Positions 1 through 64,000 of a stretch of DNA of 64,000 nucleotides are shown piece after piece (position 1 is the first letter of the stretch; the number at the start of each line of letters is the position of its first letter). The translations under genes were made by a program, and so were the position numbers. Below the pieces are notes generated by a model. That model was given only the letters and a program-made list of their open reading frames with translations, was not told the DNA's origin and did no database searches. The DNA comes from Desulfuromonadales bacterium (GTDB lineage Bacteria; Desulfobacterota; Desulfuromonadia; Desulfuromonadales; JAHYIW01): positions 40,425 through 104,424 of the forward strand of contig JARGFI010000002.1 of NCBI GenBank assembly GCA_029210745.1, in the 5' to 3' direction.

Positions 1-2
1 GC

Positions 3-230
3 AGTCGCCCGCTCATTCTCCTGTCCGGACCGGTGATGATGGGGTCTTTTCTGACCTTTCGCTATGCCTTGACAATCACCCCGCTCAGTTACGCCGTCCC
101 GGCAAGGCAGGTCAGCTTGCTCTTCGGTATCCTGCTCGGTGTTTACTTTCTTGGCGAATCGTGTGGCCGTATTCGCTTTATCGCCGGCATGCTGGTTTTG
201 GCGGGGGTTTTTCTGCTGCGCCTGGGGTAG
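3..230 (+). CDS. EamA/DMT-superfamily transporter, C-terminal fragment
   Basis: The reading frame is open from the window edge to the stop at 228-230, so only the last 75 or so residues of a longer gene are seen. They form two to three hydrophobic segments separated by the phrase TITPLSYAVPARQVS and end with a Gly/Leu-rich helix. The layout of a short polar turn between paired helices matches the last helices of EamA-domain (drug/metabolite superfamily) permeases. Substrate cannot be told. The gene ends about 70 bp before the rnf promoter and runs the same way; I see no clear terminator between them. Family assignment rests on the pattern of a short fragment. Confidence 0.6.
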   Translation, partial: SRPLILLSGPVMMGSFLTFRYALTITPLSYAVPARQVSLLFGILLGVYFLGESCGRIRFIAGMLVLAGVFLLRLG

Positions 231-301
231 CCTGCGTGGCGCCGACGATACATGGAAGTGAAACGCCATTCTATTCTTCAGTCAGATTAAATTTTTTTTC
301 A

Positions 302-330
302 TTGACACGTTAATCGTGTGTCGTTATATA
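302..330 (+). promoter_or_regulatory. Sigma-70 type promoter of the rnf operon
   Basis: TTGACA at 302-307 and TATATA at 325-330 are separated by exactly 17 bp. This is a near-consensus housekeeping promoter, 67 bp before the rnfA start codon, in an AT-rich stretch. Confidence 0.75.
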
Positions 331-334
331 GTTG

Positions 335-345
335 TGGTCAGACCA
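335..345. promoter_or_regulatory. Palindromic operator candidate at the rnf transcription start
   Basis: TGGTCAGACCA is a perfect 5+1+5 palindrome lying 5 to 15 bp after the -10 box, so it would cover the transcription start and block initiation if bound. The TGGT-N3-ACCA pattern resembles operators of the FadR/PdhR/LldR branch of GntR regulators. The regulator is not in this window; the family link is inference from the half-site. Confidence 0.5.
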
Positions 346-396
346 ATTTAACGGTCTTTTTTTATTCTCTGACCCAAAAAGCAATGTGGCGGTAAG

Positions 397-978
397 ATGA
401 CAGAACTTGTGCTCATATTGATCAGCGCGATTTTCGTTAACAACTTTGTCCTTGCGCGTTTTCTCGGTATCTGCCCTTTCATGGGGGTGTCGAAGAAGGT
501 TGAGACGGCGGTTGGCATGGGGATGGCGGTTGCTTTCGTCATGACTGTTGCGACGGTGGTGACCTGGTTTCTGCAGTATTTTATTCTCCAGCCGCTCGAT
601 ATTGAATATTTGCAGACTATTGTTTTTATTCTGGTGATTGCCGCGCTGGTGCAGCTGGTCGAGATGGTGATTCAGAAAGTCAGTCCGGTCCTCTACCAGT
701 CCCTCGGTATTTTCCTGCCGTTAATTACCACCAACTGTGCGGTGCTCGGTCTGGCCGTGCTGAATATTCAAAAAGAGTACACCTTCCTTGAAGGGATTTT
801 TTTTGCCATCGGCGCGGCGGCGGGGTTTACTTTGGCGATGGTTCTCTTTGCCGGACTGCGCGAGCGGATTGATCTGTGCCCGGTGCCGCGTAGCTTTCGG
901 GGGACGGCGATTGCCATGGTGACAGCGGGGTTGCTGTCCCTGGCGTTCATGGGGTTTGCCGGCATGGTGAAGGGATAA
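397..978 (+). CDS. rnfA: Rnf complex subunit RnfA
   Basis: Integral membrane subunit of the Rnf complex, which couples ferredoxin:NAD electron transfer to ion movement across the cytoplasmic membrane. The 193 residues are almost wholly hydrophobic, with about six helices; the N-terminal [16 protein letters not shown] and mid-protein [11 protein letters not shown] are family signatures, each with a conserved Cys that in studied Rnf/Nqr complexes helps hold an intramembrane Fe-S cluster. Length matches RnfA/RsxA. It is a paralogue of RnfE encoded 3.8 kb downstream. First gene of rnfABCDGE; GGTAAG precedes the ATG at 397 as a weak ribosome site. Confidence 0.95.
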
Positions 979-1004
979 ACTGGCGGTGAAGAGTGTGAGC
1001 AACG

Positions 1005-1847
1005 ATGCTTGAAGCGATTTTAAGTCTGGGTGGTGTCGGCTTTTGCGCGGCGCTTGCGCTGGGTTTTGCAGCGCAGAAATTTGCTGTCGAAGTCGATGCG
1101 CGTGAGGCCGCGATTCTTGAAGTACTGCCCGGCGCCAACTGCGGTGCCTGCGGTTTTCCCGGCTGTGGTGGTTACGCCAGGGCGGTTGCTTCCGGAGCTG
1201 TCGCCCCGGAGCTGTGCCCCCCCGGTGGACCGGAGACGGTGGCCAGAATCGCCAGAATCATCGGCGTCGCGGCGATTGCGGTTGATCCGCAGGTGGCCGT
1301 GGTGATTTGTCAGGGGGATCAGCAGCGGGCGACCGAAAAATACCGTTACCTCGGTATCAGCGATTGCCGCGCCGCGCAGAAGCTCGCCGACGGGCCGAAG
1401 ACCTGCCCCGGCGGCTGCCTGGGGCTGGGGACCTGCGCGGCGATCTGCCCCTTCGGGGCGATTACCATGACCGATCAGCACTTGGCGGTGATCGATCGCG
1501 ACAAGTGCGTCGGTTGTCGTAAATGCGTTGAGCCCTGTCCGCGACAGGTGATCAAGATGACGCCCCGTTCGGTCTCCGTACACGTGCTTTGCAACAGCCA
1601 TGACAAAGGCGCGCTGGTCCGCCGCTATTGTCAGGTTGGGTGTATCGCTTGTCAGTTGTGTAAAAAAGCGGCACCGGAAGCTTACGTGATCGAAGATTTT
1701 CTGGCCCGTGTCGATTATCGCCATGCGGTCAAGCCGACCGCCGGTGTCGAAGTGGCCATTGATAAGTGTCCGACCCATTGTATCCGCGATGACAATCCGC
1801 CGCCAGCCCCCGTGCCTGACGAGAAACCTGCTCCGCAGGCGGCCTGA
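1005..1847 (+). CDS. rnfB: Rnf complex ferredoxin-type subunit RnfB
   Basis: Polyferredoxin subunit thought to take electrons from ferredoxin and pass them into Rnf. One N-terminal membrane helix (about residues 5-25) is followed by the RnfB Fe-S motif NCGACGFPGCGGYA near residue 50, then two ferredoxin motifs, CLGLGTCAAICP and CVGCRKCVEPCP, and a further Cys-rich stretch, CQVGCIACQLCKK, near residue 210. At 280 residues it is longer than the E. coli RsxB form and closer to anaerobe RnfB proteins with extra clusters. The tail is Pro/Ala-rich. It lies 26 bp after rnfA and 26 bp before rnfC. Confidence 0.95.
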   Translation: MLEAILSLGGVGFCAALALGFAAQKFAVEVDAREAAILEVLPGANCGACGFPGCGGYARAVASGAVAPELCPPGGPETVARIARIIGVAAIAVDPQVAVVICQGDQQRATEKYRYLGISDCRAAQKLADGPKTCPGGCLGLGTCAAICPFGAITMTDQHLAVIDRDKCVGCRKCVEPCPRQVIKMTPRSVSVHVLCNSHDKGALVRRYCQVGCIACQLCKKAAPEAYVIEDFLARVDYRHAVKPTAGVEVAIDKCPTHCIRDDNPPPAPVPDEKPAPQAA

Positions 1848-1873
1848 AGTACACTCGGGATGAAACTGAAGAG

Positions 1874-3205
1874 ATGAAGATAAAACGTTTTCCGGGCGGG
1901 CTGCATCCGCCGGAACATAAATCGACTGCTGCCAGGGCGATTGAACCATGTTCACTGCCGGACGAGCTGGTCATCCCGCTGGCGCAACATATCGGCGCCC
2001 CTGCCGAGCCGTGTGTGGTGATCGGTGACACCGTGGCCAAGGGGCAAGTCATCGCCCAGCCGCGGGGATTCGTTTCGGTGCCGATTCACGCGTCAAGTTC
2101 CGGGGTGGTGACGGCGGTCGAGCCGCGTTTGCACCCCATGGGGCGTCCGTTGCCGGCGATTGTGATCAAACCGGATGGCCGTGACGCCTGGCCCGACGGT
2201 CTTGAGGGCGGGATGAATCCGTTGCTGGTCGATCCGTTGACGCTGCCGCCGAGTCGCTTGCGCGATATGGTGCGCAATGCCGGGGTGGTCGGTCTGGGGG
2301 GGGCGACTTTTCCCACGCACGTTAAATTGTCGCCGCCGGGTGGAAAAAAGATCAACACCCTGATTCTCAACGGCGTTGAATGTGAACCGTACCTCACCGC
2401 CGACCACCGTCTGATGCTTGAGGAGCCGGAGCGGATCCTTGCCGGGATCGATATTCTGCGGCGGATTCTCGGGGTCGAACGGGTCTGTATCGGCATCGAG
2501 GAAAACAAGCCGGACGCGATAGCGGTGATGCGTGACGCCTGCGCGCAACGTGATATTGAGGTGATTGCGCTCAAGGTGATGTATCCGCAGGGGGCGGAAA
2601 AGCAATTGATCTTTGCGGTAACCGGGCGTCAGACACCTTCCGGCGGTTTGCCGATGGATGTCGGGGTGGTGGTACAGAATGTCGGCACTGCGGCGGCGGT
2701 GGCCGATGCTATTATCCACGGTCGTCCGCTGGTCGAGCGGATCGCGACGATTACCGGCCCGGCGCTGGTTGAACCGAAGAATCTGCGCATCCGCATCGGT
2801 ACTTCGTTACGTCATCTGGTTGCCGAGTGCGGGGGACTGCGTGAAGAGGTAGTCAAGGTGATCATGGGAGGGCCGATGATGGGGCACACCCAGTTGTCGC
2901 TTGATGTACCCGCCATCCGGGGAACTTCCGGGCTGTTGCTGCTCGACAAAAACGCGGTAGCGACGCGGTCGGAAGGCCCCTGTATCCGTTGTGCGCGCTG
3001 TGTAAGTGTCTGTCCGGCACGCTTGCTGCCGACGACGATCTCGGCCTACGCCCGCCGCGACATGATTGCCGAGGCGGAACGGTTCAATGCCCTCGACTGC
3101 ATTGAGTGTGGCTGCTGTGCCTATACTTGTCCTGCCCGCATCCCGCTGGTGCAGTCGATTCGTCAGGTCAAAGGGGCGATTCTGGCCAAACGGAGATTGT
3201 CCTGA
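1874..3205 (+). CDS. rnfC: Rnf complex NADH-binding subunit RnfC
   Basis: Peripheral subunit carrying FMN and the NAD(H) site, related to NuoF. The 443 residues start with the RnfC barrel region (FPGGLHPPEHK), have a glycine loop GLGGATFPTHVKL near residue 140 as in the NuoF nucleotide-binding fold, and end with two [4Fe-4S] motifs, CIRCARCVSVCP and CIECGCCAYTCP. It lacks the long Ala/Lys-rich C-terminal extension of E. coli RsxC, giving the short form seen in anaerobes. The stop is followed after one base by the rnfD start codon. Confidence 0.95.
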   Translation: MKIKRFPGGLHPPEHKSTAARAIEPCSLPDELVIPLAQHIGAPAEPCVVIGDTVAKGQVIAQPRGFVSVPIHASSSGVVTAVEPRLHPMGRPLPAIVIKPDGRDAWPDGLEGGMNPLLVDPLTLPPSRLRDMVRNAGVVGLGGATFPTHVKLSPPGGKKINTLILNGVECEPYLTADHRLMLEEPERILAGIDILRRILGVERVCIGIEENKPDAIAVMRDACAQRDIEVIALKVMYPQGAEKQLIFAVTGRQTPSGGLPMDVGVVVQNVGTAAAVADAIIHGRPLVERIATITGPALVEPKNLRIRIGTSLRHLVAECGGLREEVVKVIMGGPMMGHTQLSLDVPAIRGTSGLLLLDKNAVATRSEGPCIRCARCVSVCPARLLPTTISAYARRDMIAEAERFNALDCIECGCCAYTCPARIPLVQSIRQVKGAILAKRRLS

Positions 3206-3206
3206 C

Positions 3207-4202
3207 ATGACCGAACAATACTATCTTTCCTCCTCGCCCCACATGCATTCCGGCGCAACCACCGACAAGGTGATGCGCGACGTGATTTACGCATTGCTCC
3301 CGGCCTGTCTGACGGCGGTGTGGTTTTTCGGGCTTGCCGCATTGACCACCTTGCTGCTGTGCGTTGCTTCCTGTCTGGTTGCCGAAGCGGCGTGCCTCAA
3401 ATTGCAGGGGCGGGCGCAGAGCACCCTGGCTGACGGCAGTGCGGTGTTGACCGGTCTTTTGCTGGCGCTTAATCTGCCTGCCGCCGCACCCTGGTGGCTG
3501 ACAGTGCTCGGCGGCGCGGTGGCCATTGTTATCGGCAAGCAGGTTTACGGCGGGCTGGGGTACAACCCGTTCAACCCGGCATTGGTGGCGCGGGTGGTGC
3601 TGCTGATCTCTTTTCCGATTCAGATGACCAGCTGGACCGCGCCGCTGGCTTCGGCTTCGGGGGTGGACGCGGTGACCATGGCAACGCCCCTCGGCGAATG
3701 GAAAACCGCCGTGATGCTCACCAGTAAGCTACCCGCCGTGCAGCCGGCAGATTATCTCAACTATCTGACCGGCAATATGGCCGGGTGTCTCGGCGAGGTT
3801 TCCGCCGTTGCGGTGCTGATTGGCGCGGCATATCTGTTCTGGCGGCGTATCATCACCTGGCATATTCCGCTGACTTTTGTGGTTACGGTGGCCGTGTTGA
3901 CCGGGATATTCTGGCTGGTCGACCCGACGCGTTATCCCGATCCGTTGCTGCATGTGTTGACCGGCGGCTTGCTGCTCGGTGCCTTTTTTATGGCAACCGA
4001 CATGGTGACTTCGCCGGTATCCTCCACGGGAATGATCATCTTCGGGTTCGGCTGCGGGCTGATCACGGTCCTGATCCGACTCTTCGGTGGCTATCCGGAA
4101 GGGGTGTCGTTCGCGATTTTGCTGATGAATGCGGCAACGCCGTTGATCGATCGCTACACGCCACCACGCAAGTTTGGTGCGGTCGGGGAGGTGGTGCGAT
4201 GA
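3207..4202 (+). CDS. rnfD: Rnf complex membrane flavoprotein RnfD
   Basis: Membrane subunit carrying a covalently bound FMN in studied homologues (RnfD/NqrB family). I take the ATG at 3207 because TEQYYLSSSPHMHS is the usual RnfD beginning and it follows the rnfC stop directly; the open frame upstream is only rnfC shadow. About nine hydrophobic helices are visible, plus the conserved GYNPFNPALVARV near residue 120. The stretch DAVTMATPLG near residue 158 is where the family carries its flavinylated threonine. The final codons overlap the rnfG start (ATGA at 4199-4202). Confidence 0.93.
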   Translation: MTEQYYLSSSPHMHSGATTDKVMRDVIYALLPACLTAVWFFGLAALTTLLLCVASCLVAEAACLKLQGRAQSTLADGSAVLTGLLLALNLPAAAPWWLTVLGGAVAIVIGKQVYGGLGYNPFNPALVARVVLLISFPIQMTSWTAPLASASGVDAVTMATPLGEWKTAVMLTSKLPAVQPADYLNYLTGNMAGCLGEVSAVAVLIGAAYLFWRRIITWHIPLTFVVTVAVLTGIFWLVDPTRYPDPLLHVLTGGLLLGAFFMATDMVTSPVSSTGMIIFGFGCGLITVLIRLFGGYPEGVSFAILLMNAATPLIDRYTPPRKFGAVGEVVR

Positions 4203-4825
4203 GAGACATTCTCCGGCTGGTCTGCACCTTGACCCTGATTGCATGTATCGCCGGTGCCGTATTGTCGTTGGTCGAGGTGGCAACACGCGAACCGATCGCG
4301 GCGCAGCGACGGCTGGTGATGTTGCGTGCGCTACAGGCGGTGTTGCCTGCATTCGACAATCAACCTGATAACGACACCGTGACACTTGGCCGGGGTCGCG
4401 ACAAGCGTGGACGGGAACTCAGGCAAACCTTTTTCCGTGCGCGCAGCGACGGCAAACTGGTCGGCATCGCCTTCAGTGCAACCGCCCCCGATGGCTATAG
4501 CGGCAATATCGACATCATGGTCGGGATCACCCCGGACGGAACGGTTCAGGCGATCGAGATCCTCGCGCATATGGAAACTCCGGGATTGGGCGACAAGATC
4601 ACCCATCAACCGTTCAAACAGCAATTTCATGACAAGTCGCTCGACAATGCTGATTGGCGGGTGAAAAAAGACGGCGGGGGGTTTGATCAGATTACCGGTG
4701 CGACAATTTCCCCGCGGGCGGTCGTCGGTGCGGTGCGCAAGGCGCTGGAATTTTATCACCGGAACAGCGCCGCGATCACGGCACCGGAACCAGCGGAAAC
4801 TCCGCCGACAGGAGGGGGGGAATGA
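4199..4825 (+). CDS. rnfG: Rnf complex FMN-binding subunit RnfG
   Basis: Mostly extracytoplasmic flavoprotein held by one N-terminal helix (residues 5-25). It carries the FMN-binding domain; the sequence FDQITGATISPRAV near residue 165 contains the (S/T)GAT motif whose threonine bonds FMN covalently through phosphate. The GLGDKITHQPFKQQF segment before it is also typical. 208 residues is usual for the family. Start chosen at the ATG overlapping the rnfD stop; the open frame upstream is out-of-frame rnfD sequence. Its stop overlaps the rnfE start in another ATGA. Confidence 0.93.
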   Translation: MRDILRLVCTLTLIACIAGAVLSLVEVATREPIAAQRRLVMLRALQAVLPAFDNQPDNDTVTLGRGRDKRGRELRQTFFRARSDGKLVGIAFSATAPDGYSGNIDIMVGITPDGTVQAIEILAHMETPGLGDKITHQPFKQQFHDKSLDNADWRVKKDGGGFDQITGATISPRAVVGAVRKALEFYHRNSAAITAPEPAETPPTGGGE

Positions 4826-5415
4826 GTGTGCTGCAAGAGTTCAGCAAAGGGTTGTGGCGAGAAAATGCGGTATTCAAGCTGCTCCTCGGTCTGTGTCCGA
4901 CGCTGGCGGTCACCACCAGTGCCGAGAATGGCCTCGGTATGGGGCTGGCAACGACATTTGTGTTGCTCTGCTCCAACAGCGTCGTTGCACTGTTGCGCAA
5001 GGTGATCCCGCCGCAAGTCCGGATTCCGGCTTTCATTGTCATTATCGCGTCATTTGTAACCGTCGTCCAGTTGTGCATGGAGGCCTATCTTTACAGCCTG
5101 TATCAGGCGCTGGGCATCTTTATTCCGTTGATCGTGGTCAATTGTCTGATCCTTGGCCGGGCAGAAGCCTTTGCGTCGAAAAATACCTTCCGTACGGCTT
5201 TTTTTGACGGCCTCGGGATGGGCACAGGTTTTACTCTGGCCCTGTTTTTGCTCGGCGCAGTGCGCGAAATTTTTGGTTCCGGCACGCTGCTCGGTGTCGC
5301 CCTGTTCGGGGAGGGTTATCAGCCCCTGTTGTTAATGATCCTGCCACCCGGCGCTTTTATCACCCTGGGGCTGTTGCTGGCAGCGATGAATCGCTTTGAG
5401 TTACGACAAAAATAA
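4822..5415 (+). CDS. rnfE: Rnf complex subunit RnfE
   Basis: Integral membrane partner of RnfA; together they form the central pseudo-symmetric pair of the complex. About six helices in 197 residues; family signatures include GLWRENAVFKLLLGLCPTLA at the N terminus and IPLIVVNCLILGRAEAFAS mid-protein, each with the conserved Cys expected for the shared intramembrane cluster. Last gene of the rnf operon, in the order A-B-C-D-G-E found in gamma-proteobacterial rsx operons rather than the C-D-G-E-A-B order of clostridia. No convincing hairpin terminator follows. Confidence 0.94.
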   Translation: MSVLQEFSKGLWRENAVFKLLLGLCPTLAVTTSAENGLGMGLATTFVLLCSNSVVALLRKVIPPQVRIPAFIVIIASFVTVVQLCMEAYLYSLYQALGIFIPLIVVNCLILGRAEAFASKNTFRTAFFDGLGMGTGFTLALFLLGAVREIFGSGTLLGVALFGEGYQPLLLMILPPGAFITLGLLLAAMNRFELRQK

Positions 5416-5540
5416 CCTCCCCATCTGCCGCTTCAGTTCCTTTACCGGTTCTTCTGTTGTGCACCTATAGCTGACTCCATTTGTCCCCTATTTTAATGAC
5501 TAACAACCTGTTAACAAGCAGTTATAACTAAAAAAATTGC

Positions 5541-5556
5541 ATACTGTATACTGTAT
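5541..5556. promoter_or_regulatory. Overlapping ATACTGTAT repeats upstream of the nuo promoter
   Basis: Two copies of ATACTGTAT (5541-5549 and 5548-5556) overlap by two bases, giving a 7-bp period. Each is itself an ATAC-N-GTAT palindrome. They end 7 bp before the -35 box of the proposed nuo promoter, a usual place for an activator or UP-like element. No regulator can be named. Confidence 0.35.
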
Positions 5557-5563
5557 TTTTTCC

Positions 5564-5592
5564 TTGACAAGGGGCTTAATTTGTCTTAACTT
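5564..5592 (+). promoter_or_regulatory. Putative sigma-70 promoter of the nuo operon
   Basis: TTGACA at 5564-5569, 17-bp spacer, then TAACTT at 5587-5592 as a weaker -10 box. It lies 84 bp before nuoA in the only sizeable gap between the rnf and nuo operons. A perfect -35 with a poor -10 would suit an activated promoter. Confidence 0.5.
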
Positions 5593-5675
5593 GCACCGCC
5601 GAACGAGCACACGAGAGCTCGTCAGATAATGTCAGACGAAACATCCTGTATGAACTGCCGAGAGGAGCTTTTTCC

Positions 5676-6032
5676 ATGCTTGAAAGTTACCTGCCGATAC
5701 TCTTTCTGATCCTGGTCGCGATAGGCTTCGGGGTTATCGTCGTTGTTCTTTCGCGACTGATTGGGCAGAAGAAGCCGACCGCCATCAAGCTGGCTCCGTA
5801 CGAGTGCGGGATGCCACCGGTCGGAAGCGCGCGCGCGCGGTTTTCCATCAAGTTTTACATCATCGCCATGCTCTTCATTCTCTTCGATATTGAGGCGGTC
5901 TTTCTCTACCCCTGGGCGGTCATGTTCAAGCGGTTGGGTCTCTTCGGTTTCATAGAGATGGGCGTCTTCATCGCGATTTTGCTGGTCGGTTATATTTACG
6001 TCTGGAAAAAAGGAGCACTGGAATGGGAATAG
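5676..6032 (+). CDS. nuoA: NADH-quinone oxidoreductase subunit A
   Basis: Small membrane subunit of complex I at the junction between the peripheral and membrane arms. 118 residues with three helices. The conserved loop [20 protein letters not shown] contains the family Cys and the run that contacts NuoB/NuoD and quinone-site loops; the helix 2 acidic motif [11 protein letters not shown] is intact. GAGAGGAG lies ahead of the ATG. It heads a nuoA-N operon in the same order as E. coli but with separate nuoC and nuoD. nuoB begins ten bases before this gene ends. Confidence 0.96.
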
Positions 6033-6532
6033 AGGAGACTCTGGGCAACAACGTCATTACGACGTCGCTGGATAAGCTGGTCAACTGGTCGCGCTCTCGT
6101 TCGCTGTGGCCGATGACCTTCGGTCTGGCCTGTTGTGCCATCGAAATGATGGCCACCGGCGCCGCCCGTTTTGACCTTGACCGTTTTGGTATCCTGTTCC
6201 GCGCCTCGCCGCGGCAATCGGACCTGATTGTGATCGCCGGGACAGTGACCAGGAAGATGCTGCCGGTTATTCAGACGGTGTACGAGCAGATGCCGGAACC
6301 CCGCTACGTTATTGCGATGGGGGCCTGTGCCTGTTCGGGAGGAATTTTCGATACCTATAGTACGGTTCAGGGGGTCGATGAGGCGTTGCCGGTCGATGTT
6401 TATATCCCCGGTTGCCCGCCGCGTCCCGAGGGCTTGCTCTACGGCTTTATGAAGCTGCAGGAGAAGATCATGGCGGAACAGAATTCGTTCGGCGCGGTGA
6501 TCGGTATTGGTGACCGGATCGACGGCGTCTAA
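6023..6532 (+). CDS. nuoB: NADH-quinone oxidoreductase subunit B
   Basis: Holds the last Fe-S cluster (N2), which reduces quinone. The cluster ligands are visible: the adjacent Cys pair in [18 protein letters not shown] near residue 37, a Cys in [11 protein letters not shown] near residue 102, and the final Cys in [11 protein letters not shown] near residue 132. 169 residues is normal. It overlaps nuoA by 10 bp, indicating coupled translation. Confidence 0.96.
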
Positions 6533-6558
6533 TCAGGAATACGACGGGGTTAATCGAT

Positions 6559-7041
6559 ATGAGTGAACATGTAGCAGTTGCCAAACTGCAAGGTAAATTC
6601 TCCAGCGAAGTGCTGGAGGTCAAAGAGTTTCGTGGTGAGACGACGGTGACCGTCAAGAAAGAGGACATCGTTGCGATCTGTTCGTTTCTGAAGAACGAGC
6701 TTGGTTACAACCTGTTGACCGATCTTTGTGGCGTCGATTATCTCGGCCGGACACCGCGCTTTCAGGTTGTTTACAATATCTACAACATCACCACCAAAGA
6801 TCGACTGAGAATCAAGACGCCGGTTGAGGAGAGTGACGCAAACATCGACACTGTCAGTGGTGTCTGGAGTACAGCAAACTGGCTTGAGCGTGAATGCTGG
6901 GACCTGATGGGGATTGGTTTTAACAATCACCCCGATCTGCGTCGCATTCTGCTGCCGGATGACTGGGAAGGGCACCCGTTGCGCAAGGATTATCCGGTGC
7001 AGGGGCCCGATCGTGAACCGTATCAGGGCCGGGTTTCGTGA
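6559..7041 (+). CDS. nuoC: NADH-quinone oxidoreductase subunit C
   Basis: Peripheral-arm 30 kDa subunit that sits beside NuoD. 160 residues with the family signature ERECWDLMGIGFNNHPDLRR and the closing LPDDWEGHPLRKDYPV. Here it is a free-standing gene, unlike the fused nuoCD of E. coli. It starts 26 bp after nuoB. Confidence 0.95.
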   Translation: MSEHVAVAKLQGKFSSEVLEVKEFRGETTVTVKKEDIVAICSFLKNELGYNLLTDLCGVDYLGRTPRFQVVYNIYNITTKDRLRIKTPVEESDANIDTVSGVWSTANWLERECWDLMGIGFNNHPDLRRILLPDDWEGHPLRKDYPVQGPDREPYQGRVS

Positions 7042-7085
7042 GTTTCGGTTCCGACAATTTTCGTTTCCGATAGAAGAGGCAGACA

Positions 7086-8264
7086 ATGGCAAACACCGAA
7101 ACTATGACCATCAACATGGGGCCGCAGCACCCGTCAACGCACGGGGTTCTGCGCCTGATTCTTGAACTCGACGGCGAGACTGTTGTCAAGGCAGTTCCGC
7201 ATATCGGCTTCCTTCACCGGGGGATCGAAAAGTTGTCGGAGCATCGCACCTATCACCAGGTGTTGCCCCTGACAGACCGTCTCGATTATCTGGCGCCGAT
7301 GCATAACAATCTGGGTTATGTCCTGGCTGTTGAAAAGTTGCTGGGGATTACCGATCAGATTCCTGAGCGCGCCAACGTGGTCCGCGTCATCATGGCCGAA
7401 CTGACCCGGATCAAGAGTCACCTGGTCTGGCTGGCTTGTCACGCCCTCGACATCGGTGCGATGACAGTGTTCATCTATTGCTTCCGCGAGCGGGAGCATA
7501 TCATGGATATCTATGAGAAGCTCTCCGGGGCGCGGATGACGTCCAACTATTTCCGCGTCGGCGGACTCTCCGCCGATCTCCCCGATGGGCTGGAACAGGA
7601 AATACGTGATTTCATCGATTCCATGCCGGGACATATCGCCACCTATGAAGGGCTGTTGACCGGGAACCGAATCTGGCAAAAACGGATTCAGGGCGTCGGA
7701 ACAATCAGTGCCGAGGATGCTATTGATCTCGGTGTCACCGGACCGTCTTTACGCGGCTCCGGCGTTGACTGGGACCTGCGCCGCGACAACCCTTACAGCG
7801 GTTACGAAGACTACGATTTCAATGTCATTGTGGACGAGGGTTGCGACACATGGGCACGCTACCATGTGCGCCTCAAAGAGATGTACGAATCGTGCAAGAT
7901 CATTCTGCAGGGGCTTGACAAGCTGAAACCCGGGCCGATTCTGGCCGATTGTCCGAAGATCTGCCTGCCGCCGAAAAAAGACGTGGTGAACACCATTGAA
8001 GGGCTGATTCACCATTTCAAGATTATCAGTGAGGGGTTTAAGCCGGAAGTCGGTGAAATCTATCAGGGGGTTGAAAACCCTAAGGGTGAAGTCGGTTTCT
8101 ATTTGGTTTCCGACGGCAGCCCCCGCCCCTACCGGATGAAGATTCGCCCGGCCTCATTTATCAATTTGCAGGCGTTGCCGAAGATGTGTGAAGGATCATT
8201 GATCGCTGATGTCGTCGCCGTTATCGGTACGCTCGACATCGTTCTTGGCGAGATTGATCGTTAA
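7086..8264 (+). CDS. nuoD: NADH-quinone oxidoreductase subunit D
   Basis: 49 kDa-type subunit that forms the quinone-binding pocket with NuoB; related to the large subunit of [NiFe] hydrogenases but lacking the Ni ligands. The N terminus MTINMGPQHPSTHGVLRL carries the conserved quinone-site histidines, followed by HRGIEKL and the ERANVVRVIMAELTRI run. The C terminus contains GSPRPYRMKIRPASF and ends in the usual VLGEIDR. 392 residues matches stand-alone NuoD. Confidence 0.96.
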   Translation: MANTETMTINMGPQHPSTHGVLRLILELDGETVVKAVPHIGFLHRGIEKLSEHRTYHQVLPLTDRLDYLAPMHNNLGYVLAVEKLLGITDQIPERANVVRVIMAELTRIKSHLVWLACHALDIGAMTVFIYCFREREHIMDIYEKLSGARMTSNYFRVGGLSADLPDGLEQEIRDFIDSMPGHIATYEGLLTGNRIWQKRIQGVGTISAEDAIDLGVTGPSLRGSGVDWDLRRDNPYSGYEDYDFNVIVDEGCDTWARYHVRLKEMYESCKIILQGLDKLKPGPILADCPKICLPPKKDVVNTIEGLIHHFKIISEGFKPEVGEIYQGVENPKGEVGFYLVSDGSPRPYRMKIRPASFINLQALPKMCEGSLIADVVAVIGTLDIVLGEIDR

Positions 8265-8293
8265 CCGCTGACGGGATGGAAGAGGTACCTCTC

Positions 8294-8791
8294 ATGACTG
8301 AAGCTGCGGAACAAGTAACCGAGCCGGACATTGACCTGACCGGTGCTAATGCGATTCTTGACAAATATGTCGATATGCATGGCGCTCTGATGCCGGCATT
8401 GCAGGAAATTCAGGAATTTTACGGTTATATCCCCGAGTCCACTGTGCATTTGACCGCTGAGCGGCTGAATGTTTATACCAGTCAGATATACGGGGTGCTC
8501 ACCTTTTATGCCCAGTTTCATCTGCAGCCGCGTGGCAAGTATATTGTGCGTGTCTGTATGGGGACGGCCTGCCACGTCAAAGGTGCCGGGCGGATTGCCG
8601 ACACGATCAAGGATCGTCTCGGTGTGGGGCATGCCGAGACCACCGATGACCTTAAATTTACCGCAGAATATGTCGCCTGTATCGGCGCCTGCGGCATGGC
8701 GCCGGTTATTATGGTGAACGACGGTACGTACGGTTCATTGACGGTTCAGAAGGTGGACGAAGTCATTGAAAAATACCAGGCAATGGAATAG
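8294..8791 (+). CDS. nuoE: NADH-quinone oxidoreductase subunit E
   Basis: 24 kDa [2Fe-2S] subunit of the NADH-oxidising module. The thioredoxin-like domain has the four ligands in CMGTACHVKGA and CIGACGMAP (CX4C and CX3C). I place the start at 8294 rather than the ATG at 8276 because AGAGG sits eight bases ahead of it and the upstream ATG has no ribosome site. 165 residues. It is followed by nuoF after 46 bp. Confidence 0.93.
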   Translation: MTEAAEQVTEPDIDLTGANAILDKYVDMHGALMPALQEIQEFYGYIPESTVHLTAERLNVYTSQIYGVLTFYAQFHLQPRGKYIVRVCMGTACHVKGAGRIADTIKDRLGVGHAETTDDLKFTAEYVACIGACGMAPVIMVNDGTYGSLTVQKVDEVIEKYQAME

Positions 8792-8837
8792 CCCAACTGT
8801 TACGAAGTAACCCAAGACAACTCGGGGATTTGTTCAT

Positions 8838-10619
8838 ATGGCCGAACAAGCTGAAAAAATCAAAGTTCTGATCTGTCAGGGTACCGGCGGCCTCGCTTCC
8901 GGTGCAGCGGCAGTTGCTGATGCTTTTACCGCAGAGTTTGCCAAGCAGGGTGTCGAAGCCAAGGTCGGCAAGCGCTGTGAAGTGATCGGTACCGGCTGCC
9001 GCGGACTGTGTGCCAACGACGTGCTGGTCGATATTGTCATGCCGGGCACGGAGGGTGTGACCTACGATTTTGTGACCGCCGAGATGGTGCCGCAAATAGT
9101 GGCAGAGCATGTTCTTGAAAACACCCCGGTCGCGAAAAAGGTTGCCGGCCCGTATTATGGCAAATTCCTCGAAAAACAACAGCGCATCATCTTCTCGCGC
9201 TGCGGGACGATCGATGCAGAAAGTCTTGACGAATTTCTTGAACACCGTGGTTTTACCGGAATCAAAAAAGCCGTGACGATGACCCCTGACGAGGTCATTG
9301 AAGAAGTTAAGCGGTCCGGTCTGCGCGGTCGAGGGGGGGGCGGGTTCCCCACCGGGGTCAAATGGTCGTTCTGCAAGGCCTCGCCGGGTGAGGAAAAATA
9401 TCTGATCTGCAACGCTGATGAAGGCGACCCGGGTGCCTTTATGGATCGCTCGGTTCTGGAAGGCGATCCCTATGGCCTGATCGAAGGGTTGATGATTGGT
9501 GCCTATGCCATTGGCTGCAAGTTTGCCTATGTCTATGTCCGTGCCGAATATCCGTTGGCTATTAAACGACTGCAGATGGCGATCGATACCTGTTATGAAA
9601 AGGGCTACCTCGGCAAGAATTGCATGGGGCTTGGGTTCGATCTTGATATGCGGATCAAGGCGGGTGCCGGTGCTTTTGTTTGTGGTGAAGAGACGGCATT
9701 GATGGCTTCAATCGAAGGTCATCGCGGCATGTCCCGTCCCCGCCCGCCATTCCCGGCAGTCAGGGGGTTGTGGGGTAAACCGACGAATATCAATAACGTT
9801 GAAACCTTTGCCAATGTGTCCTACATCTTCTATAACGGGGCGGACTGGTACAGCTCGATCGGCACCGAAGGAACCAAGGGGACCAAAATCTTCGCCCTGA
9901 CCGGCAAGGTTAAACATACCGGTCTGGTCGAGGTTCCGGCCGGCACGACGATGAAAGAAGTCATCTACGATGTCTGCGGCGGGATTCTCAATAACCGTAA
10001 ATTCAAGGCGGTACAGGCGGGCGGCCCTTCGGGGGGTTGTCTGCCGACCGAGGCGCTCGATGCCGAGGTCGATTACGACTCCCTGATCAAGGCCGGAGCA
10101 ATGATGGGTTCTGGCGGGCTGGTCGTCATGGACGAAACCACGTGTATGGTTGATATCGCCCGGTTCTTTCTTAACTTTACTCGCGTGGAATCTTGCGGCA
10201 AGTGTATTCCCTGTCGCATCGGTCTGAAAATCATGCTTGAAATTCTGGAGCGGATCACTCAGGGCAAAGGACGCGAAGGCGATATTGAACTGCTGCAGGA
10301 TATGGCGTTCGACATCAAAAAAAGCTCCCTCTGCGGTCTTGGTCAGACCGCACCAAATCCCGTTCTGTCAACGATACGTTATTTCCGCAGCGAGTATGAG
10401 ACGCACATCAGGGAGAAGGAGTGTCCCTCCCATTCGTGCAAACCGTTGCTGCATTTCAAAGTTATCGACGATAAATGCAAGAAGTGCGGGGTCTGTCCGA
10501 AAGTTTGTCCGGTGGATGCTATTCGGTGGGAAAAAGGCCAGGTCGCATTTATCGATATCGACAAGTGTACGGAGTGTACATCCTGTTATGACGCCTGTCG
10601 TTTCATGGCAATCGAATAA
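8838..10619 (+). CDS. nuoF: NADH-quinone oxidoreductase subunit F, extended form
   Basis: NADH- and FMN-binding subunit. At 593 residues it is about 150 longer than E. coli NuoF. The core has the glycine-rich FMN/NADH loop GRGGGGFPTGVKW, the ADEGDPGAFMDR motif and the N3 cluster motif ESCGKCIPCRIG. Added are an N-terminal thioredoxin-like domain (residues 1-100, motif TGCRGLCAND) and a C-terminal two-cluster ferredoxin, CKKCGVCPKVCP and CTECTSCYDACR. This architecture is shared with HydB/HndC-type subunits of electron-bifurcating hydrogenases. The usual second Cys of the first N-terminal pair is Gly here (CQGTGG), so that cluster may be absent. Confidence 0.94.
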   Translation: MAEQAEKIKVLICQGTGGLASGAAAVADAFTAEFAKQGVEAKVGKRCEVIGTGCRGLCANDVLVDIVMPGTEGVTYDFVTAEMVPQIVAEHVLENTPVAKKVAGPYYGKFLEKQQRIIFSRCGTIDAESLDEFLEHRGFTGIKKAVTMTPDEVIEEVKRSGLRGRGGGGFPTGVKWSFCKASPGEEKYLICNADEGDPGAFMDRSVLEGDPYGLIEGLMIGAYAIGCKFAYVYVRAEYPLAIKRLQMAIDTCYEKGYLGKNCMGLGFDLDMRIKAGAGAFVCGEETALMASIEGHRGMSRPRPPFPAVRGLWGKPTNINNVETFANVSYIFYNGADWYSSIGTEGTKGTKIFALTGKVKHTGLVEVPAGTTMKEVIYDVCGGILNNRKFKAVQAGGPSGGCLPTEALDAEVDYDSLIKAGAMMGSGGLVVMDETTCMVDIARFFLNFTRVESCGKCIPCRIGLKIMLEILERITQGKGREGDIELLQDMAFDIKKSSLCGLGQTAPNPVLSTIRYFRSEYETHIREKECPSHSCKPLLHFKVIDDKCKKCGVCPKVCPVDAIRWEKGQVAFIDIDKCTECTSCYDACRFMAIE

Positions 10620-10656
10620 CTTACCACGCTACGACTGATTGAGATAAGAGGTCACA

Positions 10657-13125
10657 ATGGTCACACTTACGATTGATGGCAAGCAGGTTACCGTAGCCAG
10701 GACGGCAACGATTTACGATGCCGCCAAAGAAGCTGGCATTAACATCCCGGTGCTCTGCTATGCCAAGAAGCTTTTACCCTACGGCGCATGCCGGGTTTGT
10801 CTGGTCGAGGTTGAGCAGATGAAGGGTCGCCTGATCCCGTCCTGTACCACCCCCGTGACGGACGGAATGGTCGTGACTACCGACTCTGAGGAAATCCGCA
10901 AAGTTCGTAAAACTGTCCTTGAGTTCCTGCTGGTCAATCACGTCGTTGAATGTCCGGTTTGTGACAAGGGGGGGGAATGCGATTTACAGGATTTGACTTA
11001 CGAATACGAAGTTGTCGCCAATCGTTTTCAAGGGGAAAAGTTCGACCTGCCCACCGATGAAGTCAATCCGCTGATCGAGCGTAATATGAACCGCTGTGTT
11101 TTATGCGGCAAATGTGTGCGGGTGTGTGACGAGATCGTCGGATACGGTTCTTATTCGTTCATCAATCGTGGTTTCGAAACAAAGATTGCAACGGCTTTTG
11201 ACCGTGGTCTCGACTGCGAGTTTTGCGGGCAGTGCGTTTCCATGTGTCCGGTCGGTGCGATCCTGCCGCGACCATTTAAATTCAAGGCCCGTCCCTGGCA
11301 GCTCAAGGAAGTCGATACGGTCTGTGGCTATTGTGGCAACGGCTGTACGGTGACCTTGGGTGTTAAAGCCAACAAGGTTGAAACCATTCGTTTTAATGAC
11401 AAGACCGGTGTTAACGATGGCAATCTTTGTATCCGTGGTCGTTTTGGTTATTCCTATGTGAACAGCACGGAGCGACTGACGACGCCACTGATTCGTAAAG
11501 ATGGGCAACTGGTCAAGGCGGGCTGGGACGAAGCGCTGGCTGCTGTCAGTAAGGGATTTAAGGCTGCGGGGAAGAATCTGGGAATAATCACCGGCGCACG
11601 CTTGACGAATGAAGAATTTTATTTGTTGAAGAAAGTGGCGGCGACTGTCGGTACGACCAATCTCGATCATTCCGGTGGAGAGTGTTACAAGGGGGTGACC
11701 GAAGGGCTTAAGCAGACGCTCGGTGTGACCGCTTCTACGGCGACTTTTCCGCAGGTTGAAAAGGCTGACGCGATTCTTGCGATTCGCTCCGATTTTTATG
11801 AAACCCATCCGGTTTTCGGTATGGTGGTCAATCAGGCGGTCAAACGTAACCATGCCAAACTGTCGATTGTTGCGGACAAACGCGGCAAGTTTGGCAAATT
11901 GCCGGATGCCAGGTCGCTGGTTACCAAACCCGGACTGGAATTGAATGTACTGAATGGTATTGCCCGGGTGTTGCTGGACGAGGGGCTGGCAGTGACTGAC
12001 GGTGTCGCTGGACTGGACGAACTCAAAAAAGCATTGGCCGGGTTTGCCCCTGAGCAGGTTGCGGCGGCGACCGGGGTGACCGTAGACGCTTTACAGCAAA
12101 CCGCGCGTGAACTGGCCGCGGCAAAAAACAGTGCGATCCTGCTGGCCTACGGCTTGCCGTACACGGCCTACAGTAAAGAGCTGGCGACCGCTGCTGCCAA
12201 TATTGCGATTTTGACAGGAAATGCCGGACGCGAGGGGAGCGGTCTGTACCTTTGCGGCGAAAAAGCCAATAGTCAGGGCGCGATTGACCTCGCTGTTTTA
12301 CCGGGCAATCAGGGGCTGGGGGCTCAGGCCATGTTGGCTGCTGCGGCAGCAGGTCAGGTTCGATCCCTCTATATAGTCAATGAAGATCCGCTGGTTTCCT
12401 ACCCGGATCAAGGTAAAGTCGAGGCGGCGCTTGCCGGGGCTGAATTTGTGGTCGTCCAGGATCTGTTTCTGACCGAGACCGCGAAGCAGGCCGATGTGGT
12501 TCTCCCCGCAGCGAGTTTTGCCGAGAAGGATGGCACCTTCACCAATGCCGAGCGGCGCTTGCAGCGCCTGCATCCGGGGATTACCAGTCCTGGTTCGGCA
12601 AAGACCGATCAGGCGATTTTTCAGGCACTGTTGGTGAGCCTGGGAGACAAGGTTGTTTACACCGGCACCGAAGCGATCTTTGATGCGTTGAAAGCTGGCA
12701 CGCCCTATGCCGGGATCGGCTACGCCGATATCGGCTTGCAGGGTGCAGTCTGGGGCGGCGATCATTTGACGGTGTCGAAACAACTCGTACCGGTTGGAGG
12801 AGGGGCGACCGTCGATGCCCCGTTCCAGTTGGTCACCGGCAGTGCACTGTATCATAGTGGCACAATGTCAACACACGCCTCGGGCCCGAATGCGGTGATC
12901 TCTGCCCCGTATGTTGAGTTCGGACGCGAAGATGCCGCGGCATTGCAGCTTGTCGATGGGGACATGGTTCAGGTTAAGGGCTCCGGCTGTGAACTGCAAC
13001 TTCAAGCCAGGGTGGATAACCGGTTGCCACAAGGGGTTCTGTTTGCCCCCTATCATTTTGCCAGCGCCGGGCTGAATCGCCTCTACAAGGGTGAAGCTTC
13101 AGTTGCGGTTGAAATTTCGAAATAA
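10657..13125 (+). CDS. nuoG: NADH-quinone oxidoreductase subunit G
   Basis: Large Fe-S subunit of the peripheral arm, 822 residues. In order: a [2Fe-2S] domain (YGACRVCLVE), the His/Cys-liganded cluster (HVVECPVCDKGGECDLQD), two [4Fe-4S] motifs (CVLCGKCVRVCD, CEFCGQCVSMCP), then the molybdopterin-oxidoreductase-like region with CGYCGNGCTVTLG and CIRGRFG, whose four cysteines would bind the extra N7 cluster. The C-terminal half keeps the bis-MGD enzyme fold but serves as scaffold in complex I. Ordinary member of the operon. Confidence 0.95.
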   Translation: MVTLTIDGKQVTVARTATIYDAAKEAGINIPVLCYAKKLLPYGACRVCLVEVEQMKGRLIPSCTTPVTDGMVVTTDSEEIRKVRKTVLEFLLVNHVVECPVCDKGGECDLQDLTYEYEVVANRFQGEKFDLPTDEVNPLIERNMNRCVLCGKCVRVCDEIVGYGSYSFINRGFETKIATAFDRGLDCEFCGQCVSMCPVGAILPRPFKFKARPWQLKEVDTVCGYCGNGCTVTLGVKANKVETIRFNDKTGVNDGNLCIRGRFGYSYVNSTERLTTPLIRKDGQLVKAGWDEALAAVSKGFKAAGKNLGIITGARLTNEEFYLLKKVAATVGTTNLDHSGGECYKGVTEGLKQTLGVTASTATFPQVEKADAILAIRSDFYETHPVFGMVVNQAVKRNHAKLSIVADKRGKFGKLPDARSLVTKPGLELNVLNGIARVLLDEGLAVTDGVAGLDELKKALAGFAPEQVAAATGVTVDALQQTARELAAAKNSAILLAYGLPYTAYSKELATAAANIAILTGNAGREGSGLYLCGEKANSQGAIDLAVLPGNQGLGAQAMLAAAAAGQVRSLYIVNEDPLVSYPDQGKVEAALAGAEFVVVQDLFLTETAKQADVVLPAASFAEKDGTFTNAERRLQRLHPGITSPGSAKTDQAIFQALLVSLGDKVVYTGTEAIFDALKAGTPYAGIGYADIGLQGAVWGGDHLTVSKQLVPVGGGATVDAPFQLVTGSALYHSGTMSTHASGPNAVISAPYVEFGREDAAALQLVDGDMVQVKGSGCELQLQARVDNRLPQGVLFAPYHFASAGLNRLYKGEASVAVEISK

Positions 13126-13178
13126 GAACAGAAGCTGACGGTCCCGGTTAATTAAATATCCAGGAAAGAGGATTGATC

Positions 13179-14210
13179 ATGACGCCAGAAGTTGAGGTAT
13201 TGAGTCTGTCGAGTCACCCACTGCTGTTCCTTGCAGCGATGCTGGTTAAAATCGGCGTGGTCTTTGGTGTGGTCTTGTTTATTGTTGCCTACGCCACATG
13301 GGTGGAGCGGAAGGTCATCGGTCATATGCAGACACGCCTCGGTCCGATGCGGACTTTCTGGCACGGTCTGTTACAACCGATTGCTGACGGGATGAAATTG
13401 TTTTTCAAAGAAGACATTGTTCCTTCACAGGCCGACAAGGTTTCTTATATTCTGGCGCCGATGATGATTCTGGTACCGTCGTTGATCACCGTTGCAATCA
13501 TTCCGTTTGGAGCAGATCTGCAAATCGGTAATTATATCATTCCGTTGCAGGTTGCCGAGTTGAATATCGGGGTGCTCTACATCCTTGCCATGGCCGGCCT
13601 CGGGGTTTACGGGACAGTCCTGGCTGGCTGGAGTTCAAACAGCAAGTACTCTTTGATCGGCGGGGTACGGGCATCGGCGCAGATGGTGTCGTACGAACTG
13701 TCTGCCGGCCTGGCGATCGTCGCGGTTTTCATGTTGTCGGAAACACTGAGTACGCGTGGTATCGTCGACGCTCAGTCGGCATCTGTCCTTCACTGGTATG
13801 TTTTCAAGCAACCACTGGCCTTCTGCCTCTTCGTTGTTTGTGGTCTGGCGGAGATCAATCGTACTCCGTTTGATATGCCGGAAGCAGAGTCGGAGTTGGT
13901 CTCGGGCTTTTGCACAGAGTATTCGTCCATGAAGTATGCACTCTTCTTCATGGCGGAATACGCCAACATGATCGTCATCTCCGCGATTGCTGCGACGCTC
14001 TTTCTTGGTGGCTGGTCCGGTCCGACCCCTTTTGGCGCGGTTAACCTGCTCGGCAAGGTTTTTGCCTTCATGTTTTTCTTTATTTGGTTACGCGCAACAT
14101 TTCCGCGGGTACGTTATGACCAGTTGATGTATCTCGGCTGGAAGATCTTCCTGCCGCTGGCGCTGGCCAATATTGTTATCACCGGATTCGTGGTGGTGCT
14201 GGTCAACTGA
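13179..14210 (+). CDS. nuoH: NADH-quinone oxidoreductase subunit H
   Basis: Membrane subunit that closes the quinone chamber and links it to the proton-pumping arm. Eight or so helices in 343 residues; signatures include WVERKVIGHMQTRLGP near residue 40, the quinone-chamber loop EINRTPFDMPEAESELVSGF near residue 230, and EYSSMKYALFFMAEY after it. I prefer the ATG at 13179, seven bases after AGGAAAGAGG, over the TTG two codons upstream. Confidence 0.95.
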   Translation: MTPEVEVLSLSSHPLLFLAAMLVKIGVVFGVVLFIVAYATWVERKVIGHMQTRLGPMRTFWHGLLQPIADGMKLFFKEDIVPSQADKVSYILAPMMILVPSLITVAIIPFGADLQIGNYIIPLQVAELNIGVLYILAMAGLGVYGTVLAGWSSNSKYSLIGGVRASAQMVSYELSAGLAIVAVFMLSETLSTRGIVDAQSASVLHWYVFKQPLAFCLFVVCGLAEINRTPFDMPEAESELVSGFCTEYSSMKYALFFMAEYANMIVISAIAATLFLGGWSGPTPFGAVNLLGKVFAFMFFFIWLRATFPRVRYDQLMYLGWKIFLPLALANIVITGFVVVLVN

Positions 14211-14254
14211 ACCGGTAACGATTAACCGATAGACGTCATAAAGAGGATTCGCTC

Positions 14255-14650
14255 ATGTTCAAAGAATTCATTCAAGGTCTGAGCATTACGTTCAAACATC
14301 TGCTGCCGGGACATTCGACTACCGTACAATATCCCGATGAGCGGCTCACGCCCTCACCGCGCTTCCGTGGGTTGCATCGTCTGGTGCCGACGCAGGATCG
14401 GGAGAAATGTGTTGCTTGCTACCTTTGTCCGACAGTTTGCCCGGCCAAGTGCATCACCGTCGAATCGGCCGAGAACGAAAAGGGCGAGAAGTATCCGCAG
14501 GTGTATGAGATTGATTTGCTGCGCTGTATTTTCTGTGGCTATTGCGTCGAAGCCTGTCCGGTTGAGGCGCTGGAAATGACAGCAGAGTATGAACTTGCCA
14601 ATTTCCACCGCGAAGATTTCAAGTTCAACAAAAAGCGCCTTCTTAAGTAA
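14255..14650 (+). CDS. nuoI: NADH-quinone oxidoreductase subunit I
   Basis: Ferredoxin-like subunit carrying clusters N6a and N6b. The two motifs CVACYLCPTVCPAKCI and CIFCGYCVEACPVEA are complete; the N-terminal amphipathic segment that lies on the membrane is present (GLSITFKHLLPG). 131 residues, the short bacterial form. GAGG precedes the ATG. Confidence 0.95.
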   Translation: MFKEFIQGLSITFKHLLPGHSTTVQYPDERLTPSPRFRGLHRLVPTQDREKCVACYLCPTVCPAKCITVESAENEKGEKYPQVYEIDLLRCIFCGYCVEACPVEALEMTAEYELANFHREDFKFNKKRLLK

Positions 14651-14670
14651 GCGTATAGGAGTTCATACCC

Positions 14671-15183
14671 ATGGAATTACTCGAATTGCTCTTTTTCTAT
14701 CTGGTTGCCTTCGTGGCGGTCCTGTCCGGGGTGCTTGTCGTCAGTTGCAAGAGTCCGGTCCATAGTGCGCTTGCCCTGGTCAATACATTTTTTTGCCTGG
14801 CGGTCTTTTATGTCATGCTCTCCGCACCATTTATGGCGGCGATTCAGGTCATGGTTTACGCCGGGGCGATTATGGTGCTGATTCTCTTTGTCATTATGCT
14901 CCTGAATCTGGGCGCTGACGCCCACCGCAAGTATACCCATGGCGTGGTCTGGGGAGCGATTTGTGGCATATTGACCCTGCTTGTCACCGGGTTTTTTGTC
15001 AAACGTGGCAGCATCACCGGGATGCAGGGGGACGTTACAACTGAGTTGATTCAGGGGTTTGGTCACACCGAGCTGATCGGCAAGGCACTCTTTACCGATT
15101 TCCTCCTGCCGTTTGAGATCACCTCAATCTTGCTGCTGGTGGCGATTGTCGGTGCCGTAATACTGGCTAAAAAAGAAGTGTGA
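14671..15183 (+). CDS. nuoJ: NADH-quinone oxidoreductase subunit J
   Basis: Membrane subunit of complex I, 170 residues, five helices. The third helix has the conserved AAIQVMVYAGAIMVLILFVI with the glycine that forms the mobile pi-bulge in solved structures. The membrane-embedded sequence and position between nuoI and nuoK are diagnostic. AGGAG lies ahead of the ATG. Confidence 0.94.
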   Translation: MELLELLFFYLVAFVAVLSGVLVVSCKSPVHSALALVNTFFCLAVFYVMLSAPFMAAIQVMVYAGAIMVLILFVIMLLNLGADAHRKYTHGVVWGAICGILTLLVTGFFVKRGSITGMQGDVTTELIQGFGHTELIGKALFTDFLLPFEITSILLLVAIVGAVILAKKEV

Positions 15184-15213
15184 ATAAAAAAGTAAACGGA
15201 CAGGAGACCGATA

Positions 15214-15516
15214 ATGATTACCGTATACCACTACATGGCTGTGAGCGCAATTCTCTTCTCGTTGGGAACCTTTGGCGTTCTCACCAGAAAGAATGCCATC
15301 GTGATCTTCATGTGTATTGAGCTGATGCTTAACTCGGTGAATCTCACTTTCATTGCGCTGTCGCGCCATCTTGGCAGCATGGACGGCCAGGTTTTTGTAT
15401 TTTTTATCATGACGGTTGCCGCCGCTGAAGCGGCTGTTGGTTTGGCGCTGATGATTTCCTTCTATCGTAACCGGGAATCGATCGACGTCGATGATATCAA
15501 CCTGCTCAAATGGTAA
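15214..15516 (+). CDS. nuoK: NADH-quinone oxidoreductase subunit K
   Basis: Three-helix membrane subunit, 100 residues. Glutamates in [13 protein letters not shown] and [12 protein letters not shown] are the two membrane carboxylates required for proton transfer in homologues. Ribosome site AGGAG ahead of the ATG. Followed by nuoL after 53 bp. Confidence 0.95.
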
Positions 15517-15569
15517 CGGCGATCAGATTGGTCGAGCGGTTTAATTCAATTCGGACAGAGGAGACATAG

Positions 15570-17534
15570 ATGTACGACAAGTTGTGGCTTATTCCGTTCT
15601 TCCCACTGGTGGGGTCCATCATTAATGGACTTCTCGGCAAGAAGATCAAGAACGAGAAGGTGATCGGCGGGATCTCCACCGTGGCCATCGCACTCTCCTT
15701 CGTCGTTTCCTGCAAGTATTTTTTCCAGCTGCTCGGTGATACGGACAAGACTCATGAATCGATTGTTGCGTCCTGGATGTCGGTGGGCTCATTGCAGGTA
15801 GACTGGGGTTTTCTCCTCGATCCTTTGTCCGCATTGATGATTATGGTTGTCACTGGAGTGGGGTCGCTGATCCACCTTTATTCAATCGGTTACATGCACG
15901 GTGAAGAGGGCTTCTATCGCTTTTTCTCATATTTGAACCTCTTCTGCTTCTCGATGCTGATGCTGGTACTGGGAAACAACGCGCTGGTCATGTTTGTCGG
16001 TTGGGAAGGGGTCGGGCTTTGCTCTTACCTGCTGATCGGCTATTACTTTGAGAAGAAGAGTGCCGGAGACGCTGCGAAGAAAGCTTTTGTTGTTAACCGC
16101 ATTGGCGATTTCGGGTTCCTGCTCGGGCTTTTCCTGCTCTTCTGGACGCTCGGCAGTAAAGGGGTGTGGACGATTCAGTTTACTGAAATTGCCGCGAACG
16201 CTCATTTGCTCGAATCGGGTGGTGTCATTGTAACGATCATCACCTTGTGCTTTTTTCTTGGTGCTTGCGGTAAATCAGCGCAAATCCCCCTCTTCACCTG
16301 GTTGCCTGACGCGATGGAAGGTCCGACCCCGGTCTCCGCTTTGATTCATGCTGCGACCATGGTTACCGCCGGTGTCTACATGATCGGCCGGATGTGCGGG
16401 CTTTTTGCGATGGCGCCGACGACAATGATGGTTGTTGCTACAGTCGGAGCCGCAACAGCGCTTTTTGCCGCGACCATTGGACTGGCGCAAAACGATATCA
16501 AACGTGTGCTGGCATACTCGACCGTTTCCCAGCTCGGTTACATGTTTCTGGCGATGGGGGTTGGTGCCTTCAGTGCCGGTATTTTTCACCTGATGACCCA
16601 CGCATTCTTCAAGGCGTGTCTGTTCCTCGGTTCCGGTTCAGTTATTCATGGTATGCATCATGGATATCATCATGCTCACCTGCATGACGACCCGCAGGAT
16701 ATGCGGAACATGGGCGGGTTGCGCAAAAAGATGCCGATCACGTTTATCACGTTTCTTGTCTCGACGATCGCCATATCCGGCATACCGCTTTTCTCCGGCT
16801 TCTTCTCCAAGGACGAAATTCTCTGGTGGTCGTTCGGTTCGAATCGCGGGCACTGGTCGCTCTGGTTGCTTGGTGCGATAGCTGCGGGGATGACTGCTTT
16901 CTACATGTTCCGTCTGGTCTTTATGACCTTCTACGGTGAGCAGCGTACCGATGCGCGTGCCAAGGATCACATCCCCGAATCGCCGCTGACGATCACCATT
17001 CCACTGATGGTCCTGGGTGTGCTTGCTGTCATCGGCGGATACGTCGGTGTTCCGGCGATCCTCGGTGGGGCCAATCATATTCATCACTACTTCGAACCGG
17101 TTTTCGGTGAAGCGATTAAACTGAATAACATTTCTGCGCATGGGTCACATGCAACCGAGTACGCGCTGATGGCAATTTCGGTGGGTATCGCAGTTTTCGG
17201 GATTTTCCTGGCATGGACGATGTACGTTAAAAATCCGGCACTGCCAGGCCAGTTTGTTGCCAAGTTCACGGGGCTGCATCGGGTAATCTTTAATAAATGG
17301 TACGTCGATGAAATTTACGATGCATTGTTTGTTAATCCGACCAAGCGGCTTGGCACCTTCCTCTGGAGAGGGATCGATGTGCGGGTTGTTGACGGAATCG
17401 TGAACGGTGTTGGCAAACTGGTTAATGTCGGATCGATGTTGCTGCGCTATACGCAGACCGGCTATGTTCACAACTATGCCTTCATGATGGTTGTCGGCAT
17501 GTTGTTCATCGTTGGGTTTTATATCCTCCGCTGA
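15570..17534 (+). CDS. nuoL: NADH-quinone oxidoreductase subunit L
   Basis: Distal antiporter-like subunit, 654 residues, about 16 helices including the long lateral C-terminal helix. The proton-channel region VGWEGVGLCSYLLIGYYF holds the key glutamate, GACGKSAQIPLFTWLPDAM the broken-helix lysine, and LIHAATMVTAGVYMIGR the loop histidine. The stretch HGMHHGYHHAHLHDD between helices is unusually His-rich and could bind metal, although His-rich loops occur in other NuoL proteins. Confidence 0.95.
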   Translation: MYDKLWLIPFFPLVGSIINGLLGKKIKNEKVIGGISTVAIALSFVVSCKYFFQLLGDTDKTHESIVASWMSVGSLQVDWGFLLDPLSALMIMVVTGVGSLIHLYSIGYMHGEEGFYRFFSYLNLFCFSMLMLVLGNNALVMFVGWEGVGLCSYLLIGYYFEKKSAGDAAKKAFVVNRIGDFGFLLGLFLLFWTLGSKGVWTIQFTEIAANAHLLESGGVIVTIITLCFFLGACGKSAQIPLFTWLPDAMEGPTPVSALIHAATMVTAGVYMIGRMCGLFAMAPTTMMVVATVGAATALFAATIGLAQNDIKRVLAYSTVSQLGYMFLAMGVGAFSAGIFHLMTHAFFKACLFLGSGSVIHGMHHGYHHAHLHDDPQDMRNMGGLRKKMPITFITFLVSTIAISGIPLFSGFFSKDEILWWSFGSNRGHWSLWLLGAIAAGMTAFYMFRLVFMTFYGEQRTDARAKDHIPESPLTITIPLMVLGVLAVIGGYVGVPAILGGANHIHHYFEPVFGEAIKLNNISAHGSHATEYALMAISVGIAVFGIFLAWTMYVKNPALPGQFVAKFTGLHRVIFNKWYVDEIYDALFVNPTKRLGTFLWRGIDVRVVDGIVNGVGKLVNVGSMLLRYTQTGYVHNYAFMMVVGMLFIVGFYILR

Positions 17535-17571
17535 GAATACTGCACTAGTTTGATATAAGGAGCGATTTACA

Positions 17572-19128
17572 ATGACTGAACATCTTTTGAGCTTGCTGAC
17601 CTTCCTTCCGCTGGTGGGTATGATTGTCGTACTTTTTCTCCCTCGCGACAATGGCCCGCTGCTGAAGGGCTGCACGCTGGTCGTGACGCTCATCGTATTC
17701 CTGGCCAGCCTGCCGTTGGCATTCAACGACGTCTTCAAGACATCTGCCGAGATGCAGTATGTCGAATTCGTCAAATGGATCAATATCGGCGATTATTTTC
17801 AAATGAACTATTTTGTCGGTATTGATGGCATCAGCTTGTGGTTGGTGATGTTGACGACATTCATCATGCCGATTGCAGTGCTTTCGACCTGGAATGCTGT
17901 CGACAAAAACATCAAAGGTTTTATGGCGCTGTCGTTGATGCTGGAAACGGCGATGCTCGGGGCGTTCATTTCCCTCGACCTCTTTCTGTTTTACATTTTC
18001 TGGGAATTGATGTTGATCCCCATGTATTTCATGATCGGGATCTGGGGGGGTAAAAACCGCATTTATGCAGCAGTCAAGTTCTTCATTTACACGGCAGTCG
18101 GTTCGCTGCTGATGCTGGTCGCGATTATCTACATTTATTACCACGCTGTTCAGTCCGGAATTAATATTGACGGTTTCAGTATCCTCGATTTTTATAATAT
18201 GTCGATGGAACCGGAACTCCAGACCTTGCTCTTCCTTGCCTTCGCTCTCAGCTTCGCGATCAAGGTGCCGATGTTTCCGGTTCATACCTGGTTGGCTGAT
18301 GCTCATACCGAAGCGCCAACTGCCGGGTCGGTTATTTTGGCCGCGATCTTGTTGAAGATGGGGACCTACGGTTATGTGCGGTTTGCGATTCCACTCTTTC
18401 CAGAAGCCACTCAGCAGTTTCTGCCTTACCTGGCGCTTCTGGCTGTTATCGGAATCATTTACGGTGCGCTGGTGGCGATGATGCAGGAGGATGTCAAAAA
18501 GCTTGTTGCTTACTCTTCCGTTTCTCACCTGGGCTTCGTCATGCTCGGCATCTTCGCCCTGAATATTCAGGGGCTGGCCGGTGGTATGCTGCAAATGATT
18601 AACCACGGTATCTCTACCGGCGCGCTGTTCCTTATTGTCGGTTTCATTTACGAGCGTCGTCATACCCGTGCGATTGCAGACTTCGGCGGGCTCGCGAAAG
18701 TTATGCCGGTTTTTGCAACAGTCTTTATGATTATCACCTTTTCGTCGATTGGATTGCCCGGCACCAACGGATTTGTCGGTGAGTTTTTAATCTTGATGGG
18801 GGCCTTTGCAAGTGAATTACGGTGGTTCGCTGTCTTTGCGACGACCGGGGTTATCTTTGCAGCAGTTTACATGCTCTGGATGTTCCAGCGGGTTATGTTC
18901 GGCAAGGTCACCAATCCGGCGAACGAGAAACTTGATGATCTTTCGATGCGCGAAATGGCGTTGATGCTGCCGTTACTTTTGTTTGTGTTCTGGATCGGCA
19001 TTTATCCGAATGTCTTTCTCGAGAAGATGAACCCATCGCTCGAAAATTTGATTAAGCAGTCGACAAGCAAGCAGCATGTTGCTGTCGTAGAAGTTGAACA
19101 ACCGAGCTTGCTGACGCTGAATAAGTAA
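17572..19128 (+). CDS. nuoM: NADH-quinone oxidoreductase subunit M
   Basis: Antiporter-like membrane subunit, 518 residues, 14 helices. The conserved glutamate is in FYIFWELMLIPMYFMIG near residue 145 and the lysine run in FAIKVPMFPVHTWLADAH near residue 235. MQEDVKKLVAYSSVSHLG matches the family. It follows nuoL by 37 bp with AAGGAG ahead of the ATG. Confidence 0.95.
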   Translation: MTEHLLSLLTFLPLVGMIVVLFLPRDNGPLLKGCTLVVTLIVFLASLPLAFNDVFKTSAEMQYVEFVKWINIGDYFQMNYFVGIDGISLWLVMLTTFIMPIAVLSTWNAVDKNIKGFMALSLMLETAMLGAFISLDLFLFYIFWELMLIPMYFMIGIWGGKNRIYAAVKFFIYTAVGSLLMLVAIIYIYYHAVQSGINIDGFSILDFYNMSMEPELQTLLFLAFALSFAIKVPMFPVHTWLADAHTEAPTAGSVILAAILLKMGTYGYVRFAIPLFPEATQQFLPYLALLAVIGIIYGALVAMMQEDVKKLVAYSSVSHLGFVMLGIFALNIQGLAGGMLQMINHGISTGALFLIVGFIYERRHTRAIADFGGLAKVMPVFATVFMIITFSSIGLPGTNGFVGEFLILMGAFASELRWFAVFATTGVIFAAVYMLWMFQRVMFGKVTNPANEKLDDLSMREMALMLPLLLFVFWIGIYPNVFLEKMNPSLENLIKQSTSKQHVAVVEVEQPSLLTLNK

Positions 19129-19162
19129 CGAGCTTATATATCTGGCTTCTGGAGGAGCATTC

Positions 19163-20629
19163 ATGGACACTTCGTTGGTGCAACAAGCCATAGACAATGT
19201 AAATTTTGCGGCAATCATGCCCGCGCTGATTTTGTGCGTGGTTGGCATGGCCGCGCTTCTGATCGGCGTTTTTTCAAAACGCGGAAGAACGTTCCACATC
19301 TCACTGATCTGTCTTTTCGGTCTGGTGGCAGCGGGCGTTGCTACAGTTGGTGGCTGGAATCAGCCGTACCAATTCGGTTTCAGCGGTCACGTAGCGCTTG
19401 ATAATTTTGCTCGTTTCTTCAATATGACTTTTATTATCGGGTCAATACTGACGATTCTGATGTCAGATGACTACCTGAAGCGGGAAGGTTACCCGATCTC
19501 GGAATATTATCCGCTGATCCTGTTCACCACCGCAGGCGCGATGTTGATGGCCTCGGGTACCGATATGATGACCATATTTCTGGGACTGGAAGTCCTTTCA
19601 GTATCACTTTACGTCCTTGCTGGTCTTTTCCGCAATCAGGTTCGATCCAACGAGGCAGGACTTAAATATTTCCTGCTCGGTGCATTTTCAACCGGGTTTC
19701 TGCTCTACGGGATCGCATTGATCTACGGGGTTACCGGAACCACGAACCTGACAGATATCGGTAACTACTTCATCTACCATCCGGCGCTTCTTACCAATCC
19801 GATGACTATTGCCGGAATGCTGTTGCTGAGTGTCGGGTTTCTTTTCAAAATCGGCGCCGCGCCATTTCACATGTGGGCACCGGATGTCTATCAAGGTGCG
19901 CCGACACCGATTACTGCGTTCATGAGCGCCGGACCCAAGGCTGCTGCATTTGCTGCGTTTCTGCGGATTCTGCTGCTGGCGCTTGGCGGACTTGAGAACG
20001 ACTGGACTTCGTTGCTGTGGGTACTTGCTGTCGCGACGATGACGATTGGTAACGTGATTGCGATCAGCCAGACCGACATCAAACGGATGCTCGCCTATTC
20101 TTCAATTTCTCACGCAGGGTATGCTCTGGTCGGGATTGTCGCGGCAAACGAAATTGGTATTTCTGGCATCATGTTTTATATGCTCGCGTACACCTTCATG
20201 AACCTCGGTGCTTTTGCGGTACTTACCCTGGCAGGTAAAAAGGGTGAAAATAATTTGACTCTCGACGGTTTTGCCGGTTTTGGTTTTAAGCAACCGTTTC
20301 TCGGCGTCGCGATGACAATTTTCCTCTTTTCACTGATGGGGCTGCCGCCAACGGCCGGGTTCGCAGGTAAATTTTATATTTTTGCCGGAGCAGTCAAAGC
20401 CGGGTACCTATGGCTGGCGGTGATTGGTGTCCTTAATTCGGCGGTTTCCCTTTACTACTATCTGCGGGTAATGGTTTATATGTATTTCCGCGATCCCAAC
20501 GAAGAATTTGAATGGGTTGCGCTTAAAACTGGCGCGGTCATTTCGATCATTCTGGCGATTATCGGGGTTTTGTATCTGGGGATTCTGCCGGGTGGTGTTA
20601 TGGAAATGGCAAAGCTCGGTCTTTTCTGA
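19163..20629 (+). CDS. nuoN: NADH-quinone oxidoreductase subunit N
   Basis: Third antiporter-like subunit and last gene of the operon, 488 residues. Signatures: FLGLEVLSVSLYVLAGLFR with the glutamate, FKIGAAPFHMWAPDVYQGAP with the lysine, and SQTDIKRMLAYSSISHAGY. A strong GGAGGAG lies ahead of the ATG. A hairpin terminator follows 14 bp after the stop. Confidence 0.95.
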   Translation: MDTSLVQQAIDNVNFAAIMPALILCVVGMAALLIGVFSKRGRTFHISLICLFGLVAAGVATVGGWNQPYQFGFSGHVALDNFARFFNMTFIIGSILTILMSDDYLKREGYPISEYYPLILFTTAGAMLMASGTDMMTIFLGLEVLSVSLYVLAGLFRNQVRSNEAGLKYFLLGAFSTGFLLYGIALIYGVTGTTNLTDIGNYFIYHPALLTNPMTIAGMLLLSVGFLFKIGAAPFHMWAPDVYQGAPTPITAFMSAGPKAAAFAAFLRILLLALGGLENDWTSLLWVLAVATMTIGNVIAISQTDIKRMLAYSSISHAGYALVGIVAANEIGISGIMFYMLAYTFMNLGAFAVLTLAGKKGENNLTLDGFAGFGFKQPFLGVAMTIFLFSLMGLPPTAGFAGKFYIFAGAVKAGYLWLAVIGVLNSAVSLYYYLRVMVYMYFRDPNEEFEWVALKTGAVISIILAIIGVLYLGILPGGVMEMAKLGLF

Positions 20630-20643
20630 CTTGTTTATAGTGC

Positions 20644-20680
20644 ACGTAAAAAGCCCCGGTTCTTCCGGGGCTTTTTACGT
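20644..20680. terminator. Rho-independent terminator after nuoN
   Basis: A perfect 16-bp stem (ACGTAAAAAGCCCCGG at 20644-20659 with its complement at 20665-20680) closes a TTCTT loop. The A-run on one arm and T-run on the other let it work in either direction, though only the plus strand has a gene just upstream. It separates the nuo operon from the menaquinone genes. Confidence 0.92.
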
Positions 20681-20729
20681 TGTAGAGAAAATGCCTGACA
20701 GTCAGGTTCAAATTGACTAAGATGTCCCT

Positions 20730-22124
20730 ATGAATATCCCGCGCAGATATGAATCGTTGCAAGATTTTATTGCACTCCTTGAGCAGCATGGGGAACTGCA
20801 CCGGGTCAGGACGACGGTCAGTGCAGATCAGGAAATCGCCGCCCTCACTGATCGGGTCGCCAAGCGCAAGGGGGGTGGACCCGGCCTGCTTTTCGAGCAG
20901 GTTGATAATTATAACTGGTCCAGCGCAACGAACCTTTTCGGCTCTTTGCAGCGTTGTGCCTGGGCTGCTGGCGTTGAGCAACTTGCAGAGTTGAGTCAAC
21001 GGTTTGAATTCGATTTACGCGGCTGTGCCAAAAAGACAGCGGCACGACGTTTGGAGCGCCTGGTCAACGTTTCCGGACTGCAACCATTTATTGTCGATGC
21101 GCCGACATGCCGCGAAGTCGTCGCTGCGCATATCGACCTGACAACGATCCCGCTGTTGCGCAACTTCCCGGACGATGGCGGAAGTTATCTGACTTTGGCA
21201 CAGGTTTTTACCGATAATCCGGTTACCCGACGTAATAACTGCGGTATCTACCGTGTCCAGCTGGTTGACCCCACCCATCTCGCGATACATTGGCATGACG
21301 GTTCTGATGGCGCGAACAATTTCCGCGCTTATTCGGACAGCGGCAAAAAGATGCCGATTGCAATCGCGCTGGGTGGAGATCCGGCGCTACTCTTCAGCGC
21401 CGCGATGAAACTTCCTGAGACCGTCGATGAAACGGTTTTTGCAAGTTACCTGCGTGCGGCCCCGCTGGGGATGACACCATGTTTATCCCATCAGCTGCGC
21501 GTTCCGGCATCCGCAGAAGTTGTGCTGGAAGGTGAGGTCGTAACGGACGCAGGTTTTATCGAAGGCCCCTATGGCAACCACACCGGCAGCTACCAACCGG
21601 AGCACCGCTGTCCGCTGATCCACATTACCCACCTGAGCCACCGTCACCGGCCCATCATCCCGGCCACAATTATCGGTCGTCCGCCAACGGAAAACTGTTA
21701 TCTTGGCAAAGTGATTGAGCGGTTGATTCTCCCGCTGCTGAAAATTGATCATCCCGCACTGCATGACCTCTGTATGCCGCTCGAAGCGGTTTTCCATGGC
21801 TGTGCCTTGGTATCGATCAAGGCATCCACCGCTGTTTCGGTGCTGTCTCTGGCTCAAGATATCCTTGACGGACCCTGGTTACGTGGCGTGCGGTTACTGG
21901 TTGTGTTCGATCAGGACGTGAATGTCCATGATCCGTCGATGTGTTTCTGGCAGGCAATCAACCACCTGGATATCAATGACGATAATATAAAAATCGGCGC
22001 TGCACGTATCTTTGATGCGACGCGCAAAGCGACCGACGGTGCACCCTGCAGACGTTCGCCAGCCATTGAACAACTGGTGACACGACGCCTTGAAGACTAT
22101 GGTTTGCGCGAGATAATGGAGTGA
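20730..22124 (+). CDS. ubiD: UbiD-family decarboxylase, probably for menaquinone (MqnL-type role)
   Basis: Prenylated-FMN-dependent non-oxidative decarboxylase family, 464 residues. Recognised by EGPYGNHTGSYQPEHRCP near residue 270 and by PPTENCYLGKVIERLILP near residue 310, the UbiD region around the cofactor pocket. With ubiA, ubiX and mqnE directly downstream and mqnC further on, the likely substrate is the prenylated dihydroxynaphthoate of the futalosine route, not a ubiquinone precursor. The start ATG at 20730 lies 50 bp beyond the nuoN terminator; I see no strong promoter in between. Confidence 0.88.
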   Translation: MNIPRRYESLQDFIALLEQHGELHRVRTTVSADQEIAALTDRVAKRKGGGPGLLFEQVDNYNWSSATNLFGSLQRCAWAAGVEQLAELSQRFEFDLRGCAKKTAARRLERLVNVSGLQPFIVDAPTCREVVAAHIDLTTIPLLRNFPDDGGSYLTLAQVFTDNPVTRRNNCGIYRVQLVDPTHLAIHWHDGSDGANNFRAYSDSGKKMPIAIALGGDPALLFSAAMKLPETVDETVFASYLRAAPLGMTPCLSHQLRVPASAEVVLEGEVVTDAGFIEGPYGNHTGSYQPEHRCPLIHITHLSHRHRPIIPATIIGRPPTENCYLGKVIERLILPLLKIDHPALHDLCMPLEAVFHGCALVSIKASTAVSVLSLAQDILDGPWLRGVRLLVVFDQDVNVHDPSMCFWQAINHLDINDDNIKIGAARIFDATRKATDGAPCRRSPAIEQLVTRRLEDYGLREIME

Positions 22125-22193
22125 AAATCTTGCTTCTTCCGCTGTCTCCCGCTATCATATCGCCTCATCAACGAGCTTGTGAAGGGTGACGCT

Positions 22194-23069
22194 GTGGGTC
22201 TGTCTGTTGTTATTGAAAAAATTGTAATTTTGCTGGAAATGATCAAGTTTTCCCATACGGTTTTCGCCTTTCCTTTTGCGCTGATGGGTGTGGTTCTGGC
22301 TTCGCTGGCAAGCGCGACAACGCCGACAATTATGCAGATTATCTGGATTTGTCTGGCGATGATTGGTGCGCGCAGTGCGGCGATGGCGCTTAATCGCATA
22401 CTTGATGCCAGGATCGATGCGGAGAACCCGCGTACTGCCGAACGGCATATTCCGGCAGGGAAAGTAGCGCCGATCGAAGCGTGGTTGTTCGTGATCGTCT
22501 CTGCCGGGGTGTTGCTCTTTGCCGCCTGGATGCTCAATCCCCTCTGTTTTTTCCTGGCGCCGATCGTTCTTGCCCTGTTTGTCCTCTATGCCTACTGTAA
22601 ACGCTTTACCCTGCTGGCTCATGTGGTTCTGGGGGTGTGTCTGGCAGGTGCGCCGGTTGGAGCCTGGATCGCGTTGCGCGGAGATGTTCAATGGCCGGTG
22701 GTCGCGTTGGGGCTGGCGGTCCTCTTCTGGGTCGCAGGGTTCGACATCTTCTACGCATTGCAGGATATTGCGTTTGACCGGGATCATGGTCTGCATTCTA
22801 TCCCGGCCAGGCTCGGGGTCGAACGTTCCTTGCTGCTGGTGAAACTCTTCCATGTCATCATGGCGTTGTTGCTGCTCAGTCTGCTCGCGGTCGAGGGGTT
22901 GGGTATTATTTATCTGCTTGGCGTGAGCGTCGTTTGCGGTTTGCTTGTCTATGAACATCAGCTGGTCAAGGTAAACGATTTATCAAAACTGGACGCGGCC
23001 TTCTTTAACATGAATGGCTATATCAGTGTGACAATCTTTGTATTTACTCTGGCTGATGCGCTGATTTAA
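22194..23069 (+). CDS. ubiA: UbiA-family prenyltransferase (menaquinone route)
   Basis: Membrane enzyme attaching the polyprenyl tail to the aromatic head group; nine or so helices. The two Asp-rich magnesium/diphosphate motifs are visible: NRILDARIDAENPRTAERH near residue 65 and DIFYALQDIAFDRDHG near residue 185. I place the start at GTG 22194, eight bases after GAAGG, giving 291 residues; another GTG at 22179 is possible. Between ubiD and ubiX, matching the MqnP role in the futalosine pathway (inference from neighbours). Confidence 0.87.
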   Translation: MGLSVVIEKIVILLEMIKFSHTVFAFPFALMGVVLASLASATTPTIMQIIWICLAMIGARSAAMALNRILDARIDAENPRTAERHIPAGKVAPIEAWLFVIVSAGVLLFAAWMLNPLCFFLAPIVLALFVLYAYCKRFTLLAHVVLGVCLAGAPVGAWIALRGDVQWPVVALGLAVLFWVAGFDIFYALQDIAFDRDHGLHSIPARLGVERSLLLVKLFHVIMALLLLSLLAVEGLGIIYLLGVSVVCGLLVYEHQLVKVNDLSKLDAAFFNMNGYISVTIFVFTLADALI

Positions 23070-23086
23070 ATTCGATCTGGAATATT

Positions 23087-23689
23087 ATGAAAAATATTGT
23101 CGTCGCGATAACCGGAGCCTCCGGAACAATTTATGGCCTCAGACTGGTCGAGGAATTATTACGCAGCAAGTGTCGTGTCGGGCTAATCCTCAGCAACGCC
23201 GGGCGTGAAGTTCTCAACTACGAAACCGGTCTGAACTGGCCAATGCCATTTGAGCAACTCAAGGCGGCAGTGAATGACCACTTCGCGGCCTCTGAACAGT
23301 TGGCCATCTACGCCGAAAACGACCTTTTCTCCCCATTGGCAAGCGGTTCTTCGTGCGCCGCTGCCATGGTAGTGATTCCTTGTTCGATGGGAACACTGGG
23401 ACGGATTGCCGGGGGGCTGAGCAACAATCTGATCGAACGGGCCGCAGACGTGGCTCTCAAGGAACGACGCGAGCTGCTTCTGGTTCCTCGCGAGACCCCC
23501 TTCAATCACATCCATCTGGAGAATTTACTCAGATTGAGTCGTGCCGGGGCACAGATCATTCCTGCCATGCCCGGTTTTTATCATCGACCGCAGAATATCG
23601 ATGATCTGGTCAACTTTGTGGTCGGTAAAGTCCTCGATGCTCTGGGTGTCGAACATCAACTTTTTCTGCGCTGGGGGGCAGCAAAATAG
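23087..23689 (+). CDS. ubiX: UbiX-family flavin prenyltransferase
   Basis: Makes prenylated FMN, the cofactor of the UbiD protein encoded two genes upstream. The 200 residues begin with the Rossmann-like AITGASGTIYGLRLVEEL and end with the conserved PRETPFNHIHLENLLRLSRA and AGAQIIPAMPGFYHRP. Gene order ubiD-ubiA-ubiX fits a single menaquinone unit. The stop codon TAG shares its G with the GTG start of mqnE. Confidence 0.92.
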   Translation: MKNIVVAITGASGTIYGLRLVEELLRSKCRVGLILSNAGREVLNYETGLNWPMPFEQLKAAVNDHFAASEQLAIYAENDLFSPLASGSSCAAAMVVIPCSMGTLGRIAGGLSNNLIERAADVALKERRELLLVPRETPFNHIHLENLLRLSRAGAQIIPAMPGFYHRPQNIDDLVNFVVGKVLDALGVEHQLFLRWGAAK

Positions 23690-24777
23690 TGGACTCGATG
23701 ACCAGCTTGCTGGATACGGTGCGAATCAAAATTGACGCAGGTGCGCGGATTTCCGACGCTGAAGCGCTGGCACTCTTTGCGTGCAACGACCTGTTGGCGC
23801 TCGGAACGTTGGCGGCACAGGCAAATCGGCGGAAGAATAGCGACAAGGTTTATTTTAACGTCAATCGTCATATCAATTACACCAACCTGTGCGTCAATCG
23901 CTGCACCTTTTGTGCATTCAGCAAGGAGGTTGAGGACGAGGGGTGTTACACCTTGACCTTAAACGACATCCTTGCCAAAGCTGCCGAAGCGCAAAGGGCG
24001 GGGGCGACCGAGTTACATATGGTTGGCGGATTGCATCCGGCGTTACCCTTCGATTTTTATCTGGAAATGCTGGCGTCGATCAAGGCCGACAACCCGGGCC
24101 TGCACCTCAAGGCGTTTACCGCCGTAGAAATTGACTACTTTGCTCAATTGACCGGACAACCGGTGGCACACGTAATCCTGGAGCTGAAAGAAGCCGGACT
24201 GGAATCGCTGCCGGGGGGTGGGGCCGAGATTTTTGCGCCGCAGGTGCGGAATAAAATCTGTCCGGAAAAAATCAGTGGTGAGCGGTGGCTTGAAGTGATC
24301 GAAACCGTGCATCGCTGCGGGCTGAAAACCAACGCCACGATGCTTTTCGGTCATCTCGAAACCCCTGCCGACCGGGTTGATCATCTCGCCCGGTTACGTC
24401 AGTTGCAGGATCTCACCGGCGGATTTCAGGCCTTTATCCCGCTGGCTTTTCAGCCGGACAATACCCGCGTGCCCGGTGCCACGGGGGTCGGCGGGGTCGA
24501 TGCCCTGAAAACCCTGGCAATCAGTCGCATCTACCTCGACAACTTTCAGCATATCAAGGCCTACTGGGTGATGCTCGGTCTGAAGATTGCGCAAGTGTCA
24601 CTGTGCTTCGGTGTTAACGATCTGGACGGCACGGTGGTCGAAGAAAAGATCGGCCACGACGCCGGAGCCGATTCGCCGCAGCAACTCGACAAAGAACAAC
24701 TGTGCGCCCTGATCCGCAAGGCGGGCAAGGTGCCGGTGGAGCGGGATACGTTGTATCGGGAAATACAGGAGTATTGA
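23689..24777 (+). CDS. mqnE: Aminofutalosine synthase MqnE (radical SAM)
   Basis: Radical SAM enzyme joining SAM-derived adenosyl to 3-enolpyruvyl-benzoate in the futalosine pathway to menaquinone. 362 residues with the cluster motif CVNRCTFCAFSKE near residue 67 after NRHINYTNL, and AGLESLPGGGAEIF in the barrel, as in the MqnE/MqnC/CofH group. I call MqnE rather than MqnC because the later gene at 31009 fits MqnC better. Start is the GTG overlapping the ubiX stop. The next gene starts one base after this stop. Confidence 0.87.
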   Translation: MDSMTSLLDTVRIKIDAGARISDAEALALFACNDLLALGTLAAQANRRKNSDKVYFNVNRHINYTNLCVNRCTFCAFSKEVEDEGCYTLTLNDILAKAAEAQRAGATELHMVGGLHPALPFDFYLEMLASIKADNPGLHLKAFTAVEIDYFAQLTGQPVAHVILELKEAGLESLPGGGAEIFAPQVRNKICPEKISGERWLEVIETVHRCGLKTNATMLFGHLETPADRVDHLARLRQLQDLTGGFQAFIPLAFQPDNTRVPGATGVGGVDALKTLAISRIYLDNFQHIKAYWVMLGLKIAQVSLCFGVNDLDGTVVEEKIGHDAGADSPQQLDKEQLCALIRKAGKVPVERDTLYREIQEY

Positions 24778-24778
24778 T

Positions 24779-27001
24779 ATGAATAATTTCGATGATGACT
24801 TGGGCATGGTGCCTTATCCGCTGATTTTCCCAGAAGCCGAAGAAAAAATGTTAGGGATTTCACTGCCCCGAAAAGTCGGCAAATTGAAAGCTGGTGAGTA
24901 TCACTTCATTGAGGCCTATTGTGTTGAGGAGGGTTGTGATTGCCGCCGGACATCGATTTTTGTCGTTAATGCCAAGGGAAAAATGGTCGCCACGATCGAC
25001 TTTGGATTCGATCCTGACCACCCGTTGTCCGGGCCGTTTCTCAATGAGTATCAGAAACAACTGGCCGGGGCCGAGGAGTTGCTGGAAATCTTCGTTGACG
25101 AGATCAACAACAACCCCGATTGGCTGAAGAGGATGTATAAACAGTATAAACAGGTACGCAAGGAAGTTGATGGTAAAACATATCGCGGCAAAGCTTTTCC
25201 GAAACCGGGATTGGTGCCGCGTTCGCACAAACTTCCCCCTGCCGACGAAGACCTTTGTGCGGATTTTAAACAGCTGCTAGAAGCTGCGGTGAAATCCCCG
25301 CCGATTTCCAATAAACACTTGAAGAGGAGTAAAGGGGCGCTAGGTCAACTGCTCACCGAACCCCGCCCTGTGGCGAAAAATATGACGGAATGGGTTGAGT
25401 TTTTCCTGCAGAATCAGCAGGATTCATTCAGCGGGCACGATTTCAGGAAGACAGAGCTGCAACGCTTTTTGCTTGCATATGACCGGGCTGAGGATGAACT
25501 GGCCCAACTTATCGTTGAGCTGTACATGCGCAAGGATGAAGCGCGACTGGATGAGGCGCTGACTGTCTTAACCGATGTGTGTGATATCCTGCGCACGGAC
25601 CTGGAACGACGTCGTCCCGATGCTATGCGCCGGATTGAAAACTGGCAAGCGGCCCTCGCTCGACATGTCTACGCCGAGAGTGTCGACATGGAACTGGGAG
25701 CCATGGTCACCCAGGTGTTGCTGGACACCCGGATCGAGATTTTGCCGCTGTTGCACCAGGCCAACAGCCAGCGAATGCTGGCAAAATTAGACCATGATCC
25801 GGAATTCGCAGCGGACCCCGAGCAGGGCATGCGTGAGTTGCTCAGTGCGCTTGAAGAGCTGGAAAGCGGCAGTCCTTTTGAACTGTTCGACGCCGTGCTG
25901 CAAATGATGTTGGTTGGTGACAGCGATGTGCAGGTGATACTGTGCCGGCATATGCTTGAAGTAGAACATCCGGTGATTCGGGAAATGGCGGCCCTGATGC
26001 TGTTTCATCCTGTCGCCGAGGTGCGGAGCGGCGTGGCCCGACAGTTGGCGGAGGTTGAGGGGCGCTTCCTGACCCCGGAAACTTTGCGCCGCCTGATTGT
26101 CGCTCGCAACTGGTTTCCCGAGGAGTTGCGCAAGCAGATTGACCAGACCGTGACCAACGCCCGCCGCGCGCGCGTGGAGTGTGCGCCGCTGCCGCCACGG
26201 CGTGGCACGGTTGTCTATGCGTCCGGTGTTGATGGCGCCATGGCACAGACCTTTCAGGTGATGATTCCCGAAGGAAAAGGCTTTCTGTGCTGTGCAATCA
26301 TGCCTAAACGGGGAGCCGGGGTCGCCGATGCTTTTTTTATCCATTTGGCAAACAAACGTGAGCGCAACAATTTTGTCGAGATGCTGAAGGCAGAAACCGG
26401 AGCCCACGAATCGACGTCAGACTATCTTGACAGACGGATCTGTCAGGCGCTGGCCGATGGCGCCGAACATGGGAAGGTTCCCAGCCACTGGCTGGCCGCG
26501 ATCGCCGAACAACTCGGCTGTGACCAGTGGAAAGCGGCGCCGCTCGACGTGATGGCTGAACTGAAAAGTTTACGCAACGCGCTGGAAAGTTGCGGGGCGC
26601 GTTATGTGACCGAGCGTTACCGGGAACAGGCGTTCATTGCCTCGGCATCCTGGCTTCTGCAACAAACGTTTGCCTATTCCTGGTTTGAGGATGATGTTGA
26701 CGTTGACAAGATTGTGCAAAAGACGCAAGGCAGGAAGAGGCAGATCGACCCGGAGCGATGTATTGACACAATCTTGCATAAAATTCTTCAGCCGCGTCGT
26801 AAGCAATGGCTGGAACGTTTGGTGTTGACAACCCGGTGGTTAAAGTCGATCAAAAAGCCGCCGGTCCCCTGGGAGCAAATGTTTCTCGTGACCGAGGCGC
26901 TGGCCGATGAGACGGTGGCTATCGAAGATATTCCGCTGATGGACGTCATCGCCGCCGAGAGTTTCGCGGCGTATCTTGGGCGGCGGGAGGAGGGGCGATA
27001 A
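24779..27001 (+). CDS. Large uncharacterised protein with a Cys-x4-Cys-x-Cys N-terminal motif
   Basis: 740 residues, not recognised as a whole. The first 120 residues contain AYCVEEGCDCRRTSIFV followed by a beta-rich ATIDFGFDP, resembling a small domain found beside SEC-C metal-binding proteins. Residues 200-470 are Leu-rich helix pairs (for example HPVIREMAALMLFHPVAEVR) suggesting HEAT-like repeats. The rest is mixed. No membrane helix or signal peptide. Start ATG 24779 is one base after the mqnE stop, with AGGAG ahead, so it is translated with mqnE. Its role is unknown; lying ahead of a KilA-N and restriction-like gene it may belong to that module. Confidence 0.75.
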   Translation: MNNFDDDLGMVPYPLIFPEAEEKMLGISLPRKVGKLKAGEYHFIEAYCVEEGCDCRRTSIFVVNAKGKMVATIDFGFDPDHPLSGPFLNEYQKQLAGAEELLEIFVDEINNNPDWLKRMYKQYKQVRKEVDGKTYRGKAFPKPGLVPRSHKLPPADEDLCADFKQLLEAAVKSPPISNKHLKRSKGALGQLLTEPRPVAKNMTEWVEFFLQNQQDSFSGHDFRKTELQRFLLAYDRAEDELAQLIVELYMRKDEARLDEALTVLTDVCDILRTDLERRRPDAMRRIENWQAALARHVYAESVDMELGAMVTQVLLDTRIEILPLLHQANSQRMLAKLDHDPEFAADPEQGMRELLSALEELESGSPFELFDAVLQMMLVGDSDVQVILCRHMLEVEHPVIREMAALMLFHPVAEVRSGVARQLAEVEGRFLTPETLRRLIVARNWFPEELRKQIDQTVTNARRARVECAPLPPRRGTVVYASGVDGAMAQTFQVMIPEGKGFLCCAIMPKRGAGVADAFFIHLANKRERNNFVEMLKAETGAHESTSDYLDRRICQALADGAEHGKVPSHWLAAIAEQLGCDQWKAAPLDVMAELKSLRNALESCGARYVTERYREQAFIASASWLLQQTFAYSWFEDDVDVDKIVQKTQGRKRQIDPERCIDTILHKILQPRRKQWLERLVLTTRWLKSIKKPPVPWEQMFLVTEALADETVAIEDIPLMDVIAAESFAAYLGRREEGR

Positions 27002-27003
27002 GC

Positions 27004-27393
27004 ATGCTGCGACTGAGCGAGCAGGAAAAACAAGAGATTATCGGTTATTTGGATTCGAATAAAGAATTGCCGGAAAAGTACCGCTTTTTACTCTTCGACG
27101 ACAAGCGCGAGGTGGAGCTGGTCTGGAACGGCAAGCGCGAGATCATCCGCCTTCGCTCTGAAGAAGCTTCGGCAGTCGAGTCCGGTCCGGGTATTGACGA
27201 AGAATGGCAGGAGCAGTGGACCGGCGATTACGTCTTCGAGAACGAGTGGCAATCCTTCCGCACCAAGAAGGACCGTTCTCTGGAGCTGATCAGCGTCGCC
27301 CACGAATGCCCGCCGGGCCGGCGCAAGATCGCGGTGAAGGTGGTGGATATCTTCGGCAACGACACTATGACCATTGTCGAGGTTTCGGTATGA
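27004..27393 (+). CDS. Small protein resembling the ends of a DNA methyltransferase, possible remnant
   Basis: 129 residues. The N-terminal part (LPEKYRFLLFDDKREVELVW then NGK) recalls the entry segment of Mod-type site-specific DNA methyltransferases; the C-terminal part (NEWQSFRTKKDR and KIAVKVVDIFGNDTM) recalls their tail. The catalytic core with a DPPY-like motif and the SAM loop is absent. This could be an internally deleted methyltransferase gene, or a small natural protein sharing those segments; the comparison is from memory. It starts two bases after the preceding stop with GGAGGAGGGG ahead, so it is likely expressed. Confidence 0.55.
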   Translation: MLRLSEQEKQEIIGYLDSNKELPEKYRFLLFDDKREVELVWNGKREIIRLRSEEASAVESGPGIDEEWQEQWTGDYVFENEWQSFRTKKDRSLELISVAHECPPGRRKIAVKVVDIFGNDTMTIVEVSV

Positions 27394-27396
27394 GTC

Positions 27397-27424
27397 CGCA
27401 GATTACACCGATCAACGCAGATCG
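27397..27424. repeat. CGCAGATT-type dispersed repeat fragment
   Basis: CCGCAGATTACACC followed by GATCAACGCAGATC looks like the CGCAGATTA-type debris repeat found scattered in many bacterial intergenic regions. It begins 4 bp past the stop of the 129-residue gene, immediately before the palindromes. Confidence 0.35.
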
Positions 27425-27435
27425 AGCAGTTTAAG

Positions 27436-27453
27436 CCCGGCGAATTCGACGGG
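27436..27453. promoter_or_regulatory. Imperfect palindrome with CGAATTCG core
   Basis: CCCGGCGAATTCGACGGG is an 18-bp palindrome with one mismatched pair. Its CGAATTCG core lies at 27441-27448, exactly 30 bp from the same core in the perfect palindrome downstream, about three turns of the helix. The pair looks like a two-site operator. Confidence 0.45.
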
Positions 27454-27462
27454 TTTTAAAAC

Positions 27463-27486
27463 AAATATGGCGAATTCGCCATATTT
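27463..27486. promoter_or_regulatory. Perfect 24-bp palindrome upstream of the KilA-N gene
   Basis: AAATATGGCGAA at 27463-27474 is followed at once by its exact reverse complement, giving a perfect 24-bp palindrome centred on GAATTC. It ends 16 bp before the KilA-N start codon and just before the GGAG ribosome site. With no loop it is a poor RNA hairpin but an ideal site for a symmetric dimer, so an autoregulatory operator for the KilA-N protein is the simplest reading. An alternative ATG lies within it (27467). Confidence 0.6.
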
Positions 27487-27502
27487 AAATTGGAGCAAAT
27501 GC

Positions 27503-28330
27503 ATGGGCAAAAACAACGAAATTATCGTTCTCGAAGAGACGGTTCGTGTTCAGCGCATTAAACAGAATGATTACATTTCCCTGACCGATATCGCCAAGTT
27601 CAAGAATTCAGATGATCCTCGTTTTGTTATCCAGAACTGGATGCGAACACGTTTCTCCGTCGAGTTTCTGGGTATTTGGGAGTTGCTGAACAATCCGGAT
27701 TTTAACCGTGTGGAATTCGACACGGTTAAAAATGCTTCGGGAAGCAATGCGTTCGTCATGACGCCCACCAAGTGGATAGAACTTACCCGTGCCATTGGCA
27801 TCGTTTCGAAAGCTGGTCGCTATGGCGGGACCTACGCGCACAAGGACATTGCCTTCGAGTTCGCTTCGTGGGTGTCGGTTGAGTTCAAGCTTTACTTGAT
27901 CAAGGAGTTCCAGCGGCTCAAGGAAGCTGAACAGGCGCAGCTCGGCTGGGATATCAAACGCAATCTGGCGAAGATCAACTATCGTATCCATACCGATGCC
28001 ATCAAGGAGAATTTGCTTCCGCCGGCACTGAACGCGAAACAAGTCAGCCTGACTTACGCCAGTGAGGCCGATGTGCTGAACATGGCATTGTTCGGCATGA
28101 CCGCCAAACATTGGCGAGATGCAAATCCGGGGGAAAAGGGGAATATCCGCGACGAGGCGAATGTCGCCCAGCTCATCTGTCTCTCCAATCTTGAGAATCT
28201 GAATGCGCTCTTCATCAGTGAAGGATTGCCGCAGGCCGAGCGGCTACAAAAGCTCAACTCCATCGCAATCAGTCAGATGCGATTGTTGACCGAGGATCTG
28301 GGCGTAAAAAAACTTGGAGAGAAGAAGTAA
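27503..28330 (+). CDS. KilA-N domain protein
   Basis: 275 residues. The KilA-N DNA-binding domain spans roughly residues 10-150: NDYISLTDIAKFKNSDDPRF near the start, then FVMTPTKWIELTRAIGIVS and GTYAHKDIAFEFASWVS. The C-terminal part (YASEADVLNMALFGMTAKHW) is typical of free-standing bacterial KilA-N proteins related to RhuM. KilA-N proteins are common in phages and mobile elements. Start 27503 chosen for GGAG seven bases ahead; the frame is open further upstream but reads through the palindrome. The stop TAA overlaps the next gene's ATG, so the two are translationally coupled. Confidence 0.85.
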   Translation: MGKNNEIIVLEETVRVQRIKQNDYISLTDIAKFKNSDDPRFVIQNWMRTRFSVEFLGIWELLNNPDFNRVEFDTVKNASGSNAFVMTPTKWIELTRAIGIVSKAGRYGGTYAHKDIAFEFASWVSVEFKLYLIKEFQRLKEAEQAQLGWDIKRNLAKINYRIHTDAIKENLLPPALNAKQVSLTYASEADVLNMALFGMTAKHWRDANPGEKGNIRDEANVAQLICLSNLENLNALFISEGLPQAERLQKLNSIAISQMRLLTEDLGVKKLGEKK

Positions 28331-31018
28331 TGGCCCTGCATCCTGATTTCCCCAACTCCCCTCACGCGATTCTCAATCCCGAGGTTCGCTGGTTCCCGGC
28401 TGACGAGGCGCTACGCGAAACGACCATGGACAAGCTGATGCCGCCACTGGTGTCACAACTGCGGCGCAAGGTGAAGGAGTTTCGCGACGGGGGTTACGTC
28501 GGTGCGACCGAGACCAGCAAGAGCCTGCTGAACTGGTGGTTCAGAGAGCCGCATCTACAGGAGCGGGCTGACGGGACGACCGAGGAGTTTCGCTACTTCT
28601 TCGCCCAGCGCGAAACGCTGGAGACGATTGTCTATCTCTACGACGTGGTCGGTGCCAAAGATAAGTTCGACCTGATGCGCTTTGACGGCAGCGGGGTGGT
28701 GTCGGCCGGGATGTTCGACGAAAGCTGGCGGCGCTACGTGGTGAAGATGGCCACCGGCAGCGGCAAGACCAAGGTGCTGAGTCTGGCGCTGGCCTGGAGC
28801 TTCTTCCATAAACTCTATGAGTCGGACTCGACACTGTCGCGCAACTTTCTGGTGATTGCACCCAACATCATTGTCCTTGACCGCATCTACAAAGACTTTC
28901 AGGGTCTGCGCATTTTCTTTGATGATCCGGTGATCCCCGATAACGGTTTCGACGGCCGCAACTGGCGGGACGATTTTCAGCTGACTCTGCACGTGCAGGA
29001 CGAGGTGCGTGTCACGCGCCCGGTCGGCAATATTTTTCTGACCAACATTCACCGTGTCTATTGCGGGGAGGAGATTCCACCCACACCGGACGACGACAAC
29101 AGCATGGATTACTTCCTCGGCAAGCGGCCGAGCGGCGCAACCACCGACTCAAAAGTCGACCTGGGAATGATCGTGCGCGACATCGACGAACTGATGGTGC
29201 TCAACGACGAGGCGCACCATATCCATGATGCCAAGCTGGCGTGGTTCCAGTCGATTCAGGATATCCACAATCGCCTGCTGCAGAAGGGGGATGCGCTCTC
29301 CCTGCAACTCGACGTAACCGCCACCCCGAAACACAACAATGGCGCCATCTTCGTGCAAACCGTCTCCGATTACCCACTGGTTGAGGCGATCTGGCAGAAC
29401 GTGGTCAAGCATCCGGTCCTCCCCGATGCTCCCAGCCGCGCCAAGCTTACCGAACGCCAAAGCGCCAAATACACCGAGAAGTACGCCGACTACCTCGATC
29501 TTGGGGTGATCGAATGGCGCAAGGCCTACGACGAACATCAGAAGATGGGGAAGAAGGCGATCCTCTTCGTCATGACCGACGACACGCGCAACTGTGACGA
29601 CGTGGCCGAATATCTGGAGGGGCATTATCCTGACCTGAAGGGGGCGGTGTTGGTGATCCACACCAAAAGTAACGGCGAGATTTCGGAAGCCGCCTCGGGC
29701 AAGGCAAAGGAAGTGCTTGAAGCGCTGCGCAAGCAGGCCAACGATATTGATTCCATGGGAAAGTCCGTACAAGGCCATCGTCTCGGTGCTGATGCTCAAG
29801 GAGGGCTGGGACGTGCGCAACGTGACAACCATCGTCGGCTTGCGCGCCTATGCCGCCAACAGCAATATCCTTCCCGAGCAGACCTTAGGCCGTGGACTGC
29901 GCAAAATGTACCCCGGTGACGTGGAGGAGTATGTCAGCGTGGTCGGTACAAACGCCTTCATGGAGTTCGTCGAGTCGATTCAGGCCGAAGGGGTTGAACT
30001 GGAACGCAAAGCGATGGGGCAGGGGACCGGGGCTAAGACGCCACTGGTGATCGAGGTCGATACTGAAAATGACACGAAGGACCTCGATAAGCTTGATATC
30101 TTCATCCCGGTCCTTTCGCCGCGTATCTATCGCGAGTATAAAAATCTGGCCGATCTGGACACAGGATCGATACCCTTTCAGGCATTGCTCTACCGGCAAT
30201 TCAGTGAAGCAGAACAGCGGGAAATCGTTTTTAAGGACATCACCAGCGGTGTCATTACGCACACCACGATTCTTGATAGTGCCGGGGTGGCCGACTATCG
30301 CAGCGTCATTGGCTACTTTGCCCAGACGATCATGAAGGAGTTGCGACTCGTCAGTGGTTACGATGTGCTCTACGGCAAGGTCAAGACGTTCGTGCGGGAT
30401 GCACTGTTCGGATCGATGATTGAGCTTGAATCGCCCAATACTTTGCGCAATCTTTCGGAGCTGGCCGCCACAAAGACGGTAATTGAATCCTTCAAGAAGG
30501 CGATCAACGAACTGACCGTTCGCACCAAGGGTGACGCACAGATCCGCGACACCATCAAGCTTCGCGAGACCCGCCCCTTTGTCGTCAAGGATCAAGGCTA
30601 TCTGATGGCGAAGAAGAGCGTTTTTAATCGCGTTATCGGTGACAGCCCCTTTGAGCTGTGCTTCGCCAGTTTTTTGGAAGATTGCGACGACGTGGTTTCT
30701 TACGCCAAAAACTATCTGGCGGTCCATTTCAAACTGGATTACGTTAAGGCCAATGGCGATATGTCCAACTACTATCCCGATTTTCTGGTTAAAATGACAG
30801 ATGGCCGGATTGTGGTGGTCGAGACCAAGGGTCAGGTGGACGAGGATGTCCCGCCGAAAATGGCCCGGTTGTGTCAGTGGTGTGAGGATCTCAATCGTTT
30901 ACAATCGACTGTGAAGTACGCTTTTGTCTTTGTGGACGATGAGGGCTTCAAAAAATACGGCCCCAAAAACTTTCGTCAGGTTTTGGAAGGATTTAAGGCA
31001 TATCAGGAATGCTGCTGA
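28330..31018 (+). pseudogene. Type III restriction-like helicase-nuclease, broken by a +1 frameshift
   Basis: Without one extra base this would be an 895-residue protein. Helicase motifs: Walker A MATGSGKT near residue 140, Walker B/DEAH in VLNDEAHHIHD near residue 297, LDVTATPK, and motif VI EQTLGRGLRKMYP. A C-terminal nuclease core follows: YPDFLVKMTDGRIVVVETKG, a PD-(D/E)xK pattern. The A at 29755 shifts frame: before it the frame reads NDIDS, after it WESPYKAIVSVLMLKEGWDV, which join smoothly if that A is dropped. Upstream frame ends at 29919; downstream frame is open from before 29717 to 31018. It resembles res subunits of type III systems, but no intact methyltransferase gene is nearby. 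Sequencing error is an alternative. Confidence 0.82.
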
Positions 31019-32076
31019 CCGATTTGCAAAAAAAAGTTGAGGATGGAGGCATTCTCGACCGCGCCGAGGCGCTCTGGCTGCTGACCGAAGCTGATCTGCT
31101 TCAAGTTGGTAAATTGGCTGACGCGATCCGCCGCAAGAAGCATCCGCATAACCGGGTGACGTTTGTGGTTGACCGCAATGTCAATTACACCAACGTCTGC
31201 CAGTCGCAGTGTAAATTTTGTGCGTTCTATCGCGACGCCGACGCTGCGGATGCCTATGTGCTGTCCCACGAAGAAATTTTTCACAAAATCCAGGAACTGG
31301 TTGATCATGGCGGCACCCAACTGTTGATGCAGGGAGGGCTGCATCCTGAGCTGAAGATCGGTTGGTTCGAGGAGTTGTTTCGCGAGATTCGACAGCGCTT
31401 TCCGCAGGTGCAGATTCATTCCCTTTCGCCCGCCGAGGTGATTCATGTCGCCCGTCTGTCGGAGCTGTCGATGCCGGAGTGCCTGCGGCGCTTGCAGGCT
31501 GCCGGCCTCGCTTCGGTGCCGGGGGGCGGTGCGGAGGTGTTGGTCGATGCGGTGCGCAAGGAGATTTCACCGAACAAAATCGGCTGGCGCGACTGGGCCG
31601 CCGTGATGGAAGAAGCGCACCGCTTGGGGATGCGTACCACCGCGACGATGATGTTCGGTTCTAAAGAGCAGCCAGAGGATATTGTCGAGCATCTCTTCCG
31701 GGTGCGCGAGATTCAGTCGCGCAGTGGTGGTTTTACCGCCTTTATTCCGTGGACTTTTCAGCCGGACAATACTGAGCTGGGGGGCGAAACGGCGAGCGGG
31801 GTGGACTATCTCAAGGTCCTGGCATTGTCACGGATCGTGCTCGATAATATCGACAATATTCAGGCGAGCTGGGTGACACAAGGGGCGATGATGGCGCAGG
31901 TAGCCCTCTTTTTTGGTGCCAACGACCTGGGGGGGACGATGCTCGAAGAAAACGTCGTTGCTGCCGCCGGGGTGGAGTTTCGCATGACTCAAGACGAGGT
32001 TGTCGAGGTGGCGCGCGGAGCGGGGTTTACTCCGGCGAAAAGGAGTACCGCTTACGCGATTCTGGAAGAGTATTAA
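31009..32076 (+). CDS. mqnC: Cyclic dehypoxanthinyl futalosine synthase MqnC (radical SAM)
   Basis: Radical SAM enzyme that cyclises dehypoxanthine futalosine, the step after MqnB in the futalosine menaquinone route. 355 residues; cluster motif CQSQCKFCAFYRD near residue 64 after DRNVNYTNV, then GTQLLMQGGLHPELKI and AGLASVPGGGAEVLVDAVR, all fitting MqnC. The ATG lies 10 bp inside the end of the restriction-like gene, with AAGG nine bases ahead, so it now depends on translation coming through the island. Confidence 0.88.
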   Translation: MLLTDLQKKVEDGGILDRAEALWLLTEADLLQVGKLADAIRRKKHPHNRVTFVVDRNVNYTNVCQSQCKFCAFYRDADAADAYVLSHEEIFHKIQELVDHGGTQLLMQGGLHPELKIGWFEELFREIRQRFPQVQIHSLSPAEVIHVARLSELSMPECLRRLQAAGLASVPGGGAEVLVDAVRKEISPNKIGWRDWAAVMEEAHRLGMRTTATMMFGSKEQPEDIVEHLFRVREIQSRSGGFTAFIPWTFQPDNTELGGETASGVDYLKVLALSRIVLDNIDNIQASWVTQGAMMAQVALFFGANDLGGTMLEENVVAAAGVEFRMTQDEVVEVARGAGFTPAKRSTAYAILEEY

Positions 32077-32131
32077 CTTTCATTTTACTCTGTACTCGCC
32101 GGTTCGCCAAAGGCCACATGGGTGAGACTCT

Positions 32132-32149
32132 CTTCGTGTCCTTCGCGGT
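32132..32149. repeat. CTTCGTG-type dispersed repeat fragment
   Basis: CTTCGTGTCCTTCGCGGT between the convergent mqnC and EF-G genes matches the CTTCGTG/CACGAAG repeat that occurs twice more, inverted, between metI and metC (45879-46013). Short and non-coding. Confidence 0.4.
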
Positions 32150-32162
32150 AAAAAATGACGCT

Positions 32163-34232
32163 TTACCCCCCACCGAAGCGCTTCAGCACCTCCGCCGGGG
32201 CAGGCGCGAAATGAGAAAACTCCATGGTGAATGTGCCTCGCCCCTGCGTGGCGCTGCGCAGTTCGGTCATGAAGCCGAACATCTCCGCCAGCGGTGCCTG
32301 GGCACGGATGATTTCACTGCCGCTGTGCGACGACATCCCTTCAACCAGCCCCCGCTTACGTTGAATCGTGCCAAGAACCTTTCCCGCGTGATCGCCTGGA
32401 ATCGTTAGTTCAAGTTTCATCAGTGGTTCGAGCAACGTTGGTTTGCCGAACTCTGCGGCGTGGCGTATCGCGCGCTGGGCAGCGGCCCGTAAACCAAGGG
32501 CGTTGAACTCTCCCGGTCGGTAAGGACATGCAACAATGGTGATGTCAAGATCGGTCACCGGGTAACCGAAACAAACCCCTCCCTGAAGCGCCTGTTTGAG
32601 CGTGCTCGCCAGCACTTCGCGTAAATTCTCGGGCAACGTTTCAGCGTCCGACGCGGTCGGCAGGACGATCTGCAAACCGCTACCGTTGGCGGTTGGCGTC
32701 AAGCGTAATGCAAGCTCCACCCGTTGCAACTTTCCTTCAATCTCCTGCTCAATAGATTCTTGCCGCTCGACAGCAACGGTTAACGCTTCACGATAGATCA
32801 CCCGGGGTTTTCCGGTGCGCACGGCGACACCGAATTCGTGTTCCAGCCGATGGACAATGATTTCAAGGTGCAACTCCCCCATCCCGGTCAAGACTGTTTG
32901 GCCGGTCTCTTCATCCTCAATCGCCCGGAACGTCGGGTCTTCCCACTGGAGCTTGTCCAGCGCCAGGGGGAGCTTCTCGCGATCCTCGATGCGCATCGCC
33001 TCCACCGCAACCGACACCATCGGTTCGGGGGCGCTCAGGCCAGGGAGGAGTAACGGGGTCTCAATGGTGCTGAGGGTGTCTCCGGTCAGCACATGTTTCA
33101 ACCCGGCCACCGCGACGACGTCACCGGCAATGGCGTCGTCAAGGCGTTCTCGCTTGTGAGCATGCATGCGAAAGAGCCGGGCAGCTTTTTCGTTGCTGGT
33201 GCGATTGACATTGTAGACACTGTCGCCGGCGCGGAGGGTTCCGGAATAGATGCGCAGATAGGTCAGTTTGCGCCCTTCATCTGCCTGCACTTTGAACGCC
33301 AGACCGCAGAACGGCGCTTGCGGGTCGGCACCAAGCGCCGTCTTTATGGTGCCGTCGGGAGAGTGAGCGGTGATCGCCGGGATGTCGGTTGGTGCGGGAA
33401 GGTAATCGATGACGGCATCAAGGAGCGGCTGGATGCCTTTGTTGCGCAGCGCGGAACCGAGTAAGGTCGGAAATATGCGGCAGGCGAGGGTCCCGCGACG
33501 CAGTGCTGCTTTCAGTTGATCAACTGCAATCGCTTCGCCAGCGAGGTAACTGCCGAGTAGCTGGTCGTCAAAATCCGCTGCTATTTCAACCAGCTGGTCA
33601 CGGGCAACGTCGACGGCTGCGACCAGCTCTGCAGGAATATCGGTGGTGGTGACCGTCGCCCCCAGGTCGTCCGCGGAGAACAGGATGAGACGCTTTTCAA
33701 TCACGTCAATGACCCCGGAGAACGCGTTTTCTTCACCGTAGGGGAGTTGCAGCAGCGCCGGACGCGCCGCGAGTTGATCTTCTATTTCTGCCAATGTGTG
33801 GCACTGATCCGCACCGAGACGATCCATCTTGTTGATCAGGCAAATGCGCGGTACCTGATACCGATCCGCCTGGCGCCAGACTGATTCGCTTTGTGGCTGC
33901 ACCCCCTCGACGGCGCTGAAGATCATCACCGCGCCGTCGAGGACCCGCAGTGAACGCTCGACCTCGATGGTGAAATCAATATGTCCCGGCGTGTCGATGA
34001 TATTGATCGTTACATCACGCCAGTGGCAGGCGGTTGCGGTCGCAGTGATGGTGATCCCCCGCTCTCGCTCCTGCTCCATCCAGTCCATCGTCGCCGCGCC
34101 GTCGTGGACTTCACCGAGCTGATGAATTTCTCCGCTATAGAAGAGACAGCGCTCCGAGACGGTGGTTTTACCGGCGTCGATATGGGAAATAATCCCGATG
34201 TTGCGAATTTTATCGCGGGGTGGATGATTCAT
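32163..34232 (-). CDS. fusA: Translation elongation factor G (probably a second-type EF-G)
   Basis: GTPase driving ribosomal translocation. 689 residues: P-loop [20 protein letters not shown] at the start, switch [15 protein letters not shown] specificity motif, then domains II-V with [20 protein letters not shown] and the closing [20 protein letters not shown]. It is not beside rpsL, rpsG or tuf, so it may be a paralogue of the main fusA; such second copies are common in delta-type bacteria. It is followed on the minus strand (after 29 bp, reading upstream) by an unrelated operon. Confidence 0.9.
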
Positions 34233-34261
34233 GACATCGTCGCTGTTTGCGCATCGAACTG

Positions 34262-36097
34262 TCAGCCCTGATCGGTGTTCAGCCCTTTGCGGATTTGATA
34301 AAGCTCGTTAAGGTCAAGATTGTTGAGCTCGAAATACTCACGTTCAAGTTCCTCAACATAGAAGCGATCGAGGCCGCTGTTTTCGAGAAAATCCTCGCGC
34401 AGGGCGATGTCTCGCTCGGCAACGATGCGGGGGAGTAAATTGTGCAGGTAGATCGCTTCCTTCTTGATGCTGACAACAACATCGTTGAAAAGAGAGTAGG
34501 GAATGTCTTCGTTGAGCAGGTGCTTGTTGCGCAATTCCTCGGTGATCTCGGCAAGGAGGTCTTCCTGCTCCCTGCGGGTCGTGTAGCGGGAATAGAAGTT
34601 ACGAATACGTTCCTTGACATGAGTGAGCAACAGTTCGTAGAGATTTTCTTCCGACTCGATCGATTGCAGGTGGGTGATCAGCCCCTGAACGGTGTTGCGG
34701 CTGTCGGCTATTTCATCAAGGCCCTTGAGCAGCGTCTTGAGCTTCTTTTTACCGTATTTACCGATATATTTATTGTCAAAAATGCTGTCGAAAAAAAGTC
34801 TGCCGAACAAGGTATCATCCAGTTCGTTGAAGGCGGTGCGGTTGCCGAGCAGGCTGCGAATGATCTCTTCGCTGAAGCGACTGTTCTCCATGAACGCCAG
34901 CTTGTTGATATGTGCCGAGGTGTTGTCGTAGCGGTCGAAATAGGTGATGACGTAGGAAAAATTTTCGAGCAGCGAAATATCGGCCCCGTCGCGGATCATC
35001 TCGTCACACGCCTTGCCGGTTTCGAGCAGGATCTGCTCAAAGGTGTGATCGCGATTTTCACTCGCCTTGCGTTTGGCTTCGAGCAGCCGGAGCATGTCTT
35101 CGTGGACAATGCCGGGGCCAAGCTGGTGTCCGGTGAAGAAGATACCGGCCAAAATCTCGCGCGTTTCAGAGATATAACCCTGTTCCTCAACCTCAACCAT
35201 TTTGTCATGCTTGAGCATAGAGTCGAGAGTATAGAACAGCGGCGTTGGAATTTTGTGCCGGACTGCGAGGGTTTTCAGGCGCGTCAGCCGGGCGTTTTCA
35301 AGTTTGCTGATCCGCTCCTTACGGCCACACTCAATCAGGATATTTTTGTATTCATCAACGATTCGCCGATTTTCCTCATGCTTGTACATGACGTCGATGC
35401 GAATTCGCTCCTGCTGATACTTGTCGATGCCAAGACGGTCGGCAAGGTGTTGCAACTCCGTCATTTTCTCGTCGGGGATGGTTTTGTACTCAAAGTAAAG
35501 CTCACGGAAATGATCGTGATAAAGCCGGTGGCGACGGTGCAGCAACTTGACCACATAGAGTGAACTTTTGTGGCCGAGCAGACTGGAGATTTCTTCGATG
35601 AGAGGGTAGTCGTCATCGACGCCGACATAGGTACTGCGTTTGAGCAGCTTGCCGAGCAGGCGCAAAATATCTTCCTGTTGCTCGCGGGTAGAACCGGAGA
35701 CCGAGCCGGTAAGAAAGAAAAAATGGTTATAAACGGCATTTCCTTCAAGGAAGATGCGCTCGTAGCTGAGGGTGCCGTCGGTTTGATCGCTGAAACTGAG
35801 TTGGCCGCCCGTCTGGTAGGTGCCGCCATAGAGCACCAGGCGGTTACGAACATCACTTTTAGCCAGATCGGAGAGGGGTTGATCGACACCGAACATATAT
35901 TCGCAAAAGGTGCCGCCGTTGCCGTAGTGCGAAATCTCGTTCTCGTTGAGAACCAGTTCGTTGCCGGGAGAAAAAAGACGCAACGAATCGCCCGTTGTTT
36001 CGTAAAAATAACCACGGAAGGCATCCCATGCCGACGCCGTGGCAAAATATTCAATCGTGTCGTTAATCTGGCCGTGCAATCTGATTTCCTGGCGCAT
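34262..36097 (-). CDS. Conserved protein of unknown function, 611 residues
   Basis: Not recognised with confidence; it recalls a Geobacter-type conserved family (possibly TIGR04442). No signal peptide and no membrane helix. The first 150 residues look globular and beta-rich ([20 protein letters not shown]), the remainder is strongly helical with charged heptad-like stretches ([20 protein letters not shown]), suggesting a coiled-coil or helical-bundle protein. I start at ATG 36097, seven bases after GGAT, rather than the TTG one codon earlier. It lies in a minus-strand run between the MBL hydrolase (13 bp away) and EF-G. Confidence 0.75.
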
Positions 36098-36110
36098 CAA
36101 GTTGATCCGT

Positions 36111-36902
36111 TCAAATAGCAGCTGTCAGGGGCAATTCCAGACGTAACCCATCATAGGCAAACTCAATTCCGGCCGGTAATTCTGCCGCGTGTTTTGCGTG
36201 ATCAATGTCGTGGGTCAAATGGGTCAACAAGGTTCGTCGGGCGCCGATTATTTGTGCCATGTCAATTGCCTGGGTAATGTTGAAGTGGCTGACATGGGGA
36301 CGAAAACGCAGCCCGTCGAGAATCAAAACATCCAGGTTTTCAAGGCGTGTCAGCGTTTCCGCTGGGATTGCGCTACAATCAGTCAAATAAGCAAAGTTTC
36401 CGATGCGGTAGCCCAGTGAGGATTCGTGTCCGTGCCGCAACGGCAATGGCTCAACCGGAAAACCGCAGATCGTCACCGGTGTATCGATCAGCCGGGGCGC
36501 TAGTCGAGGGCGATAACCCATCGCTGCATCATCGCTGAAGATATAGGCAAACGCGCGTCGAATCACCGTGAGGGTTGATGCGTCGGCATAAATCGGCAAG
36601 GTACCCCCACCGGCAGGATTGAAGGCGCGCAAATCATCAATTCCGTGCGTATGGTCAGCGTGGGCGTGGGTATAAAGAACGGCATCAATTTGTGTTATCT
36701 GTTCGCGCAAGGCTTGCTGGCGCAAATCTGTTGCAGTGTCGATCAAAATATTACGCTCACGCAGTCCAACAAGGACGCTGCAACGCGTACGCCGGTTGCG
36801 CTGGTCAGTCGAGGTGCATACCGGGCAGGAACAGCCGATCATCGGAACGCCACTGCTGGTTCCCGAACCGAGGATGGTCACGCGGAGAAGATCGGCTATC
36901 AT
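36111..36902 (-). CDS. MBL-fold metallo-hydrolase, PhnP-like
   Basis: 263 residues of the metallo-beta-lactamase fold. The first zinc motif is [14 protein letters not shown] near residue 80; an early [18 protein letters not shown] resembles the PhnP/cyclic phosphodiesterase group, where the Cys pair binds an extra zinc; later metal ligands are in [21 protein letters not shown] and HVSHFNI. Likely a phosphodiesterase acting on a cyclic phosphate, but there is no phn operon here, so the substrate is open. Its ATG overlaps the end of the chemoreceptor gene by four bases (ATGA), so they are co-translated. Confidence 0.85.
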
Positions 36903-39271
36903 GTTTTGAAGGCGCCGACCTCGTCTTCCAGCGTCGCTGTCTGATTGAGCAAGATTTCCACCACACGATCCAGATCCTCAGTCCGTGTCGCATTCTTTTC
37001 GGCGATGCCACTGACCTTGGCGATTGCTTCAACCATTTCCCGGCTGCGTTTGGTTTGCTCGCGGGTTGCTTCGTCGATACGCTCAATCATCGAGCGAACG
37101 CGTTCCATGTTGTTGTTGATCTGCCGACTCCCCTTGGCCTGCTCACCGGTACTGAGTTTGACCTGCGAAGCGATTTCCTTCATCGCCTCAGCAGCTTGAG
37201 CCAGTTGGCGAGCCCCTTCGTTTTGCTGGCGAATGGCGGTGGCGATCTGGCCGAGCATCGACGCCACCTGATTGATCGAGCCGGTAATCTGCCGACTGCC
37301 GCGCGACTGTTCCTGGGTGGCACGGACAATGCCGCGTGTCTGTTCGGCGGCTTTCAGTGTACTGGTATAGATTTTTTCCAACGCCTCGCCGGCGGCGTGG
37401 GAGCGCTTGACTTCTTCGTGAACCCTTGCGCTGCCGGTACTCATGGCACTGACTGCTTCCTTGGTACCGCTCTGGAGGTTGCCGATGATTGCCCCGATTT
37501 CTCGCGTCGAAACCGCAGTGCGTTCCGCCAACTCGCGAATTTCGACAGCCACTACGGCGAAACCGCGTCCATGTTCACCCGCCTGGGCAGCGATGATTGC
37601 GGCATTCAGGGCCAGCAGGCTGGTCTGGTCGGCAACATCATCGATAACTGTCAGGATCTTGCCGATGGCCGAAGACTGATTCCCCAGTTCCTGGATTGCA
37701 TTACTGGCATGATCCACGGTTTCACGAATGGCATTGATCCCGCTGATCGTTTCATCGACGGCGATTTTACCCTTCAGGGCATCCTCTGCGGCTTCTTCAG
37801 AGAGTTTGTTGGTGTTTTCGGCACTCTCCTCAATCTCTTTAATCGAGGCATCCATCTGCGTCACTGACGAAGCGGTTACTTCGGTCGAGGATGAAAGAAT
37901 TTCAACATTTTCGGAAACTTCCTGGCTGGCGACGGACATCTCGTTGATTGAGCTTGAGACCTGATCAACGGTGATAAAGAGTCGTTCCATCTGTGAAGCG
38001 ATCTCTTCAATCGTGGCCCCCAGTTCAAGCGTCGCCGACGAGCTTTCCTCGACGGCGATGACCAGTGAGCCGGTACTTTCGGCGATCCCTGAAGTCGATG
38101 AGTCGATCCCCTGCGTTGCCCGTGCCGACTCATCAAGCGCGGTCGATTGCTGGATCGCCCCTTCGGTGACATCACGTGACGAAACACGAATCTGTTCGGT
38201 TGCGTCGATCAAACCGATGGACACATTGCGGGTACGTTCGACCATGTCGCGTAAACGGGTAAGGAACAGGTTAAAACTTTCCGCCAGCTCACCGATTTCG
38301 TCATGGGAGATGATTTTCAGGGTTCGGGTCAGATCCCCTTCTCCTTCGGCCATCTCCTTGAGATTGTCAACGACTCGTCGCAGCGGGGTGACGATATTGC
38401 GACTGATGGCAAAACCAACCAACGTGGCGACGATTGTGGCGATCAGCAGAATTGCAACGACCGTTGTCGCCAGGCGGCTATTCGCTTTTTCCACTTCGGT
38501 GCGGTCAATCGCCAGCAGCACACCGCTATTTGCTCCGCCGAGAGCATTGGCGGTCAGGGTATAGGTGTTGTCGTTCAGGGTAACGTTTGTTCCTTTGGCG
38601 CTGCGGATGTCTTCAGCGCCGAGCGATTTGAGACCGTCCAGGGTCGCCGCAAAAACGCCTTTTTCGTCAAAAACCCCGATTTCCGCTCCACTGAAATCCT
38701 TGATTGATGCAGCAAATTTGCCGTCGAGGTAGTTGACCCCGGCAAGATGGCCGATGATCTGGTCCTGCAGTTTGATCGGGGCGACGGCAACGATGGCCAG
38801 CCGTCCATCAAAGAGCTTGATGTCGACCCGATCCTCGGTTTCGACCTGCCGCTGCGGCGTGCTGCTGGCAGTGTTGGCGTCGAGAGGTTGTTCGCCTTCA
38901 GTCGTTGATTCCAATAATAGCGCTCCGTTTTGGTCGACAACCTCCATGTGATCAAAATTGAAAGTTTTTTGGGAGTCCTTGATCGCGTCGGCAAGCTGGA
39001 GGGTGTCGCCGCTGAGCACGGCGTAATAGACTGCATTGACCAGCCCCGAATCGCGCGCCAGCAGTTGTACGTAGTTCAATCGTACGGTTTGCAGGTAGGC
39101 CGTGTTGCTGCGAATAAAATCTTCAGTCTGGGCGGTGCGCTGAGCCATCCCCTCTTCAATTTGCTTGCCGGTCATCTGAAAAAGAATGAAGAGCGCAACC
39201 ACCAGCGGAACCACTGAAAGTCCGATGAGGGCAAGGAGGATTTTGGTTCTTAACTTTATTAGTTTAAACAT
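36899..39271 (-). CDS. Methyl-accepting chemotaxis protein with altered tip residues
   Basis: 790 residues. Membrane helix 1 near residues 8-30, an extracytoplasmic Cache-like sensor (about 31-265, with [17 protein letters not shown]), helix 2 (about 270-295), HAMP, then a long coiled-coil signalling domain. The signalling hairpin [20 protein letters not shown] then HGRGFAVVA is clear, but the usual AIEAARAGE is AIIAAQAGE: the near-invariant Glu and Arg that make trimer contacts in E. coli Tsr (E385, R388) are Ile and Gln. Start at ATG 39271 with AGGGA ahead. It lies between a PstS-like binding protein gene and the MBL hydrolase gene. Confidence 0.9.
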
Positions 39272-39370
39272 AGCAGTCCCTGTCAAATGTAAGCCAAAGG
39301 CTTCAACGCGCGACGTTTACCCGGCCTTCGGTAGTCGCTTGTTTTAGGAAATCCTGGTGGTTATGTGGTA

Positions 39371-40234
39371 CTAGTGTCGCAAGTTTCGGCTGCCAGGGAT
39401 TGGCGCCGCACCCGCTTCCACGGGAAAAAATTTTTCAGCAATAATCTGTTGTCCTTCATGACTTGCAGCCAGGTCGATGAATTCTTTAATCGCCTCTCCC
39501 GGTGACGTTTTTGTGACCAGTAAAAGCGGTTTGACCAACGTGTATTTTCCTGTAGCAATGCTCTGCGCCGAGGGTATGACGTTGTCGACACGCACGACCT
39601 TGACCATGGAGAGATCGACCATGCTGGCGCTGAGAATGCTGATGGCGGTCGGAAATTGAGCAACCAGCCGGTCGGCGTCATGCACGATCGGAGAGATGAC
39701 CTCTTGTTCGGTAAGCGCTGCCGACAGCAAAACCTTTTTACGGACATTGGCACGCATTCCCGATCCGCGCGGGCTGGAGATCACCATGATCGGTCGCTCT
39801 GCGCCACCCACATCCTGCCAGTTTTGAATTTGTCCAGAGAATATACCCTGTAATTGTTGTCGTGACAAAGTTTCAATCGGATTGTCCCGATGAACAATGA
39901 CGTACAGCGCATCCCAGCCGATCAGGTGCTCAACCAGTCCGGCCGATTTTTCTTCTGCAGTGAGAAAGCGCCCGGCACCGGAAATGTCAATTGTTCCCTC
40001 GATCAATGCCTGGATCCCCGGCCCGGTGTTGCCACCGTTGATGGTGAATTCGATCCCGTTACGATTTTTGAAGAGCTTGGCAGCCTGGGGCATGAAATGC
40101 AGCTGAAGGGTTGTTGCTCCGGCATAGGTTAGCTGCTGGATGAGTGCAAAGGTGTTCGGGACCGGTAGTGTCAACAAGAAAACGAGCAGCGTGAACAATT
40201 TGCGTCCCGATAAAATTACGAAAGATTGACGCAC
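39371..40234 (-). CDS. PstS-like periplasmic binding protein
   Basis: 287 residues with an N-terminal signal peptide (basic start, FTLLVFLLTLPVPNTFA). The oxyanion-binding layout of PstS-type proteins is visible: YAGATTLQLHF, GGNTGPGIQALIEGTIDISG with the conserved Gly/Asp, and SSPRGSGMRANVRKKV. No PstC/PstA/PstB genes are near. Its only partner on this strand is the chemoreceptor 99 bp downstream, so it may feed ligand to that receptor or act as a solitary sensor; this is inference. It diverges from the Rrf2 gene. Confidence 0.8.
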   Translation of the reverse strand: MRQSFVILSGRKLFTLLVFLLTLPVPNTFALIQQLTYAGATTLQLHFMPQAAKLFKNRNGIEFTINGGNTGPGIQALIEGTIDISGAGRFLTAEEKSAGLVEHLIGWDALYVIVHRDNPIETLSRQQLQGIFSGQIQNWQDVGGAERPIMVISSPRGSGMRANVRKKVLLSAALTEQEVISPIVHDADRLVAQFPTAISILSASMVDLSMVKVVRVDNVIPSAQSIATGKYTLVKPLLLVTKTSPGEAIKEFIDLAASHEGQQIIAEKFFPVEAGAAPIPGSRNLRH

Positions 40235-40390
40235 GTTTTCTCTCTCCGGAGATAAAAAGTTAATTGACAGCAGGAATAACGAGTAAAACTATCATTTTTC
40301 ATCTGTGCTGGCAATAGCTTATGCGCTCGAAACAGCGCGCATTTGTGCTATTTTCCTGTCTCTGTGATCGACAGGGGGGAGAAAATCACG

Positions 40391-40420
40391 TTGACAAAAG
40401 TCCTCCGGACGGGGTATCAA
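40391..40420 (+). promoter_or_regulatory. Putative promoter of the Rrf2 regulator gene
   Basis: TTGACA at 40391-40396, 18-bp spacer, TATCAA at 40415-40420. Just upstream, CCTGTC (40355-40360) and GACAGG (40370-40375) form a 6-bp inverted repeat with a 9-bp gap that could be an operator. Confidence 0.4.
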
Positions 40421-40460
40421 TTGATCTATAACTTCAACAGTTAGAATTGGGGATTCAATC

Positions 40461-40880
40461 GTGGTCATAACGCGCGCAACAGAATATGCTATTCGGGCCG
40501 TTTTGCATCTGGCAAAGCAGCCAAAAGGGGAGATTGTCTACAAGCGGGATATTTGCGAAGAGCAGGGAATTACCCCCGCGTTTCTCACAAAAATCCTGCA
40601 ACCGTTGATTCGTGCCGGAATCGTTGGTTCTCAACGCGGAGTTGGTGGCGGTTTTCTGTTACTGAAAGATCCTGCGGAAGTGACCATGCTTGACGTCGTC
40701 AAGGCTGAAGAAGGTCCCCTTTACCTCAACCACTGTCTTGTCGAGCCGCAGACCTGTACCCGCGATCTTTTCTGCCCGGTGCATGGGGCGTGGCGAGAAA
40801 TCCGCGAAGAGATGATGGCGTCGCTGCAGCGTTACACGTTTGCCGAACTGGTTGCACGCGAAAATGTGAACAACAAGTAA
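40461..40880 (+). CDS. Rrf2-family transcriptional regulator with three C-terminal cysteines
   Basis: 139-residue winged-helix regulator. The DNA-binding part reads ITRATEYAIRAVLHLAKQP then GITPAFLTKILQPLIRAGIV and SQRGVGGGFLL, standard Rrf2. The C-terminal half has cysteines in NHCLVEPQTCTRDLFCPVHG, spaced C-x7-C-x5-C, close to the Fe-S ligands of IscR. It may sense iron-sulfur or cysteine status. The following genes assimilate sulfate into cysteine and methionine, so it is likely their regulator in the manner of CymR (inference). GTG start with GGGGA ahead. A terminator follows it, so it is transcribed alone. Confidence 0.85.
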   Translation: MVITRATEYAIRAVLHLAKQPKGEIVYKRDICEEQGITPAFLTKILQPLIRAGIVGSQRGVGGGFLLLKDPAEVTMLDVVKAEEGPLYLNHCLVEPQTCTRDLFCPVHGAWREIREEMMASLQRYTFAELVARENVNNK

Positions 40881-40921
40881 CCGTTCTCACGGCTGATTTT
40901 TTTCAACCACAAAAAAATAAC

Positions 40922-40961
40922 ACGCTGCACATGTCGTTGCGACATTTGCGGCGTTTTTTTT
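40922..40961 (+). terminator. Rho-independent terminator after the Rrf2 gene
   Basis: ACGCTGCACATGTCG (40922-40936) pairs with 40940-40954 across a TTG loop, 15 bp with one mismatch and one G-T pair, followed by eight Ts. Confidence 0.85.
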
Positions 40962-40967
40962 GGAAAC

Positions 40968-40991
40968 ATGCAATTATCAACTTGTTGCATG
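40968..40991. promoter_or_regulatory. Inverted repeat upstream of the APS reductase promoter
   Basis: CATGCAA (40968-40974) and TTGCATG (40985-40991) form a 7-bp inverted repeat with a 10-bp gap, about 75 bp before the putative -10 box. Candidate regulator site; no evidence for which protein binds. Confidence 0.3.
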
Positions 40992-41043
40992 AGATTGTCA
41001 TGGCACAAAGTACATAAAAAAGATAAAGAACTTTGAAAAAATA

Positions 41044-41073
41044 TTGTTGACTAATTTGTTGTCATTATATAAT
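41044..41073 (+). promoter_or_regulatory. Putative promoter of the APS reductase gene
   Basis: TATAAT at 41068-41073 is a consensus -10 box. The -35 is less clear: TTGTTG at 41044-41049 has an 18-bp spacer, TTGACT at 41047-41052 a 15-bp one. The surrounding 60 bp are very AT-rich. Confidence 0.5.
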
Positions 41074-41147
41074 TATGATCACAGATACTTTTGCTGGAGT
41101 GGTGTTGCTGTGCAGCATTACGTTGCCACTGCGGAAGGAAAGCGACG

Positions 41148-41876
41148 ATGGAACATTTTATTGACAATGATGATTCTTCACTGTCACTTGAAAGTGTGGC
41201 AGTCAAAATAATCAAAGAGGGGTTGTCCCGTGCGCAAGGGGACGTCCAGTTGGCCTGTTCATTCGGGGTTGAGGATCTTGTGCTGATCGATCTGATCTCA
41301 CGTTTTGCCCTTGAAGTTGGCGTTTTTGCTATTGATACCGGGCGCTTACCGGAAGAGACCTATACCGTGGCCGAGGCAGTCAGGGAACGCTATGCGCTCA
41401 CAATTCACTGGTTTTTCCCTGATCGCGGCGCCGTGGAGGCGCTGCTCAGCGAAAAAGGACCTTTTTCCTTTCAACAAAGTCTTGAAAATCGTCAGGAGTG
41501 CTGTTTTATCCGCAAAGTCGAGCCGTTGCACCGGGCGCTGGCACCGCTGGCCGGATGGGTTACCGGTATGCGGCGTGAACAGAGTGTGACGCGCGCGGCC
41601 CTGGCCGTGATTGAAATTGATCAGGCGCATGATGATCGGTTGAAGATCAATCCGCTGATCGACTGGACCGAACAGCAGATCTGGGCGTATGCTGATCAGC
41701 GGCGATTGCCCGTGAATCGCCTGCACCGTCAAGGGTATCCGTCGATCGGTTGCGCACCCTGCACGCGGGCGATTCTGCCGGGTGAGGATCCGCGCGCCGG
41801 TCGCTGGTGGTGGGAAAATCCCGAACACAAGGAATGCGGTTTGCATCGGCGCCCCGTTGATGATGCCACCCCCTGA
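41148..41876 (+). CDS. cysH: Adenylyl-sulfate (APS) reductase, CysH family
   Basis: Reduces APS to sulfite for assimilation with electrons from thioredoxin. 242 residues: ATP-PPase-type loop CSFGVEDLVLIDLI near residue 35, IDTGRLPEETY, then the [4Fe-4S] ligands ECCFIRK near residue 120 and GCAPCTRA near residue 203 (CC and CxxC), which mark the APS-reducing rather than PAPS-reducing type. The catalytic C-terminal KECGLH is present. Start at ATG 41148 with AAGGAA seven bases ahead; the open frame upstream is non-coding. First gene of a sulfur block. Confidence 0.92.
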   Translation: MEHFIDNDDSSLSLESVAVKIIKEGLSRAQGDVQLACSFGVEDLVLIDLISRFALEVGVFAIDTGRLPEETYTVAEAVRERYALTIHWFFPDRGAVEALLSEKGPFSFQQSLENRQECCFIRKVEPLHRALAPLAGWVTGMRREQSVTRAALAVIEIDQAHDDRLKINPLIDWTEQQIWAYADQRRLPVNRLHRQGYPSIGCAPCTRAILPGEDPRAGRWWWENPEHKECGLHRRPVDDATP

Positions 41877-41938
41877 AACAACGGAACCAGCAGCGGTGCA
41901 GAAAATTGATTGCACCACGATTGAACGGATGAAAAATA

Positions 41939-43243
41939 ATGGACATCGATTATCAACAACTGCGACTCGACGGGATTTACAGACAGGACCAGACCGGGCG
42001 GTTGATGTTACGGATCAAAGCTCCGGCGGGGGTTTTGTCAAGTCTCCAGGTTGAGCAGCTTTGTACTCTTGCCGAGGACTTTGCGCAAGGTTCGTTACAC
42101 CTGACGAGCCGTTGCAGCATTGAATTGCACGGATTAGCCCACGCCGACCTGAAGACGATTTTTCCGCGCCTGGACGCGGTTGGTCTGACCTCACGCGGAG
42201 CCTGTGGTGGCGCGGTACGCGGCATTTCGTGCAGTACTACCCTGGGTGCACACTTTGATGTTGCCCAGCTCCTTGCCCGGCGTTTGCAACGACACTTTGC
42301 TGGTAATCCTTACTTTGAAGGGCTACCGAAAAAATTCAAGATCAGTGTTGACGGCGATTATTCCCGCTCCCGTCATCTGATTCAGGATGTTGGCCTGGTT
42401 TACGTCGGTGACGATGATGGTGTGGAGTGTTTCGACATCTGGTGTGCCGGAGGCCTGGGGCGTGCACCGCAAGCCGGGTTCCTGTTCGAAAAGGCGGTGG
42501 CGAGCAACCGGGTGATCCCGTTGACAGAGAGTATCGTGCGCGTCTATGCCGCCCACACGCCAGCAGGTAAGCGCTTGAAAAGCTTGCTTAATGACATCGG
42601 TGAAGAGCGGTTTCGGACGTTGGTAAGCACCGATGGCGCCGCGCACAGTGTCCCGTCGTTACGGCCAACAGTCGTTGGCGCAGCGCTGCCGAGCAAGCAC
42701 GCCATCATTGAAGTGGGGATCTTTGCCGGAGAGATCAACGCCACGCGCTTTAGCGCTCTGGCGCAATTGGCCAACAGCTATTGCGACGGTTTTCTGGCGC
42801 TGACTGCGGATCAGAATATTGCCCTGCCCCTTGTTCAGGCGGATCAGCGGGACGCGGCGCAGCAGGCGCTCGCCGCCGCAGGGTTCAGCGGTGAGACGCC
42901 CGCCGAACAGGTGACCTTTCGCGTCTGTCCGGGGAATCATGAATGCCGCATGGGCTTGTCGGCGACCCGCGACGTTGCCGCACACGTTATCCACGCGCTC
43001 GATGCAGCGGGGCGTCAGCAATCCTGGGCAATCTCCGGATGTGCCAACTCCTGTTCACAGCCACAGTTGGCTGATTTCGGTATCATGACCAGTAATGGCG
43101 AAAAAAACGGTGCTGGAACGCGTACCCCGCGTTTCGATCTTTACCGCCGCAGCAGCGCGGGTTTAGGGCGCGTGGTGGCAGAAAATCTTGATCTTAATGA
43201 GCTCTTGCGGCTGGTAAATACCTTGCCAGCAGTTAAACTGTAA
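41939..43243 (+). CDS. Siroheme [4Fe-4S] sulfite/nitrite reductase
   Basis: 434 residues with two ferredoxin-like halves. The siroheme-iron-sulfur ligands are CPGNHEC near residue 330 and GCANSCSQP near residue 365. The substrate-side [10 protein letters not shown] and [15 protein letters not shown] fit the family. Placed between cysH and cysK, it probably reduces sulfite to sulfide. It is shorter than NirA/CysI-type enzymes (commonly over 500 residues), nearer to small assimilatory-type reductases. Starts 62 bp after cysH with only GGAT as ribosome site. Confidence 0.87.
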
Positions 43244-43370
43244 GTCGTTGCGCAAAAAAAATCAGGGTGGCCAGGAAAAAATTTCGTCGTGCAACGCCGT
43301 AACGCTTTTTGCGCCGCCATTAAATGCCATACCCGTCAACGCAGCATCAAAACACGAGAAGGAGATCGAC

Positions 43371-44324
43371 ATGAGTCAGATATTCAGTGATAATTCACTC
43401 TCGATTGGCCGCACCCCGCTGATCAAACTGAACCGCATTACCCCCGGCGGAGCGGTGGTCCTCGGTAAAGTTGAGGGGCGTAACCCTGCTTATTCCGTCA
43501 AGTGCCGGATAGGTGCCGCGATGATCAGGGATGCCGAGGAAAAAGGGCTGCTCGGTTCTGGCCGGGAGATTGTTGAGCCGACCAGCGGCAACACCGGGAT
43601 CGCGCTGGCATTCGTCGCCGCCGCCCGCGGTATCCCGATCACTTTGACGATGCCCGAAACGATGAGTCTCGAACGGCGCAAGGTGCTTCAGGCCTTCGGG
43701 GCCAAGCTGATTTTGACCCCCGGAGCCAAGGGGATGGGGGGGGCGATTGCCGCCGCTGAGGAACTTGCGCAAAGCGAACCCGAACGTTACCTGCTGTTGC
43801 ATCAATTTAAAAACCCGGCGAATCCGTTGATTCACGAGCAGACCACGGGGCCGGAAATCTGGACCGATACGGAGGGTAAAATTGACGTGCTGATTTCCGG
43901 TGTAGGTACCGGCGGTACCATCACCGGTATCTCGCGTTACATCAAGCAAACGCGGGGGAAAGCAATTTTGTCGGTTGCGGTTGAGCCGAGCGAAAGCCCG
44001 GTGATCACCCAGCATCTGGCCGGGGATCCGCTTACGCCGGGACCGCACAAGATTCAGGGGATTGGTGCCGGATTTATTCCCGAGACCCTTGATCTGTCGG
44101 TCATTGATCGTGTCGAGCAGGTCAGCAGTGAGGAATCCCTCACCTTTGCCCGCAGACTGGCCAAAGAAGAAGGGCTGCTTTCCGGAATTTCCTGTGGTGC
44201 AGCAACCGCAGTGGCGGCCCGCCTGGCAAAGCAACCGGAATTTTCCGGCAAAACGATCGTCGTGATCCTCCCCGATTCCGGCGAGCGCTATCTGTCGAGC
44301 GTGCTGTTTGAGGATCTTTCCTGA
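43371..44324 (+). CDS. cysK: Cysteine synthase A
   Basis: PLP enzyme making cysteine from O-acetylserine and sulfide. 317 residues: PLP-lysine segment [17 protein letters not shown] near residue 40, [18 protein letters not shown], phosphate loop [10 protein letters not shown] near residue 180, and [12 protein letters not shown]. Start at ATG 43371 with GAAGGAG ahead; the upstream open frame has no ribosome site. It follows the siroheme reductase by 127 bp without an evident promoter, so the three genes may form one unit producing and fixing sulfide. Confidence 0.94.
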
Positions 44325-44481
44325 GCCTGCATGCCGACACCTCTGTGCCCCGCAATTTTTGGCGCAAAGGGCGTCTGTAACAAGCATGTTGTTAAAGTCG
44401 ACAAAAATATGTTGACAGAGCGATGCTCCTTCTTTAGCGTTATGGTTAACTACTAAAATTTAATAGACCGTCAAGTACGCG

Positions 44482-44601
44482 TCTTTATCAAGAGTGGTTA
44501 AGGGACAGGCCCGATGACACCACAGCAACCGATTCGCAGCCGCGAATGTCAGGTGCTAATTCCTGCCTCGCAGTTAAGTTTCAGCGAGGAAAAGATGAGG
44601 A
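44482..44601 (+). ncRNA. SAM-I (S-box) riboswitch
   Basis: The conserved core is clear: TATCAAGAG, AAGGGACAGGCCCGATGA with a following CAGCAACC, and AGGTGCTAATTCC at 44551-44563. The outer P1 helix forms between TCTTTATC (44482-44489) and GATGAGGA (44594-44601), with two G-T pairs. Binding of S-adenosylmethionine should stabilise P1 and favour the terminator at 44637. A TTGACA at 44412-44417 may be its -35 box, though the -10 is poor. It controls the metI-like and metC-like genes downstream. Confidence 0.93.
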
Positions 44602-44636
44602 TGGCGCTTCGCGATATGGCCAGCCATCCCTCCACG

Positions 44637-44669
44637 AAGCCCTTTCTCGAATCCCGAGAAGGGGCTTTT
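44637..44669 (+). terminator. Riboswitch-controlled terminator upstream of metI
   Basis: AAGCCCTTTCTCG (44637-44649) pairs fully with 44655-44667 (one G-T) and is followed by a short T-run. GCTTCG (44606-44611) just after the aptamer can pair with CGAAGC at 44635-44640, the foot of this stem, and GGATGGC (44599-44605) with GCCATCC (44623-44629), offering alternative folds when SAM is absent. Confidence 0.85.
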
Positions 44670-44715
44670 AGTTGTATTCTTGCCGAAAACAACCGCGAAG
44701 AAAAGGAGCACAATG

Positions 44716-45867
44716 ATGGTAAAACAGACATTAACGACGGAGAGTCGTCTGGTCCAGCTCGGCGTCGGGCGGGACGAGCGTACCGGCGCGATCAGCGTGC
44801 CGATCCACCCCAGCGCAACCTTTCGTCACCCCGGTGTCGGCGAATCAACCGGTTACGATTACACCCGCTCCGGCAATCCGACGCGGGATATTCTCGAAGC
44901 GGGGTTGGCAGAGCTGGAAGGCGGCAGTCGCGGCCTGGCGTTCTCCTCCGGCATGGCGGCACTGACCACCCTCTTTCTGCATTTTGCCAAAGGCGACCAT
45001 CTGATCGTCTCCGAGGATCTCTACGGCGGCACCTACCGGGTGCTGGAACAGGTCTTCGCCGATTTCGGACTCAGTGCCAGCTACGTCGACAGCCGCGATC
45101 TGGAGCAGGTGGCGGCGGCGATCAGACCCGCCACCCGCGCCATGCTGATTGAAACTCCCGGCAATCCGCTCCTCGGTATCGCCGATCTGCGCGGGCTGGC
45201 GGCACTCTGTCGCCAACATGAACTGCTGCTGGTGGTCGACAATACCTTTCTGACGCCGGTACTGCAACGCCCCCTGGAACTCGGTGCCGACATCGTCGTC
45301 CACTCGGCGACCAAATATCTTGCCGGACACAACGATCTCTGCGCCGGGGCGCTGATCGCCAAAGATCCCGCCCTGGGGGAGCGGCTCTACTTTTTGCAGA
45401 ACTCCACCGGCGCGATCCTCTCCCCGCAAGACTGCTGGCTGCTGATTCGCAGCCTCAAAACCCTCAACCTGCGTCTCGAACGCCAGTGCGCCAGCGCGCA
45501 GACGGTGGCTGAGTGGCTGCAACAGCACCCCAAGGTCACCGCAGTTTACTATCCCGGCCTGCCGACCCATCCCGGCCATGTTCTGCAACGGTCGCAAGCC
45601 GACGGTTTTGGTGGTATGCTCTCCTTCCGGGTGACCGATCAGGCCACTGCCCACCGGCTCCTGAAACGGCTACAGTTGATTTCCTTCGCCGAAAGTCTCG
45701 GTGGGGTTGAATCGCTGATGACGTTGCCGGCGGAACAGACCCACGGCGATATCCCGGAACCGGAGCGTCTGCGTCTCGGCATCTGCGCCGCGCTGCTACG
45801 GCTGTCGGTGGGGATCGAGACAGTTGAGGATATCATTTCTGATTTAGCGCAGGCTCTGGGAGACTGA
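44716..45867 (+). CDS. metI: Cystathionine gamma-synthase / O-acylhomoserine thiolyase, MetI-like
   Basis: PLP enzyme of the Cys/Met metabolism family, 383 residues. It matches the Bacillus MetI pattern closely: GESTGYDYTRSGNPTRDILE, EDLYGGTYRVLEQVF, DNTFLTPVLQRPLELGADIV, and HSATKYLAGHNDL with the PLP lysine. It should join an activated homoserine with cysteine (or sulfide) on the way to methionine. Control by a SAM riboswitch fits. Start chosen at the second of two adjacent ATGs (44716), seven bases after AAGGAG. Confidence 0.88.
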   Translation: MVKQTLTTESRLVQLGVGRDERTGAISVPIHPSATFRHPGVGESTGYDYTRSGNPTRDILEAGLAELEGGSRGLAFSSGMAALTTLFLHFAKGDHLIVSEDLYGGTYRVLEQVFADFGLSASYVDSRDLEQVAAAIRPATRAMLIETPGNPLLGIADLRGLAALCRQHELLLVVDNTFLTPVLQRPLELGADIVVHSATKYLAGHNDLCAGALIAKDPALGERLYFLQNSTGAILSPQDCWLLIRSLKTLNLRLERQCASAQTVAEWLQQHPKVTAVYYPGLPTHPGHVLQRSQADGFGGMLSFRVTDQATAHRLLKRLQLISFAESLGGVESLMTLPAEQTHGDIPEPERLRLGICAALLRLSVGIETVEDIISDLAQALGD

Positions 45868-45878
45868 AATTATTTATT

Positions 45879-46013
45879 CACCACAGAGGACACGAAGAAC
45901 ACGAAGCGAACCTTAACAACAAGATCAAAACCGGTTTTGTGGCTGAAATAGCATTCACACTATCCGCATAATCGCGGTCAAAAAACTTCGTGAGCTTCGT
46001 GCTCTTCGTGGTG
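45879..46013. repeat. CACGAAG/CTTCGTG inverted repeat element between metI and metC
   Basis: CACCACAGAGGACACGAAGA opens the element and CTTCGTGCTCTTCGTGGTG closes it in reverse, the outer 28 or so bases forming an imperfect inverted repeat around about 80 bp of unique, non-coding sequence. It belongs to the CACGAAG debris-repeat type also seen at 32132-32149. Confidence 0.55.
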
Positions 46014-46036
46014 AGAATATAAAGGACAAACAAACC

Positions 46037-47188
46037 ATGATGACAAAAAAATACGCCGACGCCACCATATTGGTCCATCAGGGACGCGATCGCGATCCGG
46101 CCACCGGTGCCTCAGCAATTCCGATCTATCAGGCGTCAACCTACCATCATACCGATGGTGTGCCAGGCGAATACGATTACTCGCGCTGCGGCAACCCGAG
46201 CCGCGATCAGGTCGAAGAGGCGATCGCCCTGCTCGAAGGCGGGGTGCGCGGCTTCGCCTGCGCCTCGGGAATGGCAGCGATCGGCAGCGCCCTGTCGCTG
46301 CTCAAGGCCGGTGATCACCTCATCGCCCCCGAGGATCTTTACGGCGGCTCCTACCGCTATCTGACCCAGATCCTGCCGACCCAGGGGATCGAAGTGACGT
46401 TCGTCAACACGGCCGAACTGGCCCAGATCAAGGCGGCACTGCGCTCCAACACCCGCGGTATTTTTCTGGAGACACCGTCGAACCCGCTCTTCAATATCAC
46501 CGACCTGCGCGCGGTGGCGGCGCTAGCGCGCGAGCATAAGCTGTTGACTTTCCTCGACAATACCTTCATGACCCCGCTACTGCAACACACCCTCGATCTC
46601 GGCATCGATGTGGCGATTCACAGTGCCACCAAGTTTCTCGGCGGGCACAGCGATCTGCTCGCCGGGCTGGTGACCACCGCCGACGAAGGGCTGGCGCGAC
46701 AGCTGAAAACCTTCCAGAATTCCTTCGGCGCGGTCCTCGGCCCCTTCGATTGCTTTTTGCTGGCGCGCGGGATCAAGACCCTCAAGTTGCGCCTCGAAGC
46801 CGGGCAGCGTAACGCTGGTCTGCTCGCCGAACGCCTGGCGGAACATCCGGCGGTCAGCCGCGTCTACTATCCGGGGTTGGCCGATTTTCCCGGTCGTGAG
46901 CGGCACCTCTCCCAGGCCTGCGGGGCGGGGGCGGTGCTCTCTTTTGAGCTGCGCGACGCCACCCGCGTCAAGCCGCTGCTGGCACGGGTCCAGTTGCCGA
47001 TCATCGCCCCGAGTCTCGGCGGGGTCGAGACGATCCTTACCCACTGCTGGTCGATGTCGCACGCGGCGATGCCCGCCGACCTTAAAACCCGCCTCGGCAT
47101 CGGGCCGGGATTGTTGCGCATCTCCGCCGGGATCGAGGATGTCGAGGACCTCTGGGAGGATCTGGCGGCGGGGTTGGCGGCGGACTGA
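46037..47188 (+). CDS. metC: Cystathionine beta-lyase, MetC-like (PLP)
   Basis: 383 residues, same PLP family as the preceding gene but closer to Bacillus MetC: LTFLDNTFMTPLLQHTLDLG, HSATKFLGGHSDLLAGL with the PLP lysine, VYYPGLADFPGRE and SMSHAAMP. It should split cystathionine to homocysteine, completing the metI-metC pair. A cystathionine gamma-lyase role is also possible for this subfamily. Two ATGs (46037, 46040) follow AGGA. The repeat element lies between it and metI, so read-through from the SAM-controlled transcript must cross that element. Confidence 0.85.
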   Translation: MMTKKYADATILVHQGRDRDPATGASAIPIYQASTYHHTDGVPGEYDYSRCGNPSRDQVEEAIALLEGGVRGFACASGMAAIGSALSLLKAGDHLIAPEDLYGGSYRYLTQILPTQGIEVTFVNTAELAQIKAALRSNTRGIFLETPSNPLFNITDLRAVAALAREHKLLTFLDNTFMTPLLQHTLDLGIDVAIHSATKFLGGHSDLLAGLVTTADEGLARQLKTFQNSFGAVLGPFDCFLLARGIKTLKLRLEAGQRNAGLLAERLAEHPAVSRVYYPGLADFPGRERHLSQACGAGAVLSFELRDATRVKPLLARVQLPIIAPSLGGVETILTHCWSMSHAAMPADLKTRLGIGPGLLRISAGIEDVEDLWEDLAAGLAAD

Positions 47189-47223
47189 TTATCGTCTACA
47201 CGTCCTTGAAGGGAACAAACAGC

Positions 47224-47622
47224 ATGGATCTTTTTCGCAACACCCACAGTCTGGTAATCGGCTATCTCCTCTGGATTTTCGGTTTTACCGGCTCGCACCG
47301 GTTTTATTTCGGTAAACCGGTGACCGGAACGATCTGGTTTCTGACGCTGGGATTATTTGGCATCGGTTGGTTGATCGATTTCTTTCTGATTCCGGGGATG
47401 GATCGGGAGGCTGCGCTGCGCTTTCCGGCGGGAGAGATCGATTATAATTTTGCCTGGGTTTTGTTGACGTTTCTCGGGCTCTTTGGTGTCCACCGGATGT
47501 ATCTGGGCAAGTGGATCACCGGTTTTCTCTACCTGCTCACCGGCGCGCTGCTGGGGGCGGGATACATTTACGATTACTGGACGCTGAACGAGCAGGTCGC
47601 GGAGAAAAATTTTGTCCCTTGA
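47224..47622 (+). CDS. TM2-domain membrane protein with the domain duplicated
   Basis: 132 residues with four hydrophobic helices in two matching halves: GFTGSHRFYFGKPVTGTIWF then GIGWLIDFFLIP, and GLFGVHRMYLGKWITGFLYL then GAGYIYDYWTL. Each is a TM2 module (two helices with an HRFYLGK-type turn). Function of TM2 proteins in bacteria is unknown. Start at ATG 47224, nine bases after GAAGGGA. It ends about 6 bp before a MITE-like element. Confidence 0.85.
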   Translation: MDLFRNTHSLVIGYLLWIFGFTGSHRFYFGKPVTGTIWFLTLGLFGIGWLIDFFLIPGMDREAALRFPAGEIDYNFAWVLLTFLGLFGVHRMYLGKWITGFLYLLTGALLGAGYIYDYWTLNEQVAEKNFVP

Positions 47623-47628
47623 GGTTAA

Positions 47629-47808
47629 GGGCCTGTGGGAAAAATAAGGTGGCCAATATTGCGCTCAGATTTGGGTCAGATTTGGTTGCAGCGATTGAAC
47701 AAAACCGCAGGCCTAGCGGGGCTAAGTCGAGTATTTTGTGATTGAGCTGCGACCGAAGATGGCCGGAAGATGAGATGCAAGATGGTCATGTTATTTTCTT
47801 ACAGGCCC
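47629..47808. mobile_element. 180-bp MITE-like element
   Basis: GGGCCTGTGGGAAAAATAA at the left end and its near complement (TTATTTTCTTACAGGCCC) at the right form terminal inverted repeats; similarity weakly continues inward (TGGCCAATATTGC against TGACCATCTTGC). TAA flanks both ends, a possible 2-3 bp target duplication. No protein is encoded, so it is a non-autonomous element or the joined ends of an insertion sequence. Its right end provides the last base of the stop codon of the lipoprotein gene. Confidence 0.65.
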
Positions 47809-48770
47809 TAACGACGAAAATCACGCAGGAAACGCCAGATGCGTTCCGTTGCATCGAAGTTTTTCAACCCGTCGTCATCGGCCAGTCCGGCGGTAAAGTA
47901 CGGTGCTGGCCAGCGGTGTCCCCAATCCTTGAGCCGATAATATTCAACCCGTTGCCCGTCGCGGCAGTTGTCCCAAATGAACCCTGTCATGGCACCGCTG
48001 GTTTCATCTCTAATCTGCGGCGGCTGTTCACAGCCGTTCGCTGTCCGCCAATACTCCATCGCCTCGGCGACCGGGCGATAAGAACGCGCCCCTCCTTTGA
48101 GCGGGATGGGGCCGCCCTCTGGCGGAATATGTTCATCGCCCGTACCGTGAAAGGCGATCACCGGCAATGGCTGAATCGGCGGCGGGATCGTCCATGCAGG
48201 AGGTTCTTCCCCCCTGCTGCTGCCGATCGTCGCGGACACCACTGCAATTGCCGCCAGTTCATAGCCGCGCTCAATGGCATAACGATAGGTCATCATTCCG
48301 CCGTTCGACATCCCGACCAGATAGATACGGCGCTGATCAACGGCCACGCGACCGCTGACGACGGCAATCACTTCGGCGAGATAGCCAACGTCATCAATCT
48401 TGTCGGCGGCGGCCTTGCCGCAGCAGTGCCCGGCATTCCAGTGGTGCAATAATCCGAAGAGACCGATCCCCTCCGGGTAGGCGACGAAAAAATTCTCCCG
48501 ATCAGCCAGTGCGCTGAACCCGGTTTCCGCTTCGGTTTGCAGCGCGGTGCTGAACGCCCCGTGCAACACCACCACCAACGGCAACGGTTCGTCCGGGGCG
48601 ATCCCCGGCGGCACATGGAGGAAAAAATTGCGTCGTGCCAGATTAAAGCGGATAGCGGTCGGCACGCGATAGGTGTCACTTGCCGGGTAGGGGGTGTCGG
48701 GGAGTCCCGGGGTGCATCCGATCAGCACCGCAGCCAGAAACATTAAGATGGTCAGTTGGAAAATATGCAT
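47808..48770 (-). CDS. Lipoprotein esterase, PHB-depolymerase/LpqC-like
   Basis: 320 residues, alpha/beta hydrolase. Signal peptide with lipobox (FLAAVLIGC, Cys near residue 19) indicates a membrane-anchored lipoprotein. LVVVLHGAFSTALQTEAETG carries the oxyanion region, YLVGMSNGGMMTYR the GxSxG nucleophile serine, and FHGTGDEHIPPEGG the acid segment. Related enzymes cleave polyhydroxybutyrate or feruloyl esters. Start at ATG 48770 rather than the longer open frame, because the signal peptide begins there and AGGT lies ahead. The stop codon TAG is completed by the end of the adjacent MITE-like element. Confidence 0.82.
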   Translation of the reverse strand: MHIFQLTILMFLAAVLIGCTPGLPDTPYPASDTYRVPTAIRFNLARRNFFLHVPPGIAPDEPLPLVVVLHGAFSTALQTEAETGFSALADRENFFVAYPEGIGLFGLLHHWNAGHCCGKAAADKIDDVGYLAEVIAVVSGRVAVDQRRIYLVGMSNGGMMTYRYAIERGYELAAIAVVSATIGSSRGEEPPAWTIPPPIQPLPVIAFHGTGDEHIPPEGGPIPLKGGARSYRPVAEAMEYWRTANGCEQPPQIRDETSGAMTGFIWDNCRDGQRVEYYRLKDWGHRWPAPYFTAGLADDDGLKNFDATERIWRFLRDFRR

Positions 48771-49024
48771 GCTACCTGATTTGCCCTTAAGGGTTTGATC
48801 GTTAATTTTTGCGAGCGCATCAAGTTTAGCACGTTTTTTGTCACAAAAAAGAAATGGATGCCCAAGTCCCACCCTCAATCCCTGCCGATTTTCCCCGCCC
48901 GTCACCTGAATGTGTCGTCTCTCGTAAACATTTTCCCAGATGGGTTGCACTCGACAAACTCTGTGTTACGCTCCGAGTCAGGGACAGGTTTGGTTCACAT
49001 CACGCTAAAGACGGGAGAGATCAC

Positions 49025-49627
49025 ATGACAAAAATTCTGGTTCTATACTACAGCATGTATGGGCACATTGAGACCATGGCACAGGAGATCGCTGCTGGCG
49101 CAGGTAGCGTCGAATCGGTTGAGGTTGCCGTCAAGCGGGTGCCCGAGCTCATGTCGGAAGAGGGGGCACGCAAGGCCGGGGCGAAGCTTGACCAGGTCGC
49201 CCCGCTCGCGACCGTGGACGAACTGCCGAACTATGATGCCATCATTTTTGGCACGCCGACACGTTTTGGCAACATGTGTGCGCAGATGCGTAACTTTCTT
49301 GATCAGACCGGCCCGTTGTGGGCTGGCGGAAAGCTGATCGGCAAGGTGGGGAGTGTGTTCACCTCCACGGCCACGCAGCACGGTGGACAGGAAACCACCA
49401 TCACCTCATTTCATACCACCTTGTTGCATCACGGCATGATCATTGTCGGGGTTCCCTACTCCTGCCAGGAGCTTGTGAATATGAGCGAAATCAGCGGCGG
49501 AACACCCTATGGGGCGAGTACCCTTGCCGCTGCTGATGGAAGTCGTCAGCCGACGGAAAATGAATTGAAAATTGCCCGTTTCCAGGGACGCCACGTCGCC
49601 GAGGTGGCGCAGAAACACTCCGCTTGA
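49025..49627 (+). CDS. wrbA: NAD(P)H:quinone oxidoreductase WrbA
   Basis: Flavodoxin-like FMN enzyme performing two-electron quinone reduction. 200 residues: [20 protein letters not shown] phosphate-binding start, [20 protein letters not shown] near residue 75, [17 protein letters not shown] near residue 110, and the [20 protein letters not shown] region near residue 160, all diagnostic. Start at ATG 49025 with GGGAGAG ahead; the long open frame upstream is non-coding. It may protect the menaquinone pool from one-electron chemistry. Confidence 0.93.
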
Positions 49628-49646
49628 CGTTGAAAGAGGGGCCGCC

Positions 49647-49677
49647 CTTGAAATATGGAGGAATTGCATATTTCAAG
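49647..49677. other. Hairpin downstream of wrbA
   Basis: CTTGAAATAT (49647-49656) and ATATTTCAAG (49668-49677) form a perfect 10-bp stem with an 11-base loop. No T-run follows, so it may be a processed or weak terminator rather than a standard one. Confidence 0.4.
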
Positions 49678-49750
49678 CGTGTCACATTAAGCTGAAGTTT
49701 AGACTTTCGTGATCTTTGAAAATTTGTCGAAGTTGTAAAAAAAGTGTTGA

Positions 49751-49801
49751 CACAGCGGCCTTTAGAAGAAAATTCCACCCTGTCTTCTAAAGGCCGCTGT
49801 G
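49751..49801 (+). other. Perfect 19-bp hairpin over the transposase start
   Basis: CACAGCGGCCTTTAGAAGA (49751-49769) is repeated exactly inverted at 49783-49801 around a 13-base loop. The right arm covers the presumed GTG start codon (49799) of the transposase remnant. In several IS families such hairpins shut off translation of transcripts entering from outside. Confidence 0.6.
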
Positions 49802-50258
49802 GATACCAAAGGATATAGCCGTATCTCCCAGTCCCTGTACGACGCTATCACATTTCTGGCGCAGGCGCTGCCAAAACGTTCGGTTCCAACCTTTCTGGAA
49901 CTCCTGTTTGGTGCGATGCTCACCCAAAATCAATCAGTTCAAGAACCGTTGGGGCTGGAAGCAGACCTGGCAGCAAACACGTCAGGTGCTGCATCGCTGG
50001 ACGCAGATTCTTTCGACCAGCTACGCCGTGCCCCAGTTGTTGGCTCAGATGAACAGCGAGGAAGTGAAAGAACTCGCCTCCATAGCCCCATGGCGGCACA
50101 AACAGCCGATCACTGCCGGACGTGTTCGTCAAGGACTGCAAAAGATTTTTCGCCATGTCGATATTCGCAGCCACTGGCACCCGAAGTCGGGAAAATTCGC
50201 GCCTGAAAAACGGGATAAAAAGCCGGATAGACCGCCTGATCGGCGCAAGACGACTTAA
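49799..50258 (+). pseudogene. Transposase remnant, middle deleted and frame changed
   Basis: The first frame begins VDTKGYSRISQSLYDAITFL and includes LPKRSVPTFLELLFGAMLT, an N terminus typical of DDE transposases. Near 49920 it loses sense, and a second frame continues with NRWGWKQTWQQTRQVLHRWT, then LASIAPWRHKQPITAGRVRQ and HWHPKSGKFAPE to a stop at 50258, resembling a transposase C terminus. The catalytic region between is missing, so the gene is dead. The two parts are in different frames, showing a deletion not divisible by three or a later shift. Confidence 0.7.
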
Positions 50259-50349
50259 CTTCGACAATTTTCAGTTATCAATGAACGCTCTCCATCACCG
50301 GATCAGGCCGGTTCGGGGAGGGGTATAACTCTAAACTTCAGTTTTCTTC

Positions 50350-50378
50350 TTGACATCAGGAATTTACGATCATATAGT
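50350..50378 (+). promoter_or_regulatory. Promoter of rplU-rpmA
   Basis: TTGACA at 50350-50355, 17-bp spacer, TATAGT at 50373-50378: a strong housekeeping promoter fitting a ribosomal protein operon, 47 bp before rplU. It begins 9 bp past the IS remnant. Confidence 0.8.
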
Positions 50379-50424
50379 ACGCCGTTCGTTACTAAGGTTT
50401 TAGTGAAAGTGAGGTGAATGCGGC

Positions 50425-50733
50425 ATGTATGCGGTGATCAAGACCGGGGGGAAGCAGTATAAAGTTTCCGAAGGCGACCTGTTGAAGGTCGAAAAACTAG
50501 ACGGCGTGGTGGGTGATTCCATCGAGCTGAATGAAGTCCTCATGGTCGGCGGAGAAGAGGTAAAGATCGGGACGCCTCTATTGCCAAGCGCGAAAGTCAC
50601 AGCCCGTATTGTGGAACAGGGCAAGGATAAAAAAATCCGGGTGTTCCATTCCAAGCGGCGCAAAGGCTATCGCAAGACCTATGGACATCGTCAGCCCATT
50701 ACTCGTCTCAAAATTATCGGTATCGAGGCTTAG
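50425..50733 (+). CDS. rplU: 50S ribosomal protein L21
   Basis: Large-subunit protein binding 23S rRNA. 102 residues, starting [20 protein letters not shown] and ending with [20 protein letters not shown], as in bacterial L21. GAGGTG precedes the ATG. First of the rplU-rpmA-obg order conserved in most bacteria; 11 bp separate it from rpmA. Confidence 0.97.
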
Positions 50734-50744
50734 GAGGTTTAGTC

Positions 50745-50999
50745 ATGGCTCATAAAAAAGCCGCGGGAAGTTCCCGTAACGGCCGCGATAGCGCCGGCCA
50801 ACGCCTCGGAGTCAAACGCTTCGGAGGCCAGGAAGTGACTGCCGGTTCGATTCTGGTGCGTCAGCATGGTACGACTTTCCACCCCGGCACTAATGTCGGT
50901 TGCGGCAAGGACTACACACTGTTCGCGCTGGTCGATGGCGTGGTCAAGTTCGAACGTAAAGACAAGGTTCGTCAGAAAATCAGTGTCTACCCGGCCTGA
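50745..50999 (+). CDS. rpmA: 50S ribosomal protein L27
   Basis: 84 residues; [20 protein letters not shown] at the N terminus, which reaches the peptidyl transferase centre, and [20 protein letters not shown]. There is no N-terminal extension of the kind cleaved in Firmicutes. TAGGAGG precedes the ATG. A terminator follows. Confidence 0.97.
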
Positions 51000-51030
51000 T
51001 TTTATCGGCGCTGTTGTCGAAGTATCGCTG

Positions 51031-51072
51031 CAAGCCCGAGGTTCGGTTGAACTTCGGGCTTGTTCGTTTTTT
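51031..51072 (+). terminator. Terminator between rpmA and obg
   Basis: CAAGCCCGAGGTTC (51031-51044) pairs with 51049-51062 (one G-T) around GGTT, followed by a T-rich tract. Strong hairpin; obg is then expected to have its own promoter or rely on read-through. Confidence 0.88.
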
Positions 51073-51155
51073 GGTCGAATGCAAACGATTCAATGCATAA
51101 AAAACTAACGGGGGCTGTCTCCCCGTGTAAACACGGAAACAGCAGAGTTACAGCA

Positions 51156-52193
51156 ATGCGTTTTGTCGATGAAGTCAAAATAAATGTCAAGGCAGGTGAT
51201 GGTGGGCGTGGTTGTGTCTCCTTCCTGCGCGAAAAATATGTTCCGTTGGGGGGGCCTGATGGCGGCGATGGCGGCGATGGCGGCGATATTATTTTTCAGG
51301 TCGATACCGGGCTGAACACCCTCCTCGACTTTCGTTACAAGAATCGCTACCATGCTCCGAACGGCATGCCGGGGCTGGGCAAGGACAAACACGGCAAGGG
51401 GGGGGAGGACCTGCTCATTGACATCCCGCCGGGCACCTTGATCTACGATGCCGAGACCGATGAGTTGATCGCCGACATGACCACTGCCGGGCAGCGGATC
51501 GTGCTGCTCAAGGGGGGCCGGGGAGGGCGTGGCAACGCACGGTTCATGACCAGTACCAACCGCGCCCCGCGCCATGCCCAACCAGGGTTGCCCGGAGAAG
51601 AGCGCACCTTGCGGCTGGAGCTGAAGCTGCTCGCCGATGTCGGCCTGGTGGGGATGCCAAACGCCGGGAAATCGACTTTGATTTCAGTTATTTCAGCCGC
51701 TCGGCCGAAGATTGCCGACTATCCCTTTACGACGTTGGTGCCGAACCTCGGTGTGGTCAAGTACGGTGGCTATAAAAGTTTTGTAGTGGCCGATATCCCT
51801 GGTCTGATCGAGGGGGCGAGTGAAGGTTATGGCCTCGGCACCCGTTTTTTGCGTCATGTCGAGCGAACCGACCTGTTCCTGCATCTGCTCGATATCGGCA
51901 TTGAACCGGTAGCGACAGCGCTGACGAATTTCGACATGATTAATCGGGAACTGCGGCGTCACAATCCCGAACTGGCAGACAAAACCCAGATCGTTGTGCT
52001 GACCAAAATGGATATTACCGAGGCGCGTGAGCAGGCGCATGAGGTGGAAAAGGCGCTGACGGCGCGTGGTTATCGCGTCGTGACGATCTCGGCGGTAACC
52101 GGGGAAGGGGTGCAGGAGTTGGTTGATCTGGTCAGTCGAGAGTTGGAGGTGATGCGTTCCTTGACCGCCACCGCTACGGACGTTAGTTTCTAA
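51156..52193 (+). CDS. obg: GTPase Obg/CgtA
   Basis: Ribosome-associated GTPase for 50S assembly. 345 residues: the glycine-rich Obg domain (AGDGGRGCVSFLREKYVPLG then GGDGGDGG), then G1 GMPNAGKSTLI, G3 DIPGLIEGASEG and G4 TKMD. It lacks the long C-terminal OCT domain. Start at ATG 51156; the frame is open further upstream but through the terminator region. A small hairpin (CCGTGTAAACACGG, 51123-51136) lies in its leader. Confidence 0.94.
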   Translation: MRFVDEVKINVKAGDGGRGCVSFLREKYVPLGGPDGGDGGDGGDIIFQVDTGLNTLLDFRYKNRYHAPNGMPGLGKDKHGKGGEDLLIDIPPGTLIYDAETDELIADMTTAGQRIVLLKGGRGGRGNARFMTSTNRAPRHAQPGLPGEERTLRLELKLLADVGLVGMPNAGKSTLISVISAARPKIADYPFTTLVPNLGVVKYGGYKSFVVADIPGLIEGASEGYGLGTRFLRHVERTDLFLHLLDIGIEPVATALTNFDMINRELRRHNPELADKTQIVVLTKMDITEAREQAHEVEKALTARGYRVVTISAVTGEGVQELVDLVSRELEVMRSLTATATDVSF

Positions 52194-52219
52194 AAACCGG
52201 GTAATCTCAGGCAATTATT

Positions 52220-53368
52220 ATGAATATTCCATCGATGCGCGAAAATCTGCTGGCCCATGTCCGGCAGGTTGTGATCAAGATTGGCAGCGGGGTGATCTCC
52301 ACCAGCACCGGACTGGAAGATCGTCAGGTTGATGCTATTGCCGGTCAGGTTGCCGCCTTGCGCCAGCGCGGATACAAGGTTGTCCTGGTCTCTTCGGGGG
52401 CTATTGCTGCAGGGAAGGGTGACCTCGGTATCACCGGTCGCCCGGCGACGATTCCGCTGCAACAGGCGGCTGCGGCTATCGGCCAAAGTCGGATGATGCA
52501 GGCCTACCGCGATGCTTTTGCCAAACGTGGGGTCAAGGTGGCGCAGATTCTGCTGACGCGCGATGATCTCGCCAACCGGCGTCGCTATCTTAATGCGCGC
52601 AACACCTTGATGACCCTGCTGGAACACGACATTCTGCCGATTGTCAATGAAAACGATACCGTCGTCGTTGAAGAGATCCGCTGTGGCGATAACGATAATC
52701 TGTCGGCGATGGTGACCAATCTGGTGGAAGCGGATATGCTGACGATCATGTCCGATGTCGATGGCTTGTACGACAGTGACCCGCGTTCAACTCCCGGTGC
52801 CAGGCTGATTCCGTTGGTCGAGAAGGTCACTGCGAAGATCGAGGGTTGTGCCGGAGGCAGCGTGACCCAACATGGCACCGGCGGGATGGAGACCAAGGTC
52901 AAGGCGGCCAAGCGTGCGGCCCTCAACGGGGTCGGTACGGCGATTGTCAATGGCCGCCGTGAGCAGATTCTTGACCGGCTTTTTTCCGGCGAAGAAGTCG
53001 GGACTTATTTTCTGCCTGCCGGTAATCCGATGGCGACAAGGAAGCATTGGCTGGCGTTTACCACCAAGCCGCGCGGCAAACTGCACCTTGATCGCGGGGC
53101 CTGTACCGCACTGGTGGAACGCGGCAAAAGCTTGCTCCCTTCGGGGGTTGCCAGGATTGAAGGAAGCTTCGATCGTGGTGATGCGGTACGCCTGATCGAT
53201 CCGGACGGGGTTGAATTCGCCAAAGGGGTCATCAACTACGCGTTGCCGGAGATGCTGAAGATTATCGGCAAAAAAAGTACTGAAATCGAGGCCGTGCTGG
53301 GGTACAAATATGGCGATGAAGTGATTCATCGAGACAATATGGTATTGAAAGACCGTAGCGAGGAGTAA
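52220..53368 (+). CDS. proB: Glutamate 5-kinase
   Basis: First step of proline synthesis. 382 residues: amino-acid kinase domain (VVIKIGSGVISTSTGLEDRQ, LVSSGAIAAGKGDLG, IVNENDTVVVEEI, GTGGMETKVKAAKRA) followed by a C-terminal PUA domain from about residue 285 (RGACTALVERGKSLLPSGV). 26 bp after obg; its stop precedes the proA start by four bases, with GAGGAG at the overlap. Confidence 0.95.
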   Translation: MNIPSMRENLLAHVRQVVIKIGSGVISTSTGLEDRQVDAIAGQVAALRQRGYKVVLVSSGAIAAGKGDLGITGRPATIPLQQAAAAIGQSRMMQAYRDAFAKRGVKVAQILLTRDDLANRRRYLNARNTLMTLLEHDILPIVNENDTVVVEEIRCGDNDNLSAMVTNLVEADMLTIMSDVDGLYDSDPRSTPGARLIPLVEKVTAKIEGCAGGSVTQHGTGGMETKVKAAKRAALNGVGTAIVNGRREQILDRLFSGEEVGTYFLPAGNPMATRKHWLAFTTKPRGKLHLDRGACTALVERGKSLLPSGVARIEGSFDRGDAVRLIDPDGVEFAKGVINYALPEMLKIIGKKSTEIEAVLGYKYGDEVIHRDNMVLKDRSEE

Positions 53369-53372
53369 TCCC

Positions 53373-54629
53373 ATGAGTGTCGCTGTTGAGATGCGTCAAC
53401 TGGCGCGGGAGGCAAAGGCCGCCGCGCGAGTTCTGGCAAACCTTTCCTCTCAGGTAAAAAATGAGCTGCTTAAAAATATGGCTGATGCCCTCGAAGCCGC
53501 AACGGATCAGCTGGCGGGTGAGAATGCCAAGGATCTGGCGGTCGGGCGTGACAAAGGGCTGTCGAGTGCGCTGCTCGACCGTCTAACGCTCGACACCCAA
53601 CGGGTCCGGGCGATGGCCGACGGTTTGCGCGAGGTGGCCGCGCTTCCCGATCCGGTGGGCGAGGTGGCGCAGCTGTCGCGCCGACCGAATGGGCTGCAAG
53701 TTGGTCGCATGAGAATCCCTCTCGGGGTGATCGGGATTGTCTACGAGTCACGGCCAAACGTCACTGCCGACGCTGCCGGTCTCTGTTTGAAGAGTGGCAA
53801 TGCAGTGATTCTGCGCGGTGGTTCCGAGGCGATTCATTCCAATCGGGCGATCGGCACAATTTTGCGTGCCGAACTGGAGCGCATGGGGGTGCCGACCGGA
53901 GCGATTCAGGTGGTGACGACGACCGATCGTGAGGCGGTGACCGAGCTGCTCAAACTGGAAGACGAAATTGATTTGATTATTCCGCGCGGTGGCGAAAGCC
54001 TGATTCGTTTTGTCAGTGAACATTCGCGCATTCCGGTGATCAAGCATTACAAGGGGGTCTGTCACATTTTCGTTGATGAATCGGCGGATCAGGACATGGC
54101 CGAGAAGATCTGCGTCAACGCCAAGGTGCAACGTCCCGGTGTCTGCAACGCAATGGAAACATTGTTGATCGATCAGGCGATTGCCGCAGCATTCGTTCCC
54201 CGGATTGTTGCCCGATTGATGCGGGAAGGGGTCGAATTGCGTGGTTGTGAGGTGACGCGGGGGTTTGCCCCCGAGATCAAGGCGGCGACTGAAGAGGACT
54301 GGGACGCGGAATATCTCGACCTGATTCTGGCGGTGAAGGTGGTCGCCGATCTGGACGCCGCGCTTGATCATATTGCCCGCTATACCTCGTTGCACACCGA
54401 GTCGATTGTGACTTGCGACTATGCCAATGCCCAGCGCTTTATCCGTGAAGTCAATTCGAGCGTTGCGATGGTCAATGCCTCGACCCGTTTCTCTGACGGT
54501 AATCAGTTTGGACTCGGAGCCGAGATCGGGATTTCGACGACCAAGCTCCATTCGTTCGGGCCGATGGGGCTGGAAGATTTAACGACGCGCAAATTTATTG
54601 TCTTTGGAGATGGTCAGGTGCGGAGTTGA
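53373..54629 (+). CDS. proA: Gamma-glutamyl phosphate reductase
   Basis: Second proline step, aldehyde-dehydrogenase fold, 418 residues. IGIVYESRPNVTADAAGLCL and KSGNAVILRGGSEAIHSNRA bind NADPH; the catalytic Cys is in VQRPGVCNAMETLLI near residue 255. Ends with the family segment FGLGAEIGISTTKLHSFGPM. Directly coupled to proB. Confidence 0.95.
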   Translation: MSVAVEMRQLAREAKAAARVLANLSSQVKNELLKNMADALEAATDQLAGENAKDLAVGRDKGLSSALLDRLTLDTQRVRAMADGLREVAALPDPVGEVAQLSRRPNGLQVGRMRIPLGVIGIVYESRPNVTADAAGLCLKSGNAVILRGGSEAIHSNRAIGTILRAELERMGVPTGAIQVVTTTDREAVTELLKLEDEIDLIIPRGGESLIRFVSEHSRIPVIKHYKGVCHIFVDESADQDMAEKICVNAKVQRPGVCNAMETLLIDQAIAAAFVPRIVARLMREGVELRGCEVTRGFAPEIKAATEEDWDAEYLDLILAVKVVADLDAALDHIARYTSLHTESIVTCDYANAQRFIREVNSSVAMVNASTRFSDGNQFGLGAEIGISTTKLHSFGPMGLEDLTTRKFIVFGDGQVRS

Positions 54630-54642
54630 CTAAGGGCGGGCA

Positions 54643-55287
54643 ATGAAGCGGTTGGGCATTCTTGGCGGGACCTTCAACCCGGTCCACAACGGTCATCTGC
54701 TTATCGCTGAAGCGATGTGGCAACGGTGCGATCTGGATAACGTGTTATTTATTCCAGCGGCCGCTCCGCCGCACAAAAAACTGCCCCGCGAGGTCAGCTA
54801 TGCAGATCGGGCGACAATGGTCGCCGCCGCAATCGCCAATCATCCCGCTTTCATGCTTTCCGATATTGAACTCAAACGACCCGGAAAGAGCTATTCTGTC
54901 GATACCTTGCGGCAGTTGCGCGACGCTTATCCGCAGGCGGAACGGTTTTTTTTGATCGGCATGGATTCGTATTGTGATCTTGCCACCTGGTGGGAATATC
55001 GACAAATTTTTGCCCTTGCGCACCTGGTGGTCGCCGCCCGTCCCGGGGTCGTTTGCGCCGATCTCAAAGAACGGCTTCCCGTTGCGGTCAGGGGTGAGTT
55101 CTGTTATGATGCTTCGACGTGCGACTTGTGCCATCAAAGTGGCAACCGGGTGATTTTGCTTTCTGATACTGCCAGCACCGTCTCATCGAGTACCATTCGG
55201 GCCCGGCTGGTTGCAGGAGAGTCAATCACCGGAATGGTTCCCGCCCCGGTCGCCGAGTATATTGCGGCCCACAATCTCTATGTGTAA
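54643..55287 (+). CDS. nadD: Nicotinate-nucleotide adenylyltransferase
   Basis: Makes nicotinate adenine dinucleotide in NAD synthesis. 214 residues: RLGILGGTFNPVHNGHLLIA with the HxGH-type adenylyl-transfer motif, FIPAAAPPHKK, FFLIGMDSYCDLATWWEYRQ, and SSSTIRARL near residue 190. It follows proA by 13 bp and precedes rsfS, a common order (obg-proB-proA-nadD-rsfS-rlmH). Confidence 0.95.
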   Translation: MKRLGILGGTFNPVHNGHLLIAEAMWQRCDLDNVLFIPAAAPPHKKLPREVSYADRATMVAAAIANHPAFMLSDIELKRPGKSYSVDTLRQLRDAYPQAERFFLIGMDSYCDLATWWEYRQIFALAHLVVAARPGVVCADLKERLPVAVRGEFCYDASTCDLCHQSGNRVILLSDTASTVSSSTIRARLVAGESITGMVPAPVAEYIAAHNLYV

Positions 55288-55313
55288 ATGAGGATAAAGG
55301 GAGATTCACCCCA

Positions 55314-55679
55314 TTGACGACTGAAGAACGAGCGCTTCTCTGTGCTGGCTATGCTCTGGAAAAAAAAGCACTGGACCTGAAATTACTTGATGTCCGTGGT
55401 CTTTCATCTCTCACCGATTATTTGCTGATCGTTTCCGGGCGCTCCGACCGGCAAGTTGAAGCGATCGCCACGGGAATCGAACTGGGCTTGAAAAAAGAGC
55501 ACGGCATTACTCCGCTGGCGAGTGAGGGGCTACGGGAAGGACGCTGGGCGCTCCTTGACTACGGAGACATCATGGTGCATGTTTTTCAGGAACCGGTGCG
55601 GGTATTCTACGATCTCGACGGGCTTTGGAGTGAGGCCCCGCTGGTTCCACTCCCCGATACCGAAACAACGTCGCGTTGA
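55314..55679 (+). CDS. rsfS: Ribosomal silencing factor RsfS
   Basis: Binds L14 and keeps ribosomal subunits apart in stationary phase. 121 residues; LDVRGLSSLTDYLLIVSGRS, then GRWALLDYGDIMVHVFQEPV and RVFYDLDGLW are standard. Start is a TTG (55314) with AAAGGGAG ahead; the nearby ATG at 55288 is out of frame and quickly stops. The stop overlaps the rlmH start. Confidence 0.93.
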   Translation: MTTEERALLCAGYALEKKALDLKLLDVRGLSSLTDYLLIVSGRSDRQVEAIATGIELGLKKEHGITPLASEGLREGRWALLDYGDIMVHVFQEPVRVFYDLDGLWSEAPLVPLPDTETTSR

Positions 55680-56149
55680 AACTGCGTCTGGCATGTGTTG
55701 GTAAACTGGCGGAGAGCTTCACGCGTGACGGGGTCGCCGAATATGCGCAACGCGTTAAACGTTACTTTCCGTTACAGATTGATGAGCACAAAGAAGAAAA
55801 AGGGGGGAAGAAGGCTGATCCCCGCTATATTCGGGCGTGTGAGGGGACGCGACTGCTGGCAAAAATTCCGTCGGGTGCGACGGTTGTCGTCCTTGATGAG
55901 AACGGGCGTCAACAGCGTTCAACGGAGCTGGCCGACTGGATGGAAACGCAGATGAGCGCCGGGACCGGTGAGATCGTCTGGGTGATTGGTGGCGCCTACG
56001 GTCTGAGTGACGCGGTCAAGGCGCGTGCCAACCTGCTGCTGTCGCTGTCGGCCATGACCCTGCCCCATCAACTGGTCAGACTGTTGTTGCTGGAGCAGCT
56101 TTATCGGTCCTTGACGATCATTCGCCATGAACCGTACCATAACCCCTGA
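55676..56149 (+). CDS. rlmH: 23S rRNA pseudouridine-1915 N3-methyltransferase RlmH
   Basis: SPOUT-fold methyltransferase, 157 residues. KLRLACVGKLAESF at the start, VVVLDENGRQQRSTELADWM, the SAM knot VWVIGGAYGLSDAVK, and the invariant end IIRHEPYHNP. Start is TTG at 55676, overlapping the rsfS stop; no ATG gives a full N terminus. Confidence 0.94.
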   Translation: MKLRLACVGKLAESFTRDGVAEYAQRVKRYFPLQIDEHKEEKGGKKADPRYIRACEGTRLLAKIPSGATVVVLDENGRQQRSTELADWMETQMSAGTGEIVWVIGGAYGLSDAVKARANLLLSLSAMTLPHQLVRLLLLEQLYRSLTIIRHEPYHNP

Positions 56150-56188
56150 TGCGACGGGGCAAAATGCCCGCACCTGGAGCTGAACGCG

Positions 56189-56536
56189 ATGGAGAAAAGC
56201 GCGAACTATAGAGAAATTTTGCTGGCGATGCGCCGTGACGTAATGCGCGAAATCAGTGGCAATACCCTCGCCGCGCGGGAAATGGCGCAGGGGGATGTCC
56301 CCGATATCGGTGATATGTCGTGTGCGACGTACGAACGTGATGTGCTCCTGAATCTGAGTGAAGTGCAGCGCCAGAAAGTGCGCGATATCGATGCGGCACT
56401 GGCGCGGCTGGAGCAGGGGGAATATGGCGTTTGTCTAGGTTGCGGAGAAGAGATTCCGCAGAAACGCATGGAAGTACGTCCCTTTTCGCGCTACTGTGTT
56501 GAATGTAAAACGGAAGTCGAGAGATTCGGCGAATAA
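56189..56536 (+). CDS. DksA/TraR-family zinc-finger protein
   Basis: 115 residues. An N-terminal helical part (YREILLAMRRDVMREI, VQRQKVRDIDAALARLEQG) is followed by a C4 zinc finger: YGVCLGCGEEIPQKRMEVRP and YCVECKTEVE. This is the DksA pattern, acting in the RNA polymerase secondary channel in ppGpp responses, though this protein is shorter than E. coli DksA and could be one of several family members. TGGAGC eight bases before the ATG. Confidence 0.87.
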   Translation: MEKSANYREILLAMRRDVMREISGNTLAAREMAQGDVPDIGDMSCATYERDVLLNLSEVQRQKVRDIDAALARLEQGEYGVCLGCGEEIPQKRMEVRPFSRYCVECKTEVERFGE

Positions 56537-56577
56537 TTCAATGACCGCCTGATGTGCGGCTACCTGGGAGCTGACCC

Positions 56578-57939
56578 ATGACGCTAATGGCCTTTCTGTT
56601 GATGATCATCCTTTTTCTGACGTTCTTCATCTACTTTTCCGGGATGAATCCTCAGGATATTACGATCTTTTATTTCGGCGATCAGAGCCTGACAACCTCG
56701 GTGGCGATCATGGTGGTTGGCTGCGTCCTGTTTGGCCTGATGATCGGCTACGCGGCGCACCTTTACGGGGTCGTCCTCTACTGGGCCAGGCATGCCAAAC
56801 AGGATCGCCAGGACAAAAAAGCGCGCGAAGTCGGTTCGGTTTATCGGGACGGCGTCAATCGCTTGCTCGCCGGTGATCTGAAAAAAGCCCAGACCCTTCT
56901 CCAGCGTGCGCTTGAACGCGATCCCGGCAGGGTCGAAAGTTATATTGCTCTGGCCAACTTGGCCATTCAGGAAGGAAACCCCCAGGAAGGGATCAATCTG
57001 CTGATCAAGGCCAAGACGGTTGATCCAAAAAGTATGGAGGTTCTGTTCAAGCTGGCGAGCACCTACGAGGAGCTCGACCGCAATGACGAAGCCATCGAGG
57101 TCTGGCAGAGCATTCTCCTGGTCGAAGGAGATAATCGCAAGGCGTTGCGCGCGCTGCGCAATTTGCAGATCAAGCATGGTCTCTGGAATGAGGCGCTGAA
57201 ACTACAGCGTAAAGTCATGAAAGCGGGTCCGGGGAGGAACCGCCTGGCAGAGGAGCAGGCGCTGTTACGGCATCTGCGTTACGAACTGGCGCGGCAGGCC
57301 CTGGACGCAGGCGAGCAGGAACAGGCCAAAAAAGAGTTCAAGGAGATCATCAAGGAAGACGAAAAATTTGTTCCGGCACGGGTTTCGCTGGGAGATGCTT
57401 ACCGCAAGATGGGGCGACCGGATGATGCTTTTGCCACCTGGCGAGGCGCCTACCTGGCCCTTGGCAAGAGTATTTTTCTGTCGCGGATTGAAGATCTTTA
57501 CATGGACGCCGAGGATCCGTCGACACTCCTCGACTTTTACCGGAATTTGGCCAACGAGTTCCCCGACGATCTGCTGATCTGCCTGTTTTTTGGCAAGTTC
57601 TGTCTGCGGCTGGAGATGGTTGATGAGGCGATGGAACAACTTGGACGCGTTGAAAGTGCCGGGATTGACACCCCGCAGTTGCATCAATTGATGGCGGAAG
57701 TTCATCGGCGGCGCAATCGCGCCGATGAAGCGATCAACGAGTATCAGCTGGCACTCGGTATCGACAATCGTCTGCGCCTCAATTATCTCTGCGAAGAATG
57801 TGATGCGTCAACTCCGGAATGGCAGAGCCGTTGTCCGGCGTGTGGTCACTGGGGGACCTACAGCCTGGCCGGTCGTGCCCTCCTGCGTGAGGCCAAGGCA
57901 TTGCAGGTGCGTGAAATCCATCACGGAGAACGTCGCTAA
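56578..57939 (+). CDS. LapA-LapB fusion: membrane anchor, TPR repeats and rubredoxin-like knot
   Basis: 453 residues. Residues 1-75 have two membrane helices around [20 protein letters not shown], the layout of LapA (DUF1049). Residues 90-385 are tetratricopeptide repeats ([40 protein letters not shown] and so on). The C terminus has [20 protein letters not shown], the rubredoxin-type zinc knot of LapB/YciM. In E. coli LapA and LapB are separate proteins that control LpxC turnover and lipopolysaccharide level; here they appear as one chain. GGGAG precedes the ATG. Lies between a DksA-type gene and gpmI. Confidence 0.85.
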
Positions 57940-57941
57940 CT

Positions 57942-59486
57942 ATGCATCGTCGGGGCGGAAAACCGGTCGCGTTGGTGATCCTTGACGGCTGGGGACTCAA
58001 TCCATCTCGTGAGCATAACGCCGTCGCATTAGCTGCGACACCACACCTTGATCGCTTGCAGCGCGACTACCCGACGGCCCGTGTCGGTGCCTCGGGGGCA
58101 GCGGTCGGTCTGCCTGCCGGGCAGATGGGGAACTCCGAAGTCGGCCACCTCAATATCGGTGCCGGTCGTGTCGTCTATCAGGAACTGACCCGAATCAGCA
58201 AAAGTATCGACGACGGCGATTTTTTTATCAATAGCGTGTTGGTTGCGGCCCTGACCCGATTACGCGAAAGTGGCGGCAAACTTCACCTTCTCGGGCTCCT
58301 TTCCGATGGCGGGGTCCATTCCCATAATACCCATCTCTATGCGCTGCTGGAACTTGCGCGTCGCTGCGAAATCACCGATGTGTGTGTCCATCCATTCCTC
58401 GACGGTCGCGATACGCCGCCGAAAAGTGGCGCAGGTTTTTTGCAGGAACTCGAAGCTGAGTTGCAGCGGATGGGTGTGGGTCGGATCGCGACGGTTACCG
58501 GGCGCTTCTATGCAATGGATCGGGATAACCGCTGGGATCGCGTGGCCCGTGCGTACCGGGCACTGGTTGCCGCTGAGGGGATTCCGGCAGCATCAAGCCG
58601 CGACGCCATTACCAGTGCCTATGCGGCCGACCAGCATGATGAATTCGTTGAACCGCGCGTCATTCAGGGCACCAATGAGCCCCCCGCAACGATTGATGAC
58701 GGGGACGCGGTGATCTTCTTCAATTTCCGCTCAGATCGCGCTCGCGAACTCACCCGTGCGCTGACTGCGGTCACTTTTGATGGTTTCAAACGGGAGAAAG
58801 TTCCCCAACTGACCGCGTACGTCTGTCTGACTGAATATGATGAAACGTTCGACCTGCCGATCGCTTTTCCGCCTGAAAATTATCCGCAGATCCTCGGTGA
58901 GGTTGTGGCCAACGCTGGATTAAAACAGTTGCGGATCGCCGAAACCGAGAAATACGCCCATGTTACCTTTTTCTTTAATGGTGGTCGTGAAGAGCTCTTC
59001 CGGGGCGAAGATCGCGCCCTGATTCCATCCCCCCGGGAGGTTGCCACCTACGATCTGAAACCGGAAATGAGCGCTTATGAAGTGACTGCGGAAGTTGAAA
59101 AACGCGTTGCCTCGGGGATTTATGATCTGATCGTTTTGAATTTCGCCAATCCTGACATGGTCGGCCATACCGGTGTCGAGTCCGCGGCGATTCGCGCCAT
59201 GGAAACCGTTGACGAGTGTGTTGGCCGGGTCGTCGCCGCGGTTCTTGCTGTCGGCGGGAGTCTGTTGCTGACTGCTGATCATGGCAACTGCGAACAGATG
59301 GCCGATGCGAACGGTCAGCCGCATACCGCGCATACCACCAATCCTGCTCCGGTGATTCTGGTGGGCGCCAATTTGCGCACGGCACAGGTGCGTGAGGGGA
59401 TTCTGGCCGATATTGCGCCAACCCTCCTCGAACTCCTCGGTTTACAGCAATCAGCGGAAATGACCGGAACCAGTCTGCTCCAATAA
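57942..59486 (+). CDS. gpmI: 2,3-bisphosphoglycerate-independent phosphoglycerate mutase
   Basis: Manganese-dependent glycolytic/gluconeogenic enzyme, 514 residues. [20 protein letters not shown] with the first metal ligand, [20 protein letters not shown] with the phosphoserine, [27 protein letters not shown], and [12 protein letters not shown] with metal ligands near the C terminus. It starts two bases after the preceding stop. Confidence 0.96.
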
Positions 59487-59515
59487 ACGCTTTACATCAT
59501 TTGACAGGAGGGGCG

Positions 59516-60274
59516 GTGACGATTACCGGGTGGCTGCACTTTGAGTTGACCGGTTTGTTTGACCTGCTGTTGCCGCCGCTCTGCCTGGCATGTCGGCAAC
59601 GCGGTGCAGTTGATCGCACCACAATGCTTTGTGCCGAATGTCGCCAGGAGCTGCCCCGCTACCTTGGTGCCCGCTGCCGTTGTTGTGCACTACCCTTTGC
59701 CGCTGCCGCAGGCACCCACTTCTGCGCCGGTTGTCTGCGCCACCCCCCCGCTTTTAGCCAGATTTATTTCCACGGTATTTACACACACCTGTTGCGCGAT
59801 GTTATCCACCGTTTCAAATATCAGGAAGACATATCTCTGGCCCGGCCATTGGGACGGTTGCTGCTGTCCACCGCCGGGGAAGATATCGATACGTTTCGTC
59901 CCGAGGTGATTGTTCCGGTGCCGTTGCACCCCGCTCGCATACGCCAGCGCTGCTACAATCAGGCGCTGCTGGTGGCGCGCGAGCTGGCACGAAACAGCCG
60001 CTGCCCGGTGCCGTGGCAGGCGTTACGGCGGATCAGACCGACCCTCTCGCAACAGGGGCTGCCAGCAGCCACGCGCCGCAAAAACGTGCGCGGAGCATTT
60101 GCTGCGGATGGTCAGCACGTTGATGGCAAACGGGTGCTGCTGGTTGACGATGTCATGACCACCGGAGCCACCCTCAACGAATGCGCACGCACCTTGCGCC
60201 GGGCCGGGGCGCAGCAGGTCGCGGCGGCAGTCGTCGCCCGGGTTGATCGCGAACCGGCGCTGATTTTTGAGTAA
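59516..60274 (+). CDS. ComF-family phosphoribosyltransferase-like protein
   Basis: About 252 residues. N-terminal zinc-ribbon cysteines (LCLACRQRG, LCAECRQEL, RCRCCALPF, FCAGCLRH) then a phosphoribosyltransferase domain with VIVPVPLHPARIRQRCYNQA, GLPAATRRKNVRGAF and the PRPP loop VLLVDDVMTTGATLNECAR. ComF is a DNA-uptake helper in competent bacteria but is widespread beyond them. Start uncertain: GTG 59516 after AGGAGG, or TTG 59501. Confidence 0.88.
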   Translation: MTITGWLHFELTGLFDLLLPPLCLACRQRGAVDRTTMLCAECRQELPRYLGARCRCCALPFAAAAGTHFCAGCLRHPPAFSQIYFHGIYTHLLRDVIHRFKYQEDISLARPLGRLLLSTAGEDIDTFRPEVIVPVPLHPARIRQRCYNQALLVARELARNSRCPVPWQALRRIRPTLSQQGLPAATRRKNVRGAFAADGQHVDGKRVLLVDDVMTTGATLNECARTLRRAGAQQVAAAVVARVDREPALIFE

Positions 60275-60282
60275 CGGCGGCG

Positions 60283-61386
60283 TTATTCCGGCATGTTCGG
60301 GATCGTGGTCGTTTCCCCGAGATGATTTTTGAGGGTGTATTCCTTGGCGTTTTTCCCCTGTATGTAGTAATCGGGCATCAGCGGAATCTTGCCGATGTTG
60401 GTGGCGATAACATACATCGGCTGGGCGAGGCCGGTGGTGTGGCCGCGCAGGGCATCGCGAATCAGTTCGGCCCCTTTTTCGACCGGGGTACGGAAGTGAT
60501 CGATACCGGGAGCCGGTTCGCAATAGAAGACGTAATACGGTTTGATCCGCACCGTCAGCAATTTCTGGTGCAGCTCCCGAAAGGTCTCCACATCGTCATT
60601 GATCCCCTTGAGCAGCACCGCCTGATTGCCGACATTCACGCCACAACCAAGCAGATCATACACCGCCCGCGCCGTCTCCTCGGTCAACTCCCTGGGATGA
60701 TTGCACTGGGTATTGATCCAGATCGGCACGCGGTGATAACCGCCGAGGATTTTCAGTAGTGCCGGGGTCATCCGCTGGGGCAGAACGATCGGCGTACGGG
60801 TGCCGAAACGGATCATCTCAACGTGTGGCAGTTCCCGCAGTTTGCGAATCAAATAGTCAATTTTATCATCGGCAAGCAGAAACGGGTCGCCACCGGTAAT
60901 CAGCACGTCGCGGACCTCCGGGTGGGCGGCGATCCAGTCAAGCCCGTCGTCGACGTTGAAATTGAGGGACAGACTGCCGTCAACCACCAGTTCCTTGCGA
61001 AAACAATGGCGGCAGTAGATGCCGCAGGTCTGGGTGACAGTAAAGGCGACGCGGTCAACATATTGGCGGGCGATGCTGTCGGGACGTACTTCGCCGGTCG
61101 CCCGGTTCTCTTTCCAGACCAGATAGTTGTCCATGCCGAAACGATTTTGCTGCTCCAGTGACGAGGGAATGATCTGGCGGCGCACCGGACAGGCGGGATC
61201 GTCACGATCCATCAGCGCGGCATAGTGTGGCGTCGCCCCCCAGGTGGTCTCATTGGCGCGCAGGGTCGCTTCTTCTTCGGCGGTGAGATTAACGTATTCC
61301 TTGAGCCGATCAATGGTGTTGACAAACTGTTTCAGCTGCTCCTGCCAGTCTTCACTGACAGCAATTTTATTCGGTGCCGGGTGCAT
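60283..61386 (-). CDS. KamA-family radical SAM protein, aminomutase paralogue with altered substrate residues
   Basis: 367 residues, homologous to lysine 2,3-aminomutase. The cluster motif is CGIYCRHCFRKE; GGDPFLLADDKIDYLIRKL, RIGTRTP-like RFGTRTPIVLPQRMT and NQAVLLKGIND follow the family. In the clostridial enzyme two Asp (293, 330) hold the substrate epsilon-amino group; here the matching positions read YCEPAPG and VIATNIGK, that is Glu and Ala. The AblA protein of the same cluster keeps both Asp. So the substrate is probably not lysine in the usual mode. It follows ablB by 9 bp, as the third gene of the unit. Confidence 0.82.
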   Translation of the reverse strand: MHPAPNKIAVSEDWQEQLKQFVNTIDRLKEYVNLTAEEEATLRANETTWGATPHYAALMDRDDPACPVRRQIIPSSLEQQNRFGMDNYLVWKENRATGEVRPDSIARQYVDRVAFTVTQTCGIYCRHCFRKELVVDGSLSLNFNVDDGLDWIAAHPEVRDVLITGGDPFLLADDKIDYLIRKLRELPHVEMIRFGTRTPIVLPQRMTPALLKILGGYHRVPIWINTQCNHPRELTEETARAVYDLLGCGVNVGNQAVLLKGINDDVETFRELHQKLLTVRIKPYYVFYCEPAPGIDHFRTPVEKGAELIRDALRGHTTGLAQPMYVIATNIGKIPLMPDYYIQGKNAKEYTLKNHLGETTTIPNMPE

Positions 61387-61395
61387 AATTTCCTC

Positions 61396-62292
61396 TCAAT
61401 GATCAGGTTGTCGCGCGGGGTTCGCGTCGCGCATCAAAGGCTTGTACCAGACATTCATGCTTTCGAGTCCGCCGGAAATGTCAGTGTTGTTGATCAACGT
61501 GCCACTGAATTTATAGCCAAGCCTGGCAAAGGTGATATTCATGCCAAACGAGTACGCCCGGGCGATGGTGTAGCTGGTTTTGATGCTGCGCGGGCGCAGA
61601 TCATGTTCCATCCGGGCGAGGAGTCGCGTCGCAAAGCCGTGACCGAGAGCGGCGGGATGAGTGGCGAAATCGGTCATCTCGGCGTGTTCGGCGACGAAGT
61701 CGATTTCCGCCGAGGCCAGAGCGAGTAATTGCTCATCTTTCCAGACCCCGTAATAAATGACGTTGTTTGCCATTGTTTCCAGCAGATAGCCTGGATCATC
61801 GATCGGGAAAGGATAGGTTGCGAAAACAATCCGGTAGAGTTCGGCCATGGCGTTGATATCGGCTGGCTGAGCTACCCGGATGGTGTAATCAAAATCGATG
61901 ACAGGTTGCCCGTCGGTTCCCGCTCCGGCCTTTTCACATGCCGCCCTATAGACATCTTGTACCCGTTCCGGACGGCGCTCCTGCGCACGTTCAGAACTTA
62001 AATACTTACCGAGAAAAACCCCGGCCTCGCACCCCTGATAAAAATTGGGGATGCGCGCTTCCACCCGGTAACCAGAGGCGAGGAAATTTGATTCAAAACG
62101 GGCCGGAACTTTGGCAAAAATCTTGTCGTAACTTCGAGCTCTGGCCAATTCGTCCAGTTCGTCACGAATCTGCGGCACATCGCTGGGGGCAAGTTTCATC
62201 AGATAAATCCGCTGGTTCAACTCGCCATGCTGAATCAATGAATTTCCTAACGTTTCGATCTGGTCGGTTGCGGTGACCACAATATCAGTCAT
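61396..62292 (-). CDS. ablB: Beta-lysine N-acetyltransferase AblB
   Basis: 298 residues; acetylates L-beta-lysine to the osmolyte N-epsilon-acetyl-beta-lysine. The N-terminal part ([39 protein letters not shown]) is specific to AblB; the C-terminal half is a GNAT domain ([39 protein letters not shown]). Start overlaps the end of ablA by eight bases, showing coupled translation. Confidence 0.9.
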
Positions 62293-63601
62293 GATGACGA
62301 CGCTCCATTCGCTGGTTATTTTCCGGGGTCAGGGCGATGGCTGGATCAAAATCGGAGAGCAACGTTTCGATGCCGGTGGAGCGAAACTCCTCGGCATCCT
62401 TGAGGTTGAGTTGCAACTCACAGGAGTCGCAATCGCGGCGACAAAAGTATGCTTTGTAGCTCTCCGGTTCCTGGTAGGTGGTGATGACCCCTTCGTAGTT
62501 GCGCAACACCACCTTGTTGGTCGACAACGAAATCAGGTAATTTGGCGTCAGCGGAATCTTCCCCCCCCCGCCCGGTGCATCAATCACATACGTCGGGACG
62601 GAAAAACCGCTGGTGTGGCCGATGAGACTTTCCATGATCTCGATCCCTTTGCCGACCGGGGTGCGAAAGTGGCTCAGCCCTTCGGCCATATCACACTGGT
62701 AAAGGTAGTAAGGGCGGACCCGGTTAGCGACCAGTTTGTGAACCAGTGATTTGATAATCCGCGGACAATCATTGACCCCCGCCAGCAGCACCGACTGATT
62801 GCCGAGCGGAATTCCCGCATCGGCGAGCATCCGGAGCGCCATTTTCGCGGAGGTAGTCATTTCGCGGGGATGATTGAAGTGGGTATTGATCCACAGCGGC
62901 TGATGCTTCTTCAGCATAGCCACCAGCTTATCGGTGATGCGATAGGGCAACACTACCGGCATGCGGGTGCCGATACGGACTACTTGCACATGATCAATCG
63001 CGTCTAACTCGGTCAGCAGCCAGTCAAGTTGCTCATCTTCGAGCATCAACGGATCACCGCCAGAAAGGAGGACGTCGCGAATCACCGGTGTGCGGCGAAT
63101 GTAATCGATCCCCGCCTGCATCGATGTCTTCCCCGGAACATAATCAACATCACCGACCTTGCGTTTGCGCGTGCAGTGTCGGCAATACATCGAACACACA
63201 TTGCTGACGTGAAACAGGACACGGTCAGGGTAACGGTGGGTGATCCCGGCAACCGGACTGTCACGATCTTCGTGGAGGGGATCGGACATGTCGTGGCACG
63301 ACACCACCAGTTCGGCGGGGTCAGGAAAAGACTGACGAAAAACCGGGTCGTTACGAAAATCATCGGTATCGATCAACGACAGGTAGTAGGGGGTAATTGC
63401 CAGCGGGAACTTTTCCAGCGTTTCATCGATTGCCGCGCGCTCTTCAGCCTCAAACGAGAGGCCAAGGAGCTGTTCGAACGTCTCGACGCGGCGAATTGAA
63501 TTTTTCAGTTGCCAGCGCCAATCCTTCCAGTTCGAAAGCGAGACTTCCTGGTGATCGATCTGCTGGGCTATTTCCTGCTGTTTACTCGTGTAAATCGACA
63601 T
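62285..63601 (-). CDS. ablA: Lysine 2,3-aminomutase AblA
   Basis: Radical SAM/PLP enzyme converting L-lysine to L-beta-lysine, 438 residues. Cluster motif [16 protein letters not shown] near residue 125; the lysine-binding Asp residues are in [15 protein letters not shown] and [13 protein letters not shown]; the region around [17 protein letters not shown] fits the PLP side. A Cys-rich tail ([10 protein letters not shown]) is typical of zinc-binding at the dimer interface. Start at ATG 63601 with AAAGG ahead; the upstream in-frame codons are non-coding. With ablB downstream this is the acetyl-beta-lysine osmolyte unit. Confidence 0.94.
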
Positions 63602-63638
63602 GTTTGCCTTTCCATGCAATGGTGGTGAATCTTTGAAC

Positions 63639-63652
63639 AGCAGCATGCTGCT
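63639..63652. promoter_or_regulatory. 14-bp palindrome in the ablA leader
   Basis: AGCAGCATGCTGCT is a perfect palindrome 38 bp upstream of the ablA start codon. It could be an operator for osmotic control or a small RNA hairpin; nothing else supports either. Confidence 0.3.
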
Positions 63653-63655
63653 CAA

Positions 63656-64000
63656 GTCACGTATGACGGGGAGGTCGCAACGGGTTTCAGGCAGAAATTG
63701 GTAGAGAATAAATAGCAGAAGGTTCCGCAGATCTAAATAAGGATGCAGAAAACCGTCGAGACCGCGTAGTGCATACGCTTAAATGATGTATTGGTTTTTT
63801 TTCAATGTTGAGGCCACCCACACCCGAACTTGAAGCGAACGCTTCAAGCCAGTGCTGCCCCAGAGAGAGAGGGTTCGTCCCGAGCAGAACGGGCCTGCGC
63901 GGTCCACCTCGTGAACGGGTCTATGGTCGAAACGCCCAGAGAGGACGCCGCCAGTAGTTCCAGAAGACTAACACATCGAAGACGTCAGGTCAAATCCGGT
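63656..64000. other. Gene-free stretch, GC-rich and structured at its end
   Basis: No open frame of note on either strand. 63656-63790 is ordinary upstream sequence of ablA with a T-run at 63791-63800. From about 63815 the sequence is GC-rich and foldable: CTTGAAGC/GCTTCAAG hairpin at 63831-63850 and complementary runs such as CCACCCACACCC against segments near 63920. On the minus strand GTTCACGAGGTGGACC recalls the central bubble of 6S RNA, but the match is loose and the window ends. I cannot call an RNA family. Confidence 0.3.

What the first reader, a model, noticed from the sequence alone, without database searches (positions are those of the whole stretch)
27436..27486. Perfect 24-bp palindrome plus a second CGAATTCG site 30 bp away, upstream of the KilA-N gene
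A loop-free 24-bp perfect palindrome is very unlikely by chance. A second, imperfect palindrome with the same CGAATTCG core lies exactly three helical turns upstream, and the pair sits between the preceding gene and the KilA-N ribosome site. This is the geometry of cooperative binding by a symmetric protein, most simply the KilA-N protein regulating itself and the coupled nuclease. It may also be a recognition or transposition site for a mobile KilA-N gene, as the ATG inside it would add MANSPY to the protein.
Basis: partly seen in the sequence, partly recalled or inferred. Interest (0 to 1): 0.7.

Follow-up and report, generated by a model that had tools for sequence, protein, structure and literature searches.

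The report
KilA-N genes carry their own palindrome
A widespread family of candidate anti-phage proteins (KilA-N, PADLOC PDC-S22) carries, inside its own gene, a 32-bp DNA palindrome that changes in step with the protein's DNA-reading helix, so it is very probably the protein's own binding site; the palindrome first noticed upstream is a site of the same kind but of another specificity class.

Summary
The 24-bp palindrome is real (27463-27486), but it is the minor part of the story. The KilA-N gene just downstream (PADLOC candidate defence family PDC-S22) carries a stronger 32-bp palindrome in its own codons 66-77 (27700-27731). Nearly every relative sampled, across many bacterial phyla and archaea, has a GAATTC-centred palindrome at the same codons (134 of 136 distinct sites), although the arms differ completely between genes and both arms change together. 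Arm sequence is predicted by KilA-N residues 36-48 (helix at the position of APSES helix B), not by the C-terminal domain. Helix residues 48 to 39 map in order onto bases 4 to 10 from the centre: a recognition code. Two genes that lost the internal site carry sites of their predicted class upstream.

Free-standing sites without KilA-N flanks also occur in phage contigs and other genes. Most likely role, inferred: a cognate self-recognition element, as in BstA/aba, with captured sites giving cross-immunity; autoregulation is the main rival. Nothing was tested at the bench.

The parts
27700..27731 (.). Internal 32-bp palindrome TTTTAACCGTGTGGAATTCGACACGGTTAAAA in codons 66-77 of the KilA-N gene; predicted cognate site of the encoded protein (right half CCGTGTC; the left half has G instead of C at position -4)
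   Evidence: 134 of 136 distinct sites in relatives are palindromic at the same codons
27503..28330 (+). KilA-N gene (275 aa), PADLOC PDC-S22
   Evidence: Pfam KilA-N E=2.2e-20; PDC-S22 E=3.5e-131; 82 of 82 aligned relatives match PDC-S22
27617..27646 (+). Codons 39-48, predicted recognition helix (PRFVIQNWMR); residues 39, 40, 41, 44, 45 and 48 covary with site bases
   Evidence: helix at the position of APSES helix B (inference)
27459..27490 (.).
27429..27460 (.). Upstream imperfect palindrome A, GTTTAAGCCCGGCGAATTCGACGGGTTTTAAA; right half ACCCGTC, the DDLIRNW specificity class
27935..28327 (+). C-terminal part of the KilA-N protein (codons 145-275); shows no covariation with the site and is kept when the KilA-N domain is exchanged
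27004..27393 (+). Remnant of a type III modification gene with a large in-frame internal deletion (residues 1-44 match Mod 12-55, residues 37-129 match Mod 625-707 of a relative)
28330..31018 (+). Res (BPTD_3080-like) gene read in two overlapping frames, i.e. frameshifted relative to an intact relative

Best explanation
Each gene of this KilA-N family (PDC-S22) carries inside its own KilA-N-coding region a palindrome, TTTTAA-N6-CGAATTCG-N6-TTAAAA, that is the DNA site bound by the protein the gene encodes. A symmetric pair of proteins (stoichiometry inferred) reads the site: the helix at residues 39-48 reads the variable bases, residue 48 nearest the centre and residue 39 furthest out. Because domain and site occupy the same 300 bp, they are exchanged together as one cassette between alleles that keep the same C-terminal part. 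The window gene's own site is 27700-27731. Inferred role: the site marks the DNA that carries it as self, so that a KilA-N exclusion or abortive-infection protein spares its own element, as aba does for BstA; extra sites of other classes, upstream of KilA-N genes or free in phage genomes, would give immunity to other KilA-N proteins. Shown by sequence: the conserved palindrome, the covariation, the code, the cassette exchange, the free-standing sites. Inferred: binding itself, dimerisation, and the self-immunity role. That the site is cognate I hold at about 0.93; the self-immunity role at about 0.5.
For: DNA-level constraint: 13.7 of 15 pairs matched on average, against 8.9 when synonymous codons are resampled; in the variable positions 6.3 of 7, against 3.3 when arms are permuted between genes; next-best centre in the gene 6.7 of 15. 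Covariation: arm distance correlates 0.615 with the KilA-N domain outside the palindrome and 0.079 with the C-terminal part; strongest for residues 36-48 (0.655), weaker for the segments that lie nearest the palindrome (0.33 and 0.36), so linkage alone does not explain it. With partners of at most 70% identity, residues 36-48 predict 86% of the arm bases; C-terminal residues do no better than random partners. In a set thinned to 75% identity the best residue-base pairs run in order: 48 with -4, 45 with -5, 41/44 with -6/-7, 40 with -8, 39 with -9. Out of sample, the five genes with an aligned site and at least 7 of 9 key residues matched gave 7, 7, 7, 7 and 4 of 7 bases. L197 and L309 lack the internal site and have upstream sites of their predicted class or one base from it. 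In the APSES protein PCG2, helix B enters the major groove (PMC4333399; fold match Z 7.2-7.8). Cassette exchange. Free-standing sites: of 88 pattern sites, 32 have no KilA-N flank; spacers of 5 or 7 give 0 viral contigs against 67 for 6. BstA precedent: PMC8585504.
Against: No binding, expression or phage assay exists for this family; PDC-S22 is only a candidate defence family. The self-immunity role rests on analogy with BstA, which shows no sequence homology to this family, and on free-standing sites, some of which may be relics of KilA-N genes. In the two genes that lost the internal site the replacement sites lie close upstream of the start codon, which suits an operator equally well. The code weakens for divergent motifs. 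Cassette exchange was seen in only two clearly independent cases.
Confidence: 0.6

Rival explanations
1. Autoregulation: the site is the cognate operator, but its job is feedback control. Protein bound within its own gene acts as a roadblock (or, where the site is upstream, as a classical repressor), possibly also limiting transcription into downstream restriction genes.
For: Winged-helix, transcription-factor-like fold; the PHROG family is labelled transcription regulation; in L197 and L309 the cognate sites lie within about 100 bp upstream of the gene; several relatives lie between mod and res or next to hsd genes.
Against: Does not explain free-standing sites in phage contigs without KilA-N flanks, some inside other coding sequences, nor upstream arrays of non-self classes.
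Confidence: 0.28
2. The upstream palindromes are relics of earlier KilA-N genes at the same locus, without present function.
For: KilA-N fragments carrying palindromes are common, and in G159 an upstream palindrome lies in a KilA-N fragment; both upstream sites of the window read in one frame as KilA-N-like peptides (direct reading).
Against: The window sites have no recognisable KilA-N flank; 32 of 88 pattern sites show none even with sensitive search; L058 and the window have tightly spaced arrays of different classes. Applies only to upstream sites, not to the internal one.
Confidence: 0.35
3. The 24-bp palindrome is the operator of the window's own KilA-N protein.
For: Symmetry, and position just upstream of the gene.
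Against: Different class from the gene's own internal site; upstream sites rare and not matching; code predicts another protein class.
Confidence: 0.04
4. The conserved palindrome is a by-product of protein constraint, an mRNA hairpin, or self-correcting quasi-palindrome mutation.
For: E71-F72 is strongly conserved; quasi-palindromes can be corrected by template switching (general knowledge).
Against: Synonymous resampling loses the palindrome, and the central AATT, which would be a hairpin loop, is the most conserved part; mismatches are not mainly G-U; none of these predicts a residue-base code with a distant helix or upstream replacement sites.
Confidence: 0.03

Closest known systems
BstA and its anti-BstA (aba) DNA element (Owen et al. 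2021, PMC8585504)
   Same: KilA-N-like N-terminal domain with a separate C-terminal domain; carried by prophages; a short cis DNA element overlapping the protein's own gene is cognate to the protein and differs between variants; the element works as DNA.
   Different: No detectable homology to this family. aba is 63 bp with terminal CCCGCC direct repeats at the start codon; no comparable palindrome was found in the BTP1 bstA region. Here the site is a 32-bp palindrome inside the DNA-binding domain, with a readable helix-base code. Defence and self-immunity are shown for BstA, not here.
PDC-S22 (PADLOC candidate defence family)
   Same: The window protein and all 82 aligned relatives match it.
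   Different: It is a profile of the protein only; I found no report of a palindrome, site or mechanism.
APSES/KilA-N transcription factors (Mbp1, PCG2)
   Same: Predicted fold of the KilA-N domain (Z 7.8 to 1bm8, 7.2 to 4ux5); helix B enters the major groove in PCG2.
   Different: PCG2 reads ACGCGT mainly through the wing; here the variable bases track helix residues 39-48, and the site lies in the factor's own gene.
Type I HsdS target-recognition domains
   Same: DNA-reading domain exchanged as a cassette while the rest of the protein stays the same (general knowledge of HsdS).
   Different: No homology claimed; in this family the recognised DNA travels within the exchanged cassette.

Membership tests
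PDC-S22 (PADLOC) | Match to profile PDLC04962 over the whole protein | tested here: met
   E=3.5e-131, residues 1-272; 82 of 82 relatives
PDC-S22 (PADLOC) | Anti-phage activity | not testable with these tools
   Candidate family; no functional report found
KilA-N domain (Pfam PF04383) | Pfam score above gathering cut-off | tested here: met
   72.9 bits against 23.8
BstA | Sequence homology to BstA | tested here: not met
   BLASTP E=0.19 and hhalign probability 0.7% against BTP1 BstA; PADLOC BstA profile not matched by the family
BstA | Cognate DNA self-immunity element within the locus | tested here: inconclusive
   A cognate-looking cis site is present; immunity not testable here
APSES-type winged helix | Same fold | tested here: inconclusive
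   Best structural matches are Mbp1 and PCG2, Z 7.2-7.8; Foldseek E above 0.001
Mobile element or insertion site | Terminal repeats or target-site duplication at the palindrome | not tested
   No systematic search for terminal repeats or target duplications was made; none was noticed in the flanks read

The most novel reading that the evidence does not exclude
PDC-S22 KilA-N proteins are a widespread exclusion system that uses 32-bp palindromic passwords: each protein's gene contains the password read by its own helix, specificity is diversified by swapping domain and password together, and phages and other elements collect passwords of other classes as cross-immunity.
Probability: 0.45. Interest if true: 0.95.

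Novelty: new variant of a known kind. Interest (0 to 1): 0.88.

Why it matters
Little is known of what DNA prokaryotic KilA-N domains read (stated in PMC4862756). This gives a predicted recognition sequence, a residue-by-residue code and dozens of natural variants, so specificity can be tested directly. If the self-recognition role holds, it explains how a mobile defence gene spares its own carrier and suggests that phages carry such sites as counter-defence. It also makes the unexplained BstA-aba pairing easier to attack, since here the site is short, symmetric and predictable.

Tried and rejected
Exact 16-mer search in relatives found only the window; blastn of a 32-mer found nothing useful in E. 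coli genomes or plasmids. PDB sequence searches gave no relative. RNA hairpin and protein-constraint explanations were tested and rejected. My first viral pattern had a spacer of 5 by mistake and gave 0 hits; it serves as a control, repeated with 7. BstA membership was tested and not met. Whether several KilA-N genes in one genome avoid sharing a class was considered but dropped: classes are so many that difference is expected by chance. Paper searches on KilA-N with palindromes, operators or self-immunity gave only BstA as a close precedent; no preprints were held.

Full report
Observation. It is unique in its genome. The second CGAATTCG site is centred 30 bp upstream and is an imperfect palindrome. 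A repeat scan showed a third: TTTTAACCGTGTGGAATTCGACACGGTTAAAA at 27700-27731, inside the KilA-N gene, 15 of 16 pairs.

The gene. The KilA-N protein (27503-28330, 275 aa) matches Pfam KilA-N and the PADLOC candidate defence family PDC-S22 over its whole length. It lies between a remnant of a type III modification gene with a large internal deletion and a frameshifted res gene. Several relatives sit in similar places: between mod and res, or beside hsdM, hsdS or hsdR. Others are on plasmids, satellite phages and temperate phages; in Staphylococcus phage EW the gene lies between the repressor region and the integrase.

The internal palindrome is a family feature. Relatives were gathered without regard to the palindrome from genomes of the same class and order, from 84,980 species genomes and from viral contigs. 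Of 136 distinct sequences at the aligned codons, 134 are palindromes centred on GAATTC or a close variant. The outer TTTTAA/TTAAAA and the central CGAATTCG are nearly constant; the six bases between differ widely (46 left heptamers among 134 genes) and both arms change together. With synonymous codons resampled, matched pairs fall from 13.7 to 8.9 of 15; with arms permuted between genes, the variable positions fall from 6.3 to 3.3 of 7; no other centre in the gene exceeds 6.7. The constraint is therefore on DNA. The central AATT, which would be a loop in an RNA hairpin, is among the most conserved parts, and G-U mismatches are not favoured, so a DNA duplex is the likely form (inference).

A recognition code. 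Arm distance between genes correlates with the KilA-N domain (0.615, palindrome codons excluded) and not with the C-terminal part (0.079). The strongest segment is residues 36-48 (0.655), although residues 49-65 and 78-87, which flank the palindrome on the DNA, give only 0.33 and 0.36. Nearest-neighbour prediction with partners of at most 70% identity recovers 86% of arm bases from residues 36-48, against 38-72% from other windows and 44% for random partners. In 78 sequences thinned to 75% identity, the best residue-base pairs run in order along the helix: 48 with -4, 45 with -5, 41 and 44 with -6 and -7, 40 with -8, 39 with -9. Examples: N45 goes with T, D45 with G, K45 with C at -5; R48 with C, Q48 and most S48 with G at -4. 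AlphaFold2 places residues 39-46 in a helix; the domain resembles Mbp1 and PCG2 (Z 7.2-7.8), and in PCG2 helix B enters the major groove (PMC4333399). That our helix corresponds to helix B is my inference from the order of elements.

Independent checks. Sixteen plasmid and phage records not used for the code were examined. For the five with an aligned site and at least 7 of 9 key residues matching a training gene, the predictions had 7, 7, 7, 7 and 4 of 7 bases right; over all 12 scorable genes the mean was 5.4 of 7. Two genes have lost the internal site: L197 (motif PADVIKNW) has two upstream ACTGGTC palindromes, the class of that motif, and L309 (motif NDLIRNW) has one upstream ACCCGTC palindrome, one base from its nearest predicted half-site. 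In both, the peptide at the old site no longer resembles the family's, so that peptide is not essential to the protein (inference; L197 also has a stop codon later in the frame, so it may be a pseudogene).

Exchange. Alleles that are about 99% identical in the C-terminal part and also close in the leader diverge over roughly codons 30-135 and then carry different palindromes, for example L157 and L173, L075 and L101. Domain and site move as one cassette. I count two clearly independent cases.

The upstream sites. Looser scanning finds upstream sites in 17 of 164 genes, none with the class of the internal site; L058 has three, of different classes. A relative with an 89% identical KilA-N protein keeps the internal site but lacks both the upstream sites and the mod remnant. 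So the 24-bp palindrome is a KilA-N site, but most likely not this protein's operator.

Free-standing sites. The pattern with spacers of 6 hits 67 viral contigs; spacers of 5 and 7 hit none. Of 88 sites in loci fetched by the pattern, 32 have no KilA-N homology in 400 bp on either side when the palindrome is masked. 42 of 68 half-sites in these loci equal a heptamer known from internal sites, a set covering 0.4% of heptamers. Some lie inside other genes, some upstream of dinD-like genes, one beside a tRNA gene (the dinD and tRNA readings are from the sequence and memory).

How it probably works. The gene's product binds the palindrome in its own gene. What for is inferred. In BstA, a KilA-N-like prophage protein that aborts infection by other phages, a short DNA element overlapping its own gene protects the carrier, acts as DNA and is cognate to each variant (PMC8585504). 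The same logic would explain a site locked to its reader, diversification by joint exchange, arrays of non-self sites and sites captured by phages. BstA itself is not a detectable homologue. Autoregulation is the main rival; relics of earlier genes may account for part of the upstream sites.

Limits. No binding or phage assay was possible; the sample is the best-scoring part of a larger family; structure is predicted for a monomer; the library holds no preprints.

Noticed in passing
window 28330-31018: The res gene is split into two overlapping frames (28330-29919 and 29717-31018) whose products match one intact 899-aa relative in succession: a frameshift or an assembly error.
   Followed up: partly
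window 27004-27393: A 129-aa ORF joins the first 44 and last 93 residues of a type III Mod-like protein: a large in-frame internal deletion.
   Followed up: yes
window 24779-27001: A 740-aa protein without any Pfam or NCBIfam match; its relative in G130 lies directly before KilA-N as well.
   Followed up: no
window 23689-24777 and 31009-32076: Two radical-SAM-like genes (they look like menaquinone futalosine-pathway enzymes from memory) flank the KilA-N/res island, which may have inserted between them.
   Followed up: no
L224, L226, L232 near position 1501: In three genomes a hybrid palindrome (TTCCCTC/ACCCCTC halves) lies just upstream of an ORF that looks like dinD (from memory), read as an N-terminal extension.
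   Followed up: partly
L027, L023, L030, L209: Truncated KilA-N copies end shortly after the palindrome codons; possible recombination near the site.
   Followed up: partly
L261 9857: A perfect palindrome lies inside a phage ORF in a reading frame different from that of KilA-N.
   Followed up: no
L242 7372, 8140, 8482: A phage contig carries three free-standing sites of different classes.
   Followed up: no
L059 1511-3127: A GIY-YIG nuclease domain lies within an ORF with type I specificity (HsdS) domains.
   Followed up: no
window 27441-27718: All the palindromes have an EcoRI recognition sequence (GAATTC) at the centre; a further GAATTC lies at 27604-27609.
   Followed up: no
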